Source: Hypnocyclicus thermotrophus (GTDB taxonomy: Bacteria > Fusobacteriota > Fusobacteriia > Fusobacteriales > Fusobacteriaceae). Taken from it: a stretch of 64,000 nt of DNA. Positions 1 to 64,000 of this stretch are shown in pieces (position 1 is the stretch's first letter; every line of letters starts with the position of its first letter). The notes under the pieces were generated by a model. The model worked only from the letters and a program-made list of their open reading frames with translations, was not told the DNA's origin and did no database searches. A program made the position numbers and the translations under genes. The stretch covers positions 1 to 64,000 of the forward strand of contig NZ_SOBG01000001.1 of assembly GCF_004365575.1 (NCBI RefSeq), read 5' to 3'.

Positions 1-143
1 ATTTTCCCTATTTCAAAATAATCTACTCCTACTTTTACACATGTTTCATATACTTTCTTTACAAATTCATCACTAAAATGATAGTTATTTATTAATCCCC
101 CATCTCTTATTGTACAATCAAGTACTTTTACATCTTTTTTCAT
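1..143 (-). CDS. DRE-TIM (HMGL-like) aldolase, 5' end only
   Basis: Only the first 47 codons are visible; the gene runs off the left edge. The start ATG at 143 has a strong GGAGGTG ribosome site seven to eight bases upstream. The N-terminus reads LDCTIRDGGLINNYHF, the DxTxRDGG metal-binding motif of the HMG-CoA lyase / isopropylmalate synthase / 4-hydroxy-2-oxovalerate aldolase superfamily, followed by a region ending VDYFEIG that fits the next beta strand of the TIM barrel. These enzymes make or break C-C bonds with a divalent metal. The substrate cannot be told from this fragment. It is the first gene after an attenuator-type leader with tandem Trp codons, so it or later genes in its operon may be tied to tryptophan supply (inference). 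Confidence 0.8.
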   Translation of the reverse strand, partial: MKKDVKVLDCTIRDGGLINNYHFSDEFVKKVYETCVKVGVDYFEIGK

Positions 144-160
144 AATTCTTTTCACCTCCA

Positions 161-200
161 AAAAAAAATAAAAACTCTGATTCAAAAAATGAACCAGAGT
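161..200 (-). terminator. Second leader terminator, just before the aldolase
   Basis: An 11-bp stem (200-190 with 184-174, one G-T wobble) with a five-base loop is followed by a T-rich tract (173-161). It sits between the first attenuator terminator and the aldolase ribosome site, so the leader carries two terminators in series. Its left arm CTGGTTCA (197-190) can also pair, with one wobble, with TGAATCAG in region 2 of the leader. Confidence 0.75.
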
Positions 201-232
201 AAAAAAAATCCTGCTCTATAAAATAGAACAGG
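201..232 (-). terminator. First leader terminator (regions 3-4)
   Basis: A 10-bp stem (232-223 with 219-210, one wobble) with a three-base loop is followed by an A and eight T residues on the minus strand. The left arm overlaps the segment that pairs with the leader-peptide coding region, so this hairpin competes with an antiterminator. Confidence 0.8.
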
Positions 233-261
233 TTTATAATAACATAATTTATTATTTCGTA

Positions 262-339
262 TTATAATATGGCAAAACCTGATTCATATTGATTATTCAA
301 TTTAGAATTTTTTTGCCACCAATATAGAAATCTTATCAT
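262..339 (-). CDS. 25-residue leader peptide with Trp-Trp
   Basis: The ORF starts ATG at 339 with a GTGGTGAG ribosome site about five bases upstream, begins MIRFLYWWQKNS and ends ESGFAIL before TAA at 262-264. Tandem Trp codons at positions 7-8 fall exactly at the base of a competing RNA stem, which is why I read it as a regulatory leader peptide rather than a chance ORF. It lies between a consensus promoter (377-405) and the double terminator. The peptide itself is not expected to have a function. Confidence 0.75.
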   Translation of the reverse strand: MIRFLYWWQKNSKLNNQYESGFAIL

Positions 340-376
340 TTATCTCACCACTTTTTATATATTTTTATTTTTAATA

Positions 377-405
377 AGTATATACTTTTATGATGCATTT
401 GTCAA
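377..405 (-). promoter_or_regulatory. Consensus promoter of the Trp-leader operon
   Basis: On the minus strand there is a perfect -35 TTGACA (405-400), a 17-base spacer and -10 TATACT (382-377). The expected transcription start near 370 leaves about 30 bases before the leader-peptide ATG. Confidence 0.85.
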
Positions 406-420
406 TTTTTATTTTCAAAT

Positions 421-446
421 AAAAAAAACACTCAATATGAGTGTTT
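421..446 (-). terminator. Terminator of the tRNA operon
   Basis: A 9-bp perfect stem AAACACTCA/TGAGTGTTT (446-438 with 434-426) with a three-base loop is followed by a run of T on the minus strand. It lies downstream of the tRNA-Tyr gene and separates the tRNA operon from the Trp-leader promoter. Confidence 0.8.
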
Positions 447-466
447 GAATTTTTTTAAAATTTTAT

Positions 467-522
467 AAAACCTTTTGCTTAAAAAATCTTTTAGATTTTT
501 ACGCTTGCTCATAAATTTTACT
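467..522. repeat. 56-bp direct repeat, copy 1
   Basis: These 56 bases recur identically at 536-591, a 69-base offset. Each copy holds an imperfect palindrome centred on TCTTTTAGA and, on the minus strand, a short ORF beginning MSKRKNLKDFLSKRF. In this copy the ORF runs from 512 to 432 (26 residues). No good ribosome site precedes it. The repeat lies in the 3' trailer of the tRNA operon. Confidence 0.9.
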
Positions 523-535
523 CTAATTTTAATTT

Positions 536-591
536 AAAACCTTTTGCTTAAAAAATCTTTTAGATTTTTACGCTTGCTCATAAATTTTACT
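536..591. repeat. 56-bp direct repeat, copy 2
   Basis: Identical to 467-522. The same short minus-strand ORF (581-534) here stops after 15 codons. Next to it (about 582-602) is a 9-bp hairpin AAATTTTAC/GTAAAATTT closing on TTC, which may help 3' processing of the tRNA-Tyr transcript (inference). Confidence 0.9.
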
Positions 592-607
592 TCGTAAAAT
601 TTATTTA

Positions 608-692
<85 letters not shown>

Positions 693-705
693 ACTAAATA
701 TTATA

Positions 706-781
706 TGGTGCGTCATACAGGAATCGAACCTGTGACAACACGATTAAAAGTCGTGTGCTCTACCAACTGAGCTAATGACGC
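706..781 (-). tRNA. tRNA-Lys (TTT)
   Basis: A 76-nt tRNA with acceptor stem GCGTCAT/ATGACGC, D arm TAGCTCAGTTGGTAGAGC, anticodon loop CTTTTAA (anticodon TTT) and encoded CCA. It is the middle gene of the tRNA operon. Confidence 0.97.
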
Positions 782-785
782 AACT

Positions 786-861
<76 letters not shown>

Positions 862-875
862 AAGAGACATTAATC

Positions 876-904
876 ATTATACATAAAAGTAAACTATTTG
901 TCAA
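876..904 (-). promoter_or_regulatory. Promoter of the tRNA operon
   Basis: On the minus strand TTGACA (904-899), a 17-base spacer and TATAAT (881-876) form a perfect vegetative promoter directly upstream of tRNA-Gly. Confidence 0.9.
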
Positions 905-921
905 CTTTTTTTTTACTTTTT

Positions 922-1101
922 TTATCTTTCAATTATTTCATAATCAATATGGTTTTCATCTAAAAAATCTAATAGTTCTTCTGTTGTTTCTAATTCATCA
1001 AAATCTAACTCTTCAAACTCTTCAGTCAATAACTCTTTTATTTTTTCCCAATCATCAGGTAATATTACCATTTCGTCATAAAATTCAAAAAGTAATGTCA
1101 T
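922..1101 (-). CDS. Small acidic protein of unknown function (59 aa)
   Basis: I do not recognise this protein. It is highly acidic (many Glu/Asp, e.g. LTEEFEELDFDELETTEELL) and probably helical, with a C-terminus IDYEIIER. I place the start at the ATG at 1101 because GAGAGGTG lies about six bases upstream. An in-frame GTG at 1110 is part of that ribosome site. It stands alone between the tRNA operon and the PLP enzyme. Confidence 0.7.
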   Translation of the reverse strand: MTLLFEFYDEMVILPDDWEKIKELLTEEFEELDFDELETTEELLDFLDENHIDYEIIER

Positions 1102-1195
1102 TTCTTTCACCTCTCTTAATCAAAAATGTATAAAATTCGAGTTATTTTAACCTATTTAAAAAAAAATTTCAAGATTTTTTTGTTTTTTTTCTTTA

Positions 1196-2431
1196 CTAGT
1201 CTTCAATAGTTAAATTTTCTAATAAATCTTCATCTATAACTTCTTCATTTTCTGGTGTTTTTACTAAACTTTCTAAGTTTTCTTTTGGAGTTTCAATAAC
1301 TTCTTTTTTTATTTCATTTTTCTCTTTAAATTCTTTTAAGTTTTTTAAAAGAATTTCAATATCTTCATCTTCTAATAAAGTACTTATATAAATTTTTATT
1401 CTAGGTTTTATTGTATTTTTTGCAATACTTGTAGACACTAATATTCCATTTTTATATAAAAATTTGCTTAAAAGTATTGCTTCTTCATTTGTATTAAATA
1501 CAATTGGTATAATATGTGATGCTGAATGTGCTATATTAAATTCCATTCGCATCAATTCTTCTCTAATTTTTTCACTATATTTTAATACTTTTTCCCGTCT
1601 TTCTTCTTCATCTTTTATTATATCTAAAGCGGTTTTTAAACTATTTATAAATATTGGCGTCATAACACTTTTATAAAATATATTTTTATTTAATGAATTT
1701 TTCATAAGAAGATTTATATAATCAACTTTACCAGACACATATTCTCCTAAAACACCTAAATTCTTAGAAAAACTTCCAACTATTATATCAACTTCATCTT
1801 CTACTTTCTGTTCTAATACTACTCCTCCTAAATCTCCTCCATAAATACCATCTGCATTACTTTCATCTACAATAAATATAAAATCAAACTCTTCTTTTAA
1901 TTTTACAATTTCTTTTAATTTAGCTTTTTGTCCATCTGTATTAAATATTGTATCTGTTATAACTCCTGCTTTTTTAAACTTATCTCTATTTTTTTTAATC
2001 TTATTTTTTAAATCTTCTATATTATTATGCTTATATCTTATTAAATGTGCCCCACTTTTATATATTCCTTGATATAATTCAATAAAATTTTCTGAATCAC
2101 TAAATATTATATCTTTTTCATCAAATATCGTAGGAATTACTCCTGCATTAATATTATATCCTGAATTATAAAGTATCGTATCTTCTTGTTTTTTTAATTT
2201 TGTAATTTCTGTTTTTACTTCTAAATATATATCTATAGCTTTAGAATTTACTGGTACAACTTCTGAATCTATTCCATATAAATCAATAGCTTTTTTTGCA
2301 GCATCTTTTAATTTTTCATGACTTTTAAGTCCCAAAAAATTTCCTGATGTAAAATCTAAATATTTAATACCTCTTATTAATATATGTTTATTATCTGTTT
2401 TTTCTACCCCTTGTAAATATAAATTTTTCAC
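1196..2431 (-). CDS. Alpha-oxoamine-synthase-like PLP enzyme, divergent active site
   Basis: A 411-residue fold-type I PLP protein resembling 2-amino-3-ketobutyrate CoA ligase (KBL) and AONS. Visible matches are the N-terminal SGNFLGL segment, YNSGYNINAGVIPTI, the PLP-phosphate Asp in VDESNADGIYG, and the Schiff-base Lys in GSFSKNLG. Residues normal in KBL are changed: NHAS becomes ENFI (loss of the ring-stacking His), DSHA becomes ESNA (loss of the second His), and FSMDG becomes FNTDG. A roughly 45-residue acidic tail is extra. Activity as a true synthase is therefore doubtful. The start is GTG at 2431 after GAGGTGG. It lies 12 bases downstream of a D-2-hydroxyacid dehydrogenase and is probably cotranscribed with it. 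Confidence 0.75.
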   Translation of the reverse strand: MKNLYLQGVEKTDNKHILIRGIKYLDFTSGNFLGLKSHEKLKDAAKKAIDLYGIDSEVVPVNSKAIDIYLEVKTEITKLKKQEDTILYNSGYNINAGVIPTIFDEKDIIFSDSENFIELYQGIYKSGAHLIRYKHNNIEDLKNKIKKNRDKFKKAGVITDTIFNTDGQKAKLKEIVKLKEEFDFIFIVDESNADGIYGGDLGGVVLEQKVEDEVDIIVGSFSKNLGVLGEYVSGKVDYINLLMKNSLNKNIFYKSVMTPIFINSLKTALDIIKDEEERREKVLKYSEKIREELMRMEFNIAHSASHIIPIVFNTNEEAILLSKFLYKNGILVSTSIAKNTIKPRIKIYISTLLEDEDIEILLKNLKEFKEKNEIKKEVIETPKENLESLVKTPENEEVIDEDLLENLTIED

Positions 2432-2443
2432 CTTTCCACCTCT

Positions 2444-3382
2444 TTATAAATTTATTAATTTATTATTTATAAAATCTTCTATATTTTTTACAACTCCATT
2501 TATCAATTTAATTCTACTCTCTATTGACGCCCATGCTATATGAGGAGTAATTAATATATTATCTAACTTTAATAAAGGATTCTCTTTTTTAGGTGGTTCA
2601 CTGTCCATTACATCTATTGCTGCTCCTGCTATTTTTTTCTCTTTTAGAGCTTTATAAAGTGCTAATTCATCTACTACAGGCCCTCTTGCTATATTTATTA
2701 AAAAACTTGTTGATTTCATCATATCAAATTCTTTATATGAAATCAAGTGCTTTGTATCTTTACTAAGAGGACAGTGCAAAGTAATAAAATCAGAGTTTTT
2801 AATCAATTCTTTAAATTCCGTTCTAAAATCATCTTCATAATTAACTCCCGGTCTTTTAGCAATTAAAACTTTCATTCCTATATTTTTTGCTAATTCTTCT
2901 ACTTTTTTACCTATTTCTCCATATCCAATTATTCCCAATGTTTTATCTGTTATATCAAACATTGGGTATTTTAATAGTGTAAAAATCGGTGACTGTGACC
3001 ACTCTCCTTCTTTTACGCTTTTATCATATTTACATATATTAGTAGCTAATGCTAAAATATAAGTTAATGTTAATTGAGCTACTGAATTTGTAGAATATCC
3101 TTTTACATTGCATACTTTTATATTTCTTTTTCTAGCTTCTTCTAAATCTACATTGTTGTATCCTGTAGCTGTAATTGCAATAAGTTTTAGTTTTTTAGCT
3201 TGTTTTAATTCTTCTTTTCCAAAATAAATTTTATTTGTTATTATAACTTCCACATCTTTTATTCTGTCAAATAATTCTTCTTTACTTGTTGTTTTATAAT
3301 ACTTAAATTCTCCAAATTTATTAAAAATAGATAAATCTATATCATTGCCTAAACTAATTGCATCTAAAAATACAAGTTTCAC
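2444..3382 (-). CDS. D-isomer-specific 2-hydroxyacid dehydrogenase
   Basis: A 312-residue cytosolic NAD-dependent oxidoreductase of the glycerate/lactate/phosphoglycerate dehydrogenase family. The nucleotide-binding GYGEIGKK lies in the middle. The catalytic Arg sits in INIARGPVVDE, the Glu in the DVMDSEPP region and the His in ITPHIAWAS. The TPHIAW context and length resemble HprA-like hydroxypyruvate/glycerate dehydrogenases. The exact substrate is not determinable. The GTG start at 3382 follows GGGGGAAAAA. It is the first gene of a pair with the PLP enzyme. Confidence 0.88.
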   Translation of the reverse strand: MKLVFLDAISLGNDIDLSIFNKFGEFKYYKTTSKEELFDRIKDVEVIITNKIYFGKEELKQAKKLKLIAITATGYNNVDLEEARKRNIKVCNVKGYSTNSVAQLTLTYILALATNICKYDKSVKEGEWSQSPIFTLLKYPMFDITDKTLGIIGYGEIGKKVEELAKNIGMKVLIAKRPGVNYEDDFRTEFKELIKNSDFITLHCPLSKDTKHLISYKEFDMMKSTSFLINIARGPVVDELALYKALKEKKIAGAAIDVMDSEPPKKENPLLKLDNILITPHIAWASIESRIKLINGVVKNIEDFINNKLINL

Positions 3383-3485
3383 TTTTTCCCCCTAATATTT
3401 TAAATATATTTTAAAATTTCAAATGAAAATAATAATTTTTATTTTTTACTTTTCATATTATGTACTTAGTATAATTTTTCTAAAA

Positions 3486-4181
3486 TTATTTACAATTTAT
3501 ACTACTTTTTATATATTTTACAATATCTTTCTTTATTTCCTCTGAAATTAAATCTATTTCACATTTTTTTTCTTTTAATGATAATAATTTTATAAATTTT
3601 TCATTAATAATATACTCTATACTTTTTACTGTTTTTATAAAATTATATACATCTTTCCAAGTTTTTAATCTAATCCCCTCCCATTTTTTATTCCAATTTT
3701 TTATATCATTAGGTTCAAATAATATTTTGTATTTTGCATTACTACTATTTAAATTACTTGAGTGATCATCAATAAAAATAGCTCCTTGCATATTTATCAT
3801 TGATTTATCAGAAAGAACTTTATACGGAAAACTAATAGTTATAACTTTTACTTCCGGAATCAATCTTTTTAACATTTCAAGTTTTTTAGAATTGTTAATA
3901 TTTTTACCTACAGTACAAAAATATACTTCTTCAAATTCTTCATTTAATTTTTTTATATATTCTACTGCACCTTCATATGTATTATTACCAGAATATACTT
4001 CATCACTTTCAAATAAGTCATTAATCACATTATCTGGCGTTCCTGCTGGAATAGCAGGACTAAAATTCCAATCTTTTACATCTCTCCAATCTGCATTATA
4101 TCCATATTTTTTATTATATAACTCTACAATAGCTTTTTCAGTATTCCATAATACTCCATCAATATCAATAAAAATTTTCAT
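3486..4181 (-). CDS. HAD-superfamily 5'-nucleotidase-like protein
   Basis: A 231-residue protein with an N-terminal HAD motif FIDIDGVLWNTE (DxDG) and a later acidic motif FIDDHSSN, typical of the 5'(3')-deoxyribonucleotidase (NT5C) branch. It probably dephosphorylates a nucleotide in the cytosol. The substrate is inferred only from family resemblance. I start at ATG 4181 because GGTGAG lies four bases upstream; an upstream TTG would put the ribosome site inside the gene. It is monocistronic, with about 100 bases separating it from both neighbours. Confidence 0.7.
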   Translation of the reverse strand: MKIFIDIDGVLWNTEKAIVELYNKKYGYNADWRDVKDWNFSPAIPAGTPDNVINDLFESDEVYSGNNTYEGAVEYIKKLNEEFEEVYFCTVGKNINNSKKLEMLKRLIPEVKVITISFPYKVLSDKSMINMQGAIFIDDHSSNLNSSNAKYKILFEPNDIKNWNKKWEGIRLKTWKDVYNFIKTVKSIEYIINEKFIKLLSLKEKKCEIDLISEEIKKDIVKYIKSSINCK

Positions 4182-4263
4182 AATACTCACCAACTTTCCA
4201 TATTAGTATAATTATCTTGTACTATATTCTTCGAATTTTTTTTAAAAATCCTTTAATTTAAAT

Positions 4264-4294
4264 AAAAAGTCAGAGGAATCCTCTGACTTTTTTT
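4264..4294 (-). terminator. Terminator of the threonine operon
   Basis: A strong GC-containing stem GTCAGAGG/CCTCTGAC extended by A/T pairs lies 35 bases beyond the aspartate kinase stop. It has T runs on both sides, so it may also work in the other direction. Confidence 0.85.
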
Positions 4295-4327
4295 AGAGAG
4301 AAAATATTTTTCTATAATTAAGCATAA

Positions 4328-5539
4328 CTATAATCCTAATTCAAACGCTTCATGTACTGCATTTAACGCTTCAAGTCCTAATTTCTTATCAATTAAACAT
4401 GATATTTTTATTTCTGATGTGCTTATCATCTCTATATTTACTCCTGCTTTATAAAGTATTTCAAATAATTTTGATGCTACTTCTGCAGAACCTGTAATCC
4501 CCGTTCCTACAATTGAAAGTTTACATACATCATCTTTAACTATTACTGTATTACCATTTACACTTTGTAAAAATTCATTTGCTATATTTTTTGCATTATT
4601 GAGATCATCTGTAGATACTGTAAATGAAATATCATTTTTACCATTATGATCTAAGTTTTGTATTATCATATCTATTCCTATATTATTTTTTGCTAGATGT
4701 GAAAATAAATTAAATGCAACTCCCGGATGATCTGGTACATCTACTACTGATATTCTTGCTATATTTTCATCTATTGTTACTCCTCTTACTAGTACTTTCT
4801 CCATTTTATTTACCCCCGCTACTTTAGTTCCTTTTCCTTCTTCAAATGTAGATTTTACATACAATACCAAATTATATTTTCTAGCTAACTCTACTGATCT
4901 TGGATGCAATACTTTTGCTCCAAGTTTAGCAAGTTCTAACATTTCATCATAACTTATTTCATTCATTAATTTTGCTGTTTTTACTTTTCTTGGATCTGTA
5001 GTAAATACTCCTGGTACATCTGTATAAATTTCACACATATCCGCTTTTAATGCACAGGCTAATGCTACTGCACTGGTATCAGAACCACCTCTTCCAAGAG
5101 TTGAAATATTACCTTCTTTTGTAATTCCTTGAAATCCTGCTACAATTACTATTTTATTATTATTTAATTCGCAGTTTAATCTTTCTGTGTTTATTTCTTC
5201 TATTCTTGCTTTTTTATGTCTACTATCAGTAATTATTCCAGCTTGAGCCCCTGTAAGTGATATAACATTCTCTCCTAAATTTTCTATTGCCATGGCAAGG
5301 AGTGCTATTGTTATTTGTTCTCCTGTTGATAATAATACATCCATTTCTCTTTCTGATGGATTCTCTGTTATTTCATGAGCCATATTAACAAGTTGATTAG
5401 TTGTTTTTCCCATAGCAGATACAACAATAACCATTTTATTTCCTTGTCTTTTCGTTTTTACTACTTTTTTTGCTATGTTTTTTATTTTTTCTATATCACC
5501 TACAGATGTTCCCCCATATTTTTGTACAATAATGCTCAT
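4328..5539 (-). CDS. Aspartate kinase
   Basis: A 403-residue monofunctional aspartokinase, the first step from aspartate to Thr/Met/Lys. The N-terminus VQKYGGTSVGD is the family signature, with GRGGSDTSAVALA in the kinase domain and DVPGVFTTDPR near the substrate site. Tandem ACT domains occupy about residues 260-403 and suggest amino-acid feedback. The start ATG overlaps the stop of homoserine kinase by four bases (ATGA), so translation is probably coupled. It is the last gene of the ACT-hom-thrB-ask operon, which points to threonine supply. Confidence 0.95.
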   Translation of the reverse strand: MSIIVQKYGGTSVGDIEKIKNIAKKVVKTKRQGNKMVIVVSAMGKTTNQLVNMAHEITENPSEREMDVLLSTGEQITIALLAMAIENLGENVISLTGAQAGIITDSRHKKARIEEINTERLNCELNNNKIVIVAGFQGITKEGNISTLGRGGSDTSAVALACALKADMCEIYTDVPGVFTTDPRKVKTAKLMNEISYDEMLELAKLGAKVLHPRSVELARKYNLVLYVKSTFEEGKGTKVAGVNKMEKVLVRGVTIDENIARISVVDVPDHPGVAFNLFSHLAKNNIGIDMIIQNLDHNGKNDISFTVSTDDLNNAKNIANEFLQSVNGNTVIVKDDVCKLSIVGTGITGSAEVASKLFEILYKAGVNIEMISTSEIKISCLIDKKLGLEALNAVHEAFELGL

Positions 5540-6438
5540 TCTATCACCTCAATTAAAGTTCCTTTATTATTTATTTGTAATTTTTTTATATCCCATTTTT
5601 CTTCTAATGTTTCTAAAAACTCTTTCATATCATGAAAAAAATCTGTATTTTTTTTATCGATTATTGAAATAAGAGTAGGTCCAGCTCCACTAATAAATTC
5701 TCCATATGCTCCCAATTCTTTTGAAACTTCAAATATTTTATTACAATTTTTAATAAGTTCTTTTCTATAATTTTGATGAATTTTATCATTTATTCCAATT
5801 CTTAAATTTTCATACTCTTTATTATTTAAAGAATTTATTAATAATGCTACTCGTGAAATATTAAAAACACAATCTTTTCTATAATATTTTTCAGGTAATA
5901 CTTTTCTAGCTAATTCTGTACTAAGTTTAAAATCTGGTATCATTACTATAAATTCTAAATCTTTTGGAAAGTTAATTAATGAAGTATATACTTTTTTATC
6001 TTCATAAACAGATACAGATAAACCGCCAATAATTGCAGGTATAACATTATCAGGGTGTCCTTCAAATTCCGTTGCTAAAAGTTTTATATCTTCTAATGTT
6101 AAAATATCATCAAGAAGATAATTTGCTGCATAAATTCCTGCAACAATAGCTGATGCACTACTTCCTAATCCTCTCGATATAGGTACATCTATACTCCCCA
6201 TAGTTAACTCAAATCCTATATTATGTTTATTATATTTATTAAGAATTTTTAATATTGTAGTATATGTATAATTTTCTTTGTTATCAATTGATGATACATT
6301 AGATTTCCAAACTACTTTTTTTTCATTAGTATCTAATTTTTTTATATAATATTCATTATAAATATCAATTGCTACTCCTAATGTATCAAATCCTGGTCCT
6401 ATATTAGCGCTAGTTCCTGGAACTTTAATTTTTAGCAT
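5536..6438 (-). CDS. thrB: Homoserine kinase
   Basis: A 300-residue GHMP-family kinase that phosphorylates homoserine with ATP. Visible motifs are the N-terminal VPGTSANIGPGFDTLG and the glycine-rich ATP loop PISRGLGSSASA. I choose ATG 6438, with AAGGGA about six bases upstream, over a GTG at 6456 that overlaps the hom stop and lacks a ribosome site. It lies between homoserine dehydrogenase and aspartate kinase in a tightly packed operon. Confidence 0.95.
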   Translation of the reverse strand: MLKIKVPGTSANIGPGFDTLGVAIDIYNEYYIKKLDTNEKKVVWKSNVSSIDNKENYTYTTILKILNKYNKHNIGFELTMGSIDVPISRGLGSSASAIVAGIYAANYLLDDILTLEDIKLLATEFEGHPDNVIPAIIGGLSVSVYEDKKVYTSLINFPKDLEFIVMIPDFKLSTELARKVLPEKYYRKDCVFNISRVALLINSLNNKEYENLRIGINDKIHQNYRKELIKNCNKIFEVSKELGAYGEFISGAGPTLISIIDKKNTDFFHDMKEFLETLEEKWDIKKLQINNKGTLIEVIE

Positions 6439-6455
6439 ATTATCATATCCCTTCA

Positions 6456-7694
6456 CTATGCATTATCAATTAAAAAATATTTTACTGCTTTTAAGTATCC
6501 TGTTTCTTTTAATTTTAATAAATTTTCTTCTAATTCATATTCATTTATATCAGATACCTTTAAGGCAATCTCTCCTGATGATAAAAATGATGTAATTTCT
6601 ACTCTATTACTACTAAATATATCAAAAATTTTCCCAGTAACTTTGTTTATATCATCACTGTCAACTCTAACTAACCAATCACTTTTAAAAGGGTATTTAT
6701 ATGTAAATTCATAATTTTCTTTTGACAAAACAATTTTACTTTCATTTTTATTAATAATAATATCTACAATATCGCCAAATACTGCACTTGCTGTAGGATA
6801 TTTCCCTGCTCCTTTTCCATAAAAAAGAACTTCTCCTACACTATCCCCTGTTATCATTACTCCATTAAATTCATTATCTATTTTTCCTAGTGTAGAATCA
6901 GCTTTCACTACTACTGGTCTTACCGCTATATATAATTTATTATCTACTGCTTTGCTAAATGCTATAAGTTTTATTTTAGAATTTAAATTTTTAGCATTTA
7001 TTATATCTTGAGCATCAATATTATCTATTCCTTCACAATATATATCTTTCCAATTTATTTTAAAATCTAACCCTAAATCGGTTAATATAGTAATCTTTCT
7101 AGCTGCATCATATCCTTTAACATCTGATGTTGGATCCGCTTCAGCAAATCCCATGTCTTGAGCTATTTTTAATACTTTACTATATTCCATATTTTCATTA
7201 TACATTTTTGATAATATAAAATTTGTTGTTCCATTAATTATAGCTTGAATTGACAAAATATCATTTCCTACTAAACTTTCTTTCAATGGTTTTAATACTG
7301 GTATTCCACCACCAACACTGGCTTCATATGCTATTCTTACTCCACTTTCTCTTGCAATTTTTCTTAGTTCTTCCCCGTGCTCTGCAATGAGATCTTTGTT
7401 TGAAGTAATCACATGTTTTTTTGATAAAAGAGATTTTTTTACAAAATCATATGCTGGATTTACGCCTCCTAACATTTCAATTACTATATCTGCTTTTCCA
7501 TTAATTATTTTATCTATACTATCAACAAAAACATTATAGTGTGCTAAATCTTTAAATCTATCTATATTTCTGTCTAATATTTGAATCACTTCAATATCTT
7601 CGTTATATTTATTTCTTATTTTTTCTCTATTTTTAATTACTAAATCATATACACCTGAACCTACTGTTCCATAACCAAGTAATGCTATTTTCAT
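6456..7694 (-). CDS. hom: Homoserine dehydrogenase
   Basis: A 412-residue NAD(P)-dependent enzyme reducing aspartate semialdehyde to homoserine. It has an N-terminal Rossmann motif ALLGYGTVGSG, the ASVGGGIPVL segment, NGTTNFIL, the GFAEADPTSDVKGYDAA catalytic region, and a C-terminal ACT-like regulatory domain of about 80 residues. A GGGGG ribosome site lies before ATG 7694. It follows the ACT protein by 16 bases and precedes thrB. Confidence 0.96.
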   Translation of the reverse strand: MKIALLGYGTVGSGVYDLVIKNREKIRNKYNEDIEVIQILDRNIDRFKDLAHYNVFVDSIDKIINGKADIVIEMLGGVNPAYDFVKKSLLSKKHVITSNKDLIAEHGEELRKIARESGVRIAYEASVGGGIPVLKPLKESLVGNDILSIQAIINGTTNFILSKMYNENMEYSKVLKIAQDMGFAEADPTSDVKGYDAARKITILTDLGLDFKINWKDIYCEGIDNIDAQDIINAKNLNSKIKLIAFSKAVDNKLYIAVRPVVVKADSTLGKIDNEFNGVMITGDSVGEVLFYGKGAGKYPTASAVFGDIVDIIINKNESKIVLSKENYEFTYKYPFKSDWLVRVDSDDINKVTGKIFDIFSSNRVEITSFLSSGEIALKVSDINEYELEENLLKLKETGYLKAVKYFLIDNA

Positions 7695-7710
7695 ATTATA
7701 TCCCCCTTAT

Positions 7711-8142
7711 TTATTCTACTGATTCTAATTCTACTGATTCTACTGACTCTATATTTTTAAAATGTGATAATATATCTTTTAATTCTATTCTTGAGTTTGA
7801 TATATCTATTTTTATTTTTACATTTGCTCTATTATTTTTAGGTGGTTCCTGTAAAATTGTAAGTATATTTCCATTAATATTTGCTATTTCTGTAAGAACT
7901 TTTGATAATATACCAGCTTTATGATTTAAAATAAATAATAATTCTATGATATTATTACTTATTTTTTTATTAAATAAAAATACTTTATCCGCTATTTTTT
8001 CATATTCTTCTTTTGATAATTTTATTTCTTCTAATGCTTTTTCTATATTATTTTCCTTTAACAAAAATTCTTTTACTGCTGATACTTTTTTTATTTTTTC
8101 ATCTAGAATACTTTTATCCACTACAAGAAATCTTTTTTCCAT
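7711..8142 (-). CDS. ACT domain protein (PheB/UPF0735 type)
   Basis: A 143-residue protein beginning MEKRFLVVDKSIL with a C-terminal ACT domain (IELLFILNHKAGILSKVLTEIANINGNIL). The family (often called PheB or UPF0735) sits next to hom/thrB in many low-GC bacteria and probably senses an amino acid. No enzymatic domain is visible. The start at 8142 is set by GGGAGG nine bases upstream; the frame remains open further upstream through the 5' leader. It is the first gene of the threonine operon. Confidence 0.85.
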   Translation of the reverse strand: MEKRFLVVDKSILDEKIKKVSAVKEFLLKENNIEKALEEIKLSKEEYEKIADKVFLFNKKISNNIIELLFILNHKAGILSKVLTEIANINGNILTILQEPPKNNRANVKIKIDISNSRIELKDILSHFKNIESVESVELESVE

Positions 8143-8164
8143 ATTTACTATCCTCCCACTTTTT

Positions 8165-8206
8165 GTCCGCCCAAGAAAAACTTTTGTCTTTCTCAGATAA
8201 ACTTTT
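8165..8206 (-). repeat. Imperfect 21-bp tandem repeat in threonine operon leader
   Basis: Two adjacent 21-base units (8165-8185 and 8186-8206) match at about 15 of 21 positions and share GTC at one end and ACTTTT at the other. They lie between the promoter and the ACT gene ribosome site. They may be an operator or chance. Confidence 0.4.
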
Positions 8207-8212
8207 TTCAAG

Positions 8213-8241
8213 ATTATAACATACCTTTTTAAATTAATCAA
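8213..8241 (-). promoter_or_regulatory. Promoter of the threonine operon
   Basis: On the minus strand TTGATT (8241-8236), a 17-base spacer and TATAAT (8218-8213). The roughly 65-base leader contains the imperfect repeat but no terminator or T-box that I can see. Confidence 0.75.
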
Positions 8242-8429
8242 ACATTTTTTAGTAATTGTCCTTTTTTTTTAATTCATTCTTAACATAAAATATATTTTAC
8301 TCATATAAAAAAATATGATATTATTAAATTGATTCATTTTAATATATTTCTTAGTATTAAAATTGCGATTTTAAATAATATTTATTCATATGTGATGAAA
8401 AATTTATAATTTAACTAGAAGGAGGCTTT

Positions 8430-9557
8430 ATGTTTAAAAAAAATATTTTTATATTTTTATTATTAACTTTTACAACTATTACCTTTGCAACTACTGTACC
8501 AAAAGAAGAACTAGTAACTAAAAACAATATTGTTTATGTCAATTTGGATTTTCTTAAAAAATTAGATTTAAATTATAAAAAAGATAATAACAAAGTTATC
8601 ATTAATAATATTATTTTTTCAAAAAATAATATTTCTTATAATAATGTTAAAGTGAATACATTAATTAATATTATCGAAAGTGATTATATAGATATTAATG
8701 CAATAACTACTATATTTAATTTCACTTTCAAAAATAATACATTTTTAAAAAATAATGAAAAAAACTTCCCTATTACCTATAATAATTATACAATAACTAA
8801 ATCTTTAAAAAAAATAATTTCTCTTTCTCCTGGAGTAACAGAAAAATTATTTAAAATAGGTGCTGGAAATATGATATATGGACGTACTTCTTATTGTAAT
8901 TATCCAAAAGAAGCTAAAAAAATAGAAGATTTAGGAACTATTTTTTCTCCAAATCTAGAAAGAATAATTGAAATATATCCTGATGCTGTTATATCAGAAA
9001 GTCATTTTAATAAAAAAATCTTATCTAAATTAAATGAAGTAGGTATCGAGAGTTTTGCTTATAATTATCCAAAAAATATTAACGAAATATATGAATTTAT
9101 TGATTATTTAGGAATCTTCACAAATAAAAAATATGAATCTAGAATAGTAAATTATTCTTTGAAAAATAGAGTTTCTTATTATTTAAATAGTTTAAAAAAT
9201 ATAAGATCAAAACCAACTGTATATTATGTAGTTGGTACTGGCGAAGCTGAATATACTGCTGGAAAAAATACTTTTATTGATGATTTAATAAAAATAGCGG
9301 GAGCTAAAAATATAGCAGATGATACTGAAGGATGGGTATTTAGTAAAGAGAAATTATTTGAAAGAAACCCTGACATTATTTTTGGTTCTGAATATAATAT
9401 AAATCTAATGAAAAATTCTGAATTATATAGTCAACTAAAAGCCTTTAAAACTGGAAATTATTTTATTGTTGATGAAAATATAATGAATCTATCAGGTCCA
9501 AGATTAATAGAAGAAGGACTACCTCTATTAATAGAACATTTTCATAAACTAAAATAA
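8430..9557 (+). CDS. Cobalamin-type ABC binding protein (BtuF-like) with extra N-terminal domain
   Basis: A 375-residue exported class III substrate-binding protein. Residues 1-20 are a signal peptide (KNIFIFLLLTFTTITFA). Residues about 25-115 look like a small beta-rich domain similar to the copper amine oxidase N-terminal-like (stalk) domain (NNIVYVNLDFLKKLDL). From residue 127 the BtuF fold begins with KKIISLSPGVTEKLFKIG and continues to the end. GAAGGAGG precedes the ATG. It is followed by a FecCD permease and an ATPase; a cobalamin riboswitch on the next transcript supports vitamin B12 or cobamide as ligand. A siderophore or heme ligand is the alternative. Confidence 0.82.
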   Translation: MFKKNIFIFLLLTFTTITFATTVPKEELVTKNNIVYVNLDFLKKLDLNYKKDNNKVIINNIIFSKNNISYNNVKVNTLINIIESDYIDINAITTIFNFTFKNNTFLKNNEKNFPITYNNYTITKSLKKIISLSPGVTEKLFKIGAGNMIYGRTSYCNYPKEAKKIEDLGTIFSPNLERIIEIYPDAVISESHFNKKILSKLNEVGIESFAYNYPKNINEIYEFIDYLGIFTNKKYESRIVNYSLKNRVSYYLNSLKNIRSKPTVYYVVGTGEAEYTAGKNTFIDDLIKIAGAKNIADDTEGWVFSKEKLFERNPDIIFGSEYNINLMKNSELYSQLKAFKTGNYFIVDENIMNLSGPRLIEEGLPLLIEHFHKLK

Positions 9558-9661
9558 AAAATCTATAAACTTATAGAATAAATAAAATACTTTAAAAAAC
9601 TGTTTTTAATTATTTAAATTTAATCATTCAAATCTCAATAACATTATTAATAGGAGTTTTT

Positions 9662-10660
9662 ATGAAAAAAAATATTTTTATAAATAAAAAATCATATCTC
9701 TACATTATCATTACTTTAATTATTCTATTTGTTTCAATATTTGTATCTTTAAATTTAGGTAACAGTGATATTTCTATAAAAGAAGTCACTGAAATATTAC
9801 TAAAAAAAAGTGATGATAAAATAAAAACTCTAATTATTTGGAATATACGTTTACCTAGAATATTATCAGCTATTCTAATAGGTGGTAGTCTTGCTATAAG
9901 TGGTGCTGGCCTCCAGTCAATTTTTAGAAATCCTATGGTTGATCCTTATATTATAGGGACCTCAAGTGGTGCTGCAATTGGTGCTACACTAGCATATATT
10001 TTAAAATTAGATATGATTTTCATTAAAATATTTGCTTTTATTTTTGCTCTTATATCTTCTTTTTTTATATATTTTCTTAATAATAAAAATAATCAAATAA
10101 ATACATTAAAACTATTATTATCAGGAATTATCTTAAACTCTTTTTTATCCTCAATAGTATCATTATTAATGATACTCAATAAAGATGAATTAATGAATAT
10201 TCTATATTGGACTATGGGTAGCTTGAATAGTAGTTCTTTTAAAGATTTAAAAATAATAACTTTTCCTATTATTATTATTAGTTTTTTATTTTTTTTATTG
10301 CATAAAGAATTAGATATAATATCTTTTGGTGAAGAAAACGCTAGAAGTGTAGGTGTTAATAGCGAAAAAATCAAAAAATATGTTTTGATTTTTTCTATTA
10401 TTTTAACATCCATCTCTGTTTCAACAGCTGGAATCATTGGATTTGTAGGATTAATTACTCCACATTTTTTTAGATTATTTTTAGGCAGTAATCACAAATA
10501 TATACTTCCACTATCATTTTTAGGTGGTGGCGTATTTTTACTTATTTGTGATAATATATCAAGAAGTATTACTAAAAGTATGGATATTCCACTCGGTATT
10601 ATTACTGGATTATTTGGAGCTCCTTTATTTTTATATTTATTACTAAAATCTAAAAAATAA
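9662..10660 (+). CDS. FecCD/BtuC-type ABC permease
   Basis: A 332-residue inner-membrane permease with about ten hydrophobic segments. Family landmarks are WNIRLPRILSAILIGGSLAISGAGLQ near residue 60, NPMVDPYIIGTSSGAAIGA, and GLITPHFFRLF with the conserved GFVGLI before it near the C-terminus. It forms the channel of the importer. TAGGAG precedes the ATG. Its stop codon overlaps the next gene region, indicating one transcript with the ATPase. Confidence 0.92.
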   Translation: MKKNIFINKKSYLYIIITLIILFVSIFVSLNLGNSDISIKEVTEILLKKSDDKIKTLIIWNIRLPRILSAILIGGSLAISGAGLQSIFRNPMVDPYIIGTSSGAAIGATLAYILKLDMIFIKIFAFIFALISSFFIYFLNNKNNQINTLKLLLSGIILNSFLSSIVSLLMILNKDELMNILYWTMGSLNSSSFKDLKIITFPIIIISFLFFLLHKELDIISFGEENARSVGVNSEKIKKYVLIFSIILTSISVSTAGIIGFVGLITPHFFRLFLGSNHKYILPLSFLGGGVFLLICDNISRSITKSMDIPLGIITGLFGAPLFLYLLLKSKK

Positions 10661-10671
10661 TGAGGTTATAT

Positions 10672-11430
10672 ATGTATATAGAAATTAAAAATCTAAATTA
10701 TAATAATATTCTTAAAAATATTAATTTTTCAATAAAAAAAAGTAGTTTTAATGTAATTTTAGGCCCAAATGGTGCTGGTAAATCTACTTTATTAAAAATA
10801 TTATCTAATAATATCAAAAATTACTCTGGAAAAATAACCATAAATAATAAAAATGTCAAAAATTATCATAATAAAGAGTTTGCAAAACTTTTATCTATTA
10901 TTCATCAAAATAATACCCCCTCACTTGAATTTAGTGTATATGATACTGTAATGTTTGGTAGATATATACATCAAAGTCGATTTAATCAAAATATTAAGAC
11001 AGATAAAGAAATAGTTTTAGAAACTTTAAAAAATCTTGACTTGTTAGAATATAAGGATAAATCCATACTAAAATTAAGTGGTGGTGAACAAAAAAGAGTT
11101 TTTATCGCTCAATCTATTGTACAAGAAAGTGATATTTTGCTTCTTGATGAACCTACAGCAAATCTTGATATAAAACATCAAATAAAAATTTTAGAACTTT
11201 GTAAAAAATTAAATAAAACTGGCAAAACAATTATTATGGTTTTACATGATATAAATTTAGCAATAAATTATAGCGATAATATTATTTTTATAAAAAATGG
11301 AACCATTAAAAACATTACATCTTCTAATAGTATAAATCCTCTAATATTAGATGACATTTACTCTATAAACTTGGAAATTTTTAATAATTCTAATAATAAA
11401 AAAATATTTTTTCCAAAAATAAAAAAATAA
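10672..11430 (+). CDS. ABC transporter ATPase, BtuD/FecE type
   Basis: A 252-residue nucleotide-binding subunit of the cobalamin-type importer. Walker A is GPNGAGKST, the signature is LSGGEQKR, Walker B is DILLLDEPTANLD, and the switch His is in VLHDINLAINY. I start at ATG 10672 because GAGG lies six bases upstream; an ATG at 10660 overlaps the permease stop codon and lacks a site. It completes the binding protein-permease-ATPase set. Confidence 0.92.
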   Translation: MYIEIKNLNYNNILKNINFSIKKSSFNVILGPNGAGKSTLLKILSNNIKNYSGKITINNKNVKNYHNKEFAKLLSIIHQNNTPSLEFSVYDTVMFGRYIHQSRFNQNIKTDKEIVLETLKNLDLLEYKDKSILKLSGGEQKRVFIAQSIVQESDILLLDEPTANLDIKHQIKILELCKKLNKTGKTIIMVLHDINLAINYSDNIIFIKNGTIKNITSSNSINPLILDDIYSINLEIFNNSNNKKIFFPKIKK

Positions 11431-11463
11431 TATATTTCTATTTTATAAAAAATATGCTATAAT

Positions 11464-11650
11464 ACCCACCGTTAGATAAGGAAAGTCTTGTGAAAATCAA
11501 GCACAGCCCCCGCTACCGTTAAAGTCGGAATGCTTATTAACTTATTAAGAATAATTTCTTAATAATATAACTTCGGTGGGAAGTAATAATAACAATAAAT
11601 TATACTTCTCTCCCATAATATTAAAAACAAATTAAACTGGGAGGTTTTTT
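11464..11650 (+). promoter_or_regulatory. Cobalamin riboswitch with SD-sequestering platform
   Basis: The conserved core is visible: GGAAAGTCTTGTGAAAATC, AGCACAGCCCCCGC and a B12-box-like AAAGTCGGAATGC. Outer stem P1 pairs CCCACCG (11465-11471) with CGGTGGG (about 11574-11580). After P1, GAAGTA (about 11579-11584) can pair with TACTTC (11603-11608), while CTCCCA (11610-11615) can pair with TGGGAG (11638-11643), which is the ribosome site of the receptor gene. Ligand binding should favour P1 and the SD hairpin, so control is probably at translation. A TATAAT at 11458-11463 abuts P1 too closely to be clearly its promoter. Confidence 0.9.
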
Positions 11651-11651
11651 T

Positions 11652-13529
11652 ATGAAAAAAATTTTGTTGAGTTCTTTACTTTTTTTATCATCTTTATCCT
11701 TTTCAAATACTGATTTTTTAAATGATTCCATTACATTAGAATTAAAAGATAGTATTATTACAGCAGAAAAATTTGAAACACCAATAAGAGATACTACTAA
11801 AAATGTGTATATTATTAACAAAGAAAATATACAAAATAGTGGGGCTACAAATATTGTTGAACTATTAAAAACTATACCAAGTATTTTTATTGGTAGTGGA
11901 TATACTAATGAAGGTATTATTGACTTTAGAGGACAAGGAGAAACCTCTAAAAGTAATGTATTGATTTTAGTTGATGGAATATCTCAAAACAGCATTGATA
12001 TGTCTGGACCAGATTTGAGTATTATTGATATAAACAATATTGAAAGAATAGAGGTTATTCCATCTAGTGGCGTTGTTTATGGTGATAAAGCTGTTGGTGG
12101 GGTTATTAATATAATAACCTCAAATAATAAAAATAATATAAAATTAGATGTAGGTTCTTATGGATATAGTAATTCTGCTTTAAATACTTCTAATACTTTC
12201 GGTATTTTTACTATAAATAATAATTTTTCAAAAACATTTAAAGAGGGATACAGAGAGCATAGTAATTATAACAAAGAAAATTTTGGCACTGATATAATTA
12301 TAAATATTAATTCAAATAATAAATTAACTTTTACTTATGATTATAATAAATCTTTTTATAATTATGCTGGTTCATTAACAAAAGCTCAAGTTGAAAATAA
12401 TAGAACAGATTCTATATCAGGAAAAGGTAGTACTTTTAATAGAAAAAATAATTATTCATTAAATTATAATTATGAAAGTAATAAATTAAAATTAGAAAAT
12501 AAAGTTAGTAGCTATAATAAGTATAGTGAAGGTTGGTCTAAAATAAATACAGCCTACTTCAGTAATAATTTAAAGATAAAATATAGCTTTAGTAATTTTA
12601 ATATTATAAATGGAATAGATTTTAGTGAAGCAAGTTCAAAAACAAATTCTACTAATAAAATAGAAAAAAATCAAATTGGAATGTTTTCTTTAATTAATTA
12701 TTCTATTTTAGATAATTTAATAATTAATGGTGGATATAGAAATGAAACTACAAAATTAGATTATTTTACAGGTAAAGAAAAAAAATATAATCAAAATCTA
12801 TTTTCAGCTGGTATAAATTATCTTTACTCTGATACTGGTAATGTTTATCTATCTTTTGAACAAAATTATAGAACTCCAACTACAGATGAGTATCAATATG
12901 CAATCTATAATTGGGCTACTTATGAAATAACTGGTTATGGATACAAAGAAAATTTAAATCCTCAAAAATCGACTACAACAGAAATTGGACATAAAGAATT
13001 TTTTGCCAATACATATATAAACACAACTATATTTAATACTATTACAACTAATGAAATTTTTTATAATCCTTCTACATTTAGTAACGAAAATATTGATGGT
13101 ACTACTTTAAGAAATGGTATAGAATTTTCTACAAAAACTAATATAAAAAATATAATTTTATCTCAAAGTTATACATATTTAATTGCTAAAATAAATGATG
13201 GTCAATATAAAAATAAATTGATTCCATGGGTTCCAAAAAATAGATATAATGCTTCTATTAATTTTAAATTAAATAAATTAAACTTCGAATTAGATTATAA
13301 TTTTGTAGGTAAAATGTACTCTATATCAGATTGGAATAATCAATATGGAAAAATTAATTCTTATTCTGTAGTTAACTTTACATCAAATTATAAATTTAAT
13401 AATATTAATACTTATTTCGGTATTAAAAATCTAACAAATACTAAATATTATGATTATGTTACTTATGGTTCTAGTTATTATCCTGCAGAAGAAAAAAGTT
13501 ATTACATTGGTATAAATTACGAATTTTAA
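11652..13529 (+). CDS. btuB: TonB-dependent cobalamin receptor, BtuB-like
   Basis: A 625-residue outer-membrane receptor. The first 19 residues are a signal peptide (KILLSSLLFLSSLSFS). A TonB-box-like stretch DSIITAEKF is followed by the plug domain (residues about 35-150; VDGISQNS, IERIEVIPSSGVVYGDKAVGGVINIIT) and a 22-strand-type barrel ending in aromatic YYIGINYEF. Its translation start lies under the cobalamin riboswitch, which makes a cobamide the likely ligand. It is followed by TonB. Confidence 0.92.
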   Translation: MKKILLSSLLFLSSLSFSNTDFLNDSITLELKDSIITAEKFETPIRDTTKNVYIINKENIQNSGATNIVELLKTIPSIFIGSGYTNEGIIDFRGQGETSKSNVLILVDGISQNSIDMSGPDLSIIDINNIERIEVIPSSGVVYGDKAVGGVINIITSNNKNNIKLDVGSYGYSNSALNTSNTFGIFTINNNFSKTFKEGYREHSNYNKENFGTDIIININSNNKLTFTYDYNKSFYNYAGSLTKAQVENNRTDSISGKGSTFNRKNNYSLNYNYESNKLKLENKVSSYNKYSEGWSKINTAYFSNNLKIKYSFSNFNIINGIDFSEASSKTNSTNKIEKNQIGMFSLINYSILDNLIINGGYRNETTKLDYFTGKEKKYNQNLFSAGINYLYSDTGNVYLSFEQNYRTPTTDEYQYAIYNWATYEITGYGYKENLNPQKSTTTEIGHKEFFANTYINTTIFNTITTNEIFYNPSTFSNENIDGTTLRNGIEFSTKTNIKNIILSQSYTYLIAKINDGQYKNKLIPWVPKNRYNASINFKLNKLNFELDYNFVGKMYSISDWNNQYGKINSYSVVNFTSNYKFNNINTYFGIKNLTNTKYYDYVTYGSSYYPAEEKSYYIGINYEF

Positions 13530-13535
13530 TTACTT

Positions 13536-13557
13536 GGCAGACTAAATTTAGTCTGCC
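13536..13557 (+). terminator. Hairpin between btuB and tonB
   Basis: A perfect 22-base palindrome GGCAGACTAAA/TTTAGTCTGCC follows the receptor stop. The trailing T-tract is short and interrupted (TATTTTAT), so it is probably a leaky terminator giving more receptor than TonB mRNA. Confidence 0.65.
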
Positions 13558-13589
13558 TATTTTATCACTATGTTTTGAAAGGTGTTTTT

Positions 13590-14588
13590 ATGAAAAAATA
13601 TATTCTTTTTTCTATAATTTTTCATTTTTTGTTATTCTATTTTATAAATGACTGGTTTCTTATTAATAAACCTATTATAAACATTAATAATATTTCTGTT
13701 GGAATTATAGAAATTATAGAACCTAAAAAACAAGATAAATCAATTAACATTCCTAAAAATAATATTATTACAAAACACAAAGTAAATTTTTTTAAAAAAA
13801 ATTTTAAATTGGAAAATAACGAAAAAAAAGCTATTATTAAAGAAAGTTTAAATTCTAAAAATAATATAAAAAAAGAAAAATTAACTCTCCTCAAACAAGA
13901 TTTAGAATTAAAAAACCTAAAAAAAAATTTGAATAATGAAAAAAAAGATGAAAATAATAAAAAATCTATTAAGTCAAAAAGAGAATTTGAAAGTAATAAA
14001 TTTAATAAACAAAAAATTTTAGAGAATAATAAAAATCAAATTTCTCAAATAAAAAAAGAAAAGAAAATGCCATTATTTCAAAATCAAAATTTAGCAAATA
14101 ATAATATATCTAAAAACACCTCTAATAAAATAGAAAATATCATGAATACTCTTTCTAATAAAAATATTGATTTTGAAAAACATAAAAATAATATAAAATT
14201 TAATAATAAAAATATGAATGATACTAAAAAAAATTTGAATATTAATAATTCGTCTGGCAATAAAAAACAAATAGAAACTATAGAATACAATAAAAATATT
14301 AATTTTAAAATAATAAAATATGAAAATCCAAAATATCCTAAACCAGCTCAAATTTTAAAATTAAAAAAAGATGTTATTGTAAAAGCTACTTTTATTATAA
14401 ATGAATTTGGAGATGTAGAAAATATAGAATTAAAATCTGATTATAAAAATTATAAAAAATTAGGATTTTATGAAGAAGTAGAAAAAGTTATTAAAAATTA
14501 TAAGTTCTCGCCAATATTTTATAATAATAAAATTGTAAAAGTAAAATTTATAAAAAATTATAAATTTATTTCTCCATATAAAAAGTGA
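13590..14588 (+). CDS. tonB: TonB energy-transducing protein
   Basis: A 332-residue protein with one N-terminal membrane helix (YILFSIIFHFLLFYF), a very long Lys/Asn-rich periplasmic linker (about residues 45-235) where proline would be usual, and a C-terminal TonB domain (YENPKYPKPAQILKLKKDVIVKATFIIN... to the end). It couples the proton motive force to the receptor upstream. ATG 13590 has GAAAGGTG before it; a TTG 15 bases earlier has no site. No exbB or exbD lies in the window. Confidence 0.85.
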   Translation: MKKYILFSIIFHFLLFYFINDWFLINKPIININNISVGIIEIIEPKKQDKSINIPKNNIITKHKVNFFKKNFKLENNEKKAIIKESLNSKNNIKKEKLTLLKQDLELKNLKKNLNNEKKDENNKKSIKSKREFESNKFNKQKILENNKNQISQIKKEKKMPLFQNQNLANNNISKNTSNKIENIMNTLSNKNIDFEKHKNNIKFNNKNMNDTKKNLNINNSSGNKKQIETIEYNKNINFKIIKYENPKYPKPAQILKLKKDVIVKATFIINEFGDVENIELKSDYKNYKKLGFYEEVEKVIKNYKFSPIFYNNKIVKVKFIKNYKFISPYKK

Positions 14589-14616
14589 GTACTCTTAAAT
14601 GAGTACTCACTTTTTT
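14580..14616. terminator. Bidirectional terminator between tonB and tpx
   Basis: Stem AGTGAGTACTC/GAGTACTCACT is flanked by A on the left and T on the right, serving tonB on the plus strand and tpx on the minus strand. Confidence 0.85.
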
Positions 14617-14625
14617 ATTATTAAA

Positions 14626-15138
14626 TTATTTTAAAAGTTCTCTTGTTGCAGCTAAAGCTTTATCATAATCCGGATGATTTGTTACTTCAGATACATACTC
14701 TACATATCTAACTATATTATCAGCATCTACTAAAACTATACCTCTTGATAATAATCTATGCTCTTTTATAGCAAAACCATATTTTGTACCAAAATCTAAA
14801 TCTCTATGATCTGATAATGTTACCGCTTTATCAATTCCTTTATTTGCACAGAATCTGTCAAGTGCAAAAGGTAAATCAACTGAAATAGTAATAACATTTA
14901 CTCCTTTCAAATTTCCAGCTTCTTGATTAAATCTAGTAGTTTGAAGTTCGCAAACTCCTGTATCTATTGATGGCACTACTGATATTAATTTTACTCCTTC
15001 TAATTCAGATAATCTAAGCTCACTTAAATCATTTTTTAAAGCTACAAAATCAGGTGCTTTATCCCCTATATTTATTTTATTTCCAAGTAGTGTTACTACT
15101 GCTCCTCCAAAAGTCACTTCATTTTTTCTTTCTGTCAT
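14626..15138 (-). CDS. tpx: Thiol peroxidase
   Basis: A 170-residue atypical 2-Cys peroxiredoxin. The peroxidatic Cys63 is in SIDTGVCELQTTRFN and the resolving Cys97 in LDRFCANKGI. The N-terminus VTFGGAVVTLLGNKINIGDKAPDF is characteristic. It reduces hydroperoxides in the cytosol using thioredoxin. The start at 15138 is fixed by GGGGAGG nine bases upstream; seven codons of upstream open frame are part of the leader. It appears monocistronic. Confidence 0.95.
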   Translation of the reverse strand: MTERKNEVTFGGAVVTLLGNKINIGDKAPDFVALKNDLSELRLSELEGVKLISVVPSIDTGVCELQTTRFNQEAGNLKGVNVITISVDLPFALDRFCANKGIDKAVTLSDHRDLDFGTKYGFAIKEHRLLSRGIVLVDADNIVRYVEYVSEVTNHPDYDKALAATRELLK

Positions 15139-15221
15139 ATTTATTGCCTCCCCTATCATTTCGTTTTAACTTTGTAATCATTACAAATTTATTATAACTT
15201 TTTTTACCTAGATTGTCAATA

Positions 15222-15461
15222 TTAATATTCAAATATTTTCTTTAATTCTGTTCCTTTAATCAAATCCTCTATTTTCATATATGTCATTCTACCCTCTTCA
15301 TCATAATCATATACATATCGAAGATCCGCTAAAAGTTCATCTTTATTATTATATTTTTTTATAGATATTGCATCTCCAAATTCATTGTATTTATAACAAA
15401 TATAATATTTTAAATTATTTTCTTTATCATAATATCTTACTTTTTTAGGTTTCCCCCTCAT
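15222..15461 (-). CDS. Small hypothetical protein, YD-repeat-like (79 aa)
   Basis: I do not recognise a named family. The sequence is rich in Tyr/Asp/Lys and contains two short stretches resembling YD/RHS-type repeats (YNEFGDAISIKKYNNK and YDYDEEGRMTYMK). There is no signal peptide. GGGGTGA precedes ATG 15461. It lies 21 bases after the end of the acyltransferase fusion gene and may share its transcript. Confidence 0.65.
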   Translation of the reverse strand: MRGKPKKVRYYDKENNLKYYICYKYNEFGDAISIKKYNNKDELLADLRYVYDYDEEGRMTYMKIEDLIKGTELKKIFEY

Positions 15462-15482
15462 TATTAAATCACCCCTTTAATT

Positions 15483-17954
15483 TTATTTTTTTAATATTTT
15501 ATCTATTTTTGTTCTAGTTTCTTTTACGATTACTTCTATATCTAAATTTTTTGGTGAAATTTTTTCTAAAAATTCCAATTCTATTTTTGTTGGTCTCGGA
15601 ATTTTTTTACCTCTAGGCATAGATTTATATGCACCTCTTATTACAAACGGCTGTATATCTACTCCCAATTCTTTACTTAAAATTGCAAATGCTTTTTTAA
15701 ATTCGCCTAAATTTCCATCAACCGTTCTTGTTCCTTCTGGAAAAATTACTAAATTTTTCCCTTTTTTTAATATTTCTGCACTCTCTTGAAGGGTCTCTTT
15801 TAAATTTTTATTTATATCTACTATTACTATATTTGATCTATTTGCTATACTTTTCATAACTCTATTATCAAAATGTTTTATTTTTGCTAAAAAATATGTA
15901 TTTTTTAATATTTTATTAGGAAGTGCTGATAATATGGCAAAGCTATCTACAAAACTTTGATGATTTCCTACAAATATAACAGTTTTTTTTGATAATCGTT
16001 CTATTCCTTTTTTAGTAAATCTAAAATATAATTTTAATATAGGCGACGTCAAATATTTAAAAAATAATAATAAAATATGAGTTTTAGGTAATTCTATGTT
16101 TTTTCCCTTATTTAAAATCTCTTTCCAATTAATATCCGTATCAATTACATTTGTATTTGATTTTTCTTTTAAATATTTAGCCATTTCTTCTACTATCATA
16201 TGTTCTGTAAAATCTTTATCTGATATATCAACTCCATAAGCTGTTGATATAAATGCCTTTAATTCTACCATATCAAGTGAATCAAGTGCTAAATCAAGCT
16301 CTAAATGAGAAGTTGGCTTTATAATTTTAGTTGATAATGTAGATATAAAATCTTTTAGCACCTTGTATTCTCTATAACTTGGTTCTTCTATTATATTTTT
16401 CTCTGTTTCATTTTCATGTAATAACTCTTTTAATTTAAATCTTCTTAATTTCCCAAGTTTTGTTTTTGGTAATTCTGTTTGTGTTATTTTAAAATCTAAA
16501 ATTTTCTTATATGGTAATGCTTTTATATTATATTTTTCAATAATACTATTTTTTATAGTTTCAGAAATATTACTTATCTCTTTTTCTTTTATAAAGTTAA
16601 AGTTAGGATAAATTATAGCATTTAAATGATTATTATTATCAATTACTCCTATCTCTTCTATTAATCCTTTTGAAAATCTCAATATTTCTTGTTCTACAGA
16701 AACTGGATCTATATTTTTACCATTAGATAATACTATCATTTCTTTTTTTCTACCTGTTATTTTAATATAATTGTCTTCATCTATTTCTCCTAAATCTCCT
16801 GTTTTAAGCCATCCATCTTCTGTAAATATTTCTCTTGTTTCTTTTTCTTTTTTATAATAACCTTTCATTACATTTCTACCTTTTACAAGTATTTCACCTT
16901 CATCTGATATTTTTACTTCTACCCCGTCAAGAGGACTTCCAACTTTACCATTTTTTATATTATTTGGTTTAGTAAAAGAAATTATTGGAGCTGTTTCTGT
17001 CATCCCATATCCTTCAACCATTTTAAATCCAAAAGTGGAAAAAGCTTTTGAAATCTCTAAATCTAATTTTGCTCCTCCTGAAATTAAAAATTTAATATTT
17101 CCTCCAAATCCATCGTGAATTTTTTTGAATAATTTTTTTCTTATTTTTTCACTATTTATTTTTTTAGCTAAATTAAATACAAAAGTACTTATTTTACTAG
17201 CTTCAATTTTTGCCATAATTCCTCTATAAAAAACTTCATATAATCTAGGTACTCCGATAAACATTGTTACTTTATTTTTAATTAATGCTTCTTTTATTTT
17301 ATCCGAAGATAATTCTTGTAAAAATACTATTGTTGCTCCAAAATATAAAGGCATTATAGCTGTACCTAATAAAGGTAAAATATGATGAAGAGGAAGTAGT
17401 GAAATAAATACATCACTTTTTTCATACATTTTATATTTATCTAATGATTCTATCTGCGCTATTATGTTATCTTGAGTTAACATTACACCTTTAGGATCGC
17501 CTGTAGTTCCTGAAGTATATAAAATCAAGCAAACTTTTTCAGGTTCTAATAAATAAATTTCTTCTAATTCCTCTTCTTTATAAGATTTTAATTCTATTTC
17601 TTCATAATTTATTATTTTTATCTTTAAATTATTTTCTTCAATAACTTTTTTTACTAAATTTTGTGTTTTATTTGATACAAAAATAAATTTTGGTTCTGAA
17701 TCTTTTAATACATATAATAATTCATCATAATTATTTGCTGCATCAATAGGATTACATATTCCTTTTTTTTGCCATATGCCTAAAAATGCGTATACATATT
17801 CTGGCCTATTTTCAGAAAATATAGCTACTTTTTCTCCCTCTTCAATGTGTAAATATTCTGTATAATTTTTTACATTTGATAAAAGTTTTAAATACGATAT
17901 TTTTTCATCTCCAAAAATAATTGCAGTTTTATCAAATTTTTTTATAAATTTCAT
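15483..17954 (-). CDS. AMP-dependent acyl ligase / ACP / PlsC acyltransferase fusion
   Basis: An 823-residue three-domain protein. Residues 1-510 are an acyl-CoA/acyl-ACP synthetase: ATP-binding LYTSGTTGDPKG at 146-156, GYGMTET near 315 and TGDLGEID near 385. Residues about 535-600 form an acyl-carrier domain with the phosphopantetheine site LALDSLDMVEL (Ser559). Residues about 625-823 are a lysophospholipid acyltransferase with NHQSFVD (664-670) and FPEGTRT (around 740). It likely activates a free fatty acid, loads it on its own carrier domain and transfers it to a lysophospholipid, like Aas but with a built-in ACP (inference). No membrane helices are obvious. Confidence 0.85.
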   Translation of the reverse strand: MKFIKKFDKTAIIFGDEKISYLKLLSNVKNYTEYLHIEEGEKVAIFSENRPEYVYAFLGIWQKKGICNPIDAANNYDELLYVLKDSEPKFIFVSNKTQNLVKKVIEENNLKIKIINYEEIELKSYKEEELEEIYLLEPEKVCLILYTSGTTGDPKGVMLTQDNIIAQIESLDKYKMYEKSDVFISLLPLHHILPLLGTAIMPLYFGATIVFLQELSSDKIKEALIKNKVTMFIGVPRLYEVFYRGIMAKIEASKISTFVFNLAKKINSEKIRKKLFKKIHDGFGGNIKFLISGGAKLDLEISKAFSTFGFKMVEGYGMTETAPIISFTKPNNIKNGKVGSPLDGVEVKISDEGEILVKGRNVMKGYYKKEKETREIFTEDGWLKTGDLGEIDEDNYIKITGRKKEMIVLSNGKNIDPVSVEQEILRFSKGLIEEIGVIDNNNHLNAIIYPNFNFIKEKEISNISETIKNSIIEKYNIKALPYKKILDFKITQTELPKTKLGKLRRFKLKELLHENETEKNIIEEPSYREYKVLKDFISTLSTKIIKPTSHLELDLALDSLDMVELKAFISTAYGVDISDKDFTEHMIVEEMAKYLKEKSNTNVIDTDINWKEILNKGKNIELPKTHILLLFFKYLTSPILKLYFRFTKKGIERLSKKTVIFVGNHQSFVDSFAILSALPNKILKNTYFLAKIKHFDNRVMKSIANRSNIVIVDINKNLKETLQESAEILKKGKNLVIFPEGTRTVDGNLGEFKKAFAILSKELGVDIQPFVIRGAYKSMPRGKKIPRPTKIELEFLEKISPKNLDIEVIVKETRTKIDKILKK

Positions 17955-18046
17955 AACCGACTCCTTACATAATAAAATATAATACTCTATTTACATTATA
18001 CTATAATTTATTTTTTTAAGTAAATATTTTTTATAAAAATAAAATA

Positions 18047-18080
18047 AAAAAAGTTATAACCTTTTGGTTACAACTTTTTT
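18047..18080 (-). terminator. Terminator after the P-II gene
   Basis: Stem AAGTTGTAACC/GGTTATAACTT on the minus strand with an AAAA loop and a following T run lies ten bases past the P-II stop codon. Confidence 0.85.
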
Positions 18081-18089
18081 ATAAATATA

Positions 18090-18431
<342 letters not shown>

Positions 18432-18568
18432 TTACCTCCGTTTGTATTGATATATCCTTACATTTATTATATAATACTCCTTCGTTTTTTTCAAATAAAT
18501 TTCAATTTAATTAAATAATAATATTTATAATATAAATTTTACTATACATATTTTATATACATTTTTTA

Positions 18569-18597
18569 TTGTATTTTTTTAATATTTATGTTAAAAT
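18569..18597 (+). promoter_or_regulatory. Promoter of the hpt-purA leader
   Basis: TTGTAT (18569-18574), a 17-base spacer and TAAAAT (18592-18597). The expected start near 18604 lies about 30 bases before the leader ORF. The rest of 18429-18568 is A/T-rich with nothing else recognisable. Confidence 0.6.
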
Positions 18598-18632
18598 AAT
18601 AACTGTTGAAAAATTAAATATAGGTGGTTATT

Positions 18633-18707
18633 ATGAAAATTTTATATTACTCTACGAGTAATTATTTGTCTATTAAAAAATCAAATATTTTAACTATAAA
18701 TATCTAA
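18633..18707 (+). CDS. 24-residue leader ORF upstream of hpt
   Basis: A short ORF beginning MKILYYSTSNYL with a strong TAGGTGG ribosome site. Its TAA stop (18705-18707) overlaps the base of a strong terminator stem that precedes hpt. This geometry means a ribosome at the end of the ORF would block terminator formation, as in translation-coupled attenuators such as pyrBI (analogy only). No codon is obviously repeated, so the sensed signal is unclear. Confidence 0.5.
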   Translation: MKILYYSTSNYLSIKKSNILTINI

Positions 18708-18745
18708 ACCTAAGTATATCCATAAGTATATACTTAGGTTTTTTT
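18706..18745 (+). terminator. Attenuator terminator before hpt
   Basis: A perfect 14-bp stem (18706-18719 with 18728-18741) with an eight-base loop is followed by a T run (18739-18745). It sits 24 bases before the hpt start, between the leader ORF and hpt, so hpt-purA expression must read through it. Confidence 0.85.
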
Positions 18746-18768
18746 AATTTTAAATATGGAGGGATATT

Positions 18769-20602
<1,834 letters not shown>

Positions 20603-20605
20603 TTT

Positions 20606-20634
20606 AAAGCTGTCAAACTTTGACAGCTTTTTTT
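20606..20634 (+). terminator. Terminator of hpt-purA
   Basis: Stem AAAGCTGTCA/TGACAGCTTT with a five-base loop and T run directly after the purA stop codon. Confidence 0.9.
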
Positions 20635-20690
20635 AATTAAAACTATACAAAATATAGATATTTATGTATAATATTTTTTGAGGTGAAAAT

Positions 20691-21125
20691 ATGAAAAATA
20701 AAAGTGCAGAAATTGCAAAAATAGCTATAAAAATGTCATTATCTACTAGAGAAGAAGAAAACAAATTAAATGAAAAATTTGAAAAATATAAAATTAAAAC
20801 TACTGCTGTTGATATTGGAGGAAAATTACCAAATATAATACCAAAAATAATTGAAAATACCTTAGTAGCATCCAAAAGAAAACATATAATTCAAGATTGC
20901 CACGTACATGATGGTGCTGTAGCTGGTGCTATTAGAGAAGCTATTGCACAAGTTATGACAAAAACTAATGGCTTAAGTGTTGGCGGTAAAATAGGGATTG
21001 CAAGAAATGAAGAACATATTAGTGTTGCTGTATTTTTTAGCATTGGTCTTTTACATTTAAATGAAGTTGTTACTGCCGTTGCCCATCGTTCTATACCGAT
21101 TTTAAAAGATGAAATTTGGAATTAA
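20691..21125 (+). CDS. HutP-family RNA-binding antiterminator-like protein
   Basis: A 144-residue protein matching HutP of Bacillus (about 148 residues). In Bacillus, HutP with L-histidine and Mg2+ binds NAG repeats in hut mRNA and prevents termination. Conserved His residues lie in DCHVHDGAVAGAIREA and AVAHRSIP, where the metal and histidine bind. GAGGTGA precedes the ATG. No hut gene is in the window, but the next gene is an aminoacyl-histidine dipeptidase, so histidine sensing is plausible. I found no clear NAG-repeat target nearby. Confidence 0.85.
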   Translation: MKNKSAEIAKIAIKMSLSTREEENKLNEKFEKYKIKTTAVDIGGKLPNIIPKIIENTLVASKRKHIIQDCHVHDGAVAGAIREAIAQVMTKTNGLSVGGKIGIARNEEHISVAVFFSIGLLHLNEVVTAVAHRSIPILKDEIWN

Positions 21126-21193
21126 TTTAAATGAAAAAACATTGATATAATGCAACTATTTTTAAATAAAAAGAAGTTTAAGGAGTGTAAAAA

Positions 21194-22648
21194 ATGGAAT
21201 TAAAAGATTTGTTAAATGAAAAAATATTTTATTATTTTAATGAAATAAGCAAGATACCTAGAGGCTCAAAAAATGAAATAGAAATTGCAAATTACTTAGA
21301 AGATTTTGCTAAAAAAAGAAATCTAGAAGTTTATAAAGACAAATTTAATAATATATTAATAAAAAAAGAAGCTACTTCTGGATATGAAAATATTCCTTCG
21401 ATTGTTATTCAAGGACACACAGATATGGTATGTGAGAAAAATCAAAATACAGTTCATGATTTTTCTAAAGACCCTATAAAACTTCAAGTTGACGGTAATT
21501 TTATAAAAGCTAGTGGAACAACTCTTGGAGCTGATAATGGAATTGCTGTTGCATATGCTCTTGCTTTACTTGATTCTAATAATTTAAAACATCCAAAATT
21601 AGAAATATTTTTAACTAGTGATGAAGAACAAGGTATGGGAGGAGCTAGTAATTTTAATTATTCAAAACTTGAAAGTAAAATTATGTTAAATATAGATACT
21701 GAAGAAGAAGGAGAATTTTATGTAAGCTGTGCTGGTGGAGCCAGAGGTATTTTTACTATTCCTTTAACATATAAAAGTAATAATTATAGTAATATTTTTC
21801 ATATAAAAATTAGAGGTCTTATCGGTGGTCATTCTGGTATGGATATAATTAAAGAAAGAGCCAATGCTAATAAACTTCTTGGAAGAATTTTAAATGAACT
21901 TAATTCTAATTTTGATTTAGCACTTGTAAAAATATGGGGTGGCTCAAAAGACAACGCTATTCCAAGAGAGTCTGATGCAATTATTGCTACTAATTCTGAT
22001 TTTAATGAATTAAATAATGTAATTAATAATTTAAATCAAATGTTTAATAAAGAATATTTAGGTATAGAAGAAAATATTAAGCTTACTATTGAAGTTTTAA
22101 ATGAAAATATAAAAAAGATTATTTCTAAAGAAATTTCAAATAAAATAATAAATTTATTATTTTTACATTTTAATGGAATAGAATCAATGAGTAAAAATAT
22201 TAATAATCTTGTTGAATCCTCTTTAAATTTAGGAGTTATAGAATCTCATAAAGATAAAATCCTATTTAAAAGTGCAATAAGAAGTTCTGTTTTAACTCGA
22301 AAAACATTAATTATACAAAAACTTTACTCTTTAGCAAAAATATTAAATATTTCTTTTAAATCAAATGCTGATTATCCTGCCTGGGAATATAAAAAAGATT
22401 CAAAAATAAGGGAAATATGCATAAAAGAATATAAAAAATTTGCAAATACTGAACCAAAAATAAAAGCTGTTCATGCTGGACTTGAATGTGGAATAATATC
22501 AGAGAAAATAAATAATATTGATATAATTTCATTTGGTCCAAACATTTTTGGAGCTCATACACCTGAAGAAAAACTGGATATAAAATCTACTAGAAGAATA
22601 TATAATTTTTTAATACAATTACTTGAAAATAGTAAAAATTATTTTTAA
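21194..22648 (+). CDS. pepD: Aminoacyl-histidine dipeptidase (PepD)
   Basis: A 484-residue M20-family metallopeptidase that hydrolyses dipeptides, classically Xaa-His such as carnosine, in the cytosol. Metal ligands are visible in VIQGHTDMVCEK, GTTLGADNGIAVA and TSDEEQGMGGA; the dimerisation lid begins near LIGGHSGMD; the last His is in FGPNIFGAHTPEE. AAGGAG precedes the ATG. A TATAAT at 21146-21151 suggests its own promoter, although it lies only 68 bases after hutP. Confidence 0.93.
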   Translation: MELKDLLNEKIFYYFNEISKIPRGSKNEIEIANYLEDFAKKRNLEVYKDKFNNILIKKEATSGYENIPSIVIQGHTDMVCEKNQNTVHDFSKDPIKLQVDGNFIKASGTTLGADNGIAVAYALALLDSNNLKHPKLEIFLTSDEEQGMGGASNFNYSKLESKIMLNIDTEEEGEFYVSCAGGARGIFTIPLTYKSNNYSNIFHIKIRGLIGGHSGMDIIKERANANKLLGRILNELNSNFDLALVKIWGGSKDNAIPRESDAIIATNSDFNELNNVINNLNQMFNKEYLGIEENIKLTIEVLNENIKKIISKEISNKIINLLFLHFNGIESMSKNINNLVESSLNLGVIESHKDKILFKSAIRSSVLTRKTLIIQKLYSLAKILNISFKSNADYPAWEYKKDSKIREICIKEYKKFANTEPKIKAVHAGLECGIISEKINNIDIISFGPNIFGAHTPEEKLDIKSTRRIYNFLIQLLENSKNYF

Positions 22649-22655
22649 TATAAGT

Positions 22656-22693
22656 AAAAAAAGGCTCTTGAGTAAAACTCAAGAGCCTTTTTT
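22656..22693. terminator. Bidirectional terminator between pepD and mglC
   Basis: A long stem GGCTCTTGAGT/ACTCAAGAGCC extended by A/T pairs, with T runs on both strands, lies between the convergent genes. Confidence 0.92.
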
Positions 22694-22702
22694 ATTACAC
22701 TA

Positions 22703-23710
22703 TTATTTTTTCTTAATGTATTTTATAGTATCAAGTGCAACAGCTACAATTATAATCAACCCTTTGATTATAAATTGCCAATAAGGATTTACTCCTACAT
22801 AAGTAAGACCATAGTTAATAACTGTAAATATAATTACCCCTGTTACTACTCCAGGTACAGTTCCAACTCCTCCACTAAATGATACTCCTCCAACAACACA
22901 GGCAGCGATAGCATCTAACTCATACATAAATCCTAAGTTATTTGTAGCAGAACCTATTCTTCCTGCTTCAAGCATACCACCAAATGCATAAAAAGCTCCT
23001 GCTAAAGTATATATTTTTAATAAAGTACTTGTTACATTTACCCCTGATACAGTTGCTGCTTCAGGATTCCCTCCAACTGCAAATATATTTTTACCAAATA
23101 TTGTTTTATTCCATAATACCCACATAAATATTATTGCTATAAGCGCATAAATAATTAAATATGGTATCTCAAAACTTCCTATCTGAAAAGCCCCTTGTGC
23201 AAAATTACTATATCTTTCATCAAATCCTGCTACTGGAGTTGCCCCAACATAATCATAATATAATGAATTTACCCCATAAATTATAATCATTGTACCCAGC
23301 GTTGCTATAAATGGCGTTACATTAAATTTTGCTATAATTATACCATTAATTAGACCAAAGAATCCTCCAACAATCATTACAATTATTATTACAACCCAAA
23401 TAGGTATTTGACCTAAAGACTTGTATACTTTATTTACATTATCCATTGATTGTAATAGTGTCGCTGATACAAGTGCTGTTAGTCCAACTAAACGTCCTGC
23501 TGAAAGGTCTGTTCCCTGAGTAACAATAAGTCCTGCTACTCCAAGTGCTATAATTATCCTAACTGATGATTGAGTCAAAATATTTTTAAAGTTTCTTATA
23601 CTTAAAAAAGTTGGTTCTTTAATTACTATTATAAATAAAAGAACAAATAAAACTAAATATAATACATTATCCATTATAAATTTCCCTATATCTTTTGATG
23701 TTGTTTTCAA
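22703..23710 (-). CDS. mglC: Galactose/methylgalactoside ABC permease
   Basis: A 335-residue inner-membrane permease of the ribose/galactose class with about eight to ten helices. IALGVAGLIVTQGTDLSAGRLVGL, PFIATLGTMIIIYG and GGVSFSGGVGTVPGVVTG are family landmarks. The start codon is an unusual TTG at 23710 with AAGGAGTG about nine bases upstream; no ATG is better placed. It is the third gene of mglB-mglA-mglC. Confidence 0.95.
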   Translation of the reverse strand: MKTTSKDIGKFIMDNVLYLVLFVLLFIIVIKEPTFLSIRNFKNILTQSSVRIIIALGVAGLIVTQGTDLSAGRLVGLTALVSATLLQSMDNVNKVYKSLGQIPIWVVIIIVMIVGGFFGLINGIIIAKFNVTPFIATLGTMIIIYGVNSLYYDYVGATPVAGFDERYSNFAQGAFQIGSFEIPYLIIYALIAIIFMWVLWNKTIFGKNIFAVGGNPEAATVSGVNVTSTLLKIYTLAGAFYAFGGMLEAGRIGSATNNLGFMYELDAIAACVVGGVSFSGGVGTVPGVVTGVIIFTVINYGLTYVGVNPYWQFIIKGLIIIVAVALDTIKYIKKK

Positions 23711-23726
23711 TTTAATTCACTCCTTA

Positions 23727-25241
23727 TTATAAATACTTAGCAGTTAACATTAGTATTTCTTCTTGACTAGTTTCTTTTGTATTAACAATTCCAGCTACTT
23801 TACCATTACTCATTACAAGTATTCTATCTGTTACTCCTAATAATTCTGGCATTTCAGAAGAGATCATAATAATACTTTTCCCTTTGTTTGCTAAATCTAT
23901 CATTAATTGATATATTTCAAATTTTGCCCCTACGTCTATACCTCTTGTAGGCTCATCTAGCATAAGAATATCTGGTTCTGTTAATAACCATCTACCTAAT
24001 ATTACTTTTTGTTGATTTCCTCCTGAAAGACTGCCTATGCTAGTTTCTTGTTTTGGTGTTTTAACTCTCATACTGTCAATTACCCACTGTGTATCTTTTT
24101 TCATTTTATGATCATCTAAAAGTGTATTTGGCATTTGATATGCTGCCATATTAGAAATAGTCGAATTAAATCTAATATCTAACATGTCAAATATCCCAGT
24201 TGCCCTTCTTTCTTCTGTTACTAAAGCAAATCCATTTTGAATAGCTGTTTTAGGATCTTTATTTTCTATTTCCTTATCATTTAAAATGATTTTTCCACTT
24301 GCTTTTTCTCTTATACCAAATATAGTTTCTACTATGTCAGTACGTTTTGCCCCTACAAGTCCTGCTACTCCTAATATTTCACTTTTTCTTAATTTAAATG
24401 AAACATTTTGAATAGAAGGTTGATTTTTTGCCGTTAATTCTTTAACTTCTAAAATTATATTTTCTTCTGGTTTATTTGTTTTTTCTGGAAATCTATGAGT
24501 TAAATCCCTACCAACCATCATATTAATAATTTTATCTGTTGTAAGTCCTGCTACAGGTTCTGTCCCTATCCATTGACCATCTCTAAGTATCGTAATATCA
24601 TCTGATATTTCTGATATTTCCTCCATTTTATGAGATATATATATAATTCCTACCCCTTTTTCTCTAAGTTTTCTAATAATTTTAAATAAATGATTAACTT
24701 CTTTTTCCGTTAATGATGAAGTAGGCTCATCCATTACTATAATTTTTGAATTATATGAAACTGCTTTAGCTATTTCAACCATTTGCATTTGTGATACAGA
24801 TAGAGTGCTTACTTTTACTCTAGGATCTATATCGATATCTAAATCTTCAAATATTTTTTTAGTATCTTTATACATTTTAGCTTCATCTACAAATCCATTT
24901 TTAATTGGATATCTTCCAAGCCAAATATTATCCATTACATTTCTTTGTAGTACTTGATTTAGTTCTTGATGCACCATTGAAACCCCATGATCTAATGCTT
25001 CTTTAGAAGATGTAAAATTTACTTCTTTTCCATCTAATAATATTTTCCCCGAATTTTTTCTATATATTCCAAACAAGCATTTCATCAAAGTAGATTTTCC
25101 TGCACCATTTTCTCCCATCAATGCATGAACTGAATGAGGTCTTATTTTTAACGTTACATTATCTAGAGCTTTTACCCCAGGAAATTCTTTTGTCACATTT
25201 ATCATTTCTAGAATATATTTATTATCATTACTCATATTCAT
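23727..25241 (-). CDS. mglA: Galactose/methylgalactoside ABC ATPase
   Basis: A 504-residue protein with two ABC domains. The first has [23 protein letters not shown] and [13 protein letters not shown]. The second has a degenerate Walker A (GLVGAKRTD) but an intact [15 protein letters not shown] and [15 protein letters not shown], as usual for sugar importers. I start at ATG 25241, five bases after AGGAG. It lies between mglB and mglC and drives galactose import. Confidence 0.95.
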
Positions 25242-25262
25242 GTTGACTCCTTTTATAAAATT

Positions 25263-25287
25263 AGGGTGCAAGCTATGCAAGCACCCT
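25263..25287 (-). promoter_or_regulatory. Intercistronic stem-loop between mglB and mglA
   Basis: AGGGTGC/GCACCCT forms a 7-bp GC-rich stem with an 11-base loop directly after the mglB stop and before the mglA ribosome site. There is no T run, so it more likely protects the mglB mRNA 3' end than terminates transcription, letting the binding protein outnumber the ATPase (inference). Confidence 0.6.
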
Positions 25288-25295
25288 ATTTAGTT

Positions 25296-26312
25296 TTATT
25301 TAAATTGTGCTAAATTCTCTGCATCTACTCCTACATAAGGAACTCTTACTGCTTTATTTTTTAATTTCCAATTTGTTCCTTCTAAAGGATCTTTTCCATT
25401 TGCTAAATTTACTGCTAAGTCTAATGTAGCTTGTCCTTGACTTGACGCATCATTAAGAACTGTTCCTTGAAGTTCACCTTTTTCAATTTTTACTAATGCT
25501 TCTGCTAATGCATCTACTCCATATACTGGTATATTAGTTTTTCCATTAGCTTTTAATGCTTCAATAACTCCTAAAGCCATTGCGTCATTATTTGTAATAA
25601 ATACTTCTATTTTATCTCTATTTGGTCCTGATAACCAAGCTTCTGCTTTATCTTTTGCTTGTGCTGTATCCCACATAGCAGTATCTAAATGAAGATTTTC
25701 AGTTTTTACTCCTTTTTCATTAAGTGTTTTTATAACATATTCTGTTCTTGCTTCTGCATCTGGATGTCCAGGTTCTCCTTTTAATAATGCATATTGTAAT
25801 ACACCGTCTTTATTTAAATCCCATTCTGAATGCATTTTCCAATGTTTAGCTATTAATTCTCCTTGAATAATTCCTGCTTCTTTTGATTCTGTTCCTACAT
25901 AATAAGTTTTGTCATAACTATTTAATGCTTTTTGACTAGGCTCTTTGTTAAAAAATACTACAGGTATGTTTTCTTTTCTTGCTTTTTCAATAACTGTTTG
26001 TGCTGCAGCAGGGTCAACTAAGTTGATTGCAAGTGCACTAACACCTTTAGATATAAGTACATCAATTTGGTCATTTTGTTTTGATTGGTCATTTTGTGAA
26101 TCATTCATAAGTACTTTTATTCCTGATTTACCTTCTGCACCTTTTTCAATTGCTTGTCTTACTAAAGCCATGAAGTTATCATCGTATTTGTAAATAGTAA
26201 CCCCAATCATTTTTTCTTTTGATTTTCTTTTGAATAATCCTCCTGCATATGCAGTTGTTGTAGTTGCAGCTAATAATGAACCAGCTAATAATAGTGTAAC
26301 AGCTTTTTTCAT
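25296..26312 (-). CDS. mglB: Galactose-binding periplasmic protein
   Basis: A 338-residue exported sugar-binding protein. The signal peptide is residues 1-23 ([22 protein letters not shown]). The mature part has the type I periplasmic fold: [60 protein letters not shown], and [17 protein letters not shown], all close to galactose-binding MglB. ATG 26312 has AAGGAGG before it. It is the first and probably most expressed gene of the operon. Confidence 0.95.
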
Positions 26313-26340
26313 AAATACTTCCTCCTTATAGTGTGTTTTT

Positions 26341-26418
26341 TTAACAAACATTTTGTTAAATAAAAACTCTTAAAATTGTTTATATAAACATAATATAATG
26401 TTTTTGTTAAAATAACAA
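26341..26418 (-). promoter_or_regulatory. mgl promoter with two related palindromic operators
   Basis: On the minus strand TTGTTA (26418-26413), a 17-base spacer and TATTAT (26395-26390) form a promoter. The -35 overlaps a palindrome TTGTTA-AAA-TAACAA (26404-26418). A second palindrome TTAACAAA-CAT-TTTGTTAA lies downstream at 26341-26359 in the 5' leader. The shared TTGTTA half-sites suggest one repressor bridging the promoter. No repressor gene is adjacent. Confidence 0.6.
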
Positions 26419-26795
26419 TTCTTTTATTTGTTTTTTTATATAACTTTATAAACCAACTTAATATACCTTTTAAAATCTCTAAAAGCTTTCATATAATTAC
26501 TCAATAAAACTTTATTAACTTTTTTTAATTCCGTTATTTTCATTTCTAATTTATGTTGTTTTTTTTTCAACAACACCACTTACAATTAAGTTATACAACA
26601 TTTTTTTAAAAAAATCAAATTTTTTTTGATTTTTTTTTATACTTTATGTCACAAAACCGCTCTAATCGTTCATTCTTAAGGATTTTAGATTAATTTATTT
26701 TTTTTATTTAAAAAAAAGGAAAATATTTATTTAAGTTATATAATATATGTAAGGTAATAAATTAAACTAATTTATAGAAAGTAGGGTGGTAAATT
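26419..26795. other. Long A/T-rich intergenic region
   Basis: Between the mgl promoter and the next gene I see only an A/T stem (AAATCAAA/TTTGATTT, about 26608-26640) with T runs on both sides, which could insulate the divergent units, and a TATAAT at 26739-26744 for the plus-strand gene without a good -35. A 35-codon minus-strand ORF (26543-26436) has no ribosome site. Confidence 0.5.
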
Positions 26796-27614
26796 ATGGT
26801 AAATATTGAAAAATATTACAAAAAAGGAGAGCCTTTTATAGATAAGTACTACAACTTTGATAAAATTCCTTTAAAATTTCAAGAAAATTTTAAAAATAAC
26901 GAAAAAGATTTTGAATTTGCATTACATATTTCTGATTATAAAATAGAAAATAGTGGTTTACTCATTTTTGCTTTTAAAGATTATCTCTATATTTTGGATG
27001 ATTCAAAAGAAAAATTTTTAGAAACAAAATTTTTTTACAGTGAAATTGATGTTATTAAAATTTCAAGAGAACTTCTTTTAGGAAAACTTATTATTATAAA
27101 AAATGATCAAGAAATAGTTATTCACTTTAATTCTTCTGCTTCAATTACTATAGAAGAATTTATAAAATACTTAAGAGAAAAATATATTGATTTTAAAGAA
27201 GAAACTCCTAGCCTACCAAAATCTAAAATATTTAATAATTTGGAAAATATTTATAATATAATGCTTTCTAAAATAGATATTGAAATAAAAGATTTTGTGT
27301 TTCAACCTGACGAATTTCTTTATAATAAAGAAGAAAATATTACTACTAAATTAACTAGTGCTCTATATTTAATAGGAGAACGAGAATTAATTATTTTTAA
27401 CAAAGGAAAAGAAATAAAAATAAATAATGAAAGAGACTATGAATATAGCGAAACTTTTATACCAATTAATAAAATAATTACTATAACTGAGTCAAATCAT
27501 CTTCTTTATGACGATATTGTAATTATAACTATCAATTTATTAAAAAAACAGATTAAGTTTTTATTTTCCAATGACAATAAAGATAGAAATAAAATTATAT
27601 ACTTAGCAAAATAA
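26796..27614 (+). CDS. Hypothetical protein with two PH-like domains
   Basis: A 272-residue soluble protein without signal or membrane helix. I do not recognise a named family. Two segments look like bacterial PH-like beta-sandwiches: residues about 45-130 (LLIFAFKDYLYILDD ... EIDVIKISRELLLGKLIII ... TIEEFIKYLREKY) and about 165-270 (SALYLIGERELIIFNKGK ... FIPINKIITITES). The domain call is from secondary-structure pattern only. AGTAGGGTGG precedes the ATG. It lies alone upstream of the T-box operon. Confidence 0.6.
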   Translation: MVNIEKYYKKGEPFIDKYYNFDKIPLKFQENFKNNEKDFEFALHISDYKIENSGLLIFAFKDYLYILDDSKEKFLETKFFYSEIDVIKISRELLLGKLIIIKNDQEIVIHFNSSASITIEEFIKYLREKYIDFKEETPSLPKSKIFNNLENIYNIMLSKIDIEIKDFVFQPDEFLYNKEENITTKLTSALYLIGERELIIFNKGKEIKINNERDYEYSETFIPINKIITITESNHLLYDDIVIITINLLKKQIKFLFSNDNKDRNKIIYLAK

Positions 27615-27623
27615 CAAAAAAAC

Positions 27624-27652
27624 TTGACAATTGTATAAAAAAATAGTACAAT
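27624..27652 (+). promoter_or_regulatory. Promoter of the aspS2-gatCAB operon
   Basis: TTGACA (27624-27629), a 17-base spacer and TACAAT (27647-27652), just upstream of the T-box leader. Confidence 0.85.
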
Positions 27653-27680
27653 GCATTAACAATTTAATACTACCTAGTTT

Positions 27681-27962
27681 TAAAGGCGATGACAAGGAGA
27701 GTAAATATAAGATGTAGTTATGAGCGAGCTAGTGACGGTGAGAGTCTAGCAACGAAGCTTATATTGAAGAACACCTTCGAGCTGCTAACCGAAAGTTTTA
27801 ATTTTGATTAAAATTAGTAGGCTTAGACGTATTCGGGACGTTATTTCCGACGGGTATCGAGCATTCTTAGAAATGTTTCCGTACTTTGTGAAAAGGACTA
27901 ATTATAATTTTTTTGAAATTATACTCTTCACGTATATGTATGGATCGTGGAGAGTTTTTTTT
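27681..27962 (+). ncRNA. T-box leader RNA, Asn(/Glu) specifier, unusual antiterminator
   Basis: Stem I landmarks are clear: GATGACAAGGAGAGTAA, the distal GAGCGAGCTAGTGACGGTGAGAGTCTAGC region (27722-27750), and the 3' side ending CCTTCGAGCTGC. The specifier position reads GAAC: AAC (Asn, 27770-27772) overlapped by GAA (Glu, 27769-27771). AGTAGGCTTAGACG with GGGACGTTA (around 27817-27843) matches the conserved stem II/IIAB region. The terminator is 27923-27955 plus eight T. A competing hairpin pairs GTGAA (27888-27892) with TTCAC (27927-27931). I cannot find the usual AGGGTGGNACCGCG; the putative bulge reads AAGGACT instead of TGGNACC. Confidence 0.85.
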
Positions 27963-27995
27963 ATACAATTTAATTTATTTAACAGGGGGAAAAAC

Positions 27996-29282
27996 ATGGA
28001 AAGAATTTATATTGAGACTTTATTAAAAGAAAAACCACAAAAAGCTAAATTAACTGGTTGGGTTCACAGAATTAATTCTTTAGGACAAGTAAATTTTGTA
28101 ATTCTTAGAGATAAAACTGGTGTTATTCAATTAGTTATGACAAAAGAACAACTAGAAAATTTAAAGCTAGAAACACCTATTACTGTTATTGGTAAAGTAG
28201 TCGAAAACCCTAAAGCTATAAATAATATTGAAATGCAAGTTGAAGATTTAAATCTTCTTGGAAAAGTATATGATAGTTTACCATTTGAAATAAATAAAAA
28301 AACTATTCAAGCTAAATTAGAAACACAACTAGATAATAGAACTATTGCTCTTAGAAGACCAAATATAAGGGCTATATTTAAAATACAACAAGAAATTGAA
28401 GAAGGATTTAAAACATATTTAAAATCAAAAAATTTCTCACAAATACATACTCCAAAAATTATTGATTCTTCTACAGAAGGTGGAAGCGAAATGTTTACTG
28501 TTGATTACTATGGAAGAAGATCATTTTTAGCTCAAAGTCCTCAATTTTATAAACAAATGATGGTAGGAGCTGGTTTTGAAAGAGTATTTGAAATAGGACA
28601 CGCTTATAGAGCTGAATTGCATAATACTTGGAGACATTTAAGCGAATATATAAGTTTAGATGTCGAAATGGGATTTATTGAAAATGAAGAAGATATAATG
28701 AAACTTGAAGAAGATATTCTAAACTATATTTTTTCTCATTTAAATAAGACTTGTAAAAAAGAATTAGATATGTTTAATATAACGTTAGAAGAAAATTTCA
28801 AAATACCTAGAATTTCATTAAAAGAAGCTCAAGATATTTTATTAGAAAAATTTAATAAACGTTCTCCAATAGGGAATCTTGATGCTGAAGGAGAAAAAAT
28901 ATTTTCTAAATATGTAAAAGAAACATATAATAGTGATTTTATTTTTGTAACAGAATATCCAATCTCAAAAAGACCTGTTTATACTATGCCTCATGAATCG
29001 AAAAAAGAAGTTACTAGAAGTTTTGATCTAATTTATAAAGGACTTGAAATAACAACTGGAGGGCAAAGAATACATGATTATAAAATGTTAATAGAAAATA
29101 TTAAAAAATTTGATATGAAACCTGAAAATTTTGAATTTTATACAGATACATTTAAATATGGTATGCCACCTCATGGCGGATTTGCAATTGGTTTAGAAAG
29201 GTTAACAATGCAAATACTAAATTTAACTAATATCAGAGAAGCTAGTTTAATACCTAGAGATTTAAAAAGAATTAAACCATAA
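27996..29282 (+). CDS. aspS2: Archaeal-type (probably non-discriminating) aspartyl-tRNA synthetase
   Basis: A 428-residue class IIb synthetase: N-terminal OB-fold (KAKLTGWVHRINSLGQVNFVILRD), motif 2 region (FERVFEIGHAYRAELHNTWRHLSEYISLDVEMGF) and motif 3 (GGFAIGLERLTMQIL ... REASLIPRD). The length and these motifs match the archaeal AspS2 type, not the roughly 590-residue bacterial AspS. In an operon with GatCAB and an Asn-specifier T-box it probably charges tRNA-Asn with Asp for amidation. ATG 27996 follows AGGGGG; upstream frame belongs to the leader RNA. Confidence 0.9.
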   Translation: MERIYIETLLKEKPQKAKLTGWVHRINSLGQVNFVILRDKTGVIQLVMTKEQLENLKLETPITVIGKVVENPKAINNIEMQVEDLNLLGKVYDSLPFEINKKTIQAKLETQLDNRTIALRRPNIRAIFKIQQEIEEGFKTYLKSKNFSQIHTPKIIDSSTEGGSEMFTVDYYGRRSFLAQSPQFYKQMMVGAGFERVFEIGHAYRAELHNTWRHLSEYISLDVEMGFIENEEDIMKLEEDILNYIFSHLNKTCKKELDMFNITLEENFKIPRISLKEAQDILLEKFNKRSPIGNLDAEGEKIFSKYVKETYNSDFIFVTEYPISKRPVYTMPHESKKEVTRSFDLIYKGLEITTGGQRIHDYKMLIENIKKFDMKPENFEFYTDTFKYGMPPHGGFAIGLERLTMQILNLTNIREASLIPRDLKRIKP

Positions 29283-29295
29283 AGGGGGATTAATA

Positions 29296-29580
29296 ATGAA
29301 AATAACTGTTGATAAAGTAAATTATATTGCTAAATTAGCAAAATTAAAATTCACTAAAAATGAAGCTGAAAATTTAGCAAAAGAATTTGAAACTGTACTA
29401 GAACATTTTGCTACTATTGATAATTTCGATCTTTCTGATATAGAAAGTTATGATTTTAGTGAAACTAATTCAGAATTTAGAAAAGATGAAGTAGAAGTTT
29501 TTGAAAATAAAGAAAAGTTATTTAAAAATACTAAAAAAATGAATGGTACTAGTATAGAGATACCTAAAGTAATAGAATAA
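29296..29580 (+). CDS. gatC: Glu/Asp-tRNA amidotransferase subunit C
   Basis: A 94-residue subunit that wraps and stabilises GatA. The pattern DKVNYIAKLAKLKFTKNEAENLAKEFETVLEHFATIDNFDLSDIE is typical of GatC. AAGGGGG precedes the ATG. It sits between aspS2 and gatA with short gaps. Confidence 0.93.
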   Translation: MKITVDKVNYIAKLAKLKFTKNEAENLAKEFETVLEHFATIDNFDLSDIESYDFSETNSEFRKDEVEVFENKEKLFKNTKKMNGTSIEIPKVIE

Positions 29581-29590
29581 GGGGGATAAT

Positions 29591-31027
29591 ATGGATATTT
29601 TTGAAATGAGTGCTATAGAGATAAGAGAAGCTATAATTAATAAAAAGATTAGTGCTATTGATTTAATAAATAAAATATATGAAAAAATAGAAAAAGAAGA
29701 TAAACAAATAAATAGTTTTATTACTTTATCAAAAGAATTAGCTAAAAAGCAAGCTGAAGAAATAGATGATAAAATTAAAAACGGTGAAAGTTTAGGGAAA
29801 TTGGCTGGAATTCCAATAGCTATAAAAGATAACATTTGTACTGATGGAATAAAAACAACTTGTGCTTCAAAAATGTTAGAAGATTTTATTCCGCCATATG
29901 ATGCTACCGTTATAAAAAAATTAAAAGCTGAAGATGCTATAATTATAGGAAAAGTAAATATGGATGAATTTGCAATGGGTTCATCATGTGAAAATTCATA
30001 TTTTGGACCTACTAAAAATCCAGTGGATATAAGTAGAGTTCCTGGTGGCTCTTCTGGTGGCTCTTCTGCTAGTGTTGCAGCAAAATTTGTTCCTATTTCC
30101 CTTGGTAGTGATACAGGAGGAAGTATAAGACAACCGGCTGGATTTTGTGGAGTTACAGGATTAAAACCTACTTATGGAAAAGTATCAAGATTTGGACTTA
30201 TTGCTTTTGGTTCATCTCTTGATCAAATTGGTCCAATTACAAGAAGTATTGATGATGCTGCTCTTTGCTTAGAAGTTATTCAAGGTCATGATAAATTAGA
30301 TAATACAAGTGCAAAACTTAAATACGATACTTATTTAGATAAATTAAATAATGTTGATATACAAAATATGAAAATTGCAGTTGCTAAAGAATTTATAAAA
30401 AAAGGATTAAATGAAGAGATTAAAAATAATTTTCTTGAAACAATAGAAAAATTTAAATCTCTTGGTGCTAAAGTAGAATATATCTCTATGCCCATTACAG
30501 AAGAAGGACTTTCAGCATATTATATAATATCTTCTGCTGAAGCTAGCTCAAATCTTGCTAGATTTGATGGTATAAGATATGGATATAGAACTAAAACGTA
30601 TGAAGATGTAAATGATATCATGGTAAATTCAAGAACAGAAGCATTTGGAAAAGAAGTTAAAAGACGTATAATGTTAGGAACTTATGCTCTTTCTTCTGGA
30701 TATTACGATGCCTATTATAATAGAGCTCTTAAATTAAAGAAAAAAATCAAAGATCAATACAAAGAAATTTTTGAAAAGTATGATTTAATATTAAGTCCAA
30801 TATCACCTGTACTACCATTTAAAATAGGTGAAAAAACATCTGACCCTCTAGAAATGTATCTTGCTGATATTTATACTATAAATATCAACTTAGCTGGTGT
30901 TCCTGCTATATCAATTCCAAGTGGTAAAAATAAAGATGGATTGCCTATTGGAATTCAGCTAATTGGTAAACATTTTGATGAAGAAAAAATTCTTAGAGCT
31001 GCCAAAGCTTTTGAGGGGGTAAAATAA
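29591..31027 (+). CDS. gatA: Glu/Asp-tRNA amidotransferase subunit A
   Basis: A 478-residue amidase-signature protein that releases ammonia from glutamine. The catalytic Lys is in GIPIAIKDNI. The Ser-cisSer pair lies in PGGSSGGSSASVAAK and LGSDTGGSIRQPAGF. It belongs to the transamidosome that converts Asp-tRNA-Asn (and Glu-tRNA-Gln) to the amide. Its stop overlaps the gatB start by one base (TAATGA). Confidence 0.97.
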   Translation: MDIFEMSAIEIREAIINKKISAIDLINKIYEKIEKEDKQINSFITLSKELAKKQAEEIDDKIKNGESLGKLAGIPIAIKDNICTDGIKTTCASKMLEDFIPPYDATVIKKLKAEDAIIIGKVNMDEFAMGSSCENSYFGPTKNPVDISRVPGGSSGGSSASVAAKFVPISLGSDTGGSIRQPAGFCGVTGLKPTYGKVSRFGLIAFGSSLDQIGPITRSIDDAALCLEVIQGHDKLDNTSAKLKYDTYLDKLNNVDIQNMKIAVAKEFIKKGLNEEIKNNFLETIEKFKSLGAKVEYISMPITEEGLSAYYIISSAEASSNLARFDGIRYGYRTKTYEDVNDIMVNSRTEAFGKEVKRRIMLGTYALSSGYYDAYYNRALKLKKKIKDQYKEIFEKYDLILSPISPVLPFKIGEKTSDPLEMYLADIYTININLAGVPAISIPSGKNKDGLPIGIQLIGKHFDEEKILRAAKAFEGVK

Positions 31028-32460
31028 TGACTTTAGAAACTATTATTGGATTAGAAATACATGTTGAATTAGATACTAAAACAAAAATATTTTGTAATTG
31101 TTCAACTAAATTTGGTAAAAAACCTAATGAAAATACTTGTCCAATCTGTCTTGGACTTCCTGGTACTTTACCCGTAATGAACGAAAGAGTTATAGAACTA
31201 GCTGTAAAAGCTGGGCTCGCAATCAATTGTAATATCAATACTTTAAATAAAATGGATAGAAAAAATTATTTCTATCCTGATTTACCAAAAGCTTATCAAA
31301 TATCTCAATATGATTTACCTATATGTCAAGATGGCTATGTAGATATTGAAACTGAACAAGGCTCTAAAAGAATAAGAATCAATAGAATTCATATGGAAGA
31401 AGATGCTGGTAAATTAGTACATGATGAATTCGAACCAGTATCATATATTGACTATAATAGGGTTGGTGTTCCTCTAATAGAAATAGTTACAGAACCTGAT
31501 ATTAGATCCATTGATGAAGCAATTATATTTTTAAAAACATTAAAAAATATTTTAGAATATGCTGATATATCAGATTGTAAAATGGAAGAAGGTTCTCTAA
31601 GATGTGACGCTAATATTTCTATGAGAAAAGTAGGAGATACAAAATTAAATACTAGAGTAGAATTAAAAAACATAAATTCATTTAAAGAACTTGAAAAAGC
31701 TCTACTTAAAGAACAAAAAAGACAATCTGAACTTTATAAATATGGTGAAGATTATAAAATTATACAAGAAACAAGAAGATGGGATAGTGCAAAAGGAAAA
31801 ACTATACCTATGAGAGGAAAAGAAGAAGCACATGATTATAGATACTTTCCAGAACCTGATATTATCCCTTTAATTGTTAAAAATGAAATTTTAGAAAATG
31901 CAAAAGCATCTTTACCTGAATTACCAAGTATAAAAAAAGAAAGATTTATAAAAGATTACGCATTAACAGAAACTGACGCATCTATTATTGTAGCAGATAA
32001 ATATTTAGCTAATTATTTTGAAGACATTGTAAAAGAAGGTGCTGATGCAAAAAATGCAAGTAATTGGATATTAAGAGATGTTATTCGAATATTAAATGAA
32101 CAAAAAATAGAAGCAAAAGATTTTAATTTACCTGCTAAAGAATTAGCGACTATTATAAAACTTACTAAAGAAAACAAAATAAATAGTAGCTCTGCTACTC
32201 TAGTCTTTGATGAAATATTAAAAACTAATAAAACAGCTCTTGAAATAATTGAAGAAAAATCTTTATTACAATCAAATGATAGTAGTGAAATTGAAGCAAT
32301 TGTTGATAAAGTTATTTTTGAAAATGAAAATGTCGTTAAGCAATATAAAGAAGGAAATAAAAAAGTACTAGGTTTCCTTGTTGGGCAAATAATGAAAGCA
32401 ACTAAAGGAAAAGTGAATCCAAAAATTGCTAATGAAATTTTATCAAAAAAATTAAATTAA
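31027..32460 (+). CDS. gatB: Glu/Asp-tRNA amidotransferase subunit B
   Basis: A 477-residue subunit that binds and phosphorylates the mischarged tRNA. IGLEIHVELDTKTKIFC, CPICLGLPGTLPV, MDRKNYFYPDLPKAYQISQYD and the C-terminal YqeY-like tail (KVLGFLVGQIMKATKGKVNPKIANEIL) are family landmarks. It ends the operon. A terminator follows directly. Confidence 0.97.
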   Translation: MTLETIIGLEIHVELDTKTKIFCNCSTKFGKKPNENTCPICLGLPGTLPVMNERVIELAVKAGLAINCNINTLNKMDRKNYFYPDLPKAYQISQYDLPICQDGYVDIETEQGSKRIRINRIHMEEDAGKLVHDEFEPVSYIDYNRVGVPLIEIVTEPDIRSIDEAIIFLKTLKNILEYADISDCKMEEGSLRCDANISMRKVGDTKLNTRVELKNINSFKELEKALLKEQKRQSELYKYGEDYKIIQETRRWDSAKGKTIPMRGKEEAHDYRYFPEPDIIPLIVKNEILENAKASLPELPSIKKERFIKDYALTETDASIIVADKYLANYFEDIVKEGADAKNASNWILRDVIRILNEQKIEAKDFNLPAKELATIIKLTKENKINSSSATLVFDEILKTNKTALEIIEEKSLLQSNDSSEIEAIVDKVIFENENVVKQYKEGNKKVLGFLVGQIMKATKGKVNPKIANEILSKKLN

Positions 32461-32466
32461 TATTTA

Positions 32467-32493
32467 AACACAAAGGTTTTCCTTTGTGTTTTT
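32467..32493 (+). terminator. Terminator of aspS2-gatCAB
   Basis: Stem AACACAAAGG/CCTTTGTGTT with a TTTT loop and T run, seven bases after the gatB stop. Confidence 0.9.
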
Positions 32494-32606
32494 CTTTACC
32501 ATTTAATTATTTTTTGATAAAATATATATATACTAAAGTTTAGTTTTAAACATATCAAAATACTTATTATTTAAAGTTATATTAAATACTATTCTTGGGG
32601 GAATTT

Positions 32607-34169
32607 ATGGAAAATATTTTTTTTGCTGATGATACAAATATTGATTTTAAAGCATCTAAAAACTTTGATGATAATTGGAAAATTATTATTGCTGATGATG
32701 AAGAGGATATACATACAGTTACAAAATTAGTTTTAAAAAATGTAGAATTTGAAGAAAAACCAATTGAATTTATTAGTTGTTTTAATGATGATGAAACTAA
32801 AAATGCATTAAAAAAACATTCTGATGCTGCAATTATTTTATTAGATGTAGTTATGGATACTCTTGATTCTGGTTTAAAAATCACAAAATACATTAGAGAA
32901 GAACTAAAAAATAGAGCTATTCGTATTATATTACGTACTGGTCAAGCTGGTACTGCACCAGAAAGAAATGTAATTATTAATTATGATATTAATGATTATA
33001 AAGAAAAAACAGAATTAACTTCTCAAAAATTATTTACAACTGTTATCTCCTCATTAAGAGGATATAAGGATATTCGTACTATTGAACATAGTAAAAACGG
33101 TCTTGAAAAAATAATAAAATCTTCTTCAAAACTTTTTTCACCTAATCAAAAAATGAAAAATTTTGCTGAATTATTACTAGAAGAGCTTTCGTCTTTGATA
33201 GATTCTTCCGATTCTATGTTTTATTTTCAACCATCAAGCTTTATGTCATTTAAAGATAATAATTCTATGAAAATAGTCGCTGCTACTGGTAATTTTTTTA
33301 AATATATTGGTTTAACTATTGATGAAATGAATGATATTCTCTTAAAAGAAAAATTGACTGACTTAGACATAAATAATAATTTTATAATTAATAAAGATGA
33401 ATTCTTTGGTTGTTTTGAGTCGATTAATGAATCAAAATCCATTATATACTTTAAAGACTCTAGAGGCTTTTCTAATGTTGATAAAAATTTATTAAAAATA
33501 TTTTCCACTAATGTATCAACTGCACTTGATAATTTCTTTTTAAATGAAGAAATTATTAATACCCAAAAAGAAATTATTACAACACTTGGTGAAGTTGTAG
33601 AAACACGTTCTAAAGAAACTCATCATCATGTAAAAAGAGTTGCTGATTTTTCATATTTTTTAGCTTTAAAATATGGACTTTCTAAAGATGAATGTGAAAT
33701 ATTAAGAGCAGCTTCGCCTATGCATGATATAGGAAAAATAGGTATCCCAGAACAAATATTAAACAAACCCTCAAAGTTAACAAAAGATGAATTTGAACTA
33801 ATAAAAAAACATACTATAATAGGGTATGATATATTAAGTAATTCAAATAGAGAAATATTAAAAGCTGCTTCTATTATTTCTAATGAACACCACGAAAAAT
33901 GGGATGGAACTGGTTATCCTAAAGGCCTTAAAGGAGAAGAAATTCATATTTATGGTAGAATTACAGCTATTTGTGATGTATTTGATGCACTTTCACATAA
34001 AAGAGTGTATAAAGAAGCTTGGCCTATTGAAAAAGTAATAAATTATATTTTATCTGAAAAAGGAAGGCATTTTGATCCAAAATTGGTAGATTTATTTATT
34101 GAAAATATTGACTATATTTTAAAAATAAAAAATACTAATAAAGACTATGATGAATTATTTAAATTTTAA
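32607..34169 (+). CDS. Response regulator with DUF3369-like linker and HD-GYP domain
   Basis: A 520-residue two-component output protein. A receiver domain (about 22-150) has acidic IIIADDEED and phospho-acceptor Asp80 (IILLDVVMD). A middle region (about 160-310) resembles DUF3369. The HD-GYP domain (about 330-500) has MHDIGKIGIP, HHEKWDGTGYPKGLKGEEI and ICDVFDAL, so metal ligands and the GYP motif are intact and cyclic-di-GMP hydrolysis is expected. No histidine kinase is adjacent. ATG 32607 follows GGGGGAA; a TTG 12 bases earlier overlaps that site. Confidence 0.9.
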   Translation: MENIFFADDTNIDFKASKNFDDNWKIIIADDEEDIHTVTKLVLKNVEFEEKPIEFISCFNDDETKNALKKHSDAAIILLDVVMDTLDSGLKITKYIREELKNRAIRIILRTGQAGTAPERNVIINYDINDYKEKTELTSQKLFTTVISSLRGYKDIRTIEHSKNGLEKIIKSSSKLFSPNQKMKNFAELLLEELSSLIDSSDSMFYFQPSSFMSFKDNNSMKIVAATGNFFKYIGLTIDEMNDILLKEKLTDLDINNNFIINKDEFFGCFESINESKSIIYFKDSRGFSNVDKNLLKIFSTNVSTALDNFFLNEEIINTQKEIITTLGEVVETRSKETHHHVKRVADFSYFLALKYGLSKDECEILRAASPMHDIGKIGIPEQILNKPSKLTKDEFELIKKHTIIGYDILSNSNREILKAASIISNEHHEKWDGTGYPKGLKGEEIHIYGRITAICDVFDALSHKRVYKEAWPIEKVINYILSEKGRHFDPKLVDLFIENIDYILKIKNTNKDYDELFKF

Positions 34170-34189
34170 TAGAAAATAAGGAGTATTCT

Positions 34190-34903
34190 ATGTTTTATAG
34201 TGAAATCGCAAAATATTATGATTATATTTTCCCACAAAATAAATCGCAACTTGATTTTATTGAAAATATATCACCTATAAAAAATAATGAAATTATATTA
34301 GATGTGGGAGCTGCTACTGGTTCTTTAAGTGGTCTTCTTTCTTTAAAATCTAAAAATATTTTTGCTATTGATTTGAATAATGATTTATTGAATTTTGCAA
34401 AATTAAAATATCCAAATATAAATTTTATTTATTTAGATATGTTAAAAATAGACACTTTTTTTAACAATAAAAAATTTGATAAAATAATATCATTTGGAAA
34501 TACTATTGTTCATTTAAATACAAAAAATAATATTTATGATTTTTTAAAAAAATCTTTTAAGTTATTAAATGATAAAGGATACCTTATTTGTCAGATAATA
34601 AACTATGATAGGATTTTAAATAATAATATTTCATCTTTATCTACTATAGAAAATGATAAAATTAAATTTATTAGAAATTATATTATTAATAATGATATTA
34701 TTAAATTTAATACTATCTTAGAAATAAAAGAAAAAAATAAAATTATAGAAAATTCTATCCCACTTATTCCACTTAAAAAACATGAAATAGATAATATGTT
34801 AACTAAAATTGGGTTTAAAAATATCAACTATTATTCTAATTTTAAAGGTGATAAATTTTCTTTTAACTCTGTTTCTCTTATTTTTTCAGCGCAAAAAATT
34901 TAA
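34190..34903 (+). CDS. Class I SAM-dependent methyltransferase
   Basis: A 237-residue protein with motif I LDVGAATGSLSGLL, an acidic residue after the second strand (FAIDLNND) and a later IISFGNTIVHL. The fold is clear; the substrate is unknown. AAGGAG precedes the ATG. It lies 20 bases after the HD-GYP regulator and is probably cotranscribed. Confidence 0.85.
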   Translation: MFYSEIAKYYDYIFPQNKSQLDFIENISPIKNNEIILDVGAATGSLSGLLSLKSKNIFAIDLNNDLLNFAKLKYPNINFIYLDMLKIDTFFNNKKFDKIISFGNTIVHLNTKNNIYDFLKKSFKLLNDKGYLICQIINYDRILNNNISSLSTIENDKIKFIRNYIINNDIIKFNTILEIKEKNKIIENSIPLIPLKKHEIDNMLTKIGFKNINYYSNFKGDKFSFNSVSLIFSAQKI

Positions 34904-34923
34904 GCTGCCATAATGGCAGCTTA
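34901..34923. terminator. Compact bidirectional terminator
   Basis: Stem TAAGCTGCCA/TGGCAGCTTA with a three-base loop. Its arms contain the stop codons of both convergent genes. Confidence 0.75.
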
Positions 34924-35715
34924 TTTTAGTATTTTTTCTAATTTCTTAAGTGACGTCGTAGCATTTTCCCTAGGTCTTACTTCTAAAATATAAATAACAT
35001 TTTCTCCAATTATCTCAAAATGTTTTTTTATATCTATATTTCCTTCTCCAAGTATTTGATGATCGCTTTTTCCGTTATTATCATGTACATGAGATACCCT
35101 TATTTTATTTTTGTTCTTTATAAAAAAATCAACTTCATTATAAACATTTTTATAAGAATGCCCTATATCCCATGTAAGATACAAGTCATATTTTTTTATA
35201 AATTCACTTAGTGTCTCTTGAACTAATACTTCTGGAAATCTTCCTGAATTTTCAATACAAATTTTTACTTTATCTTTACTATAATTTATTATTTCTAATA
35301 AATTTTCTTCTAATCTCTTTTTATATTTTTCATAAAACATTTCATCAATATATATTTTTTTATCTGTTAATGTAAAACATACACTTGCACCTATATGAAG
35401 TGTTAAAAATTTTGCTTCGATATCATTTGCGAAATCAATAACATCTTTTATTCTATTAATAGATGCTATATTGATACCATCTTGAAGTTGTAAAAAAGTA
35501 ATATCTTCTGGTCCATGAAGTGTAATTATTATATTATGCTCTTTTGCATAGTTTTTTATTTTTTCCCTTTCTTCTAATGAAAAGTTTTCAGGAAAAAAAA
35601 TAGGCATATTTACATTTAATTCTACTGCTTTAAATCCATTTTCTTTTGCATAGTTTATAGAATCATAAATATTTTTTTCAAAAGCTGACGCAGCATATCC
35701 TACTATATAATTCAT
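34921..35715 (-). CDS. Xylose-isomerase-like TIM-barrel protein
   Basis: A 264-residue sugar phosphate isomerase/epimerase or endonuclease IV-type barrel. Metal-binding positions appear in AVELNVNMP, LHGPEDI, LTLHIGAS, CIENSGRFPE, LTWDIGHSYK, RVSHVHDNNGKSDHQILGEGNID and YILEVRPR. The HVHDN...DHQILGEG motif is typical. Substrate is unknown. It is 11 bases downstream of serA and likely in the same operon. Confidence 0.82.
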   Translation of the reverse strand: MNYIVGYAASAFEKNIYDSINYAKENGFKAVELNVNMPIFFPENFSLEEREKIKNYAKEHNIIITLHGPEDITFLQLQDGINIASINRIKDVIDFANDIEAKFLTLHIGASVCFTLTDKKIYIDEMFYEKYKKRLEENLLEIINYSKDKVKICIENSGRFPEVLVQETLSEFIKKYDLYLTWDIGHSYKNVYNEVDFFIKNKNKIRVSHVHDNNGKSDHQILGEGNIDIKKHFEIIGENVIYILEVRPRENATTSLKKLEKILK

Positions 35716-35726
35716 ATTGTTACTCC

Positions 35727-37316
35727 TTAAAGTTTTAATAGTTTTGCAAAATTAATTTCTAAATATTCATTAAATTTTTCTAATACTTCATCAGCTATAT
35801 AATCATCTACATTTAGTATCATAAGTGCTTTATCACCTTTTTGTTTTCTAGCAACTGTCATTGTAGCAACATTAATATTTTCATTTCCTACTATAGTTCC
35901 TACTTTACCTATTACTCCTGGTACATCATTATTGTTTATAAGTAATAAATACTCAGTAAGTTTCACATCTACTTCATATCCATCTATTTCAAGAAGTTTT
36001 GGTTCTCCATTTGAAGCAATATTTCCTAAAAATACAACCTCTTTATCTTTTAAAATATATTTAATCTTTATAGCATTTGAATGATTTTTATATTCTTCTT
36101 TATTTTTTTGAATATTAAGAGCAATTCCATTTTTTTCAGCAAATATTTTAGCATTTATATAATTTACTTTTTCACTCATTACTGTACTTAAAAATCCTTT
36201 TAAAAAGGCTATATCCATCATTTCAGTATATTGTTTTGCAGCATCCCCCCAGTAAGACACTTCTATCGCTTTTACTATTTCTTTATTATATTGATAATAC
36301 ATTTTTCCTATTTTTTCTAGTAAGTTTAAATAAGGTTTTGCTTCTTTTAATTCATCTCTATTCATAGTAGGCAAATTAACGGCATTTTCAACTATCTCTC
36401 CATTTAAACCATTTAAAATTTGTTCTGCAATATTAAGTCCTACATTTCTTTGAGCATCATATGTATTTGCTCCTATATGTGGGGTTACTGTAACATTATC
36501 AAGTTCATATAATGGACTTTCTGTTCTTGGTTCTGTTTCATGTACATCAAGTCCAAAGCTAGCTATTTTACCACTTTTTAATCCTTCATATGCTGCTTTT
36601 TCATCTATTATTCCACCTCTAGCACCATTTACTAAGTGTACTCCTGTTTTCATTAACTCAATTTGTTTATAACTTATCATCCCTTTTGTTTCTTCTGTTT
36701 TTGGAGTATGTACTGTTATTATGTCTGCTTCTTTACACAACTCTTCTAAAGTCTCTTTTTTAGTTACTCCATATTTTTCAAATCTTTCATCAGTTATATA
36801 TGGATCATAGGCTATTAAATTCATACCCATAGCTTTCATTCTAGTAGCCATTAAGCCACCTATTCTTCCTAATCCTACTATCCCCAGTGTTTTACCATAT
36901 AATTCAGTTCCTTCTAATTGATTTCTTATCCATTTTCCACTTTTAGTTTCATTACTTGCATAGCATATACTTCTAGCTCCTGCAAACATTAATCCTATTG
37001 AAATCTCACAAGCAGATATAATATTACTTTCCGGTGTATTTGCTACAATTACCCCTCTTTTTGTAGCTTCTTCTATAGATATATTATCAATTCCATTTCC
37101 TGCTCTTCCAATTATTTTTAAATTTTTTCCTTTATTTAATAGCTCTGCATTTACTTTTGTTGCACTTCTTACTACAAGTGCATCATAATTTCCAATTTTT
37201 TCTAATAACTCTTCTCTGCTTATACCTATACATACATCTACATCAGCATATTTTTGTAAATGTTCAATACCAGCTTTATCAATTTTCTCCGCAACTATAA
37301 TTTTAAATTTACTCAT
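35727..37316 (-). CDS. serA: D-3-phosphoglycerate dehydrogenase
   Basis: A 529-residue long-form SerA, the first step of serine synthesis. NAD site GLGRIGGLMATRMKAMG, catalytic Arg in LVNGARGGIIDE, and His in VTPHIGANT are present. An allosteric substrate-binding insert (about 310-450) and a C-terminal ACT domain (LLINNDVPGVIGKVGTIVGNENINVATM) complete the long form, so serine feedback is likely. No serC or serB is in the window. Confidence 0.95.
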   Translation of the reverse strand: MSKFKIIVAEKIDKAGIEHLQKYADVDVCIGISREELLEKIGNYDALVVRSATKVNAELLNKGKNLKIIGRAGNGIDNISIEEATKRGVIVANTPESNIISACEISIGLMFAGARSICYASNETKSGKWIRNQLEGTELYGKTLGIVGLGRIGGLMATRMKAMGMNLIAYDPYITDERFEKYGVTKKETLEELCKEADIITVHTPKTEETKGMISYKQIELMKTGVHLVNGARGGIIDEKAAYEGLKSGKIASFGLDVHETEPRTESPLYELDNVTVTPHIGANTYDAQRNVGLNIAEQILNGLNGEIVENAVNLPTMNRDELKEAKPYLNLLEKIGKMYYQYNKEIVKAIEVSYWGDAAKQYTEMMDIAFLKGFLSTVMSEKVNYINAKIFAEKNGIALNIQKNKEEYKNHSNAIKIKYILKDKEVVFLGNIASNGEPKLLEIDGYEVDVKLTEYLLLINNNDVPGVIGKVGTIVGNENINVATMTVARKQKGDKALMILNVDDYIADEVLEKFNEYLEINFAKLLKL

Positions 37317-37463
37317 AAATATTATCCCCCCATTATATATGTATTACAAATATAATACATTATTTTAAGGTTTTTTTCAAGAATAAATTAATATTTTTAC
37401 TAACTTTACATATAACTCTTTCCGATATATAATATAAGAAAACTATAAATAAGGAGTGCTTCT

Positions 37464-38174
37464 ATGAAAAAAATATTTATAACTATTTTTATATTAATAA
37501 GCTACAATGTTTATGCAAATTTTGATTTAGATATAAGCTATGGTTTAGCTAATAATGCTCAACTTGCAGGAAGAGACCTTAGTGCTGGTTCGTATGAAAT
37601 TAATTTAGAATATCTTGCTCAAGATTATGATTTTGCTTCAGTTGGAGCGGGAATATCTTTTTTCTCTATCAAAGATTACAGTGATTATGCTACGTTTGGT
37701 TCTCATCCGCTATATTCTATTATCCCTATATATGGTATATTTAAATATACTTTTATTCCTGATGGGACTATAGAACCTTACTTTAAAGGAAAGCTTGGTT
37801 TTGGAATATCAATAAAAGATGTTAATGTAAATGAAGGTAGTGTTGAAAACGGAGTTTACTATTCATTAGGATTAGGCGCTAAATTTTATGACTATTTTTT
37901 AGAATTATCTTTTGCAAAAAACGATGGTAGTTTTATTTATGTAGATAAAAATAATGAATCAATGGCATATAATAGAGTAGTTTTTTCTATTGGATACAAT
38001 TTAAAATTTATTACTACTGGAGAAAAAACATTGTATGATAAACAAAAAGAATATATAGCACCAAAATCAACTAGAAACAATTATGATAGTATTGAAACTT
38101 TTGATAAAGATGGAAATATTATCGAAAAAGAAGGCGATATAAAAAGATTAGAAGATTTTAAAATAATAAATTAG
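37464..38174 (+). CDS. Outer-membrane beta-barrel protein
   Basis: A 236-residue exported protein with signal peptide KKIFITIFILISYNVYA. The mature part has alternating-residue strands with aromatic ends (FDLDISYGLANNAQL, SVGAGISFFSI, PYFKGKLGFGIS, YYSLGLGAKFYDYFLELSFA, VVFSIGYNLKF), consistent with a small eight-strand barrel. The last 50 residues are charged and probably periplasmic. Function unknown. AAGGAGTG precedes the ATG. dtd follows after 13 bases. Confidence 0.75.
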   Translation: MKKIFITIFILISYNVYANFDLDISYGLANNAQLAGRDLSAGSYEINLEYLAQDYDFASVGAGISFFSIKDYSDYATFGSHPLYSIIPIYGIFKYTFIPDGTIEPYFKGKLGFGISIKDVNVNEGSVENGVYYSLGLGAKFYDYFLELSFAKNDGSFIYVDKNNESMAYNRVVFSIGYNLKFITTGEKTLYDKQKEYIAPKSTRNNYDSIETFDKDGNIIEKEGDIKRLEDFKIIN

Positions 38175-38187
38175 ATAAGGGGTTAAA

Positions 38188-38625
38188 ATGAAAATAGTAC
38201 TTCAAAAAGTAAAAACAGCTAATGTTAAAGTTAAAAATGAAGTTGTTGGTGAAATCTCAAAAGGAATAGTAATATTTCTTGGAATAAATAACAACGATAC
38301 CGAAAAAGAAGCAGATTGGTTAGTAAATAAAATAATTAAATTAAGAATTTTTGAAGATGAAAATAAAAAAATGAATAATTCATTAATTGATATAGATGGT
38401 GAAATTCTTATTGTTTCTCAATTTACTTTATATGGTGATTGTAGAAAAGGACTACGTCCTAGCTTTACAGAAGCTGCAAGTCCTAAAAAAGCTAAAATTT
38501 TATATGATTATTTTGTAGAGAAAATTAGAAAAACTGGTATCAAAATAGAAACTGGTATATTTCAAGAACATATGGAAGTATCTTTAATAAATGATGGCCC
38601 TGTGACAATGATAATAGAAAAATAG
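38188..38625 (+). CDS. dtd: D-aminoacyl-tRNA deacylase
   Basis: A 145-residue DTD family protein that removes D-amino acids from tRNA. The two active-site motifs are present: SQFTLYGDCRKGLRPSF (SQxT) and the C-terminal NDGPVTMIIE (GPVT cross-subunit motif). A TAAGGGG ribosome site precedes the ATG. Confidence 0.95.
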   Translation: MKIVLQKVKTANVKVKNEVVGEISKGIVIFLGINNNDTEKEADWLVNKIIKLRIFEDENKKMNNSLIDIDGEILIVSQFTLYGDCRKGLRPSFTEAASPKKAKILYDYFVEKIRKTGIKIETGIFQEHMEVSLINDGPVTMIIEK

Positions 38626-38647
38626 CCTCTTAAATAGAGGCTATTTT
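38619..38647. terminator. Bidirectional terminator between dtd and csoR-like gene
   Basis: Stem AAAATAGCCTCT/AGAGGCTATTTT with a five-base loop and T runs on both strands; it includes the stop codons of both convergent genes. Confidence 0.85.
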
Positions 38648-38940
38648 AACATTTTATTTATAGTTTCTATCATCTCATCTATTACTTCTAGATCATTATT
38701 TTGTATTTTATTTACAACACAAGTATTTATATGTCTTTTTAATAAAACTTTTGACACTCCATTAAGTGCTGCTTTTACTGCAGATATTTGATTTAATATA
38801 TCATCACAATAAATATCATTCTCTATCATTTTTTTTATTCCTCTAATTTGTCCTTCGATTCTATTAAGTCTTACATTTAAATTTTTTTTAATTTTTTCAT
38901 GTTCTTGTTTATCAATTATACAACATTTTTCTTCTGTCAT
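38641..38940 (-). CDS. CsoR-family metal-sensing repressor
   Basis: A 99-residue all-helical repressor. NRIEGQIRGIKKMIE matches the family, and the Cys-His-Cys set is present: YCDDIL, then RHINTC, which is the Cu(I)-binding arrangement of CsoR. A further CC pair lies near the N-terminus. Start ATG 38940 has AAGGAG upstream; the GTG of the longer frame lies in the promoter. No copper ATPase or chaperone gene is adjacent. An inverted repeat in its own promoter region suggests autoregulation. Confidence 0.85.
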   Translation of the reverse strand: MTEEKCCIIDKQEHEKIKKNLNVRLNRIEGQIRGIKKMIENDIYCDDILNQISAVKAALNGVSKVLLKRHINTCVVNKIQNNDLEVIDEMIETINKMLK

Positions 38941-38955
38941 TTTTACATCGCTCCT

Positions 38956-38978
38956 TATATACACCCTATATGTATATA
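38956..38978. promoter_or_regulatory. Candidate CsoR operator
   Basis: Inverted repeat TATATACA-CCCTATA-TGTATATA directly upstream of the CsoR-family gene and overlapping its probable -10 region. Palindrome seen; the assignment to CsoR is inference and it is less GC-rich than known CsoR sites. Confidence 0.4.
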
Positions 38979-39074
38979 ATACTATTTTTTTTTGTTTTTA
39001 GCAAGTTAAATAAAGGATTTTTATATATTATTATCGTATATATATAATAAGGTTAAATCTAAGGATGTGATAAA

Positions 39075-39638
39075 ATGCAAGATATTATTTTAAAAAAAGA
39101 TAATTATGAATATAATGGTATTATTGAAAAATATGATATAAAAAACCATAGAATAACTATTAAAATTCTAGCTAAGAATAAAAGAAATATATTTTTACAT
39201 AAAGGTGATAGTATTGATATTGAAATTTCAAAAGCTGGTTATTATTGTCATTTCAATACAAAAATAATATATAACGATGTTATTGATCATGAAATTGTTG
39301 TAGAATACCCTGAAACAATTTTTAATGATGAACGTAGAAAATATAGAAGACTCACTTTAAGAATCGAAATAGACATTCTAAAAGGTAATAAAAACTACAA
39401 GGGACTAATGGAAAATATAAGTCTTGGTGGAATAGCTTTTATGTCGTCATATAATTTTGATCCCAGTGATATTATATACATTACTTTTACTCTTCCAAAT
39501 GGTGTAATTTATAAAAATATTAAAGCAGAAATTAAATTTAAAAAAACCACTGATTTTCCTAAGATAAAAGAATATGGTACTAAATTCATAGAACTTAGCG
39601 AGGGACAAAAAGATGTATTAAATGATTTTTTATATTAA
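39075..39638 (+). CDS. PilZ-domain cyclic-di-GMP receptor
   Basis: A 187-residue YcgR-like protein: an N-terminal beta-barrel flagellar-brake-like domain (about 1-85) and a C-terminal PilZ domain (about 88-187). The c-di-GMP motifs are intact: RRKYRR (RxxxR) and ENISLGGIAF (NxSxxG). No flagellar gene is adjacent, so the output is unknown. AAGGATG precedes the ATG. Confidence 0.9.
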   Translation: MQDIILKKDNYEYNGIIEKYDIKNHRITIKILAKNKRNIFLHKGDSIDIEISKAGYYCHFNTKIIYNDVIDHEIVVEYPETIFNDERRKYRRLTLRIEIDILKGNKNYKGLMENISLGGIAFMSSYNFDPSDIIYITFTLPNGVIYKNIKAEIKFKKTTDFPKIKEYGTKFIELSEGQKDVLNDFLY

Positions 39639-39664
39639 AAAAACTGCTCTTAGAGCAGTTTTTT
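39636..39664. terminator. Terminator after the PilZ gene
   Basis: Stem AACTGCTC/GAGCAGTT with flanking A and T runs, shared with the convergent HAD gene. Confidence 0.85.
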
Positions 39665-39666
39665 AA

Positions 39667-40374
39667 TTATTCAAAAGAAGGAATTTTTAAAATATCATTA
39701 TCATAAATTTTAAATTTTGCAGGAATATTTTCTGTTATATCAGGAGATAAATTTGTATGTAAATATATAGAGTCCATTCCCATTCTTTCTGCCCCTTCAA
39801 TATCTGTTCTATAGTCATTTCCTACCATAATCGATTCTTTTATTTTTATTTTTTCTTTTTTAATTAATTCTTCAAAAAATTTTACTGATGGTTTACCTAC
39901 TTCATAATCGGATGATATATATATACCATCAAAGTATTTTTTTATATCTAAATATTCTAATTCTGGTAACGTAAACTCTCTTTGAGCATTACTTAATAAA
40001 AATATTTTTTTATTTTGTTTTTTTAATATTTCTAATAAAGGTTTTACATTTTCATATAATTTAATATATTTAGTAGATAATATTCTAAATAATTTACAAG
40101 TACTTAAAATTAGCTCTTGAGAAATATCTAATGTTTTATCAAGGTATAATTCTTCAAATACTTTTTCTATTTTGATATCTGGTGCTTCACTTTTATTAGC
40201 TTCATAATATTTCTTAGCTTTATTTAAATAACTTTTTTTTAATTCATCTGCACTATAAATAGCTCCATTATAAGAATAAAAGCTAGATAAAATTTCCCAC
40301 AACTCTTGTTTATTTTCATCTGTATTAATATCAATTAAAGTTCCATATAAATCAAAAATATAATTTTTATACAT
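39667..40374 (-). CDS. HAD-family hydrolase
   Basis: A 235-residue cytosolic phosphatase with motif I FDLYGTLID, motif II LLSNAQRE, motif III Lys in GKPSVKFF and motif IV VGNDYRTDIEGAE, with a helical cap. Substrate unknown. It lies 46 bases after malG in the same direction; a sugar-phosphate substrate linked to maltose use is possible but unproven. GGGAG precedes the ATG. Confidence 0.85.
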   Translation of the reverse strand: MYKNYIFDLYGTLIDINTDENKQELWEILSSFYSYNGAIYSADELKKSYLNKAKKYYEANKSEAPDIKIEKVFEELYLDKTLDISQELILSTCKLFRILSTKYIKLYENVKPLLEILKKQNKKIFLLSNAQREFTLPELEYLDIKKYFDGIYISSDYEVGKPSVKFFEELIKKEKIKIKESIMVGNDYRTDIEGAERMGMDSIYLHTNLSPDITENIPAKFKIYDNDILKIPSFE

Positions 40375-40420
40375 TTTCTTTCTCCCATATATATTTTATT
40401 TTTATACCAATCTCTCTAAA

Positions 40421-41275
40421 CTACCCTTTTGTTGCTCCTTGTGATAAACCTTCAACTATATTTTTTTGTAAAAATACAAATAATATAAGTATAGGAATAG
40501 CTACTAATAATGACCCTGCTGCAAAAAGTGTAAAATTATTATCCGCTCTTCCTTGTACCCATTCGAATATACCTACTGCAAGTGTCTTTTTAAATCTACT
40601 TCTTAGTATAAGTTTTGGAAATATAAAATCAAACCAAGGACCAGTAAAGTTTGTAAGTGCAATAAGAACTAATATAGGTCTAGCAAGTGGCATTATAATT
40701 TTCCAAAATATAGTAAGATGTCCCGCTCCATCAACTCTTGCTGCTTCATCCAAACTTTTTGGGATACCTTCAAAATATCCTTTAACTAACCAAGCATTAT
40801 AAGGAATTTGTCCTGCTGCATAGACAATAATAAGTCCCCAATGCGAGTCAACTAGTTGTAATTTTGTCAAAAGTACAAAAATAGCTGTCATAGATAAAAA
40901 TGATGGAAACATCTGTAATATCAACATTCCTATCATCATTTCTTTTCTTCCTCTAAATCTATATCTAGAAAAAGTATATGCTGTAAGAGTTGTAACAATA
41001 ACTCCTATAATCATATTAAAAAATGCTATTTTTAAAGTATTCATATACCATATAGGAAAATCAGTCTTTGTAAATAATTCTTTATAATGAACTAATGTAA
41101 GTTTTTTAGGTATAAATGTTGAACTATATAAACTTGTACCTTGTTGGAATGATGATAATACTATCCAAACTACTGGTAATATTACTATTATTGCTATCAA
41201 TATAAGTATACCATAAACTATGGTATTTTCAATAAATCTTAATAATTTTCTTTGAACTTTTGTAGTATTAGCCAT
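40421..41275 (-). CDS. malG: Maltose/maltodextrin ABC permease MalG
   Basis: A 284-residue inner-membrane permease with six helices. The EAA loop for ATPase contact is [34 protein letters not shown]-like (reads [17 protein letters not shown]). The start ATG overlaps the malF stop (TAATG). It pairs with MalF. No ATPase gene is in this operon, so a shared ATPase elsewhere is expected. Confidence 0.93.
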   Translation of the reverse strand: [284 protein letters not shown]

Positions 41276-42564
41276 TAAATCATATCCTCCTCTTTAAAAG
41301 ATTTACTTCTAGTAAAGTTATATAATGATATTGACGCAATAAATGCAAATAATATTATTGATATTACTCCTGCCATTCCATATTGTTGATGATCTAATGT
41401 TAATTTATATAACCAAGTTACTAGAATATCTGTTTCTCCCGCATATTTTAAAGAGGAATTAACTGGATTACCATCTGTTAATAGATAAATTGCTCCAAAG
41501 TTATTAAAATTATATGCAAAAGATAATATTAATACTGGTGCTGTTTGGAATAGTAATAATGGTAAAGTTATATGTCTAAATTGCTCATATCTAGTAGCTC
41601 CATCTATTTCTGCTGCTTCATATAATGAAGAAGATATATTTGTTAATGAGCCAGAAATCAATATCATAAAATACGGTGCTCCTGCCCATGTATTTATTAA
41701 AATAACCATAATTTTTGCAAGTAATGGATCTGTAAAAAACGGAATTTTTTCAAGACCAAATGACGCTAACATATTATTAACAGGTCCAACACCACTAAAC
41801 ATAAGTCTGAATACTAATAAAGATATAAATGCAGGAACTGCATATGGAAGTACAAATATACTTCTCCAAAACCCCTTAAATTTTATACCTTTTTTAGCCG
41901 TAAGCAGTGCTAATACTAATCCCCCTGCATAATTTAAAAATGTTGTAGCTACCGCCCAAATAACTGTCCAACCAGCTAATCTTCCAAATGTTCCAGCCCA
42001 AGATTTTAATTTTATAATATTTATAAAGTTTTGAAACCCTACCCAATCAACTAAACTTTTAGGTGGCAAATGATTTGGAGCTGAATAGTTAGTAAATGCA
42101 ATCATTATTGTAATTAATATTGGTAATGCTGTAAAAAATATAGTTCCTAAAATTGCTGGTGTCAACATAATTTTAGGGAAATTTTCTTCATAAAAATGTA
42201 TCAAATAATCTTTCCCTCTAAGAATTGTTTCTCCTTTTTCTATTTGTTCTGCAATTCTTCTAGCATCTTTTATACTATAAAAATAAACTAATGCATAAAA
42301 TATAAAAAGAATAACAGAAATAACCCCATCAAACATCATTAATATAGAGTGATCTCCTTGTATTATATCAAACCCTTTTACAGTTTGAGGAGTATCACCT
42401 AAACTAATAAGACCTGCTGTATTTTGTAAAATACCAGGTAGGTTATAAATAAATGTTAATCCTATAAAAAAGAAAAATAATCCTTTGAGAAAAAACTTAT
42501 TTACAAAATGACCTCCACCCATTACAACTATAGAAAAAATAGTTGTTAATTGCTTTCTTTTCAT
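41275..42564 (-). CDS. malF: Maltose/maltodextrin ABC permease MalF
   Basis: A 429-residue permease with an N-terminal pair of helices, a short periplasmic part and a core of six helices. The EAA loop reads SSLYEAAEIDGATRYEQFRHITLPLL. The N-terminal segment VVMGGGHFVNKFFLKGLFFF is typical of Firmicute-type MalF. GGAGAGTG precedes the ATG. It is separated from malE by 85 bases that hold a strong stem-loop. Confidence 0.93.
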   Translation of the reverse strand: MKRKQLTTIFSIVVMGGGHFVNKFFLKGLFFFFIGLTFIYNLPGILQNTAGLISLGDTPQTVKGFDIIQGDHSILMMFDGVISVILFIFYALVYFYSIKDARRIAEQIEKGETILRGKDYLIHFYEENFPKIMLTPAILGTIFFTALPILITIMIAFTNYSAPNHLPPKSLVDWVGFQNFINIIKLKSWAGTFGRLAGWTVIWAVATTFLNYAGGLVLALLTAKKGIKFKGFWRSIFVLPYAVPAFISLLVFRLMFSGVGPVNNMLASFGLEKIPFFTDPLLAKIMVILINTWAGAPYFMILISGSLTNISSSLYEAAEIDGATRYEQFRHITLPLLLFQTAPVLILSFAYNFNNFGAIYLLTDGNPVNSSLKYAGETDILVTWLYKLTLDHQQYGMAGVISIILFAFIASISLYNFTRSKSFKEEDMI

Positions 42565-42594
42565 CCTTCACTCTCCTTAAGTAATATAAATAAC

Positions 42595-42632
42595 AAGGTC
42601 GACCGAGAAGAATAATCTTTTCGGTCTACCTT
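42595..42632 (-). promoter_or_regulatory. Intercistronic stem-loop between malE and malF
   Basis: Arms AAGGTAGACCGAAAAGA and TCTTCTCGGTCGACCTT pair at 15 of 17 positions with a four-base loop. There is no T run. Like the mglB-mglA hairpin it follows a binding-protein gene and probably stabilises its mRNA or reduces downstream expression. Confidence 0.7.
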
Positions 42633-42649
42633 TATTTACTTATTTAAAA

Positions 42650-43930
42650 TTATTTAGCAGCATTCATTGCTTCCTTCATTGTTTTAACTGCTGTATCAAG
42701 TGCTTCTTTTACAGTTGCTTTTCCATCCCATGCTTCTGATAAAGCTGCCCCAACTGGTGACCACATATATCTCATTTCTGGAATAGCTGGCATAGGTACT
42801 GCATACTGTGCTTGTTGTAAAAATGGTAATACTTCTGGATCATTTGCAATTTCAGGTGCATTTAATAATGTTTTTACAGGTGGAATTTGTTTTGTTAATT
42901 TATATCTTTCTAATAACATTTCATCACTTGTAACGAATTTTGCAAATAATTGAGCTGCTTTTGGATATTTACTATATGAACTTACTCCCATCAATCTTAC
43001 TCCAGAGAAAGATCTTAAATGTTTTCCATCAAATGTAGGAAGTGGTGCAATTCCAAAATTTGTTCCAGCATTTTTAAGATCTTTTATAGCCCAAGGTCCA
43101 TTAATAATTGTTGCTGCTTTTCCTTCTTGGAATAATCCCATCATCGCAGCATAACTAACATCTCCTGATTTTTCTACTGAAATTTCTTTTAATTTTATCA
43201 TATTTTGAATGCCTCTTACTGCTCCCTCATTATTTATTCCTATATCAGAAGCATCTGTTCCATTACTTCCAAATATATATCCTCCATCCATTGCTAAAAA
43301 TGCATGTCCATAATATGCATTTCCTACTTCCCAGAAAATACCAAAATCATTATTATTTTTATCAGTAAATGATTTACCAAAATCTATCAATTCTTCAAAC
43401 GTAGCAGGTGCACTATCTAGCACATCTTTATTATAAAATAAAGCATATGTTTCTATTGATAATGGCCATGCCATAATTTTACCTTCAAATGTCGATGCTA
43501 TTTTAGCTGCATCCATAAAATCACTAGATATTCTGTCTGCTGATACTAAATTTTCCATAACTAAACCTGAAGATACTGCTTCTCCCAATCTATCATGAGG
43601 AAATACAAAAACATCCGCCCCAATTCCAGCTGGTCCATCTTGAGAAAGTCTCCCAATTGAATCAGTCATTCCAACTGGTTCGTATTGTACTTTAACTCCG
43701 TATTTTTCTTCAAACTTTTTACCTGCTAACTCTAAAAATTCTCCTTCTGGCCCATCTGATTCCCATACTCTTAATTCTGCTCCTGCTTCTGGCATTATCT
43801 CTCCTGTTGTTGAAGCTTCTTGTTTTTTAGGTTCTTCTTTTTTCTTCTTAAAAAACAATCCTGCTTCTGCTGAAACAGAAGATAAAATAAGTCCTGATAA
43901 TAAAGATGCTAATAAGATTTTTTTGTTCAT
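42650..43930 (-). CDS. malE: Maltose/maltodextrin-binding protein
   Basis: A 426-residue exported binding protein. The signal peptide is about residues 1-23 (NKKILLASLLSGLILSSVSAEA), followed by a charged KKKKEEPKK linker. The mature part has ELRVWESDGPEGEFLELAGKKFEEKYGVKVQYEPV, FVFPHDRLGEAVSSGLV, MAWPLSIETYALFYNKD and INGPWAI, as in MalE. ATG 43930 has AGGAGGAA before it. Confidence 0.95.
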   Translation of the reverse strand: MNKKILLASLLSGLILSSVSAEAGLFFKKKKEEPKKQEASTTGEIMPEAGAELRVWESDGPEGEFLELAGKKFEEKYGVKVQYEPVGMTDSIGRLSQDGPAGIGADVFVFPHDRLGEAVSSGLVMENLVSADRISSDFMDAAKIASTFEGKIMAWPLSIETYALFYNKDVLDSAPATFEELIDFGKSFTDKNNNDFGIFWEVGNAYYGHAFLAMDGGYIFGSNGTDASDIGINNEGAVRGIQNMIKLKEISVEKSGDVSYAAMMGLFQEGKAATIINGPWAIKDLKNAGTNFGIAPLPTFDGKHLRSFSGVRLMGVSSYSKYPKAAQLFAKFVTSDEMLLERYKLTKQIPPVKTLLNAPEIANDPEVLPFLQQAQYAVPMPAIPEMRYMWSPVGAALSEAWDGKATVKEALDTAVKTMKEAMNAAK

Positions 43931-43997
43931 GTTAAAAATTCCTCCTTTTTTTATCATAATACAGTTTTATATACAATAAACTTTTTTTATTTCCTTC

Positions 43998-45779
43998 TTA
44001 TTTTTTAATTATTTTTGTTTCATATTTAGACAATTCTATATTTATTCCATATTTTTGGTACTCTTTTGGTAAAATAAATTTTGTTTGTTTTTTATTCAAG
44101 TTATGTATTATTAACAATTCTACATCATCTTTTGATATTGTATATGCATAAATATTCCTATTCAATTCTATTGTTTTATAAATCCCATCATTAAATATAG
44201 GATATTCTTTTCTTAATTTTATAAGTTCTTTAATATAATTATAAATGCTATTTTCATCGTTATATTCTTCTTCTAAAGAGATTCCATCATTTGCTTTAGT
44301 ATATACAAGTCCTGAATAATTTGATGGAGCCTTTGTCATCCCTGGCCCTTTAGCACTTTTATACCAGTCAAACGGTTCTCTAATATTTTCATCTGGTTTT
44401 TTACCAAGCTGACCTAATTCTTCACCATAATAAATAAATGGTGTTCCTGGTATTGTAAATAATAATGAAAATATTAATTTTTGCTTTTCTTTATCTCCCC
44501 AAACTTCTGAAGCAATTCTATTCATATCATGATTTCTTACAAAAGTAGCATCTATAAAATTTTTGTTGTATTTACTGTATTTTTCTCTAATTCTTAAAAC
44601 TTCTTTAATTAAATCAAAATTTTTTCTTTGAACAAAATCTGTTAGTTTTTTACTTATTTTAAAATTAAACGAAGCATCCATATCTTCCATATATTTTGCT
44701 ACAACATTTTCATTTTCATCCCAATTTTCTCCTACAATAAATGCTTCTTTATTAATACTTTTTACATACGCTGTAAATTCTTGCCACCATTTATGATTAA
44801 CTTCATCATACTCACTATCTATATGTTTTGCTGCATCTAGTCTGAATCCGTCAACTCCCATATCTAACCAATATTTCGCTATTTTTTTTGCTTCTTCTCT
44901 TACTTTTGGATTTCTATAATTCAAATCAGGCATTTCATTCCAAAATACCGCTTGATAATAAGCATTTCTTTTTTTATACCATAAATTTTGTCCCCATTCA
45001 CCTTTTTCTTTAATATTATCATACTTACTTGCCCACACATAATAATCTCTATATTTGCTATTTGGATTACTTATAGCATCTCTAAACCAAGGGTGTCTAG
45101 AAGAAGTATGATTTAAAACTAAATCTAAAATAATTTTTATGTTTTTTTGATGAGCTTTTTTTATTAAATATTTAAAATCTTCAATACTACCATAATCTTT
45201 TTCTACATTATAATAATCAACTATATCATAACCATGATAACTAGGTGATTCAAATGTAGGCATAAGCCATATTGCGTCTATTCCTAAATTCTTTATATAA
45301 TCTAATTGTTGTGCTAATCCTTTGAAATCTCCTATTTTATCTCCATTACTATCGTAAAAACTTCTTACAAAAACTTCATAAAAAACAGCATTTTTAGCCC
45401 AAGTAGCTCTACTTTTTTCTAATTTAACTTCTTTTTTTGCTAATTTAAAAACATCTGTATAATATTTTTTACCATTAATTTTTGCTATAATTTTATAATT
45501 ATAAATATTTCCTGGCTCAAATCCATCAATTACGATTCCACTTTTTTTGCTATAATTATTTTCTAATTTAACTTTTTTTAATTTTTCTCCATCTTTTGCT
45601 AAATAAAATTCTATTTCAGAATTTTCTGGTACTTCAAACAAAAAATTTACTTTATGATTATCTAATTCAATATAATTTTCTAAATCAAACACATTTTCTT
45701 TATAATTATCACTAACTTTTTCCAAATTACTACACGAAACAAACAATAATATCATTATTAAATATACTAATTTCTTCAT
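43998..45779 (-). CDS. Lipoprotein alpha-amylase / glycosidase (GH13)
   Basis: A 593-residue cell-surface or periplasmic glycosidase. The signal peptide ends in lipobox LFVSC (Cys16). Residues about 30-115 are an N-terminal beta domain; the GH13 barrel follows (FYEVFVRSFYDSNGDKIGDFKGL). Catalytic Asp in GFRLDAAKHID, acid Glu in AFIVGENWDE, and the third Asp in FVRNHDMNR are all present. It cleaves alpha-glucans to maltodextrins for MalEFG and is the first gene of the operon. Confidence 0.93.
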   Translation of the reverse strand: MKKLVYLIMILLFVSCSNLEKVSDNYKENVFDLENYIELDNHKVNFLFEVPENSEIEFYLAKDGEKLKKVKLENNYSKKSGIVIDGFEPGNIYNYKIIAKINGKKYYTDVFKLAKKEVKLEKSRATWAKNAVFYEVFVRSFYDSNGDKIGDFKGLAQQLDYIKNLGIDAIWLMPTFESPSYHGYDIVDYYNVEKDYGSIEDFKYLIKKAHQKNIKIILDLVLNHTSSRHPWFRDAISNPNSKYRDYYVWASKYDNIKEKGEWGQNLWYKKRNAYYQAVFWNEMPDLNYRNPKVREEAKKIAKYWLDMGVDGFRLDAAKHIDSEYDEVNHKWWQEFTAYVKSINKEAFIVGENWDENENVVAKYMEDMDASFNFKISKKLTDFVQRKNFDLIKEVLRIREKYSKYNKNFIDATFVRNHDMNRIASEVWGDKEKQKLIFSLLFTIPGTPFIYYGEELGQLGKKPDENIREPFDWYKSAKGPGMTKAPSNYSGLVYTKANDGISLEEEYNDENSIYNYIKELIKLRKEYPIFNDGIYKTIELNRNIYAYTISKDDVELLIIHNLNKKQTKFILPKEYQKYGINIELSKYETKIIKK

Positions 45780-45807
45780 TATATTAAACGCTCCTTAAAG
45801 TTTTTTT

Positions 45808-45838
45808 AAAGGAGACTATAAAATAGTCTCCTTTTTTT
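45808..45838 (-). promoter_or_regulatory. Leader hairpin of the mal operon
   Basis: A perfect 12-bp stem AAAGGAGACTAT/ATAGTCTCCTTT with a three-base loop in the 5' leader. On the minus strand its 3' arm CTCCTT can instead pair with AAGGAG (45795-45790), the amylase ribosome site, so two structures compete. On the plus strand the same stem is followed by seven T and would work as an intrinsic terminator. Confidence 0.6.
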
Positions 45839-45894
45839 AACCTTAAAATAAGGCTAAAAGAGTATATTGAGAAAGAAAATTTATTACAATTATA

Positions 45895-45955
45895 TTAATA
45901 CTATATTTTTATTAAAAAGTCAAGCTTTTTCCAAAAAAATATAGAAGCGTTTCCA
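45895..45955 (-). promoter_or_regulatory. mal promoter with LacI/CcpA-type operator
   Basis: On the minus strand TTGACT (45923-45918), a 17-base spacer and TATTAA (45900-45895). Immediately upstream, TGGAAACGCTTCTA (45955-45942) resembles LacI/MalR/cre operators with a central CG. The remaining bases to 46101 hold the 5' region of the plus-strand cyclase gene, with an inverted repeat TTAACTT/AAGTTAA but no clear promoter. Confidence 0.6.
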
Positions 45956-46101
45956 AAAGTTGTGTTTCTAAACAGTGCATAAAGCACTATTTAAATAATG
46001 TTTTGGAGTTTCATTATCTTTAACTTGATTTTTTTTTAATTTTAAGTTAAATTTATAAGATGGGGTGTTTTTTATCTTAATTATCTAAGGAGTAGTTATT
46101 T

Positions 46102-47706
46102 ATGATTAAACGACGTAGTATGAGTTTCCAATTAACTTTTTATTTTTTTATTTTTTTTATTCTAATCTCTTTAACGGATATTATTTTAAAAAATGTTTTT
46201 ATTTATCCAAAAATAAAAATAGCTCAACAAAAATTTATTGAAAATGGTATATTTATTTTAAGATCTTCTGTTAACGATTCTCTTGACTTACTTTCATCTT
46301 TAAACAAAGATTATGCATACTGGACTACTCTTTATAATCATGTAGATACTCAATTTGAAAATTCTAATTTTTTTATTAATGAAAATTTTAATTATGAAAC
46401 ATTTGAAAATTTAGAAATCGATATAATTTCAATATATTCAAAAAATAAAAAACTTCTATGGAATGGAAAAAAAATAGGAAAAAAAATTACTACTAATTCA
46501 GAATATTTAAAAAATATAAAAGAATATATTTTATACTATAGAAATCCAAATTATTTAAATACTGTTTTAGGTATTTTTACTTTAAACAAAGAAAATTATT
46601 TTTTTGCTTCTACTCAAATAACAGATTCTGATAAAATAAAACCTAGTAACGGTTATATAATATTTGCAAAAAAAATTGATAAAAACTATATAAATAAATT
46701 AAGTATAAAAAACAATTCAAATATAGAATATATTACCCCAACAAATAGTAATCTTAAATTTATAAATAATATTACTACTAAAATAAATGATTCAAAAACA
46801 CTTTATAAATATTATTTAGATGATATAAATAATATTTATCTAAACTTTAATAATATTAATGGTGAACTTGCTTTTATTTTAAAAATTTCGTTTCTTAATG
46901 GATTAAATCCAGAACATATAAATTCTACTTTTGAAAAAATATTGAGCATCATTTTTGCTTTGATTTTTATGTTGATTTTATATTTAATATCAAAAAATAA
47001 AACTATTAAACCTATAATACAATTAAATAGTCATATTAAAAAATTAATTTCAACTAATAATTATACGCCTTTAGAAATCAAAGCAGATTCTGAAGAAGCT
47101 AAAAATTTAATTTCATCTTTTAATATATTAATTCATAAAATAAATACTCAAAATGAAGAGATAAAAAATATGAATATTTATCTTACAGAACTTGCATATA
47201 TTGATCCCCTTACAAAATTATATAACAGACGTATGTTTGAGGAAAAATTTCAAGAATTTTGGATTTTAGCAAAAAAAAATAATCATAATATTAGTTTAAT
47301 CTTTTGCGATATTGATTATTACAAAAATTTTAATGACTATTATGGTCATTTGGCTGGCGATGAAACATTGATTAAAATTGCAGACACTTTATTAGATTCT
47401 TTTCCTAACAATAACGAATATATTTTTAGATATGGTGGTGAAGAATTTGTTATTCTTATAAATAATATAGATTTAGATCACACTATAAAAAAAGTTAAAT
47501 TACTTCAAAAAAATATATCAAAACTTAATATTAAACATAAAAAATCTCTTGTTTCAGATAGGATTACGCTAAGCTTTGGGATAATAAATACTCCTTATAA
47601 TAATAATATTAATTTTTTAACATTAATAAATATGGCTGATACAGCTCTTTATAAATCAAAAAAAACAGGAAGAAACACTTTTACTGTATTTAATCAACCA
47701 CATTAG
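46102..47706 (+). CDS. Membrane sensor diguanylate cyclase (CHASE4-like, HAMP-like, GGDEF)
   Basis: A 534-residue protein. Helix 1 (about 10-32) and helix 2 (about 275-300) bracket a periplasmic sensor that looks like CHASE4 (DYAYWTTLYNHV). A short HAMP-like linker follows, then a GGDEF domain (about 370-530) with LTKLYNRRMF, FCDIDYYKNFND and the active site RYGGEEF intact. The RxxD inhibitory site is absent. It should make cyclic-di-GMP in response to an external signal. AAGGAG precedes the ATG. Confidence 0.9.
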   Translation: MIKRRSMSFQLTFYFFIFFILISLTDIILKNVFIYPKIKIAQQKFIENGIFILRSSVNDSLDLLSSLNKDYAYWTTLYNHVDTQFENSNFFINENFNYETFENLEIDIISIYSKNKKLLWNGKKIGKKITTNSEYLKNIKEYILYYRNPNYLNTVLGIFTLNKENYFFASTQITDSDKIKPSNGYIIFAKKIDKNYINKLSIKNNSNIEYITPTNSNLKFINNITTKINDSKTLYKYYLDDINNIYLNFNNINGELAFILKISFLNGLNPEHINSTFEKILSIIFALIFMLILYLISKNKTIKPIIQLNSHIKKLISTNNYTPLEIKADSEEAKNLISSFNILIHKINTQNEEIKNMNIYLTELAYIDPLTKLYNRRMFEEKFQEFWILAKKNNHNISLIFCDIDYYKNFNDYYGHLAGDETLIKIADTLLDSFPNNNEYIFRYGGEEFVILINNIDLDHTIKKVKLLQKNISKLNIKHKKSLVSDRITLSFGIINTPYNNNINFLTLINMADTALYKSKKTGRNTFTVFNQPH

Positions 47707-47748
47707 TACTATTTCCGAAAAAAAAACAAAAAAATATTACAAAAAGTA

Positions 47749-47777
47749 TTGACTTTTTTATATGTTAATGGTATACT
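47749..47777 (+). promoter_or_regulatory. Promoter of lon
   Basis: TTGACT (47749-47754), a 17-base spacer and TATACT (47772-47777). The transcript would have a leader of about 190 bases before lon. Confidence 0.8.
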
Positions 47778-47783
47778 TATCTT

Positions 47784-47930
47784 GTAAGTGATGATTATTA
47801 AATATTATTCCTTTTCAAATAGCCAAATTATTTAAATTATTATTATTTATTTTTATTAACATTATTCCTTCATTTTAAAGCTATTTGAAATTCCTAACTC
47901 TCTTGAAGCAGGTATCCTGCTTCTTTTTTT
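47784..47930 (+). promoter_or_regulatory. Attenuator-like leader of lon
   Basis: The leader contains a long-range perfect 11-bp pairing TTTCAAATAGC (47813-47823) with GCTATTTGAAA (47880-47890), then an intrinsic terminator GAAGCAGG-TAT-CCTGCTTC (47905-47923) with seven T. A 14-residue ORF starts at 47791, seven bases after the expected transcript start and without a clear ribosome site. No known riboswitch class is recognised. Confidence 0.6.
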
Positions 47931-47972
47931 GTATATAAATATATAGATATTATACATAAAGGAGTGAAGAGT

Positions 47973-50321
47973 ATGACTACACAAATAACAACTTTAGATA
48001 ACAATTTACCTGATAATTTGTTAATCTTACCTATTGTTACTAGACCTATTTTCCCTAATCTTATGTTTCCTATAACCTTTTCTGGAGAACATTTTTTGCA
48101 AAGTATAAAAGAAGCTTATGATAATTCAAATAAACTTATTGGTCTTGTATTAGTTAAAGAAAAAAATAGCTTAAATTTATTTCACTCAAAACTTTATGAA
48201 GTAGGGACAGTAGTTAGAATACATTCTATAACACCTATTTCTGCAAATACTATACAAATTGTGGTTCAAGGACTAAAACGTTTTTCTTTAAAAGAAATAA
48301 TTCCAAATGAAAAATTTTTAATGTGGCGTGTAAAATATCATGATACAGATGAAGAAGAAGCTAAAAGTGATGAGCTAAAAGCTTATATGCTTGGAATTAT
48401 GAACTCTTTAAAAGAATTATTTAAATTAAATCCAATTTTACAAGAAGAATTAAAATTACTTATGTCTCAAGTATCATATGATAAACCTAGTATCTTGATG
48501 GATTTAGTAGCTTCTACTTTAAAAATTGAAAATAATGAATTACAAGATTTACTTGAAAGTTTCTCCTTAAAAGAACGTAGTAAAAAAATATTAACTCTAC
48601 TAAAGAAAGAGTTAGAAATTACTCAATTACAAATGAAAATTCAACAAGACATTGAAAATAAAGTTTCAAAACAACAAAAAGAGTTTTTTTTACGAGAACA
48701 ATTAAAATTAATAAAAAAAGAATTAGGCCTTGAAAAAGATGATAAAGAAAACGAAATAGACTCTTTTAAAGAAAAAATGAAAAAACTAATTCTTTCTGAA
48801 GAAGCTAAAAAAATCGTTAATGAGCAACTAGAAAAATTAAATTTATTAGACAATAGCTCCCCTGAATACCATGTAACAAGATCTTATTTACAAACTATTT
48901 TAGAGCTCCCTTGGGGTATATACTCTAAAGATAATTTAGATATAAAACAAGCTAGAAAAATACTTGATAAAGATCATTATGGTTTAAAAGACGTAAAAGA
49001 AGTGATATTAGAGTTTATAGGTACAATAATAAAAACGGGTAATGTCTCTGGGGCTATTCTTTGTTTAGTAGGTCCTCCAGGAGTAGGTAAAACATCTATT
49101 GGACGTTCTATTGCTTCTGCATTAAATAGAAAATTTTTTAGATTTTCTGTAGGTGGGATGAGAGACGAAGCTGAAATAAAAGGACATAGACGTACATACA
49201 TTGGAGCTATGCCTGGAAAAATTATTCAAAGTCTTAAAACAACTCAAGTATCTAATCCTGTAATCATGCTTGATGAGATAGACAAAATAGGAAAGAGTTT
49301 TAATGGCGATCCCGCTTCTGCACTACTTGAAGTTCTCGACCCAGAACAAAATAAAGATTTCTTAGATCATTATCTTGATATTAGATATGATTTATCTAAT
49401 ATTTTATTTATTACTACAGCTAATCAACTAGATACTATTCCTAGACCTTTACTAGATAGGATGGAAGTAATTAGTCTACCTGGATATATATTAGAAGAAA
49501 AATTACAAATAGCAAAAAAATATCTTATTCCTAATCAAATGAAAAATCATAATTTATCAAAAAATGAGATATCTATAAGTGATGCAGCTATTAAAAATAT
49601 TATAGACCATTATGCTAGAGAAGCTGGTGTAAGAAATCTTGAAAAACAAATAAAAAAAATAATGAGAAAATCTACTTTAATTATTGCTGAAGATAATAAA
49701 AAAATTAAAATTAGAGTAAATAATATAGAAACATTTTTAGGTAAACCTATTTTTACTACTGAACAATTATATAATAAATCTATTCCAGGGGTTACATTAG
49801 GATTAGCTTGGACCTCAATGGGAGGAACTACCTTATATATTGAAGCAATTAAAATAAAAAAAGGAACTGGCTTAAAATTAACTGGTCAACTTGGTAATGT
49901 TATGAAAGAATCTGCTGAAATAGCAAAATCTTATGTAGAATCTATTTTACCTAATAAAAAAGAATATAATGATTTTTTTAAAAACAATCTAATACATTTA
50001 CATGTACCTGCTGGTGCTATTCCTAAAGATGGTCCTTCAGCTGGTATCACTATGGCCCTTGCTTTATATTCTCTCGTAATAAATAAACCTATTAGAAAAG
50101 AGATAGCAATGACTGGTGAGCTTACTTTAACAGGTAGAATTTTACCTATTGGCGGATTAAAAGAAAAAGTAATTGCTGCAAGACGTGTAAAGATTTTTGA
50201 ATTAATTATACCTTATGATAATAAAAATGACTTTGAAAGACTTCCAGACTATATAAAAGAAAATATCAAGGTACATTTTGTTAAGGAATTTAAAGAGGTT
50301 CTGAATATAGCATTTAATTAA
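47973..50321 (+). CDS. lon: ATP-dependent protease Lon
   Basis: A 782-residue LonA protease: N-terminal substrate domain (about 10-200), coiled region, AAA+ domain with GPPGVGKTSIG and VIMLDEIDKIG, and C-terminal peptidase with catalytic Ser in PKDGPSAGITMA and Lys in GLKEKVIAARR. It degrades misfolded and regulatory proteins. ATG 47973 is chosen because AAAGGAG lies eight bases upstream. A promoter and terminator-bearing leader precede it. Confidence 0.96.
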   Translation: MTTQITTLDNNLPDNLLILPIVTRPIFPNLMFPITFSGEHFLQSIKEAYDNSNKLIGLVLVKEKNSLNLFHSKLYEVGTVVRIHSITPISANTIQIVVQGLKRFSLKEIIPNEKFLMWRVKYHDTDEEEAKSDELKAYMLGIMNSLKELFKLNPILQEELKLLMSQVSYDKPSILMDLVASTLKIENNELQDLLESFSLKERSKKILTLLKKELEITQLQMKIQQDIENKVSKQQKEFFLREQLKLIKKELGLEKDDKENEIDSFKEKMKKLILSEEAKKIVNEQLEKLNLLDNSSPEYHVTRSYLQTILELPWGIYSKDNLDIKQARKILDKDHYGLKDVKEVILEFIGTIIKTGNVSGAILCLVGPPGVGKTSIGRSIASALNRKFFRFSVGGMRDEAEIKGHRRTYIGAMPGKIIQSLKTTQVSNPVIMLDEIDKIGKSFNGDPASALLEVLDPEQNKDFLDHYLDIRYDLSNILFITTANQLDTIPRPLLDRMEVISLPGYILEEKLQIAKKYLIPNQMKNHNLSKNEISISDAAIKNIIDHYAREAGVRNLEKQIKKIMRKSTLIIAEDNKKIKIRVNNIETFLGKPIFTTEQLYNKSIPGVTLGLAWTSMGGTTLYIEAIKIKKGTGLKLTGQLGNVMKESAEIAKSYVESILPNKKEYNDFFKNNLIHLHVPAGAIPKDGPSAGITMALALYSLVINKPIRKEIAMTGELTLTGRILPIGGLKEKVIAARRVKIFELIIPYDNKNDFERLPDYIKENIKVHFVKEFKEVLNIAFN

Positions 50322-50345
50322 AAAATGGGCATTTGCCCATTTTTT
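50320..50345. terminator. Bidirectional terminator after lon
   Basis: Stem AAAAAATGGGCA/TGCCCATTTTTT with a two-base loop, shared by lon and the convergent lipoprotein gene. Confidence 0.9.
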
Positions 50346-50940
50346 AAATTATCATTAATTTATATTTTCTTAAAATATTTTTAAAACTTTTTTCTAATTC
50401 ACTATTCATTCTAAATGTATACTTTTTGTCACCATAAAAACTTATATAAATATTTTCAGAATCAATAAATTGTTCCATAATTTTAAAATCATTTAAAGAT
50501 ATAACTATATCTCCAGACTCTTTTATTAGAAAGTCATCATTTTCTCTTTTTCTAATAATTTCGTTAAATATAAAACTCACTTTATTATTATTTTCATCAA
50601 AAAAAGTAACAGTTTTAAACATATTTTTTTGATTTGTTATACTTTGAATAAATAATCTAAGTGTTATTCTATTTAAAAAACTAAGCTCTTCTACAATATA
50701 TGGAGCTACATAAAAAGTATATCCATCAAAATTTTGAAATGTCTCTCCATTGCTATAATAATATCTAACACCTTTTTCTTCATATACATCTATTGTTTGA
50801 TTTAAATTTTCTATTTTCCTGTCTCTATCTTGACCTACCGTATTTATATTTATTTTTGGTAAAAGTTGGACATTTGTTTGAAGTGATTTACTACAAGCTG
50901 CTATATTTAATAACAATATTATATAAATAATTTTTTTCAT
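50344..50940 (-). CDS. Lipoprotein of unknown function
   Basis: A 198-residue lipoprotein: signal KKIIYIILLLNIAAC with lipobox NIAAC and Cys16. The mature part mixes beta strands (YYYSNGETFQNFDGYTFYVAPYIVEEL, MFKTVTFFDENNNKVSFIFNEIIRKR, FYGDKKYTFRMNSELE). I do not recognise a family. ATG 50940 has GGGAGG before it; ten upstream codons of open frame are leader. It is transcribed alone. Confidence 0.7.
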   Translation of the reverse strand: MKKIIYIILLLNIAACSKSLQTNVQLLPKININTVGQDRDRKIENLNQTIDVYEEKGVRYYYSNGETFQNFDGYTFYVAPYIVEELSFLNRITLRLFIQSITNQKNMFKTVTFFDENNNKVSFIFNEIIRKRENDDFLIKESGDIVISLNDFKIMEQFIDSENIYISFYGDKKYTFRMNSELEKSFKNILRKYKLMII

Positions 50941-51045
50941 TTTTCCTCCCAAAAAATCTATTTTTTTCATATTAACTTATTATATAATATATAATCGACA
51001 AAATCAATTTTGTTTAAAACTATTTCTTTTTTAATTTATTAAAAA

Positions 51046-51147
51046 AACTTCTAAACTTAATTGAAATTTAATATGCTTACTTTATAGCTGACAGTTTTAT
51101 TATTTTAACTATTACCTATAAGAGCATTTTCAATTAACTTAGAAGTT
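51046..51147 (-). ncRNA. Large structured 3' element or small RNA
   Basis: Near-perfect 20-base inverted repeats (51046-51066 and 51128-51147) enclose about 60 bases. On the minus strand further pairs ATGCT/AGCAT and TTATAG/CTATAA extend the stem inward, leaving an apical loop of about 28 bases, and seven T follow the 3' arm. It starts six bases after the desaturase stop codon. It is much larger than a normal terminator. It may be an sRNA, a 3' UTR element or a MITE-like insertion; no target duplication is evident. Confidence 0.55.
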
Positions 51148-51152
51148 CTTAT

Positions 51153-52034
51153 TTACCTTCTTTTATCTATTATTTTTTTTAATTTATCTCTATATTTTAA
51201 TATATTAATCCTTGCTTCTTCCGCTTCTTTTAATGTAGGACGAATATTTTCTATATCCCATTTTTTTATAAGTACTTGTAATACTCTATCAAAATAATCA
51301 CTAGGACCGTAATTTGCTTCTTTTTCAATTATTTTCATTCTTTCCTTGAAATCGTCTATAACAGAACCTGGCATCGAAAAATTTCTTATAACTTCATATA
51401 AATGTAAAACATAATTTGGTTCTATTTCAAGGTGTGCTCTAATTATTTCACTATAAAACGCATAATGAAGTGATTCATCTTTTGATAATCGTTGAAGTAA
51501 AACACCTAATTCTTTATCATATTTCATAGCTTCTTTTGCTACATTCTGATAAAAAACTAAAGTACCTAATTCTTGAATAGATGTATAAGCCATTGTTGCA
51601 ATAGGCGTTTCAAAATTTGCTTCCCATCCTGCTCTTATGACTTGCTTTTTTAAAATATGTAATTTATCCGGATCTGCATTTCTTGTGAGTGTAAGATATG
51701 TTTCTAGTGCACTCGCATGCTGGTCCTCTTCTGAAGTCCATATATGTATAAAATCTTGAATTACCTCCATACTTCCTGTAAACGTACCATTTAAATGCGA
51801 AGTATACCAAGGTAGATTTAATTCTGTAAGCATAGATGTCTCAAGTGCTATAACTAATGATTTTGGCAAACTAACTTGTGATTCTTCCCAAGGAGTAGTT
51901 ATAAAACTCTTTCCTTTATCCCATGGCATATATTTAGCATAATTCCAATCAATATTTTTTGCCCTTTCATTATGTCTATTATATATATCTATCACTCTTT
52001 TTTCTAATCTTATATCTAAATCTGTTCTAAACAT
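51153..52034 (-). CDS. Soluble diiron acyl-ACP desaturase (FAB2 family)
   Basis: A 293-residue helical diiron protein. Iron ligands appear as Glu65, the EEDQH motif (Glu103, His106), Glu155, and DESLH (Glu187, His190), matching stearoyl-ACP and mycobacterial DesA-type desaturases. The family uses O2 and reduced ferredoxin to put a double bond in acyl-ACP. Such an enzyme is unexpected if the host is an anaerobe. GGGAGG precedes the ATG. It is divergent from a GntR regulator that may control it. Confidence 0.85.
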   Translation of the reverse strand: MFRTDLDIRLEKRVIDIYNRHNERAKNIDWNYAKYMPWDKGKSFITTPWEESQVSLPKSLVIALETSMLTELNLPWYTSHLNGTFTGSMEVIQDFIHIWTSEEDQHASALETYLTLTRNADPDKLHILKKQVIRAGWEANFETPIATMAYTSIQELGTLVFYQNVAKEAMKYDKELGVLLQRLSKDESLHYAFYSEIIRAHLEIEPNYVLHLYEVIRNFSMPGSVIDDFKERMKIIEKEANYGPSDYFDRVLQVLIKKWDIENIRPTLKEAEEARINILKYRDKLKKIIDKRR

Positions 52035-52109
52035 CTCATTCCTCCCATTTTTATTGTAATCTCATTTTATAAATACTAAAACTTTTATAATTTTCCTTCT
52101 TTATAATTT

Positions 52110-52138
52110 GTTATAGTTAAAAATATTTCTAAAATCAA
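52110..52138 (-). promoter_or_regulatory. Promoter of the desaturase gene
   Basis: On the minus strand TTGATT (52138-52133), a 17-base spacer and TATAAC (52115-52110). Confidence 0.6.
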
Positions 52139-52242
52139 ATTTTTTTAAATTTTTATTAAATAAGAATATATATTTAATATACATATATATTTTACTATTT
52201 AAAAAATATATGTATTCTATATAAAAAAAGAATAAAATATGC

Positions 52243-52272
52243 TTGTGTAAAATTTCGTTTAGTAGTATACTA
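52243..52272 (+). promoter_or_regulatory. GntR gene promoter with palindromic operator
   Basis: TTGTGT (52243-52248), an 18-base spacer and TATACT (52267-52272). The -10 lies inside a perfect palindrome TAGTATACTA (52263-52272), the usual size of a GntR/FCD operator, suggesting autoregulation. Confidence 0.55.
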
Positions 52273-52313
52273 TTTCTTGTTTAATTAATATTTAGGAGGC
52301 GTCTATTTTTAAA

Positions 52314-52961
52314 ATGAAATCATATAAAAATTTAAAAGAAAAAGCTTATGAAATAATAAAAAATAAAATTATTATGATAGAGTTCAAACCTGGAGAATAT
52401 CTTGAAGAAAAAGTTCTTAGTGAACTTCTTGAAATAAGTAGAACTCCTATTAGAGAAGCTCTTAATGTATTAGAAAACGAAGGTTGGATTGAGAGCTTTC
52501 CAAGAAAAGGGATTTTTGTTACTAGAATAGATGAAGAAAAAATCGATGAAATATATGAAGTGCGTAAAAATTTTGATCCATTAATTCTTAAAATGGCTGC
52601 AAAAAATTTGTCACCTTTAAAGTTAAATCTTTTTAAGCATAAATTTGAAAATTATGAAGAGATGCTTGAGGATGAATTTTTAAAATATGATGCTGATTTT
52701 CATTCATATGTCCATAGTGCTGTTAAAAATAAATATGTATTAAAAATGATGAAAAATGTATATGAGCATAACCGAAGAATAAGAAGACTTGGTGTACAAA
52801 AAGTTCCTCATCAAAGAATTGTTGATTCAAACAAAGAACATTTAGAAATGATAGACCTTATTTTAAATGGAGAAATAGATAAAGCAGCTGATTTATTGCG
52901 AAAACATATTGAAAATTCACACAAATATTATCTAAATGTTTTATTAGATAAAGATTTATAG
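52314..52961 (+). CDS. GntR-family regulator, FCD type
   Basis: A 215-residue regulator: N-terminal winged helix (LEEKVLSELLEISRTPIREALNVLENEGWIESFPRKGIFV) and a C-terminal FCD helical domain with metal ligands in DADFHSYVH, NKEHLEM and LRKHIENS. The ligand is unknown; fatty acids or organic acids are usual. The ribosome site AGGAGG lies 14 bases from the ATG, longer than normal. The gene is divergent from the acyl-ACP desaturase. Confidence 0.9.
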   Translation: MKSYKNLKEKAYEIIKNKIIMIEFKPGEYLEEKVLSELLEISRTPIREALNVLENEGWIESFPRKGIFVTRIDEEKIDEIYEVRKNFDPLILKMAAKNLSPLKLNLFKHKFENYEEMLEDEFLKYDADFHSYVHSAVKNKYVLKMMKNVYEHNRRIRRLGVQKVPHQRIVDSNKEHLEMIDLILNGEIDKAADLLRKHIENSHKYYLNVLLDKDL

Positions 52962-53049
52962 TTGTTTTACAAAAAAAATAAGAATATAATATATATAGGA
53001 ATCCAAAACTAAGATACAATTCATCCCCTTTTATTTTTATTATCACACG

Positions 53050-53075
53050 AGGAGACTTATTAAAGTCTCCTTTTT
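53050..53075. terminator. Bidirectional terminator
   Basis: Stem AGGAGACTT/AAGTCTCCT with a four-base loop and T run, between the GntR gene and the convergent MscS gene. Confidence 0.88.
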
Positions 53076-53865
53076 ATTTTTTTAAATTAATATCTATTTT
53101 TTGATAAGGTATTTCTATACCATTTCTATCAAACTCTATTTTTATTTTCTCCATCAAGTAATAGTACACATCCCAATATTTTTCTGTTTTTACCCAAGCT
53201 CTAGTTCTTATATCTATTGAACTAGCACTATGTTTTAATATTCCAATTAGAATATTTTTATCTTTTAAAATATAATTGTTTTGCTCTAGTACTTGTTTTA
53301 TTATATATTTTGCTTTATCAATATTAGCTTCATATGCAATAGAAAATATCAAATCAAGCTGTCTTTCTTTATTTTTTGTATAATTTATAATTATTCCATT
53401 AGATAAAATCGAATTAGGTATAATTATTCTTTTATTATCTATTGTATCTATATGTGTAGAAAATATTTGTATATCTTTTACTGTTCCTGAAAAACCTTCA
53501 GCTTCTATAAAATCCCCTACATTAAATGGTCTAAATAATAAAATTAATACTCCACTTGCAAAATTTGATAGACTTCCTTGTAAAGCTAAACCTACAGCTA
53601 AACCTGCTGCTCCAAGAAGTGCTACAAGTGAACTTGTCTCAACTCCCAGCGTTGAAACAACAATTATAATTAAAATAAAATTAAATGCTAAACTCAAAAA
53701 TGAATCTAAAAAACTTTTTAATGATTCATCAAATTTTGCTTTTTTCAAGGTTTTTTTTAACATTTTTAATAAAAACTTTATTATATATTTTCCTAAAACA
53801 TATAATATTATTGCTAATACTAATTTTCGTCCATATATACTAAGCAATTCAAAATATTTTTCCAT
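53074..53865 (-). CDS. MscS-family small-conductance mechanosensitive channel
   Basis: A 263-residue inner-membrane protein with three N-terminal helices, the pore helix GAAGLAVGLALQGSLSNFASGVLILLFRPFNVGDFIEAEG, and a C-terminal beta/alpha vestibule. It opens under membrane tension to release solutes on osmotic downshock. AAGGAGG precedes the ATG. It lies 56 bases downstream of the GPH transporter in the same direction. Confidence 0.93.
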   Translation of the reverse strand: MEKYFELLSIYGRKLVLAIILYVLGKYIIKFLLKMLKKTLKKAKFDESLKSFLDSFLSLAFNFILIIIVVSTLGVETSSLVALLGAAGLAVGLALQGSLSNFASGVLILLFRPFNVGDFIEAEGFSGTVKDIQIFSTHIDTIDNKRIIIPNSILSNGIIINYTKNKERQLDLIFSIAYEANIDKAKYIIKQVLEQNNYILKDKNILIGILKHSASSIDIRTRAWVKTEKYWDVYYYLMEKIKIEFDRNGIEIPYQKIDINLKK

Positions 53866-53920
53866 AACGCCTCCTTATTCAATTTAAAAAATATAATTTA
53901 TTTAATTTTAACATTTTAAT

Positions 53921-55204
53921 TTATTTAATGCAAAATTTAACCTCTATTCCAAGGTCATGACCTACATCTTTTCCAAATACAAGTAATGAACTAAATATAA
54001 GCATAGCAAGCATTTGGCCTATTTTACTCATAAATGTACGCACTCCAAAGAACATTGCCTCATTTCTTTGACCTGTTCTTTCTGCATCATCTGCTGCTAT
54101 ATCTGCTACTACAACATTTGGAAGTATACCAAATATTGCCATCGGAAGTGAAGTAACTATAACAAGTATATAAGCTTGAACTTTTGTTGATATAGTCAAA
54201 AATTCCATTCCTAAAAAAAATATATATAAATATGTAAGCATTAAATTAAAAAATGCAAATACAAGCATTTTTTTCTTACCTATTTTTTTAGCCAAAATAT
54301 TTACAATTGGATAAAATATGAATGAAAATAAAACTAACATCATATTAAGTATCCCCATCATAGCTTCTGGCAATCTCATAAGTACAGTTGTATAATATAT
54401 AAGACCTGTTTGAAATACTGTAAGAGCCGTAAAATACATAAGGTCTGATATTGTAAACATTAAAAAATTTTTATTACTAAAAGTACTTTTTATTGAGTCA
54501 AGCATATTTTGACCGCTTGGTTTATTATCTGAATATTTTTTTTCATCAATAGTAAATACTGGTATAAATAAAAATATAAGTGCTACTAGCGCCATTAAAC
54601 CTATTGTTATACGAATAGCTAATACTTTTTCCATTCCATTAGCTATGAATATATTCCAAAACGAAGGAGCAAAAAATGCTATAGCTGTTCCTATAAAAAA
54701 AGTAACTGATATTGCTGTAGATAGATTAATTTTATCATTTGAATTCTGCCCTAACTCAGAAAGTAATGCAAAATATGGGGTAACATACATTGTGTAAAAT
54801 ATATAAAAACTAAAAAGTGTTATTACTAAAAATATTACATTTATCAAACTAATACTATTTACTGGTGAATAAAATACAAGTGTTGTAAATATAGCTAAAG
54901 GTACTGCTGATTTCATCATAAATGATATTCTTCTACCATATTTTGACTTTGATTTATCACTAAGATTTGCTATCCATGGATCTGTTACCGCATCTAAAAA
55001 TCTTCCCGTCATAGTTATAAGACCTATTATTGTTAAAAATCCTAAAATATTTCCTTGTGGAATATATTTTGGTAAATTTGCTTCTTTTGGTGCTAAATAA
55101 AACCATACTAAGTAAATATTTATAATTCCCATTAGCATCGACCACCCAAGCTGTCCTAGCGCATATGATATTATTGTTAATAATTTTAATTTTTTCTCTT
55201 TCAT
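53921..55204 (-). CDS. GPH-family sugar:cation symporter, short C-terminus
   Basis: A 427-residue membrane transporter of the glycoside-pentoside-hexuronide family (MelB-like): ISYALGQLGWSMLMGI, RFLDAVTDPWIANLSDKSKSKYGRRI and AERTGQRNEAMFFGVRTFMSKIG. It probably imports a galactoside by cation symport. Most homologues are 450-500 residues and end in another helix; here the sequence stops at DLGIEVKFCIK, so the last helix seems missing. It is the last gene of the alpha-galactosidase operon. Confidence 0.85.
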   Translation of the reverse strand: MKEKKLKLLTIISYALGQLGWSMLMGIINIYLVWFYLAPKEANLPKYIPQGNILGFLTIIGLITMTGRFLDAVTDPWIANLSDKSKSKYGRRISFMMKSAVPLAIFTTLVFYSPVNSISLINVIFLVITLFSFYIFYTMYVTPYFALLSELGQNSNDKINLSTAISVTFFIGTAIAFFAPSFWNIFIANGMEKVLAIRITIGLMALVALIFLFIPVFTIDEKKYSDNKPSGQNMLDSIKSTFSNKNFLMFTISDLMYFTALTVFQTGLIYYTTVLMRLPEAMMGILNMMLVLFSFIFYPIVNILAKKIGKKKMLVFAFFNLMLTYLYIFFLGMEFLTISTKVQAYILVIVTSLPMAIFGILPNVVVADIAADDAERTGQRNEAMFFGVRTFMSKIGQMLAMLIFSSLLVFGKDVGHDLGIEVKFCIK

Positions 55205-55297
55205 AATTTACCACCTTTATAATAAATTTAAAAAAATACTATTTATTATCTTTTTTTATTAAAAGAATTTTATATTTTTACATGCTTTTTTATTTTT

Positions 55298-56200
55298 CTA
55301 TTTTTTAAAAAACTCTAATATATCTCTATAAACCTCTTGTTTATTTAATTCATTAAGCATTTCATGACGACCATCTCTATAAAGTTTCATGCTTACATCT
55401 TTTATCCCTGTATTTTTATAAGCGTCATACAACCTTTTCACACCTTTCCCAAATTGCCCAACTGGATCCATTTCCCCTGAAAAAATATAAATTTCTAAAT
55501 TTTTATTAATATTATTTAATCTTGATAAATCTTTTAATTTGATTAATCCGTCATAAAAATAATAATAAAATTGAGATGGAAAGATCCCTCCACAAAGTGG
55601 ATCTTTAATATATTTTTCTACTTCTTTTTCATCTCTATTTAACCAATCTTGCTTTGTTTTTTTATTTTTAAATTTCAAATTAAACATCCCAAAATTTAAA
55701 AAATCAATAATTTTACTAGGTTTTACCTTATTATTTCCCATTTCTAATTTTGCGATAATTTTACCAAAATTTAATTCTAACCCCATTTTTCCACAAGAAC
55801 CAGAAAAAATAGCTTTTCTAATATTTTTACTATTTCGTATTACATATTCTTGTAGTATAAATGATCCCATGCTATGACCAAGTACATATACAGGTAAATT
55901 ATTATTTTCTTTTTTTATTATCTCTGTCAATAAAATTTCATCTTCTATCATTTTATTAAATCCATCTTTCCCAATCTCACCAAGCATTTCATTTGATTCT
56001 AATGTTTCACCGTGTCCTCTGTGATCAGTAGCATATACAGAATATCCATTTTCATTTAAAAATTTTGCAAATTCATCATATCTTTTAGCATGTTCTGCCA
56101 TACCATGTATTATCTGTACAATAGCTTTTGGCTTTCTAATTAACCATTTAAATGTAGTAATTAATTTGTTATCTTTTGCATTAAATATAAATTTTTCCAT
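55298..56200 (-). CDS. Alpha/beta hydrolase, monoacylglycerol-lipase-like
   Basis: A 300-residue cytosolic hydrolase. IIHGMAEHAKRYDEFAKFLNENGYSVYATDHRGHGET and nucleophile elbow LGHSMGSF match the lysophospholipase/monoacylglycerol lipase group. Catalytic Asp (SGEMDPVG) and His (DGRHEMLNE) are present. It is in one operon with alpha-galactosidase and a GT-B protein, pointing to a glycolipid substrate (inference). Confidence 0.85.
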   Translation of the reverse strand: MEKFIFNAKDNKLITTFKWLIRKPKAIVQIIHGMAEHAKRYDEFAKFLNENGYSVYATDHRGHGETLESNEMLGEIGKDGFNKMIEDEILLTEIIKKENNNLPVYVLGHSMGSFILQEYVIRNSKNIRKAIFSGSCGKMGLELNFGKIIAKLEMGNNKVKPSKIIDFLNFGMFNLKFKNKKTKQDWLNRDEKEVEKYIKDPLCGGIFPSQFYYYFYDGLIKLKDLSRLNNINKNLEIYIFSGEMDPVGQFGKGVKRLYDAYKNTGIKDVSMKLYRDGRHEMLNELNKQEVYRDILEFFKK

Positions 56201-56213
56201 TTAAAATACTCCT

Positions 56214-57653
56214 TTATTTTTTTATAGCTAATTTTACCACTTCATATGCTCCATTATAAATCCCTATTTTTTTATTTTTAATAATTGCATTACACATAAG
56301 TTCTAATAAATCATTTTCTTTTAACATTAATTCTAAAAATTGTAATGTTTGAGCTAAATTTCTACATTCTATTGTACCATCTCCAACTTCACTACTTCTA
56401 ATAGCTCCCCAAGCTTCATGCCCTCCAACCCTTTCTATTAAAAGCTTTGGTACTGGATAAAATGATAATTCGCTTGGTTTTGTAATAAATATATCTGCAT
56501 CTCTCATTAAAATATTTGTAGAATATACTGCTTCAAAAATATTTTCATTATATATTACATACAGTCCTTTTGCTTCTTCTGTTTTTAGAATGTTTGAAAG
56601 ATCTTTCACTTCATTATATTTATTAAAATATTTTTTTGCTAAAATTTCTATCCCTTTTATATTTTTTTCTATATTTTCCCATACATTTTTATGATCTCCT
56701 AAATTTATAAATAAAGCTACTTTTTCATTTTTTATATCCTCAAGCATATATCTAATAATATTTTCTACTATCCCCTGCTGAGCTCCAGCGCCTCCTATAC
56801 TTATAAGCACTCTTCTGTTTTCACCGTTTTCTATCCTTTTTAATCTAGCTTTACAATCAATTTCAATATTTTCTACTAATTCATGATCTACATAATGTCC
56901 TGTATATTTTATATCACTACTTGGAATCTCTTTTAATCTATTTTTTTTAGACATATCTATAAGAGCTCTATATCCCATATATGATGAAGGTGTTTGAAGT
57001 GTGTGTAGACTTCCTTCTGCAAGATGTAATCCTAATGGGAAATTATCCGGTATAACATTTATAACTTTTTTCATTCCTGAATGAATTGCAGTTTGAGCAT
57101 TCCATACATGCGTAGCTATATATGGTATATTTTTATCTAAATTATTATATATACTTGTCATTAATTCTGTCATTTTTTGATCTATAAAATTATATTCTAT
57201 ACTTTTAAATCCATCTGTTGTTACTTTTTCCCAATAAAATTTATTAAATAATTTTGATTTTTGAGAAAGTCTAGAACCTAAAGAATATAAATCATTTAAA
57301 TGAGATATAATTTTACTACTATTTGCTTCTTTAAATGATAATAAATCAAACCAATAAGGGATATATCCCATAGCATTTGCTGCAGAAGCTATTGCCATTG
57401 CTATTCTATAATGACCAAATCCCATACGTATATTTCCTATAATTATTCCTTTTTCTTTTTCTATTTCTTTTCCTTCATTTGATATTACTATATTTTTTAG
57501 ATTTATATTATCAAGAGATTCTATATCTTTTACTTTCAATTTATAATTTTTATCTCTATCATCACCAAATTTTTTAATATAACTTTTTTGCTTTTTTAAT
57601 GCTTTTTTTACTACTTTATCACTAATTTCATTTCCAAAAATTTTATTACTCAT
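56214..57653 (-). CDS. GT-B-fold glycosyltransferase-like protein (MGDG-synthase/MurG resemblance)
   Basis: A 479-residue protein. The N-terminal half has IIIGNIRMGFGHYRIAMAIASAANAMGY, resembling the GxGH start of MGDG synthase/MurG-type transferases. The C-terminal half has VLISIGGAGAQQ and a donor-site-like IFITKPSELSFYPVPKLLIERVGGHEAWGAIRSSEVGDGT. I infer a nucleotide-sugar or related glycosyl transfer. There is no signal or membrane helix. It sits between a lipase-like hydrolase and an alpha-galactosidase. Family assignment is by motif shape only. Confidence 0.55.
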   Translation of the reverse strand: MSNKIFGNEISDKVVKKALKKQKSYIKKFGDDRDKNYKLKVKDIESLDNINLKNIVISNEGKEIEKEKGIIIGNIRMGFGHYRIAMAIASAANAMGYIPYWFDLLSFKEANSSKIISHLNDLYSLGSRLSQKSKLFNKFYWEKVTTDGFKSIEYNFIDQKMTELMTSIYNNLDKNIPYIATHVWNAQTAIHSGMKKVINVIPDNFPLGLHLAEGSLHTLQTPSSYMGYRALIDMSKKNRLKEIPSSDIKYTGHYVDHELVENIEIDCKARLKRIENGENRRVLISIGGAGAQQGIVENIIRYMLEDIKNEKVALFINLGDHKNVWENIEKNIKGIEILAKKYFNKYNEVKDLSNILKTEEAKGLYVIYNENIFEAVYSTNILMRDADIFITKPSELSFYPVPKLLIERVGGHEAWGAIRSSEVGDGTIECRNLAQTLQFLELMLKENDLLELMCNAIIKNKKIGIYNGAYEVVKLAIKK

Positions 57654-57683
57654 AAAATTTATCCTCCATTCATTTATAAATAT

Positions 57684-59378
57684 TTAATATTCTTTTTTTA
57701 TAGTTTGATGCTTTTCTAATTCTATATTTTTGTATTTAATTTTTTTATCATTTAAATTAATATAAAATATATTCTTTTTACTATTTAATTTCACTTTAAT
57801 TTCAAATATATTATTTTCTTCTTTCACATTTAATATCTCTCGACTTTTTATTTCTTGACTAAATTTATACATCTTTTTTTGTTTTTTATTATATTTTGAA
57901 ATATTATCTGAAGTAAAAACAAGTGTTCCAAATATATTGTTTATCCAAAATAAAGTTTCTTTTTCATTTTCACTAAGGGATATATTATCTTCTCTAAGTA
58001 AAAATACATCTGGATCATTATAAAAAGCAAATCCATTCATATGGTATCTATATATACTATTTCTTATAGCATTTTTAGTAGATATTCTTTCTCTATGCAT
58101 ATATTTCATATACCATTTATCATCCCAATCAAGTCCTATATCACAACCAATTCTACAATAATCAACTACTCCAAAAGCAGAAACTAAAGGAACTCCACAT
58201 CCTAATATTTCTTTATCACCTATGATTTCTCTTAAAAATAACATTGCATCTCTCATTATTTCTGCTCTTGTTTTATCTTTTCTTGGAATTAAACAAGCTA
58301 CATACAAAAAATCTAATTTAAATAATTTATACCCCCATTGATTTATCATTACATCAAATACATTTTTTAAATATTCTCTAAAATCAGAATTATATATATC
58401 AAGAGCATAAAATCCACTCCAATTTGACCCTCCATATACAAATTTTCCATTTTCATCTTTTAATATCCATTCAGGATGTTCAGAAACTAAAATTGATTTT
58501 TTTTCTGCTGCAAATGGAGCAAGCCAAATTCCAGGCTTATACCCTTTATTTTTTATTTCTTGTGCTAAATATTTCATTCCCTTTGGAAATTTATTATTAA
58601 TCAATAACCAATCTCCTACAGCGTTTTGATACCCATCATCTATTTGAAAATAATTAAGTTTTGTTTTTTCTTTAAAAAAATTATCTAAATTTTTTAAAAT
58701 TATTTTTTCTGTTATATTTTCATAATAGTTATACCAACTACACCATCCATTAACTTTTTTATTTTCTTTTTTTTCTAAATTTAATATATCAAAATATTTT
58801 TCAAAAATTTTACTTTCATTTGTATCAATTATATTGATAATATTAAATAAAGTTATTTTTGAATTTATCTCTTTTTTTTCTAAATCTTTATAAAAAGTAA
58901 TTTTATTTTGTTTTGTATTATGTTCTATAAAAGTAAAACTTTTATAGTCATTTAATGAGCCTAAAAAATATATATTCTTTTTTGACTTAATATAAGTATA
59001 TGTACTTGAATGAAAAATACCACTCCTATTTTTATAATTATAAAAGTTATAATCACCATATTGTTTGAATTTATATTTTTTAACTATAGGAGATATTAAA
59101 AAGTTAAATTTTCTTTCTTTATAATTAATATCAACTTCTTTAGAATCACTCCATGATTGATACCCATTAATAAAAATTTTATCACTTTTTATATATTCAT
59201 AAGATATTTCCATTAATACTTTTTCTATAATTATTAACTTATTAGGTAAAAGCTCTATATAATTGCCATTGCTTTTAATATTTAAAGAAAAATCTTTACA
59301 AATATAATTTTTTTCTAAAATTATCTCTTTTTTTACTTTTTTATTTTCAACTTTATAAATAATTTTAAACTTTTTCAT
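57684..59378 (-). CDS. Alpha-galactosidase (GH36)
   Basis: A 564-residue cytosolic glycosidase without signal peptide. The N-terminal beta-sandwich is about 1-200; the barrel starts with GWCSWYNYYENIT. Nucleophile Asp356 is in KLFKLDFLY and acid/base Asp413 in RIGCDIGLDWDD. FQIDDGYQ and GIWLAPFAAE are also typical of GH36. It removes terminal alpha-galactose from galactosides. It is the first gene of the operon that ends with the GPH transporter. Confidence 0.92.
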   Translation of the reverse strand: MKKFKIIYKVENKKVKKEIILEKNYICKDFSLNIKSNGNYIELLPNKLIIIEKVLMEISYEYIKSDKIFINGYQSWSDSKEVDINYKERKFNFLISPIVKKYKFKQYGDYNFYNYKNRSGIFHSSTYTYIKSKKNIYFLGSLNDYKSFTFIEHNTKQNKITFYKDLEKKEINSKITLFNIINIIDTNESKIFEKYFDILNLEKKENKKVNGWCSWYNYYENITEKIILKNLDNFFKEKTKLNYFQIDDGYQNAVGDWLLINNKFPKGMKYLAQEIKNKGYKPGIWLAPFAAEKKSILVSEHPEWILKDENGKFVYGGSNWSGFYALDIYNSDFREYLKNVFDVMINQWGYKLFKLDFLYVACLIPRKDKTRAEIMRDAMLFLREIIGDKEILGCGVPLVSAFGVVDYCRIGCDIGLDWDDKWYMKYMHRERISTKNAIRNSIYRYHMNGFAFYNDPDVFLLREDNISLSENEKETLFWINNIFGTLVFTSDNISKYNKKQKKMYKFSQEIKSREILNVKEENNIFEIKVKLNSKKNIFYINLNDKKIKYKNIELEKHQTIKKEY

Positions 59379-59432
59379 CTAAACTCCTAACTTTTTGTTC
59401 TGATTAATTACATTAATTTTATTATTGATATT

Positions 59433-59461
59433 AATATACTCTATTTTTTTATTTAAATCAA
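59433..59461 (-). promoter_or_regulatory. Promoter of the alpha-galactosidase operon
   Basis: On the minus strand TTGATT (59461-59456), a 17-base spacer and TATATT (59438-59433). The A/T-rich divergent region to 59659 has several ATTAAT/TTAATA motifs but no single convincing operator. Confidence 0.65.
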
Positions 59462-59569
59462 CTTTTTTTTAAAACTTTTTTTAACCTTTATTAACTAAAT
59501 TAATTAAATCTTTTATTTATTAATATTTATTAAAAAAAATTTACTAACATTATTAACACATTAATATAA

Positions 59570-59598
59570 TTGAATTTTATACTTTTGTGTGATATCAT
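59570..59598 (+). promoter_or_regulatory. Promoter of the TetR gene
   Basis: TTGAAT (59570-59575), a 17-base spacer and TATCAT (59593-59598). Confidence 0.6.
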
Positions 59599-59659
59599 TT
59601 ATTTAAAGATTATTATAAATATTGTTTTAAGAATTAACTTAAATGAAAGGGTGGATTTT

Positions 59660-60268
59660 ATGACTCCAGAAGAAAAAAAAGAAATTCAAAAACAAAGAAT
59701 TAAGCGTTTTTTTATAGATGCTACAAAAGATTTACTTCGAGAAGAGGGGTTAAATAGTATATCTACTAAAAAAATTGGTGATAAAGCCGGATATTCTTAT
59801 GCCACTATATATAATTATTTTTCAAATTTTAATGAATTAATATGTATAAGTCTAGAAGAATTAGCAAATGAAATGAAAGAAGTTTTAGAAGAAAGTTCAA
59901 AAAATTTAGAAAATAATATCGGAAAATTATTAGAGTTATTAAATATATCTATTGATTATACAATTCAAAACCAACATGTTTATAAACTTTTTTTATCTAC
60001 AACAATAGATTATAATTATTTTAAATATACTAAAAATAAAAGATTTATACATCCTGCATATAATTTGTTGATTTCAACCATTAAAAATTTAAAAGAATTT
60101 TCTAATTTTTCAGATGAAGATATCCAAAATTTCGCAGATTTAGTATTTACTCTTTTTCATTCTAAAATACAATTTTTCTTAATACAAAAATATCCTGAAA
60201 ATATAGAAAATTTAAAACAAGATATTTTTAATAATTTAAATTTTTTAATAAAAAATACAATAAGGTAG
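59660..60268 (+). CDS. TetR-family regulator
   Basis: A 202-residue regulator with an N-terminal helix-turn-helix (RFFIDATKDLLREEGLNSISTKKIGDKAGYSYATIYNYFSNFNELI) and a helical ligand domain. I start at ATG 59660 after AAGGGTGG; the open frame upstream crosses the promoter. It is six bases from the first chrA gene and divergent from the alpha-galactosidase operon, so it could control either unit. Confidence 0.88.
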   Translation: MTPEEKKEIQKQRIKRFFIDATKDLLREEGLNSISTKKIGDKAGYSYATIYNYFSNFNELICISLEELANEMKEVLEESSKNLENNIGKLLELLNISIDYTIQNQHVYKLFLSTTIDYNYFKYTKNKRFIHPAYNLLISTIKNLKEFSNFSDEDIQNFADLVFTLFHSKIQFFLIQKYPENIENLKQDIFNNLNFLIKNTIR

Positions 60269-60274
60269 GTAATT

Positions 60275-60829
60275 ATGAAAAAATACTTTGAATTATTTTT
60301 TGTTTTTTTTAAAATAGGTGCTTTTACTTTTGGTGGTGGATATGCGATGCTTCCCATTATTGAAAAAGAATTAGTAGAAAAAAGAACTTGGCTTAGCAAA
60401 AAAGAACTTCTTGATATAACCGCTGTCGCACAAATGACACCTGGCGCTATTGCAACAAATACAGCTACATATCTTGGATTTAAACAAAAAGGAATTTTGG
60501 GGGCTTGTTCTGCTACTTTTGGAGTAATATTACCTTCTATTATTATTATTACATTAATATACAAACTTTTTAGTCAAAATTTTGATTTACCTATTGTTAA
60601 ATCAGCTTTCTTAGGAATCCGTAGTGCGATTATCGCTCTTATTTTAAATTCTGTAATCAAAATATTTAAACATAGTATAAAAAACAAGTATACTTTAACT
60701 CTTTTTATTATTTCAATATCTATTTTAATTATTTTTAATATAAATCCAATTTTAATAATTGTTTTTACTGGAATTTTTTCTTTTATTTTATCTATTTTAT
60801 TTAAAGACATGTTTAAAAAAATGCTTTAA
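60275..60829 (+). CDS. ChrA-type half transporter, copy 1
   Basis: A 184-residue short-chain chromate-transporter-family membrane protein (about five to six helices). FKIGAFTFGGGYAMLPIIEKELVEKRTWLSKKE and AQMTPGAIATNTATYLG are the family motifs. Short ChrA proteins act as pairs; the partner lies at 61836. The substrate may be chromate or an unidentified anion. Confidence 0.88.
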   Translation: MKKYFELFFVFFKIGAFTFGGGYAMLPIIEKELVEKRTWLSKKELLDITAVAQMTPGAIATNTATYLGFKQKGILGACSATFGVILPSIIIITLIYKLFSQNFDLPIVKSAFLGIRSAIIALILNSVIKIFKHSIKNKYTLTLFIISISILIIFNINPILIIVFTGIFSFILSILFKDMFKKML

Positions 60830-60922
60830 ATTAAAGGATAATATTTGTTTTCATTTTAAATTTTAAATTTCAAAATTTTATTTTTAATCTTAAAATTAAT
60901 AAAAATTTAGGAGGTAATTATC

Positions 60923-61822
60923 ATGATAGAAAATTTCCCAAAAGAAATATTAGAAAAATTTTATGAAGGAATATATTTTGTGGATAATAATCGAAAAATA
61001 CTTTATTGGAATAAAGGTGCAGAAGATATCTCTGGATATAAAGCTGAAGAAGTTATAAATAAACACTGTTTTGATAACATACTTATGCATGTAGATAATA
61101 CTGGAAATCAATTATGTAAAAATGGATGTCCTCTACACAAAACATTACAAGATCATCAATATAGAGAAACTAAAGTTTATCTTCATCATAAAAATGGACA
61201 TAGAGTTCCTGTATATATTCGTACTTTCCCTATGTTTGATAATAACAATCAAATCATTGGAGCTTTAGAAATTTTTTCAGATGCATCATTTCAAAAAGAA
61301 ATATTAAAAAAATTAAAAAAACTAATTATGATTGATAAATTAACTGGGATACCAAATAGAAGATATTTTGAGGCTCAATTTGATAGTAAGCTTTTAAATT
61401 ATAAAAAAACTAATATTAAATTTGCTATTGCAATACTTGATATTGATCAATTTAAAAAAGTAAATGATATTTATGGACATGATGTTGGAGATAAAATTTT
61501 AAAAATAATTTCAAATACTTTAATTAGTAATATTGAACCTACTGAAGTAGTTGCTAGATTTGGTGGTGAAGAATTTATGCTTCTGTTAAACGAAAATAAC
61601 TTAGATAAATTGATATTTAAAATAGATAAGATAAGAACTCTTATAGAAAATTCAGGATTTAAAGTAAAAAAAGATGAAAAAGAATTTGAAGTAAAAGTAA
61701 CTGTCACAATTGGCGCTACCATAATAGAAAAAAATGATGATTTTGATTCGGTATATTCAAAAATAGATAAATTTCTTTATGAAGGAAAAAATTCAGGGCG
61801 AAATATATCTATAGTTAAATAG
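60923..61822 (+). CDS. PAS-GGDEF diguanylate cyclase
   Basis: A 299-residue soluble protein. A PAS domain (about 8-120) contains a CxxxC motif (LCKNGCPLH) that could bind a cofactor or sense redox. A GGDEF domain (about 132-299) has DKLTGIPNRRYF, AILDIDQFKKVND and intact RFGGEEF; the RxxD inhibitory site is absent. It should make cyclic-di-GMP. TAGGAGG precedes the ATG. It sits between two chrA half genes, which is unusual. Confidence 0.92.
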   Translation: MIENFPKEILEKFYEGIYFVDNNRKILYWNKGAEDISGYKAEEVINKHCFDNILMHVDNTGNQLCKNGCPLHKTLQDHQYRETKVYLHHKNGHRVPVYIRTFPMFDNNNQIIGALEIFSDASFQKEILKKLKKLIMIDKLTGIPNRRYFEAQFDSKLLNYKKTNIKFAIAILDIDQFKKVNDIYGHDVGDKILKIISNTLISNIEPTEVVARFGGEEFMLLLNENNLDKLIFKIDKIRTLIENSGFKVKKDEKEFEVKVTVTIGATIIEKNDDFDSVYSKIDKFLYEGKNSGRNISIVK

Positions 61823-61835
61823 AAAGGATTTATTT

Positions 61836-62366
61836 ATGATATATTTTAAACTTTTTTTAACATTTTTAAAAATATCAAGTTTTAGTTTTGGTGGTGGTCT
61901 TGCGATGCTTCCAATTATTGAAAAAGAAGTAGTAAAAAATGGTTGGTTAAGCACAAAAGAATTTCTTGATATTGTTGTTGTATCTCAAATGACTCCAGGC
62001 CCTATAGTAGTTAATTCTGCTACGTATGTAGGTAATAGTATAGCTGGTATTCCAGGGGCTATTTTTGCTACCTTTGGGGTTATTTTACCATCTTTAATTA
62101 TTATAATATCCTTAGCCAATTTACTTAGAACTCTCGAAAACAATTATTATAAAAAAAGTTTTTTTATGAGCCTAAGACCTGTAATTATATCATTAATATT
62201 ATATGCAGGTATAATTATAGCTAAAAACACCTATTTTATTAATTCAAAAATAAATTATATTTCAATAATACTTACTCTAGTTTGCTTATATTTAATAAAA
62301 AAAACAAACATACATCCAATTTCTATTATATTAATATCAGCAATCATAGGAATAATAATTTTTTAG
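61836..62366 (+). CDS. ChrA-type half transporter, copy 2
   Basis: A 176-residue homologue of the protein at 60275: LKISSFSFGGGLAMLPIIEKEVVKNGWLSTKEF and SQMTPGPIVVNSATYVG. It is 13 bases after the cyclase and ends the unit. With copy 1 it likely forms a heterodimeric transporter. Confidence 0.88.
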   Translation: MIYFKLFLTFLKISSFSFGGGLAMLPIIEKEVVKNGWLSTKEFLDIVVVSQMTPGPIVVNSATYVGNSIAGIPGAIFATFGVILPSLIIIISLANLLRTLENNYYKKSFFMSLRPVIISLILYAGIIIAKNTYFINSKINYISIILTLVCLYLIKKTNIHPISIILISAIIGIIIF

Positions 62367-62385
62367 TTTATATAAATAATAAATA

Positions 62386-62413
62386 AAAATCATGGTTTTT
62401 AACCATGATTTTT
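62386..62413. terminator. Bidirectional terminator after chrA copy 2
   Basis: Stem AAAAATCATGGTT/AACCATGATTTTT with a three-base loop, shared with the convergent EIIA gene. Confidence 0.88.
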
Positions 62414-62921
62414 ATTTTAAATATACTCTCATCAAAAGATCGCCCGCTTTTATTTTACCCGTTTTTTTCTCTATTTTATCTACTTTTTCCATATTCGCTA
62501 TTACAACTGGTGTACATATAGATTTTGCATTTTCTTTTATATAATTCAAATCATATTTTATAAGTTTTTCACCTTTTTTTATTTTTTCTCCTTCTTTTAA
62601 TTTGGTAAATCCTTTTCCTTTTAAACTTACTGTATCAATTCCAAAATGAATAATAAGTTCTAATTCTTGTATTTCTATAGATATAGCATGTAAAGTGTCA
62701 AATATACTTGATAATTCAGAATTACAAGGAGCATAAATAATAGAACTATTCTCCTCTGGTATTATCCCAACTCCATCACCTATTACTCCAGCTGCAAACG
62801 CTTCATCTGGTATTTCTTCTAAGCTTATAATCTCTCCATCTATTGGTGAAGATATATCTACAACTTTTATTTTATTTTTTGTTTGATTAAAATATTTAAA
62901 TAATTTATTTAATAGATTCAT
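62412..62921 (-). CDS. crr: PTS glucose-type EIIA component
   Basis: A 169-residue cytosolic phosphocarrier of the glucose PTS family. SPIDGEIISLEEIPDEAFAAGVIGDGVGI is the N-terminal signature. The two active-site His are in TLHAISI and LIIHFGIDTV. It passes phosphate from HPr to a sugar IIBC. No IIBC is adjacent, so it probably serves several permeases. ATG 62921 follows GGAGGATAAG; an ATG four codons earlier overlaps that site. Confidence 0.93.
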   Translation of the reverse strand: MNLLNKLFKYFNQTKNKIKVVDISSPIDGEIISLEEIPDEAFAAGVIGDGVGIIPEENSSIIYAPCNSELSSIFDTLHAISIEIQELELIIHFGIDTVSLKGKGFTKLKEGEKIKKGEKLIKYDLNYIKENAKSICTPVVIANMEKVDKIEKKTGKIKAGDLLMRVYLK

Positions 62922-62981
62922 CTTATCCTCCATCTTTTTGATTTTTTAATTAAATTATACTTTATATTTTTCATTTGTCAA

Positions 62982-63344
62982 TTAATTTAATTTTTTTATT
63001 TTTTCAATTAAATTTAAACTATCAAATGGTTTTGAAACAAACTCATTTATCCCTACTTCTTTTGCTATTTTTTTTATATTTGAAAATCCTGCCATTGTAC
63101 TTACTAATATAATTTTTACATTAGGCATTCTTTTCTTTATTTTTCTACTAGCTTCTATTCCGTTTATTTTAGGCATATTCATATCCATAGTAATTATATC
63201 TGGTTCAAATAAAAATGCCTTGTCTATTGCTTCTTTTCCATTACTAGCTTCTGTTACTATTTCATACCCATTTTTTTCTAAAATTTCTCTTATTTCTTCT
63301 CTTATATAAAATAAATCATCTACTATCATTACTTTTTTCCCCAT
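62982..63344 (-). CDS. CheY-like single-domain response regulator
   Basis: A 120-residue receiver domain only. MIVDDLFYIREEI carries the acidic pair, ITMDMNMPKINGIEA the phospho-Asp, and VSTMAG and FVSKPF the conserved Ser/Thr and Lys. No DNA-binding or enzymatic domain. It could act in chemotaxis or a phosphorelay; no che gene is in the window. GAGGG precedes the ATG. It lies 26 bases after an unrecognised partial gene. Confidence 0.92.
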   Translation of the reverse strand: MGKKVMIVDDLFYIREEIREILEKNGYEIVTEASNGKEAIDKAFLFEPDIITMDMNMPKINGIEASRKIKKRMPNVKIILVSTMAGFSNIKKIAKEVGINEFVSKPFDSLNLIEKIKKLN

Positions 63345-63370
63345 ACTATCACTACCCTCAATCTTTTTTA

Positions 63371-64000
63371 TTATTTTTTCTTAAATATAATTAAATCATA
63401 TATATCTTTATATTTATATGGAATTGACATTTTTTCTATTAATATATTCCATAATTTAATAAAGTCCTTATTTGTTATATTTTTTAATTCTTTTAAAAAT
63501 TTCTCTTGAAATCTCAAGTTTTTACTATTTTTTATATAATCAACAAATTTCATTTTAACTAAACTAATCTCTTTTTCATTTAACTTATCTTTTCTCGAAA
63601 AATAAAGATAAAGTACTTCATTATTATTAATGCCATTTTCAAAAATAATTTTTCTAAAAAATGATGCAATGTAATCATATTCTAAATTATTATGAAAATT
63701 ATTAGTTTTTTTATCTATAAAGGGAATAAAAACGTCTAACATATGATTTTTTTCTATAATAATTGAACGTCTTTTCATCAATTCAATTACATCTAATATT
63801 ATTTTATTTTGAACTCTCTTAAATTCTTTATCTATTTCAATACTTATTCCTATATGAGGAAAATATTTTGATGTAAAATCATCTGAGTGTAAATAATTTT
63901 TTACCTTCTCTCTATATTTTAAATTTTCACTAAATTTTATAAAAAATTCATAGGATTTTTTTATAAAAGAATATACAATTTCTTTATTTAATAGAAACTT
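63371..64000 (-). CDS. Unrecognised protein, 5' end outside the window
   Basis: The frame is open from base 64000 without a stop, so the visible 209 codons are the C-terminal part of a larger protein. I do not recognise it. It is rich in Lys/Ile/Phe and probably helical (e.g. SKYFPHIGISIEIDKEFKRV, FLKELKNITNKDFIKLW). It has no membrane segment or repeat. It is followed by the CheY-like gene in the same direction, which hints at signalling. Confidence 0.6.
   Translation of the reverse strand, partial: KFLLNKEIVYSFIKKSYEFFIKFSENLKYREKVKNYLHSDDFTSKYFPHIGISIEIDKEFKRVQNKIILDVIELMKRRSIIIEKNHMLDVFIPFIDKKTNNFHNNLEYDYIASFFRKIIFENGINNNEVLYLYFSRKDKLNEKEISLVKMKFVDYIKNSKNLRFQEKFLKELKNITNKDFIKLWNILIEKMSIPYKYKDIYDLIIFKKK

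Follow-up and report, generated by a model that had tools for sequence, protein, structure and literature searches.

A ribosome-mediated tryptophan attenuator probably lies at the left end of contig C1 in the Hypnocyclicus thermotrophus genome (G000; 2.22 Mb, 17 contigs). It belongs to a leader family that in Fusobacteriaceae usually stands ahead of trpE or of trpX-type genes for tryptophan transport, and here it would control the second copy of an aldolase gene. The stretch analyzed, referred to as the window, comprises the first 64,000 nucleotides of this contig, and the leader and its target gene are both read on its minus strand. On that strand, a tRNA-Gly/Lys/Tyr cluster (861-608) is followed by dispersed repeats, a terminator (426..446) that keeps the leader promoter insulated from the tRNA cluster, the promoter, the leader, two terminators, a ribosome-binding site and the aldolase gene. 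The dispersed repeat of ~70 bases (AGTAAAATTTATGAGCAAGCGTAAAAATCT..AAGATTTTTTAAGCAAAAGGTTTT) is present in about two copies ahead of the leader (461-600), and other parts of the genome have it in tandem arrays (1510-1870 and 2062-2278 of locus L004; C1:112675-113936). A phage origin of the leader region was considered and rejected, the phage collection having no match to the region. Further into the window, an AdoCbl-II (cobalamin) riboswitch (11469-11543) lies ahead of a TonB-dependent-receptor-like gene (11652-13529), an ordinary arrangement.

The preliminary description of this DNA had reported a perfect promoter. A sigma-70-type promoter is present at that place (377..405, minus strand), but its –10 box is TATACT, i.e., TTGACA-17-TATACT matches the consensus at 11 of 12 positions; the exact pattern occurs only once in the window. 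Downstream of it lies the 25-codon leader peptide ORF that had been described (MIRFLYWWQKNSKLNNQYESGFAIL; 262..339, minus strand), with its two Trp codons at 321-316. Its Shine-Dalgarno sequence, GGTGAG (344..349), is weak and sits 4 nt ahead of the ATG at 339, at a place where the leaders of relatives have GGAGG or GGAG, and the ORF is homologous to the ..RFTWWWQN.. leaders of Fusobacteriaceae. The genome has 29 TGGTGGNAAAA sites, of which only two belong to a short ORF led by a Shine-Dalgarno sequence: this leader and that of the genome's own trpE operon.

Three pairings, all on the minus strand, organize the leader. Region 1 (311..319) overlaps the second Trp codon and pairs as 319-311 with 277-269, a stem that includes the earlier 317-311/277-271 pairing. 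Region 2 (269..287), the antiterminator strand, has three possible partners: region 1, region 3 and the 5' arm of terminator 2. Region 3 (226..235) is the 5' side of the antiterminator/terminator switch, and the 2:3 pairing, which forms in a fold without regions 1 and 4, joins 281-275 with 235-229 and is lengthened by GAA (285-283) with TTC (228-226). The 1:2, 2:3 and terminator pairings are mutually exclusive: when the RNA was folded minus the terminator 3' arm, hiding region 1 gave the 2:3 antiterminator (10 pairs with a one-base bulge), and leaving region 1 in place gave 1:2. The folding of the leader beats 200 of 200 dinucleotide shuffles (z = –4.3). The exclusive pairings thus lie where the preliminary description had placed them and switch as it had proposed, and the coordinates bear out its overlap of region 1 with the second Trp codon and its stop codon beside region 2. 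Two features of the class of trpL-type ribosome-mediated attenuators are present, i.e., a translatable ORF, led by a Shine-Dalgarno sequence, with tandem Trp codons that are conserved in relatives, and three exclusive pairings with region 1 over the Trp codons and region 2 beside the stop codon.

Two terminators follow in tandem on the minus strand: terminator 1 with a T8 tract (201..232; 232-223 with 219-210) and terminator 2 with a T-rich tail (165..200; 200-190 with 184-174), the latter absent from the earlier reading. Both are strong (–12.7 and –14.3 kcal/mol). Tandem terminators are found in most leaders of relatives, to which the window leader conforms, and in those leaders region 2, with its CAGG, is often complementary not only to terminator 1, which it disarms, but also to the 5' arm of terminator 2. 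In the window, ten pairs (two of them G-U; –11.3 kcal/mol) can form between 287-278 and 198-189, and about 1% of shuffled leaders do equally well; compared with 49 terminators of the same genome, a set that includes the leader itself, region 2 has one equally good partner, and single-clade values for this complementarity range from 0.01 to 0.5. The complementarity of region 2 to both terminators is suggestive of a shared antiterminator, not proof of one; if it is shared, a single ribosome stall would open both gates.

To place the leader among its relatives, 98 Fusobacteriota genomes were searched at the DNA level. Two clear homologues were found (67-71% identity); in each, a leader ORF (..TWWWQNN..) lies ahead of an ABC-transporter substrate-binding gene. 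The gene product is ABC_sub_bind (PF04392) and matches NCBIfam TrpX at E = 1e-88, under the strict TrpX cut-off. A comparable leader was present at 18 of the 30 best loci of this trpX-type protein in the phylum, and RNAalifold applied to 11 leaders recovered the 1:2 stem and the terminator unaided. A covariance model, R1, then detected the leader in 22 of the 98 genomes, across Fusobacteriaceae, with Trp-Trp(-Trp) codons in nearly all homologous leaders. Every stronger R1 match whose downstream gene was read lies ahead of a trpX-type gene or trpE, the trpE leaders having had no part in R1 training; the sampled trpE genes are Pfam anthranilate synthases, one of them above the NCBIfam equivalog cut-off, and two weaker matches (L220 and L221) are less clear.

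Covariation was assessed in 30 distinct leaders. In the 1:2 stem and the terminator, 14 of 18 pairs showed two-sided changes that keep the pairing, compared to 6.3 in shuffles, and 93.5% of cells were paired, compared to 39-52% in slid register, with 0 of 500 shuffles as high; the alignment was fitted to the covariance model, and this fit favors the result. For the 2:3 pairing, 84% of cells were paired versus 25-56% when slid, and covariation was not above shuffles because the pairing is nearly invariant. A second model, R2, was trained without the window and built from the model-fitted alignment, since MAFFT misplaced the terminator when the window was left out. R2 scored the window leader at 59.7 bits (E = 3.7e-8), its only match in 136 kb of the genome. 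Relative to the family, the window leader has two Trp codons rather than the three of most relatives, as well as a weaker Shine-Dalgarno sequence, and it is the only member found ahead of an aldolase. The homologous leaders ahead of trpX and trpE, together with the covariation, strongly support the trpL-type logic that had been proposed.

Other leaders came to light in these searches. Some trpX leaders, all from one genus (L183, L185-L187, L192 and L193), form a divergent subgroup (..RLTWWCKN..) that has no clear CCTGTTC first terminator and whose switch may be wired differently. The trp operon of H. thermotrophus itself (trpE, an extra GATase-like gene, trpG, D, C, F, B and A) is likewise preceded by a WW leader, MVTIFKSWWKNEYLESTKYIICSIISKNDTIY, and a terminator (13852-14140 of L030, contig C2), too diverged for model R2. 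An ordinary SAM riboswitch (L030 15494-15587) lies near this operon, directly ahead of an S-adenosylmethionine-synthetase-like gene.

Behind the window leader, the contig end cuts a DRE-TIM (HMGL-like) aldolase gene after its first 47 codons (1..143, minus strand; Shine-Dalgarno GGAGG at 159-155). This fragment shares 74% identity with a full-length HMGL-like protein of another member of the same family (G006). The 47 codons alone have no PF00682 match; the full-length orthologue scores 68.9 against a cut-off of 29. The nearest solved chain is PDB 3dxi, a 'putative aldolase' (E = 1.6e-37). The full-length orthologue falls far short of the NCBIfam cut-offs for 4-hydroxy-2-oxovalerate aldolase (121.6 versus 229 bits and 110.1 versus 286 bits). 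The aldolase is rare in the phylum, with close copies only in these two genomes and a distant match in a third.

The second aldolase copy of H. thermotrophus, copy B on C10, has a longer N-terminus and lacks the leader; upstream of it lies a divergent chemotaxis-receptor gene. Copies A (window) and B differ by one synonymous SNP over 134 compared bases and part exactly at ATG-AAA-AAA; at the other end there is likewise one synonymous SNP, with abrupt divergence a few codons before the stop. The middle of both copies is missing, as a collapsed repeat at contig ends. Of the two C-terminal halves, one is at the right end of C1 and the other at the left end of C11, and since a convergent gene follows each, the transcript probably carries no gene besides the aldolase. 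We infer that the window copy joins to C11, because C1 would otherwise be a circle. The coupling of leader and aldolase is known from one genome, in which the gene is cut at a contig end within a collapsed repeat.

The junction itself offers a clue to its history. In relatives, trpX genes start GGAGG..ATGAAAAAA, matching the junction of copy A at ATG-AAA-AAA over a short stretch of similarity, and trpX was not found in the H. thermotrophus genome at E <= 1e-25. The leader, ribosome-binding site and start codon of copy A thus seem to be the parts that belong to trpX in relatives. In the simplest history that these traces suggest, a duplicated aldolase core would have replaced trpX behind its leader, the copy being joined to the trpX-type leader via duplication or recombination. 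Similar traces would be expected from an older, differently regulated paralogue homogenized by gene conversion.

The preliminary description had held that the attenuator would be contradicted by orthologous aldolase loci lacking the Trp codons or the pairings. In the letter, this is what was observed: among close aldolase orthologues, a tandem-Trp leader was found at 0 of 30 by ORF scan and at 0 of 29 loci by leader model. The attenuator itself is not refuted by this, because the relevant relatives are the trpX and trpE leaders. The aldolase does have a tie to aromatic amino-acid genes in other lineages. At 4 of 72 parsed loci, from Latescibacteria/Gemmatimonadota (L078, L079, L080 and L093), it lies within a trp cluster in the order trpC-trpF-tyrS-aldolase-trpB, followed by trpA in three of the four; an apparent aldolase-TrpB fusion in L078 was rejected, the scaffold having a run of N. 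At three Bacteroidota loci among the same 72, a chorismate mutase gene is directly upstream of the aldolase. In a tally of 64 co-directional neighbors, PALP (mostly trpB), tyrosyl-tRNA synthetase, chorismate mutase and RNase H were among the commonest, and one neighbor had a DAHP-synthase domain. A survey of Bacteroidota found the aldolase in 1 of 297, too rare to gauge its linkage to chorismate mutase. The linkage to trp and aromatic genes probably reflects two independent events in two lineages, and it is a lead toward a tie of the aldolase to tryptophan or aromatic metabolism. With this linkage, Trp control of the aldolase would be sensible rather than odd. Of the two options that had been offered for the downstream gene, i.e., a missed tryptophan pathway or a new operon, the data favor an existing Trp leader placed in a new arrangement, with some support for a tie of the aldolase to tryptophan or aromatic metabolism.

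The elements, their exclusive pairings, the homology and the covariation are read from the sequence, and from them we infer stalling, a response to tryptophan and the use of terminator 2. When charged tRNA-Trp is scarce, the ribosome would stall at the tandem Trp codons and cover region 1, so that 2:3 pairs, terminator 1 is blocked and transcription continues. When tryptophan is plentiful, the ribosome would get to the stop codon beside region 2 and block 2:3, and transcription would stop at terminator 1 or, as a backup, at terminator 2. The arrangement suggests that the enzyme is made when tryptophan runs short. A bolder reading, in which one stalled ribosome disarms two tandem terminators via a shared strand throughout the family and the H. 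thermotrophus aldolase acts in aromatic amino-acid metabolism, is on balance less likely than not.

A serious competitor, to which we give a little less than an even chance, is that the attenuator works and that the aldolase came to lie behind it by chance, so that Trp control has no metabolic meaning. Copy B and the close orthologues scanned have no leader, copy A resembles a recent duplicate with new ends, and many aldolase orthologues have no aromatic-gene neighbor. Against this, trpB, trpA, chorismate mutase, a DAHP synthase and tyrS are prominent beside the aldolase in other lineages, the leader and the reading frame are intact, and both SNPs between the copies are synonymous. It is improbable that the leader is a decayed trpX remnant, attenuator-like and no longer switching: it has one Trp codon fewer than most relatives, a weaker Shine-Dalgarno sequence and no trpX behind it, but every pairing is kept, 1:2 is even improved from G-U to G-C, and the strong terminators, the 11/12 promoter and the leave-one-out score of 59.7 bits all speak for a working switch.

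Even less credit goes to an assembly artefact that joined leader to aldolase. Both aldolase copies do stop at contig ends in a collapsed repeat; however, the junction lies beyond the overlap shared by the ends, and a copy-specific SNP comes after it, which means that the underlying reads carry their own allele, and a new Shine-Dalgarno sequence and an in-frame start codon stand at the junction. That the element is a T-box or another tRNA- or ligand-binding riboswitch is scarcely credible. The streptococcal trpXYZ genes are under a Trp T-box (PMC9382623), but no family of Rfam 15 matches the window leader at its gathering score and none is credible up to E = 1, and what is conserved is a translated ORF containing Trp codons. 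The preferred reading remains a trpL-type attenuator.

With a covarying Trp-leader family that Rfam lacks, Fusobacteriota would be a further phylum with leader-peptide attenuation. The leader would mark the trpX-type genes of Fusobacteriota as tryptophan genes, the tandem terminators form a directly testable double switch, and the link to the aldolase is a concrete lead on an enzyme family that also occurs in trp operons elsewhere. No description of Trp leaders in Fusobacteria was found in the open full-text literature; subscription papers were beyond reach, and a prior mention is possible. Leader-peptide attenuation had long been regarded as restricted to Proteobacteria and Actinobacteria, to which bacilli were added by a study that does not mention Fusobacteria (Naville and Gautheret, 2010; PMC2965389). 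The His leaders of hisS/hisZ in bacilli described there resemble the window in being leader-peptide attenuators outside those two phyla, and differ in amino acid, genes and phylum. The streptococcal trpXYZ T-box likewise achieves antitermination of the same type of transporter gene upon Trp starvation, but a long T-box RNA senses uncharged tRNA directly, without a leader peptide. The window gene shares the HMGL-like DRE-TIM barrel with the 4-hydroxy-2-oxovalerate aldolases DmpG/MhpE and with 3dxi, but its orthologue is far below the NCBIfam cut-offs for the former. The closest parallel is Escherichia coli trpL (RF00513), with its ORF led by a Shine-Dalgarno sequence, tandem Trp codons overlapped by region 1, exclusive 1:2, 2:3 and 3:4 pairings and an intrinsic terminator. 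In contrast to trpL, the window family has no detectable homology to it and no match to the RF00513 Trp_leader model, region 2 of the window lies inside the ORF just ahead of the stop, two tandem terminators are both complementary to region 2, and the family precedes trpX-type genes, trpE and, here, an aldolase. The mechanism is of a known kind, trpL-type attenuation; what varies is the phylum, the presence of two terminators in tandem and the gene that has been captured.
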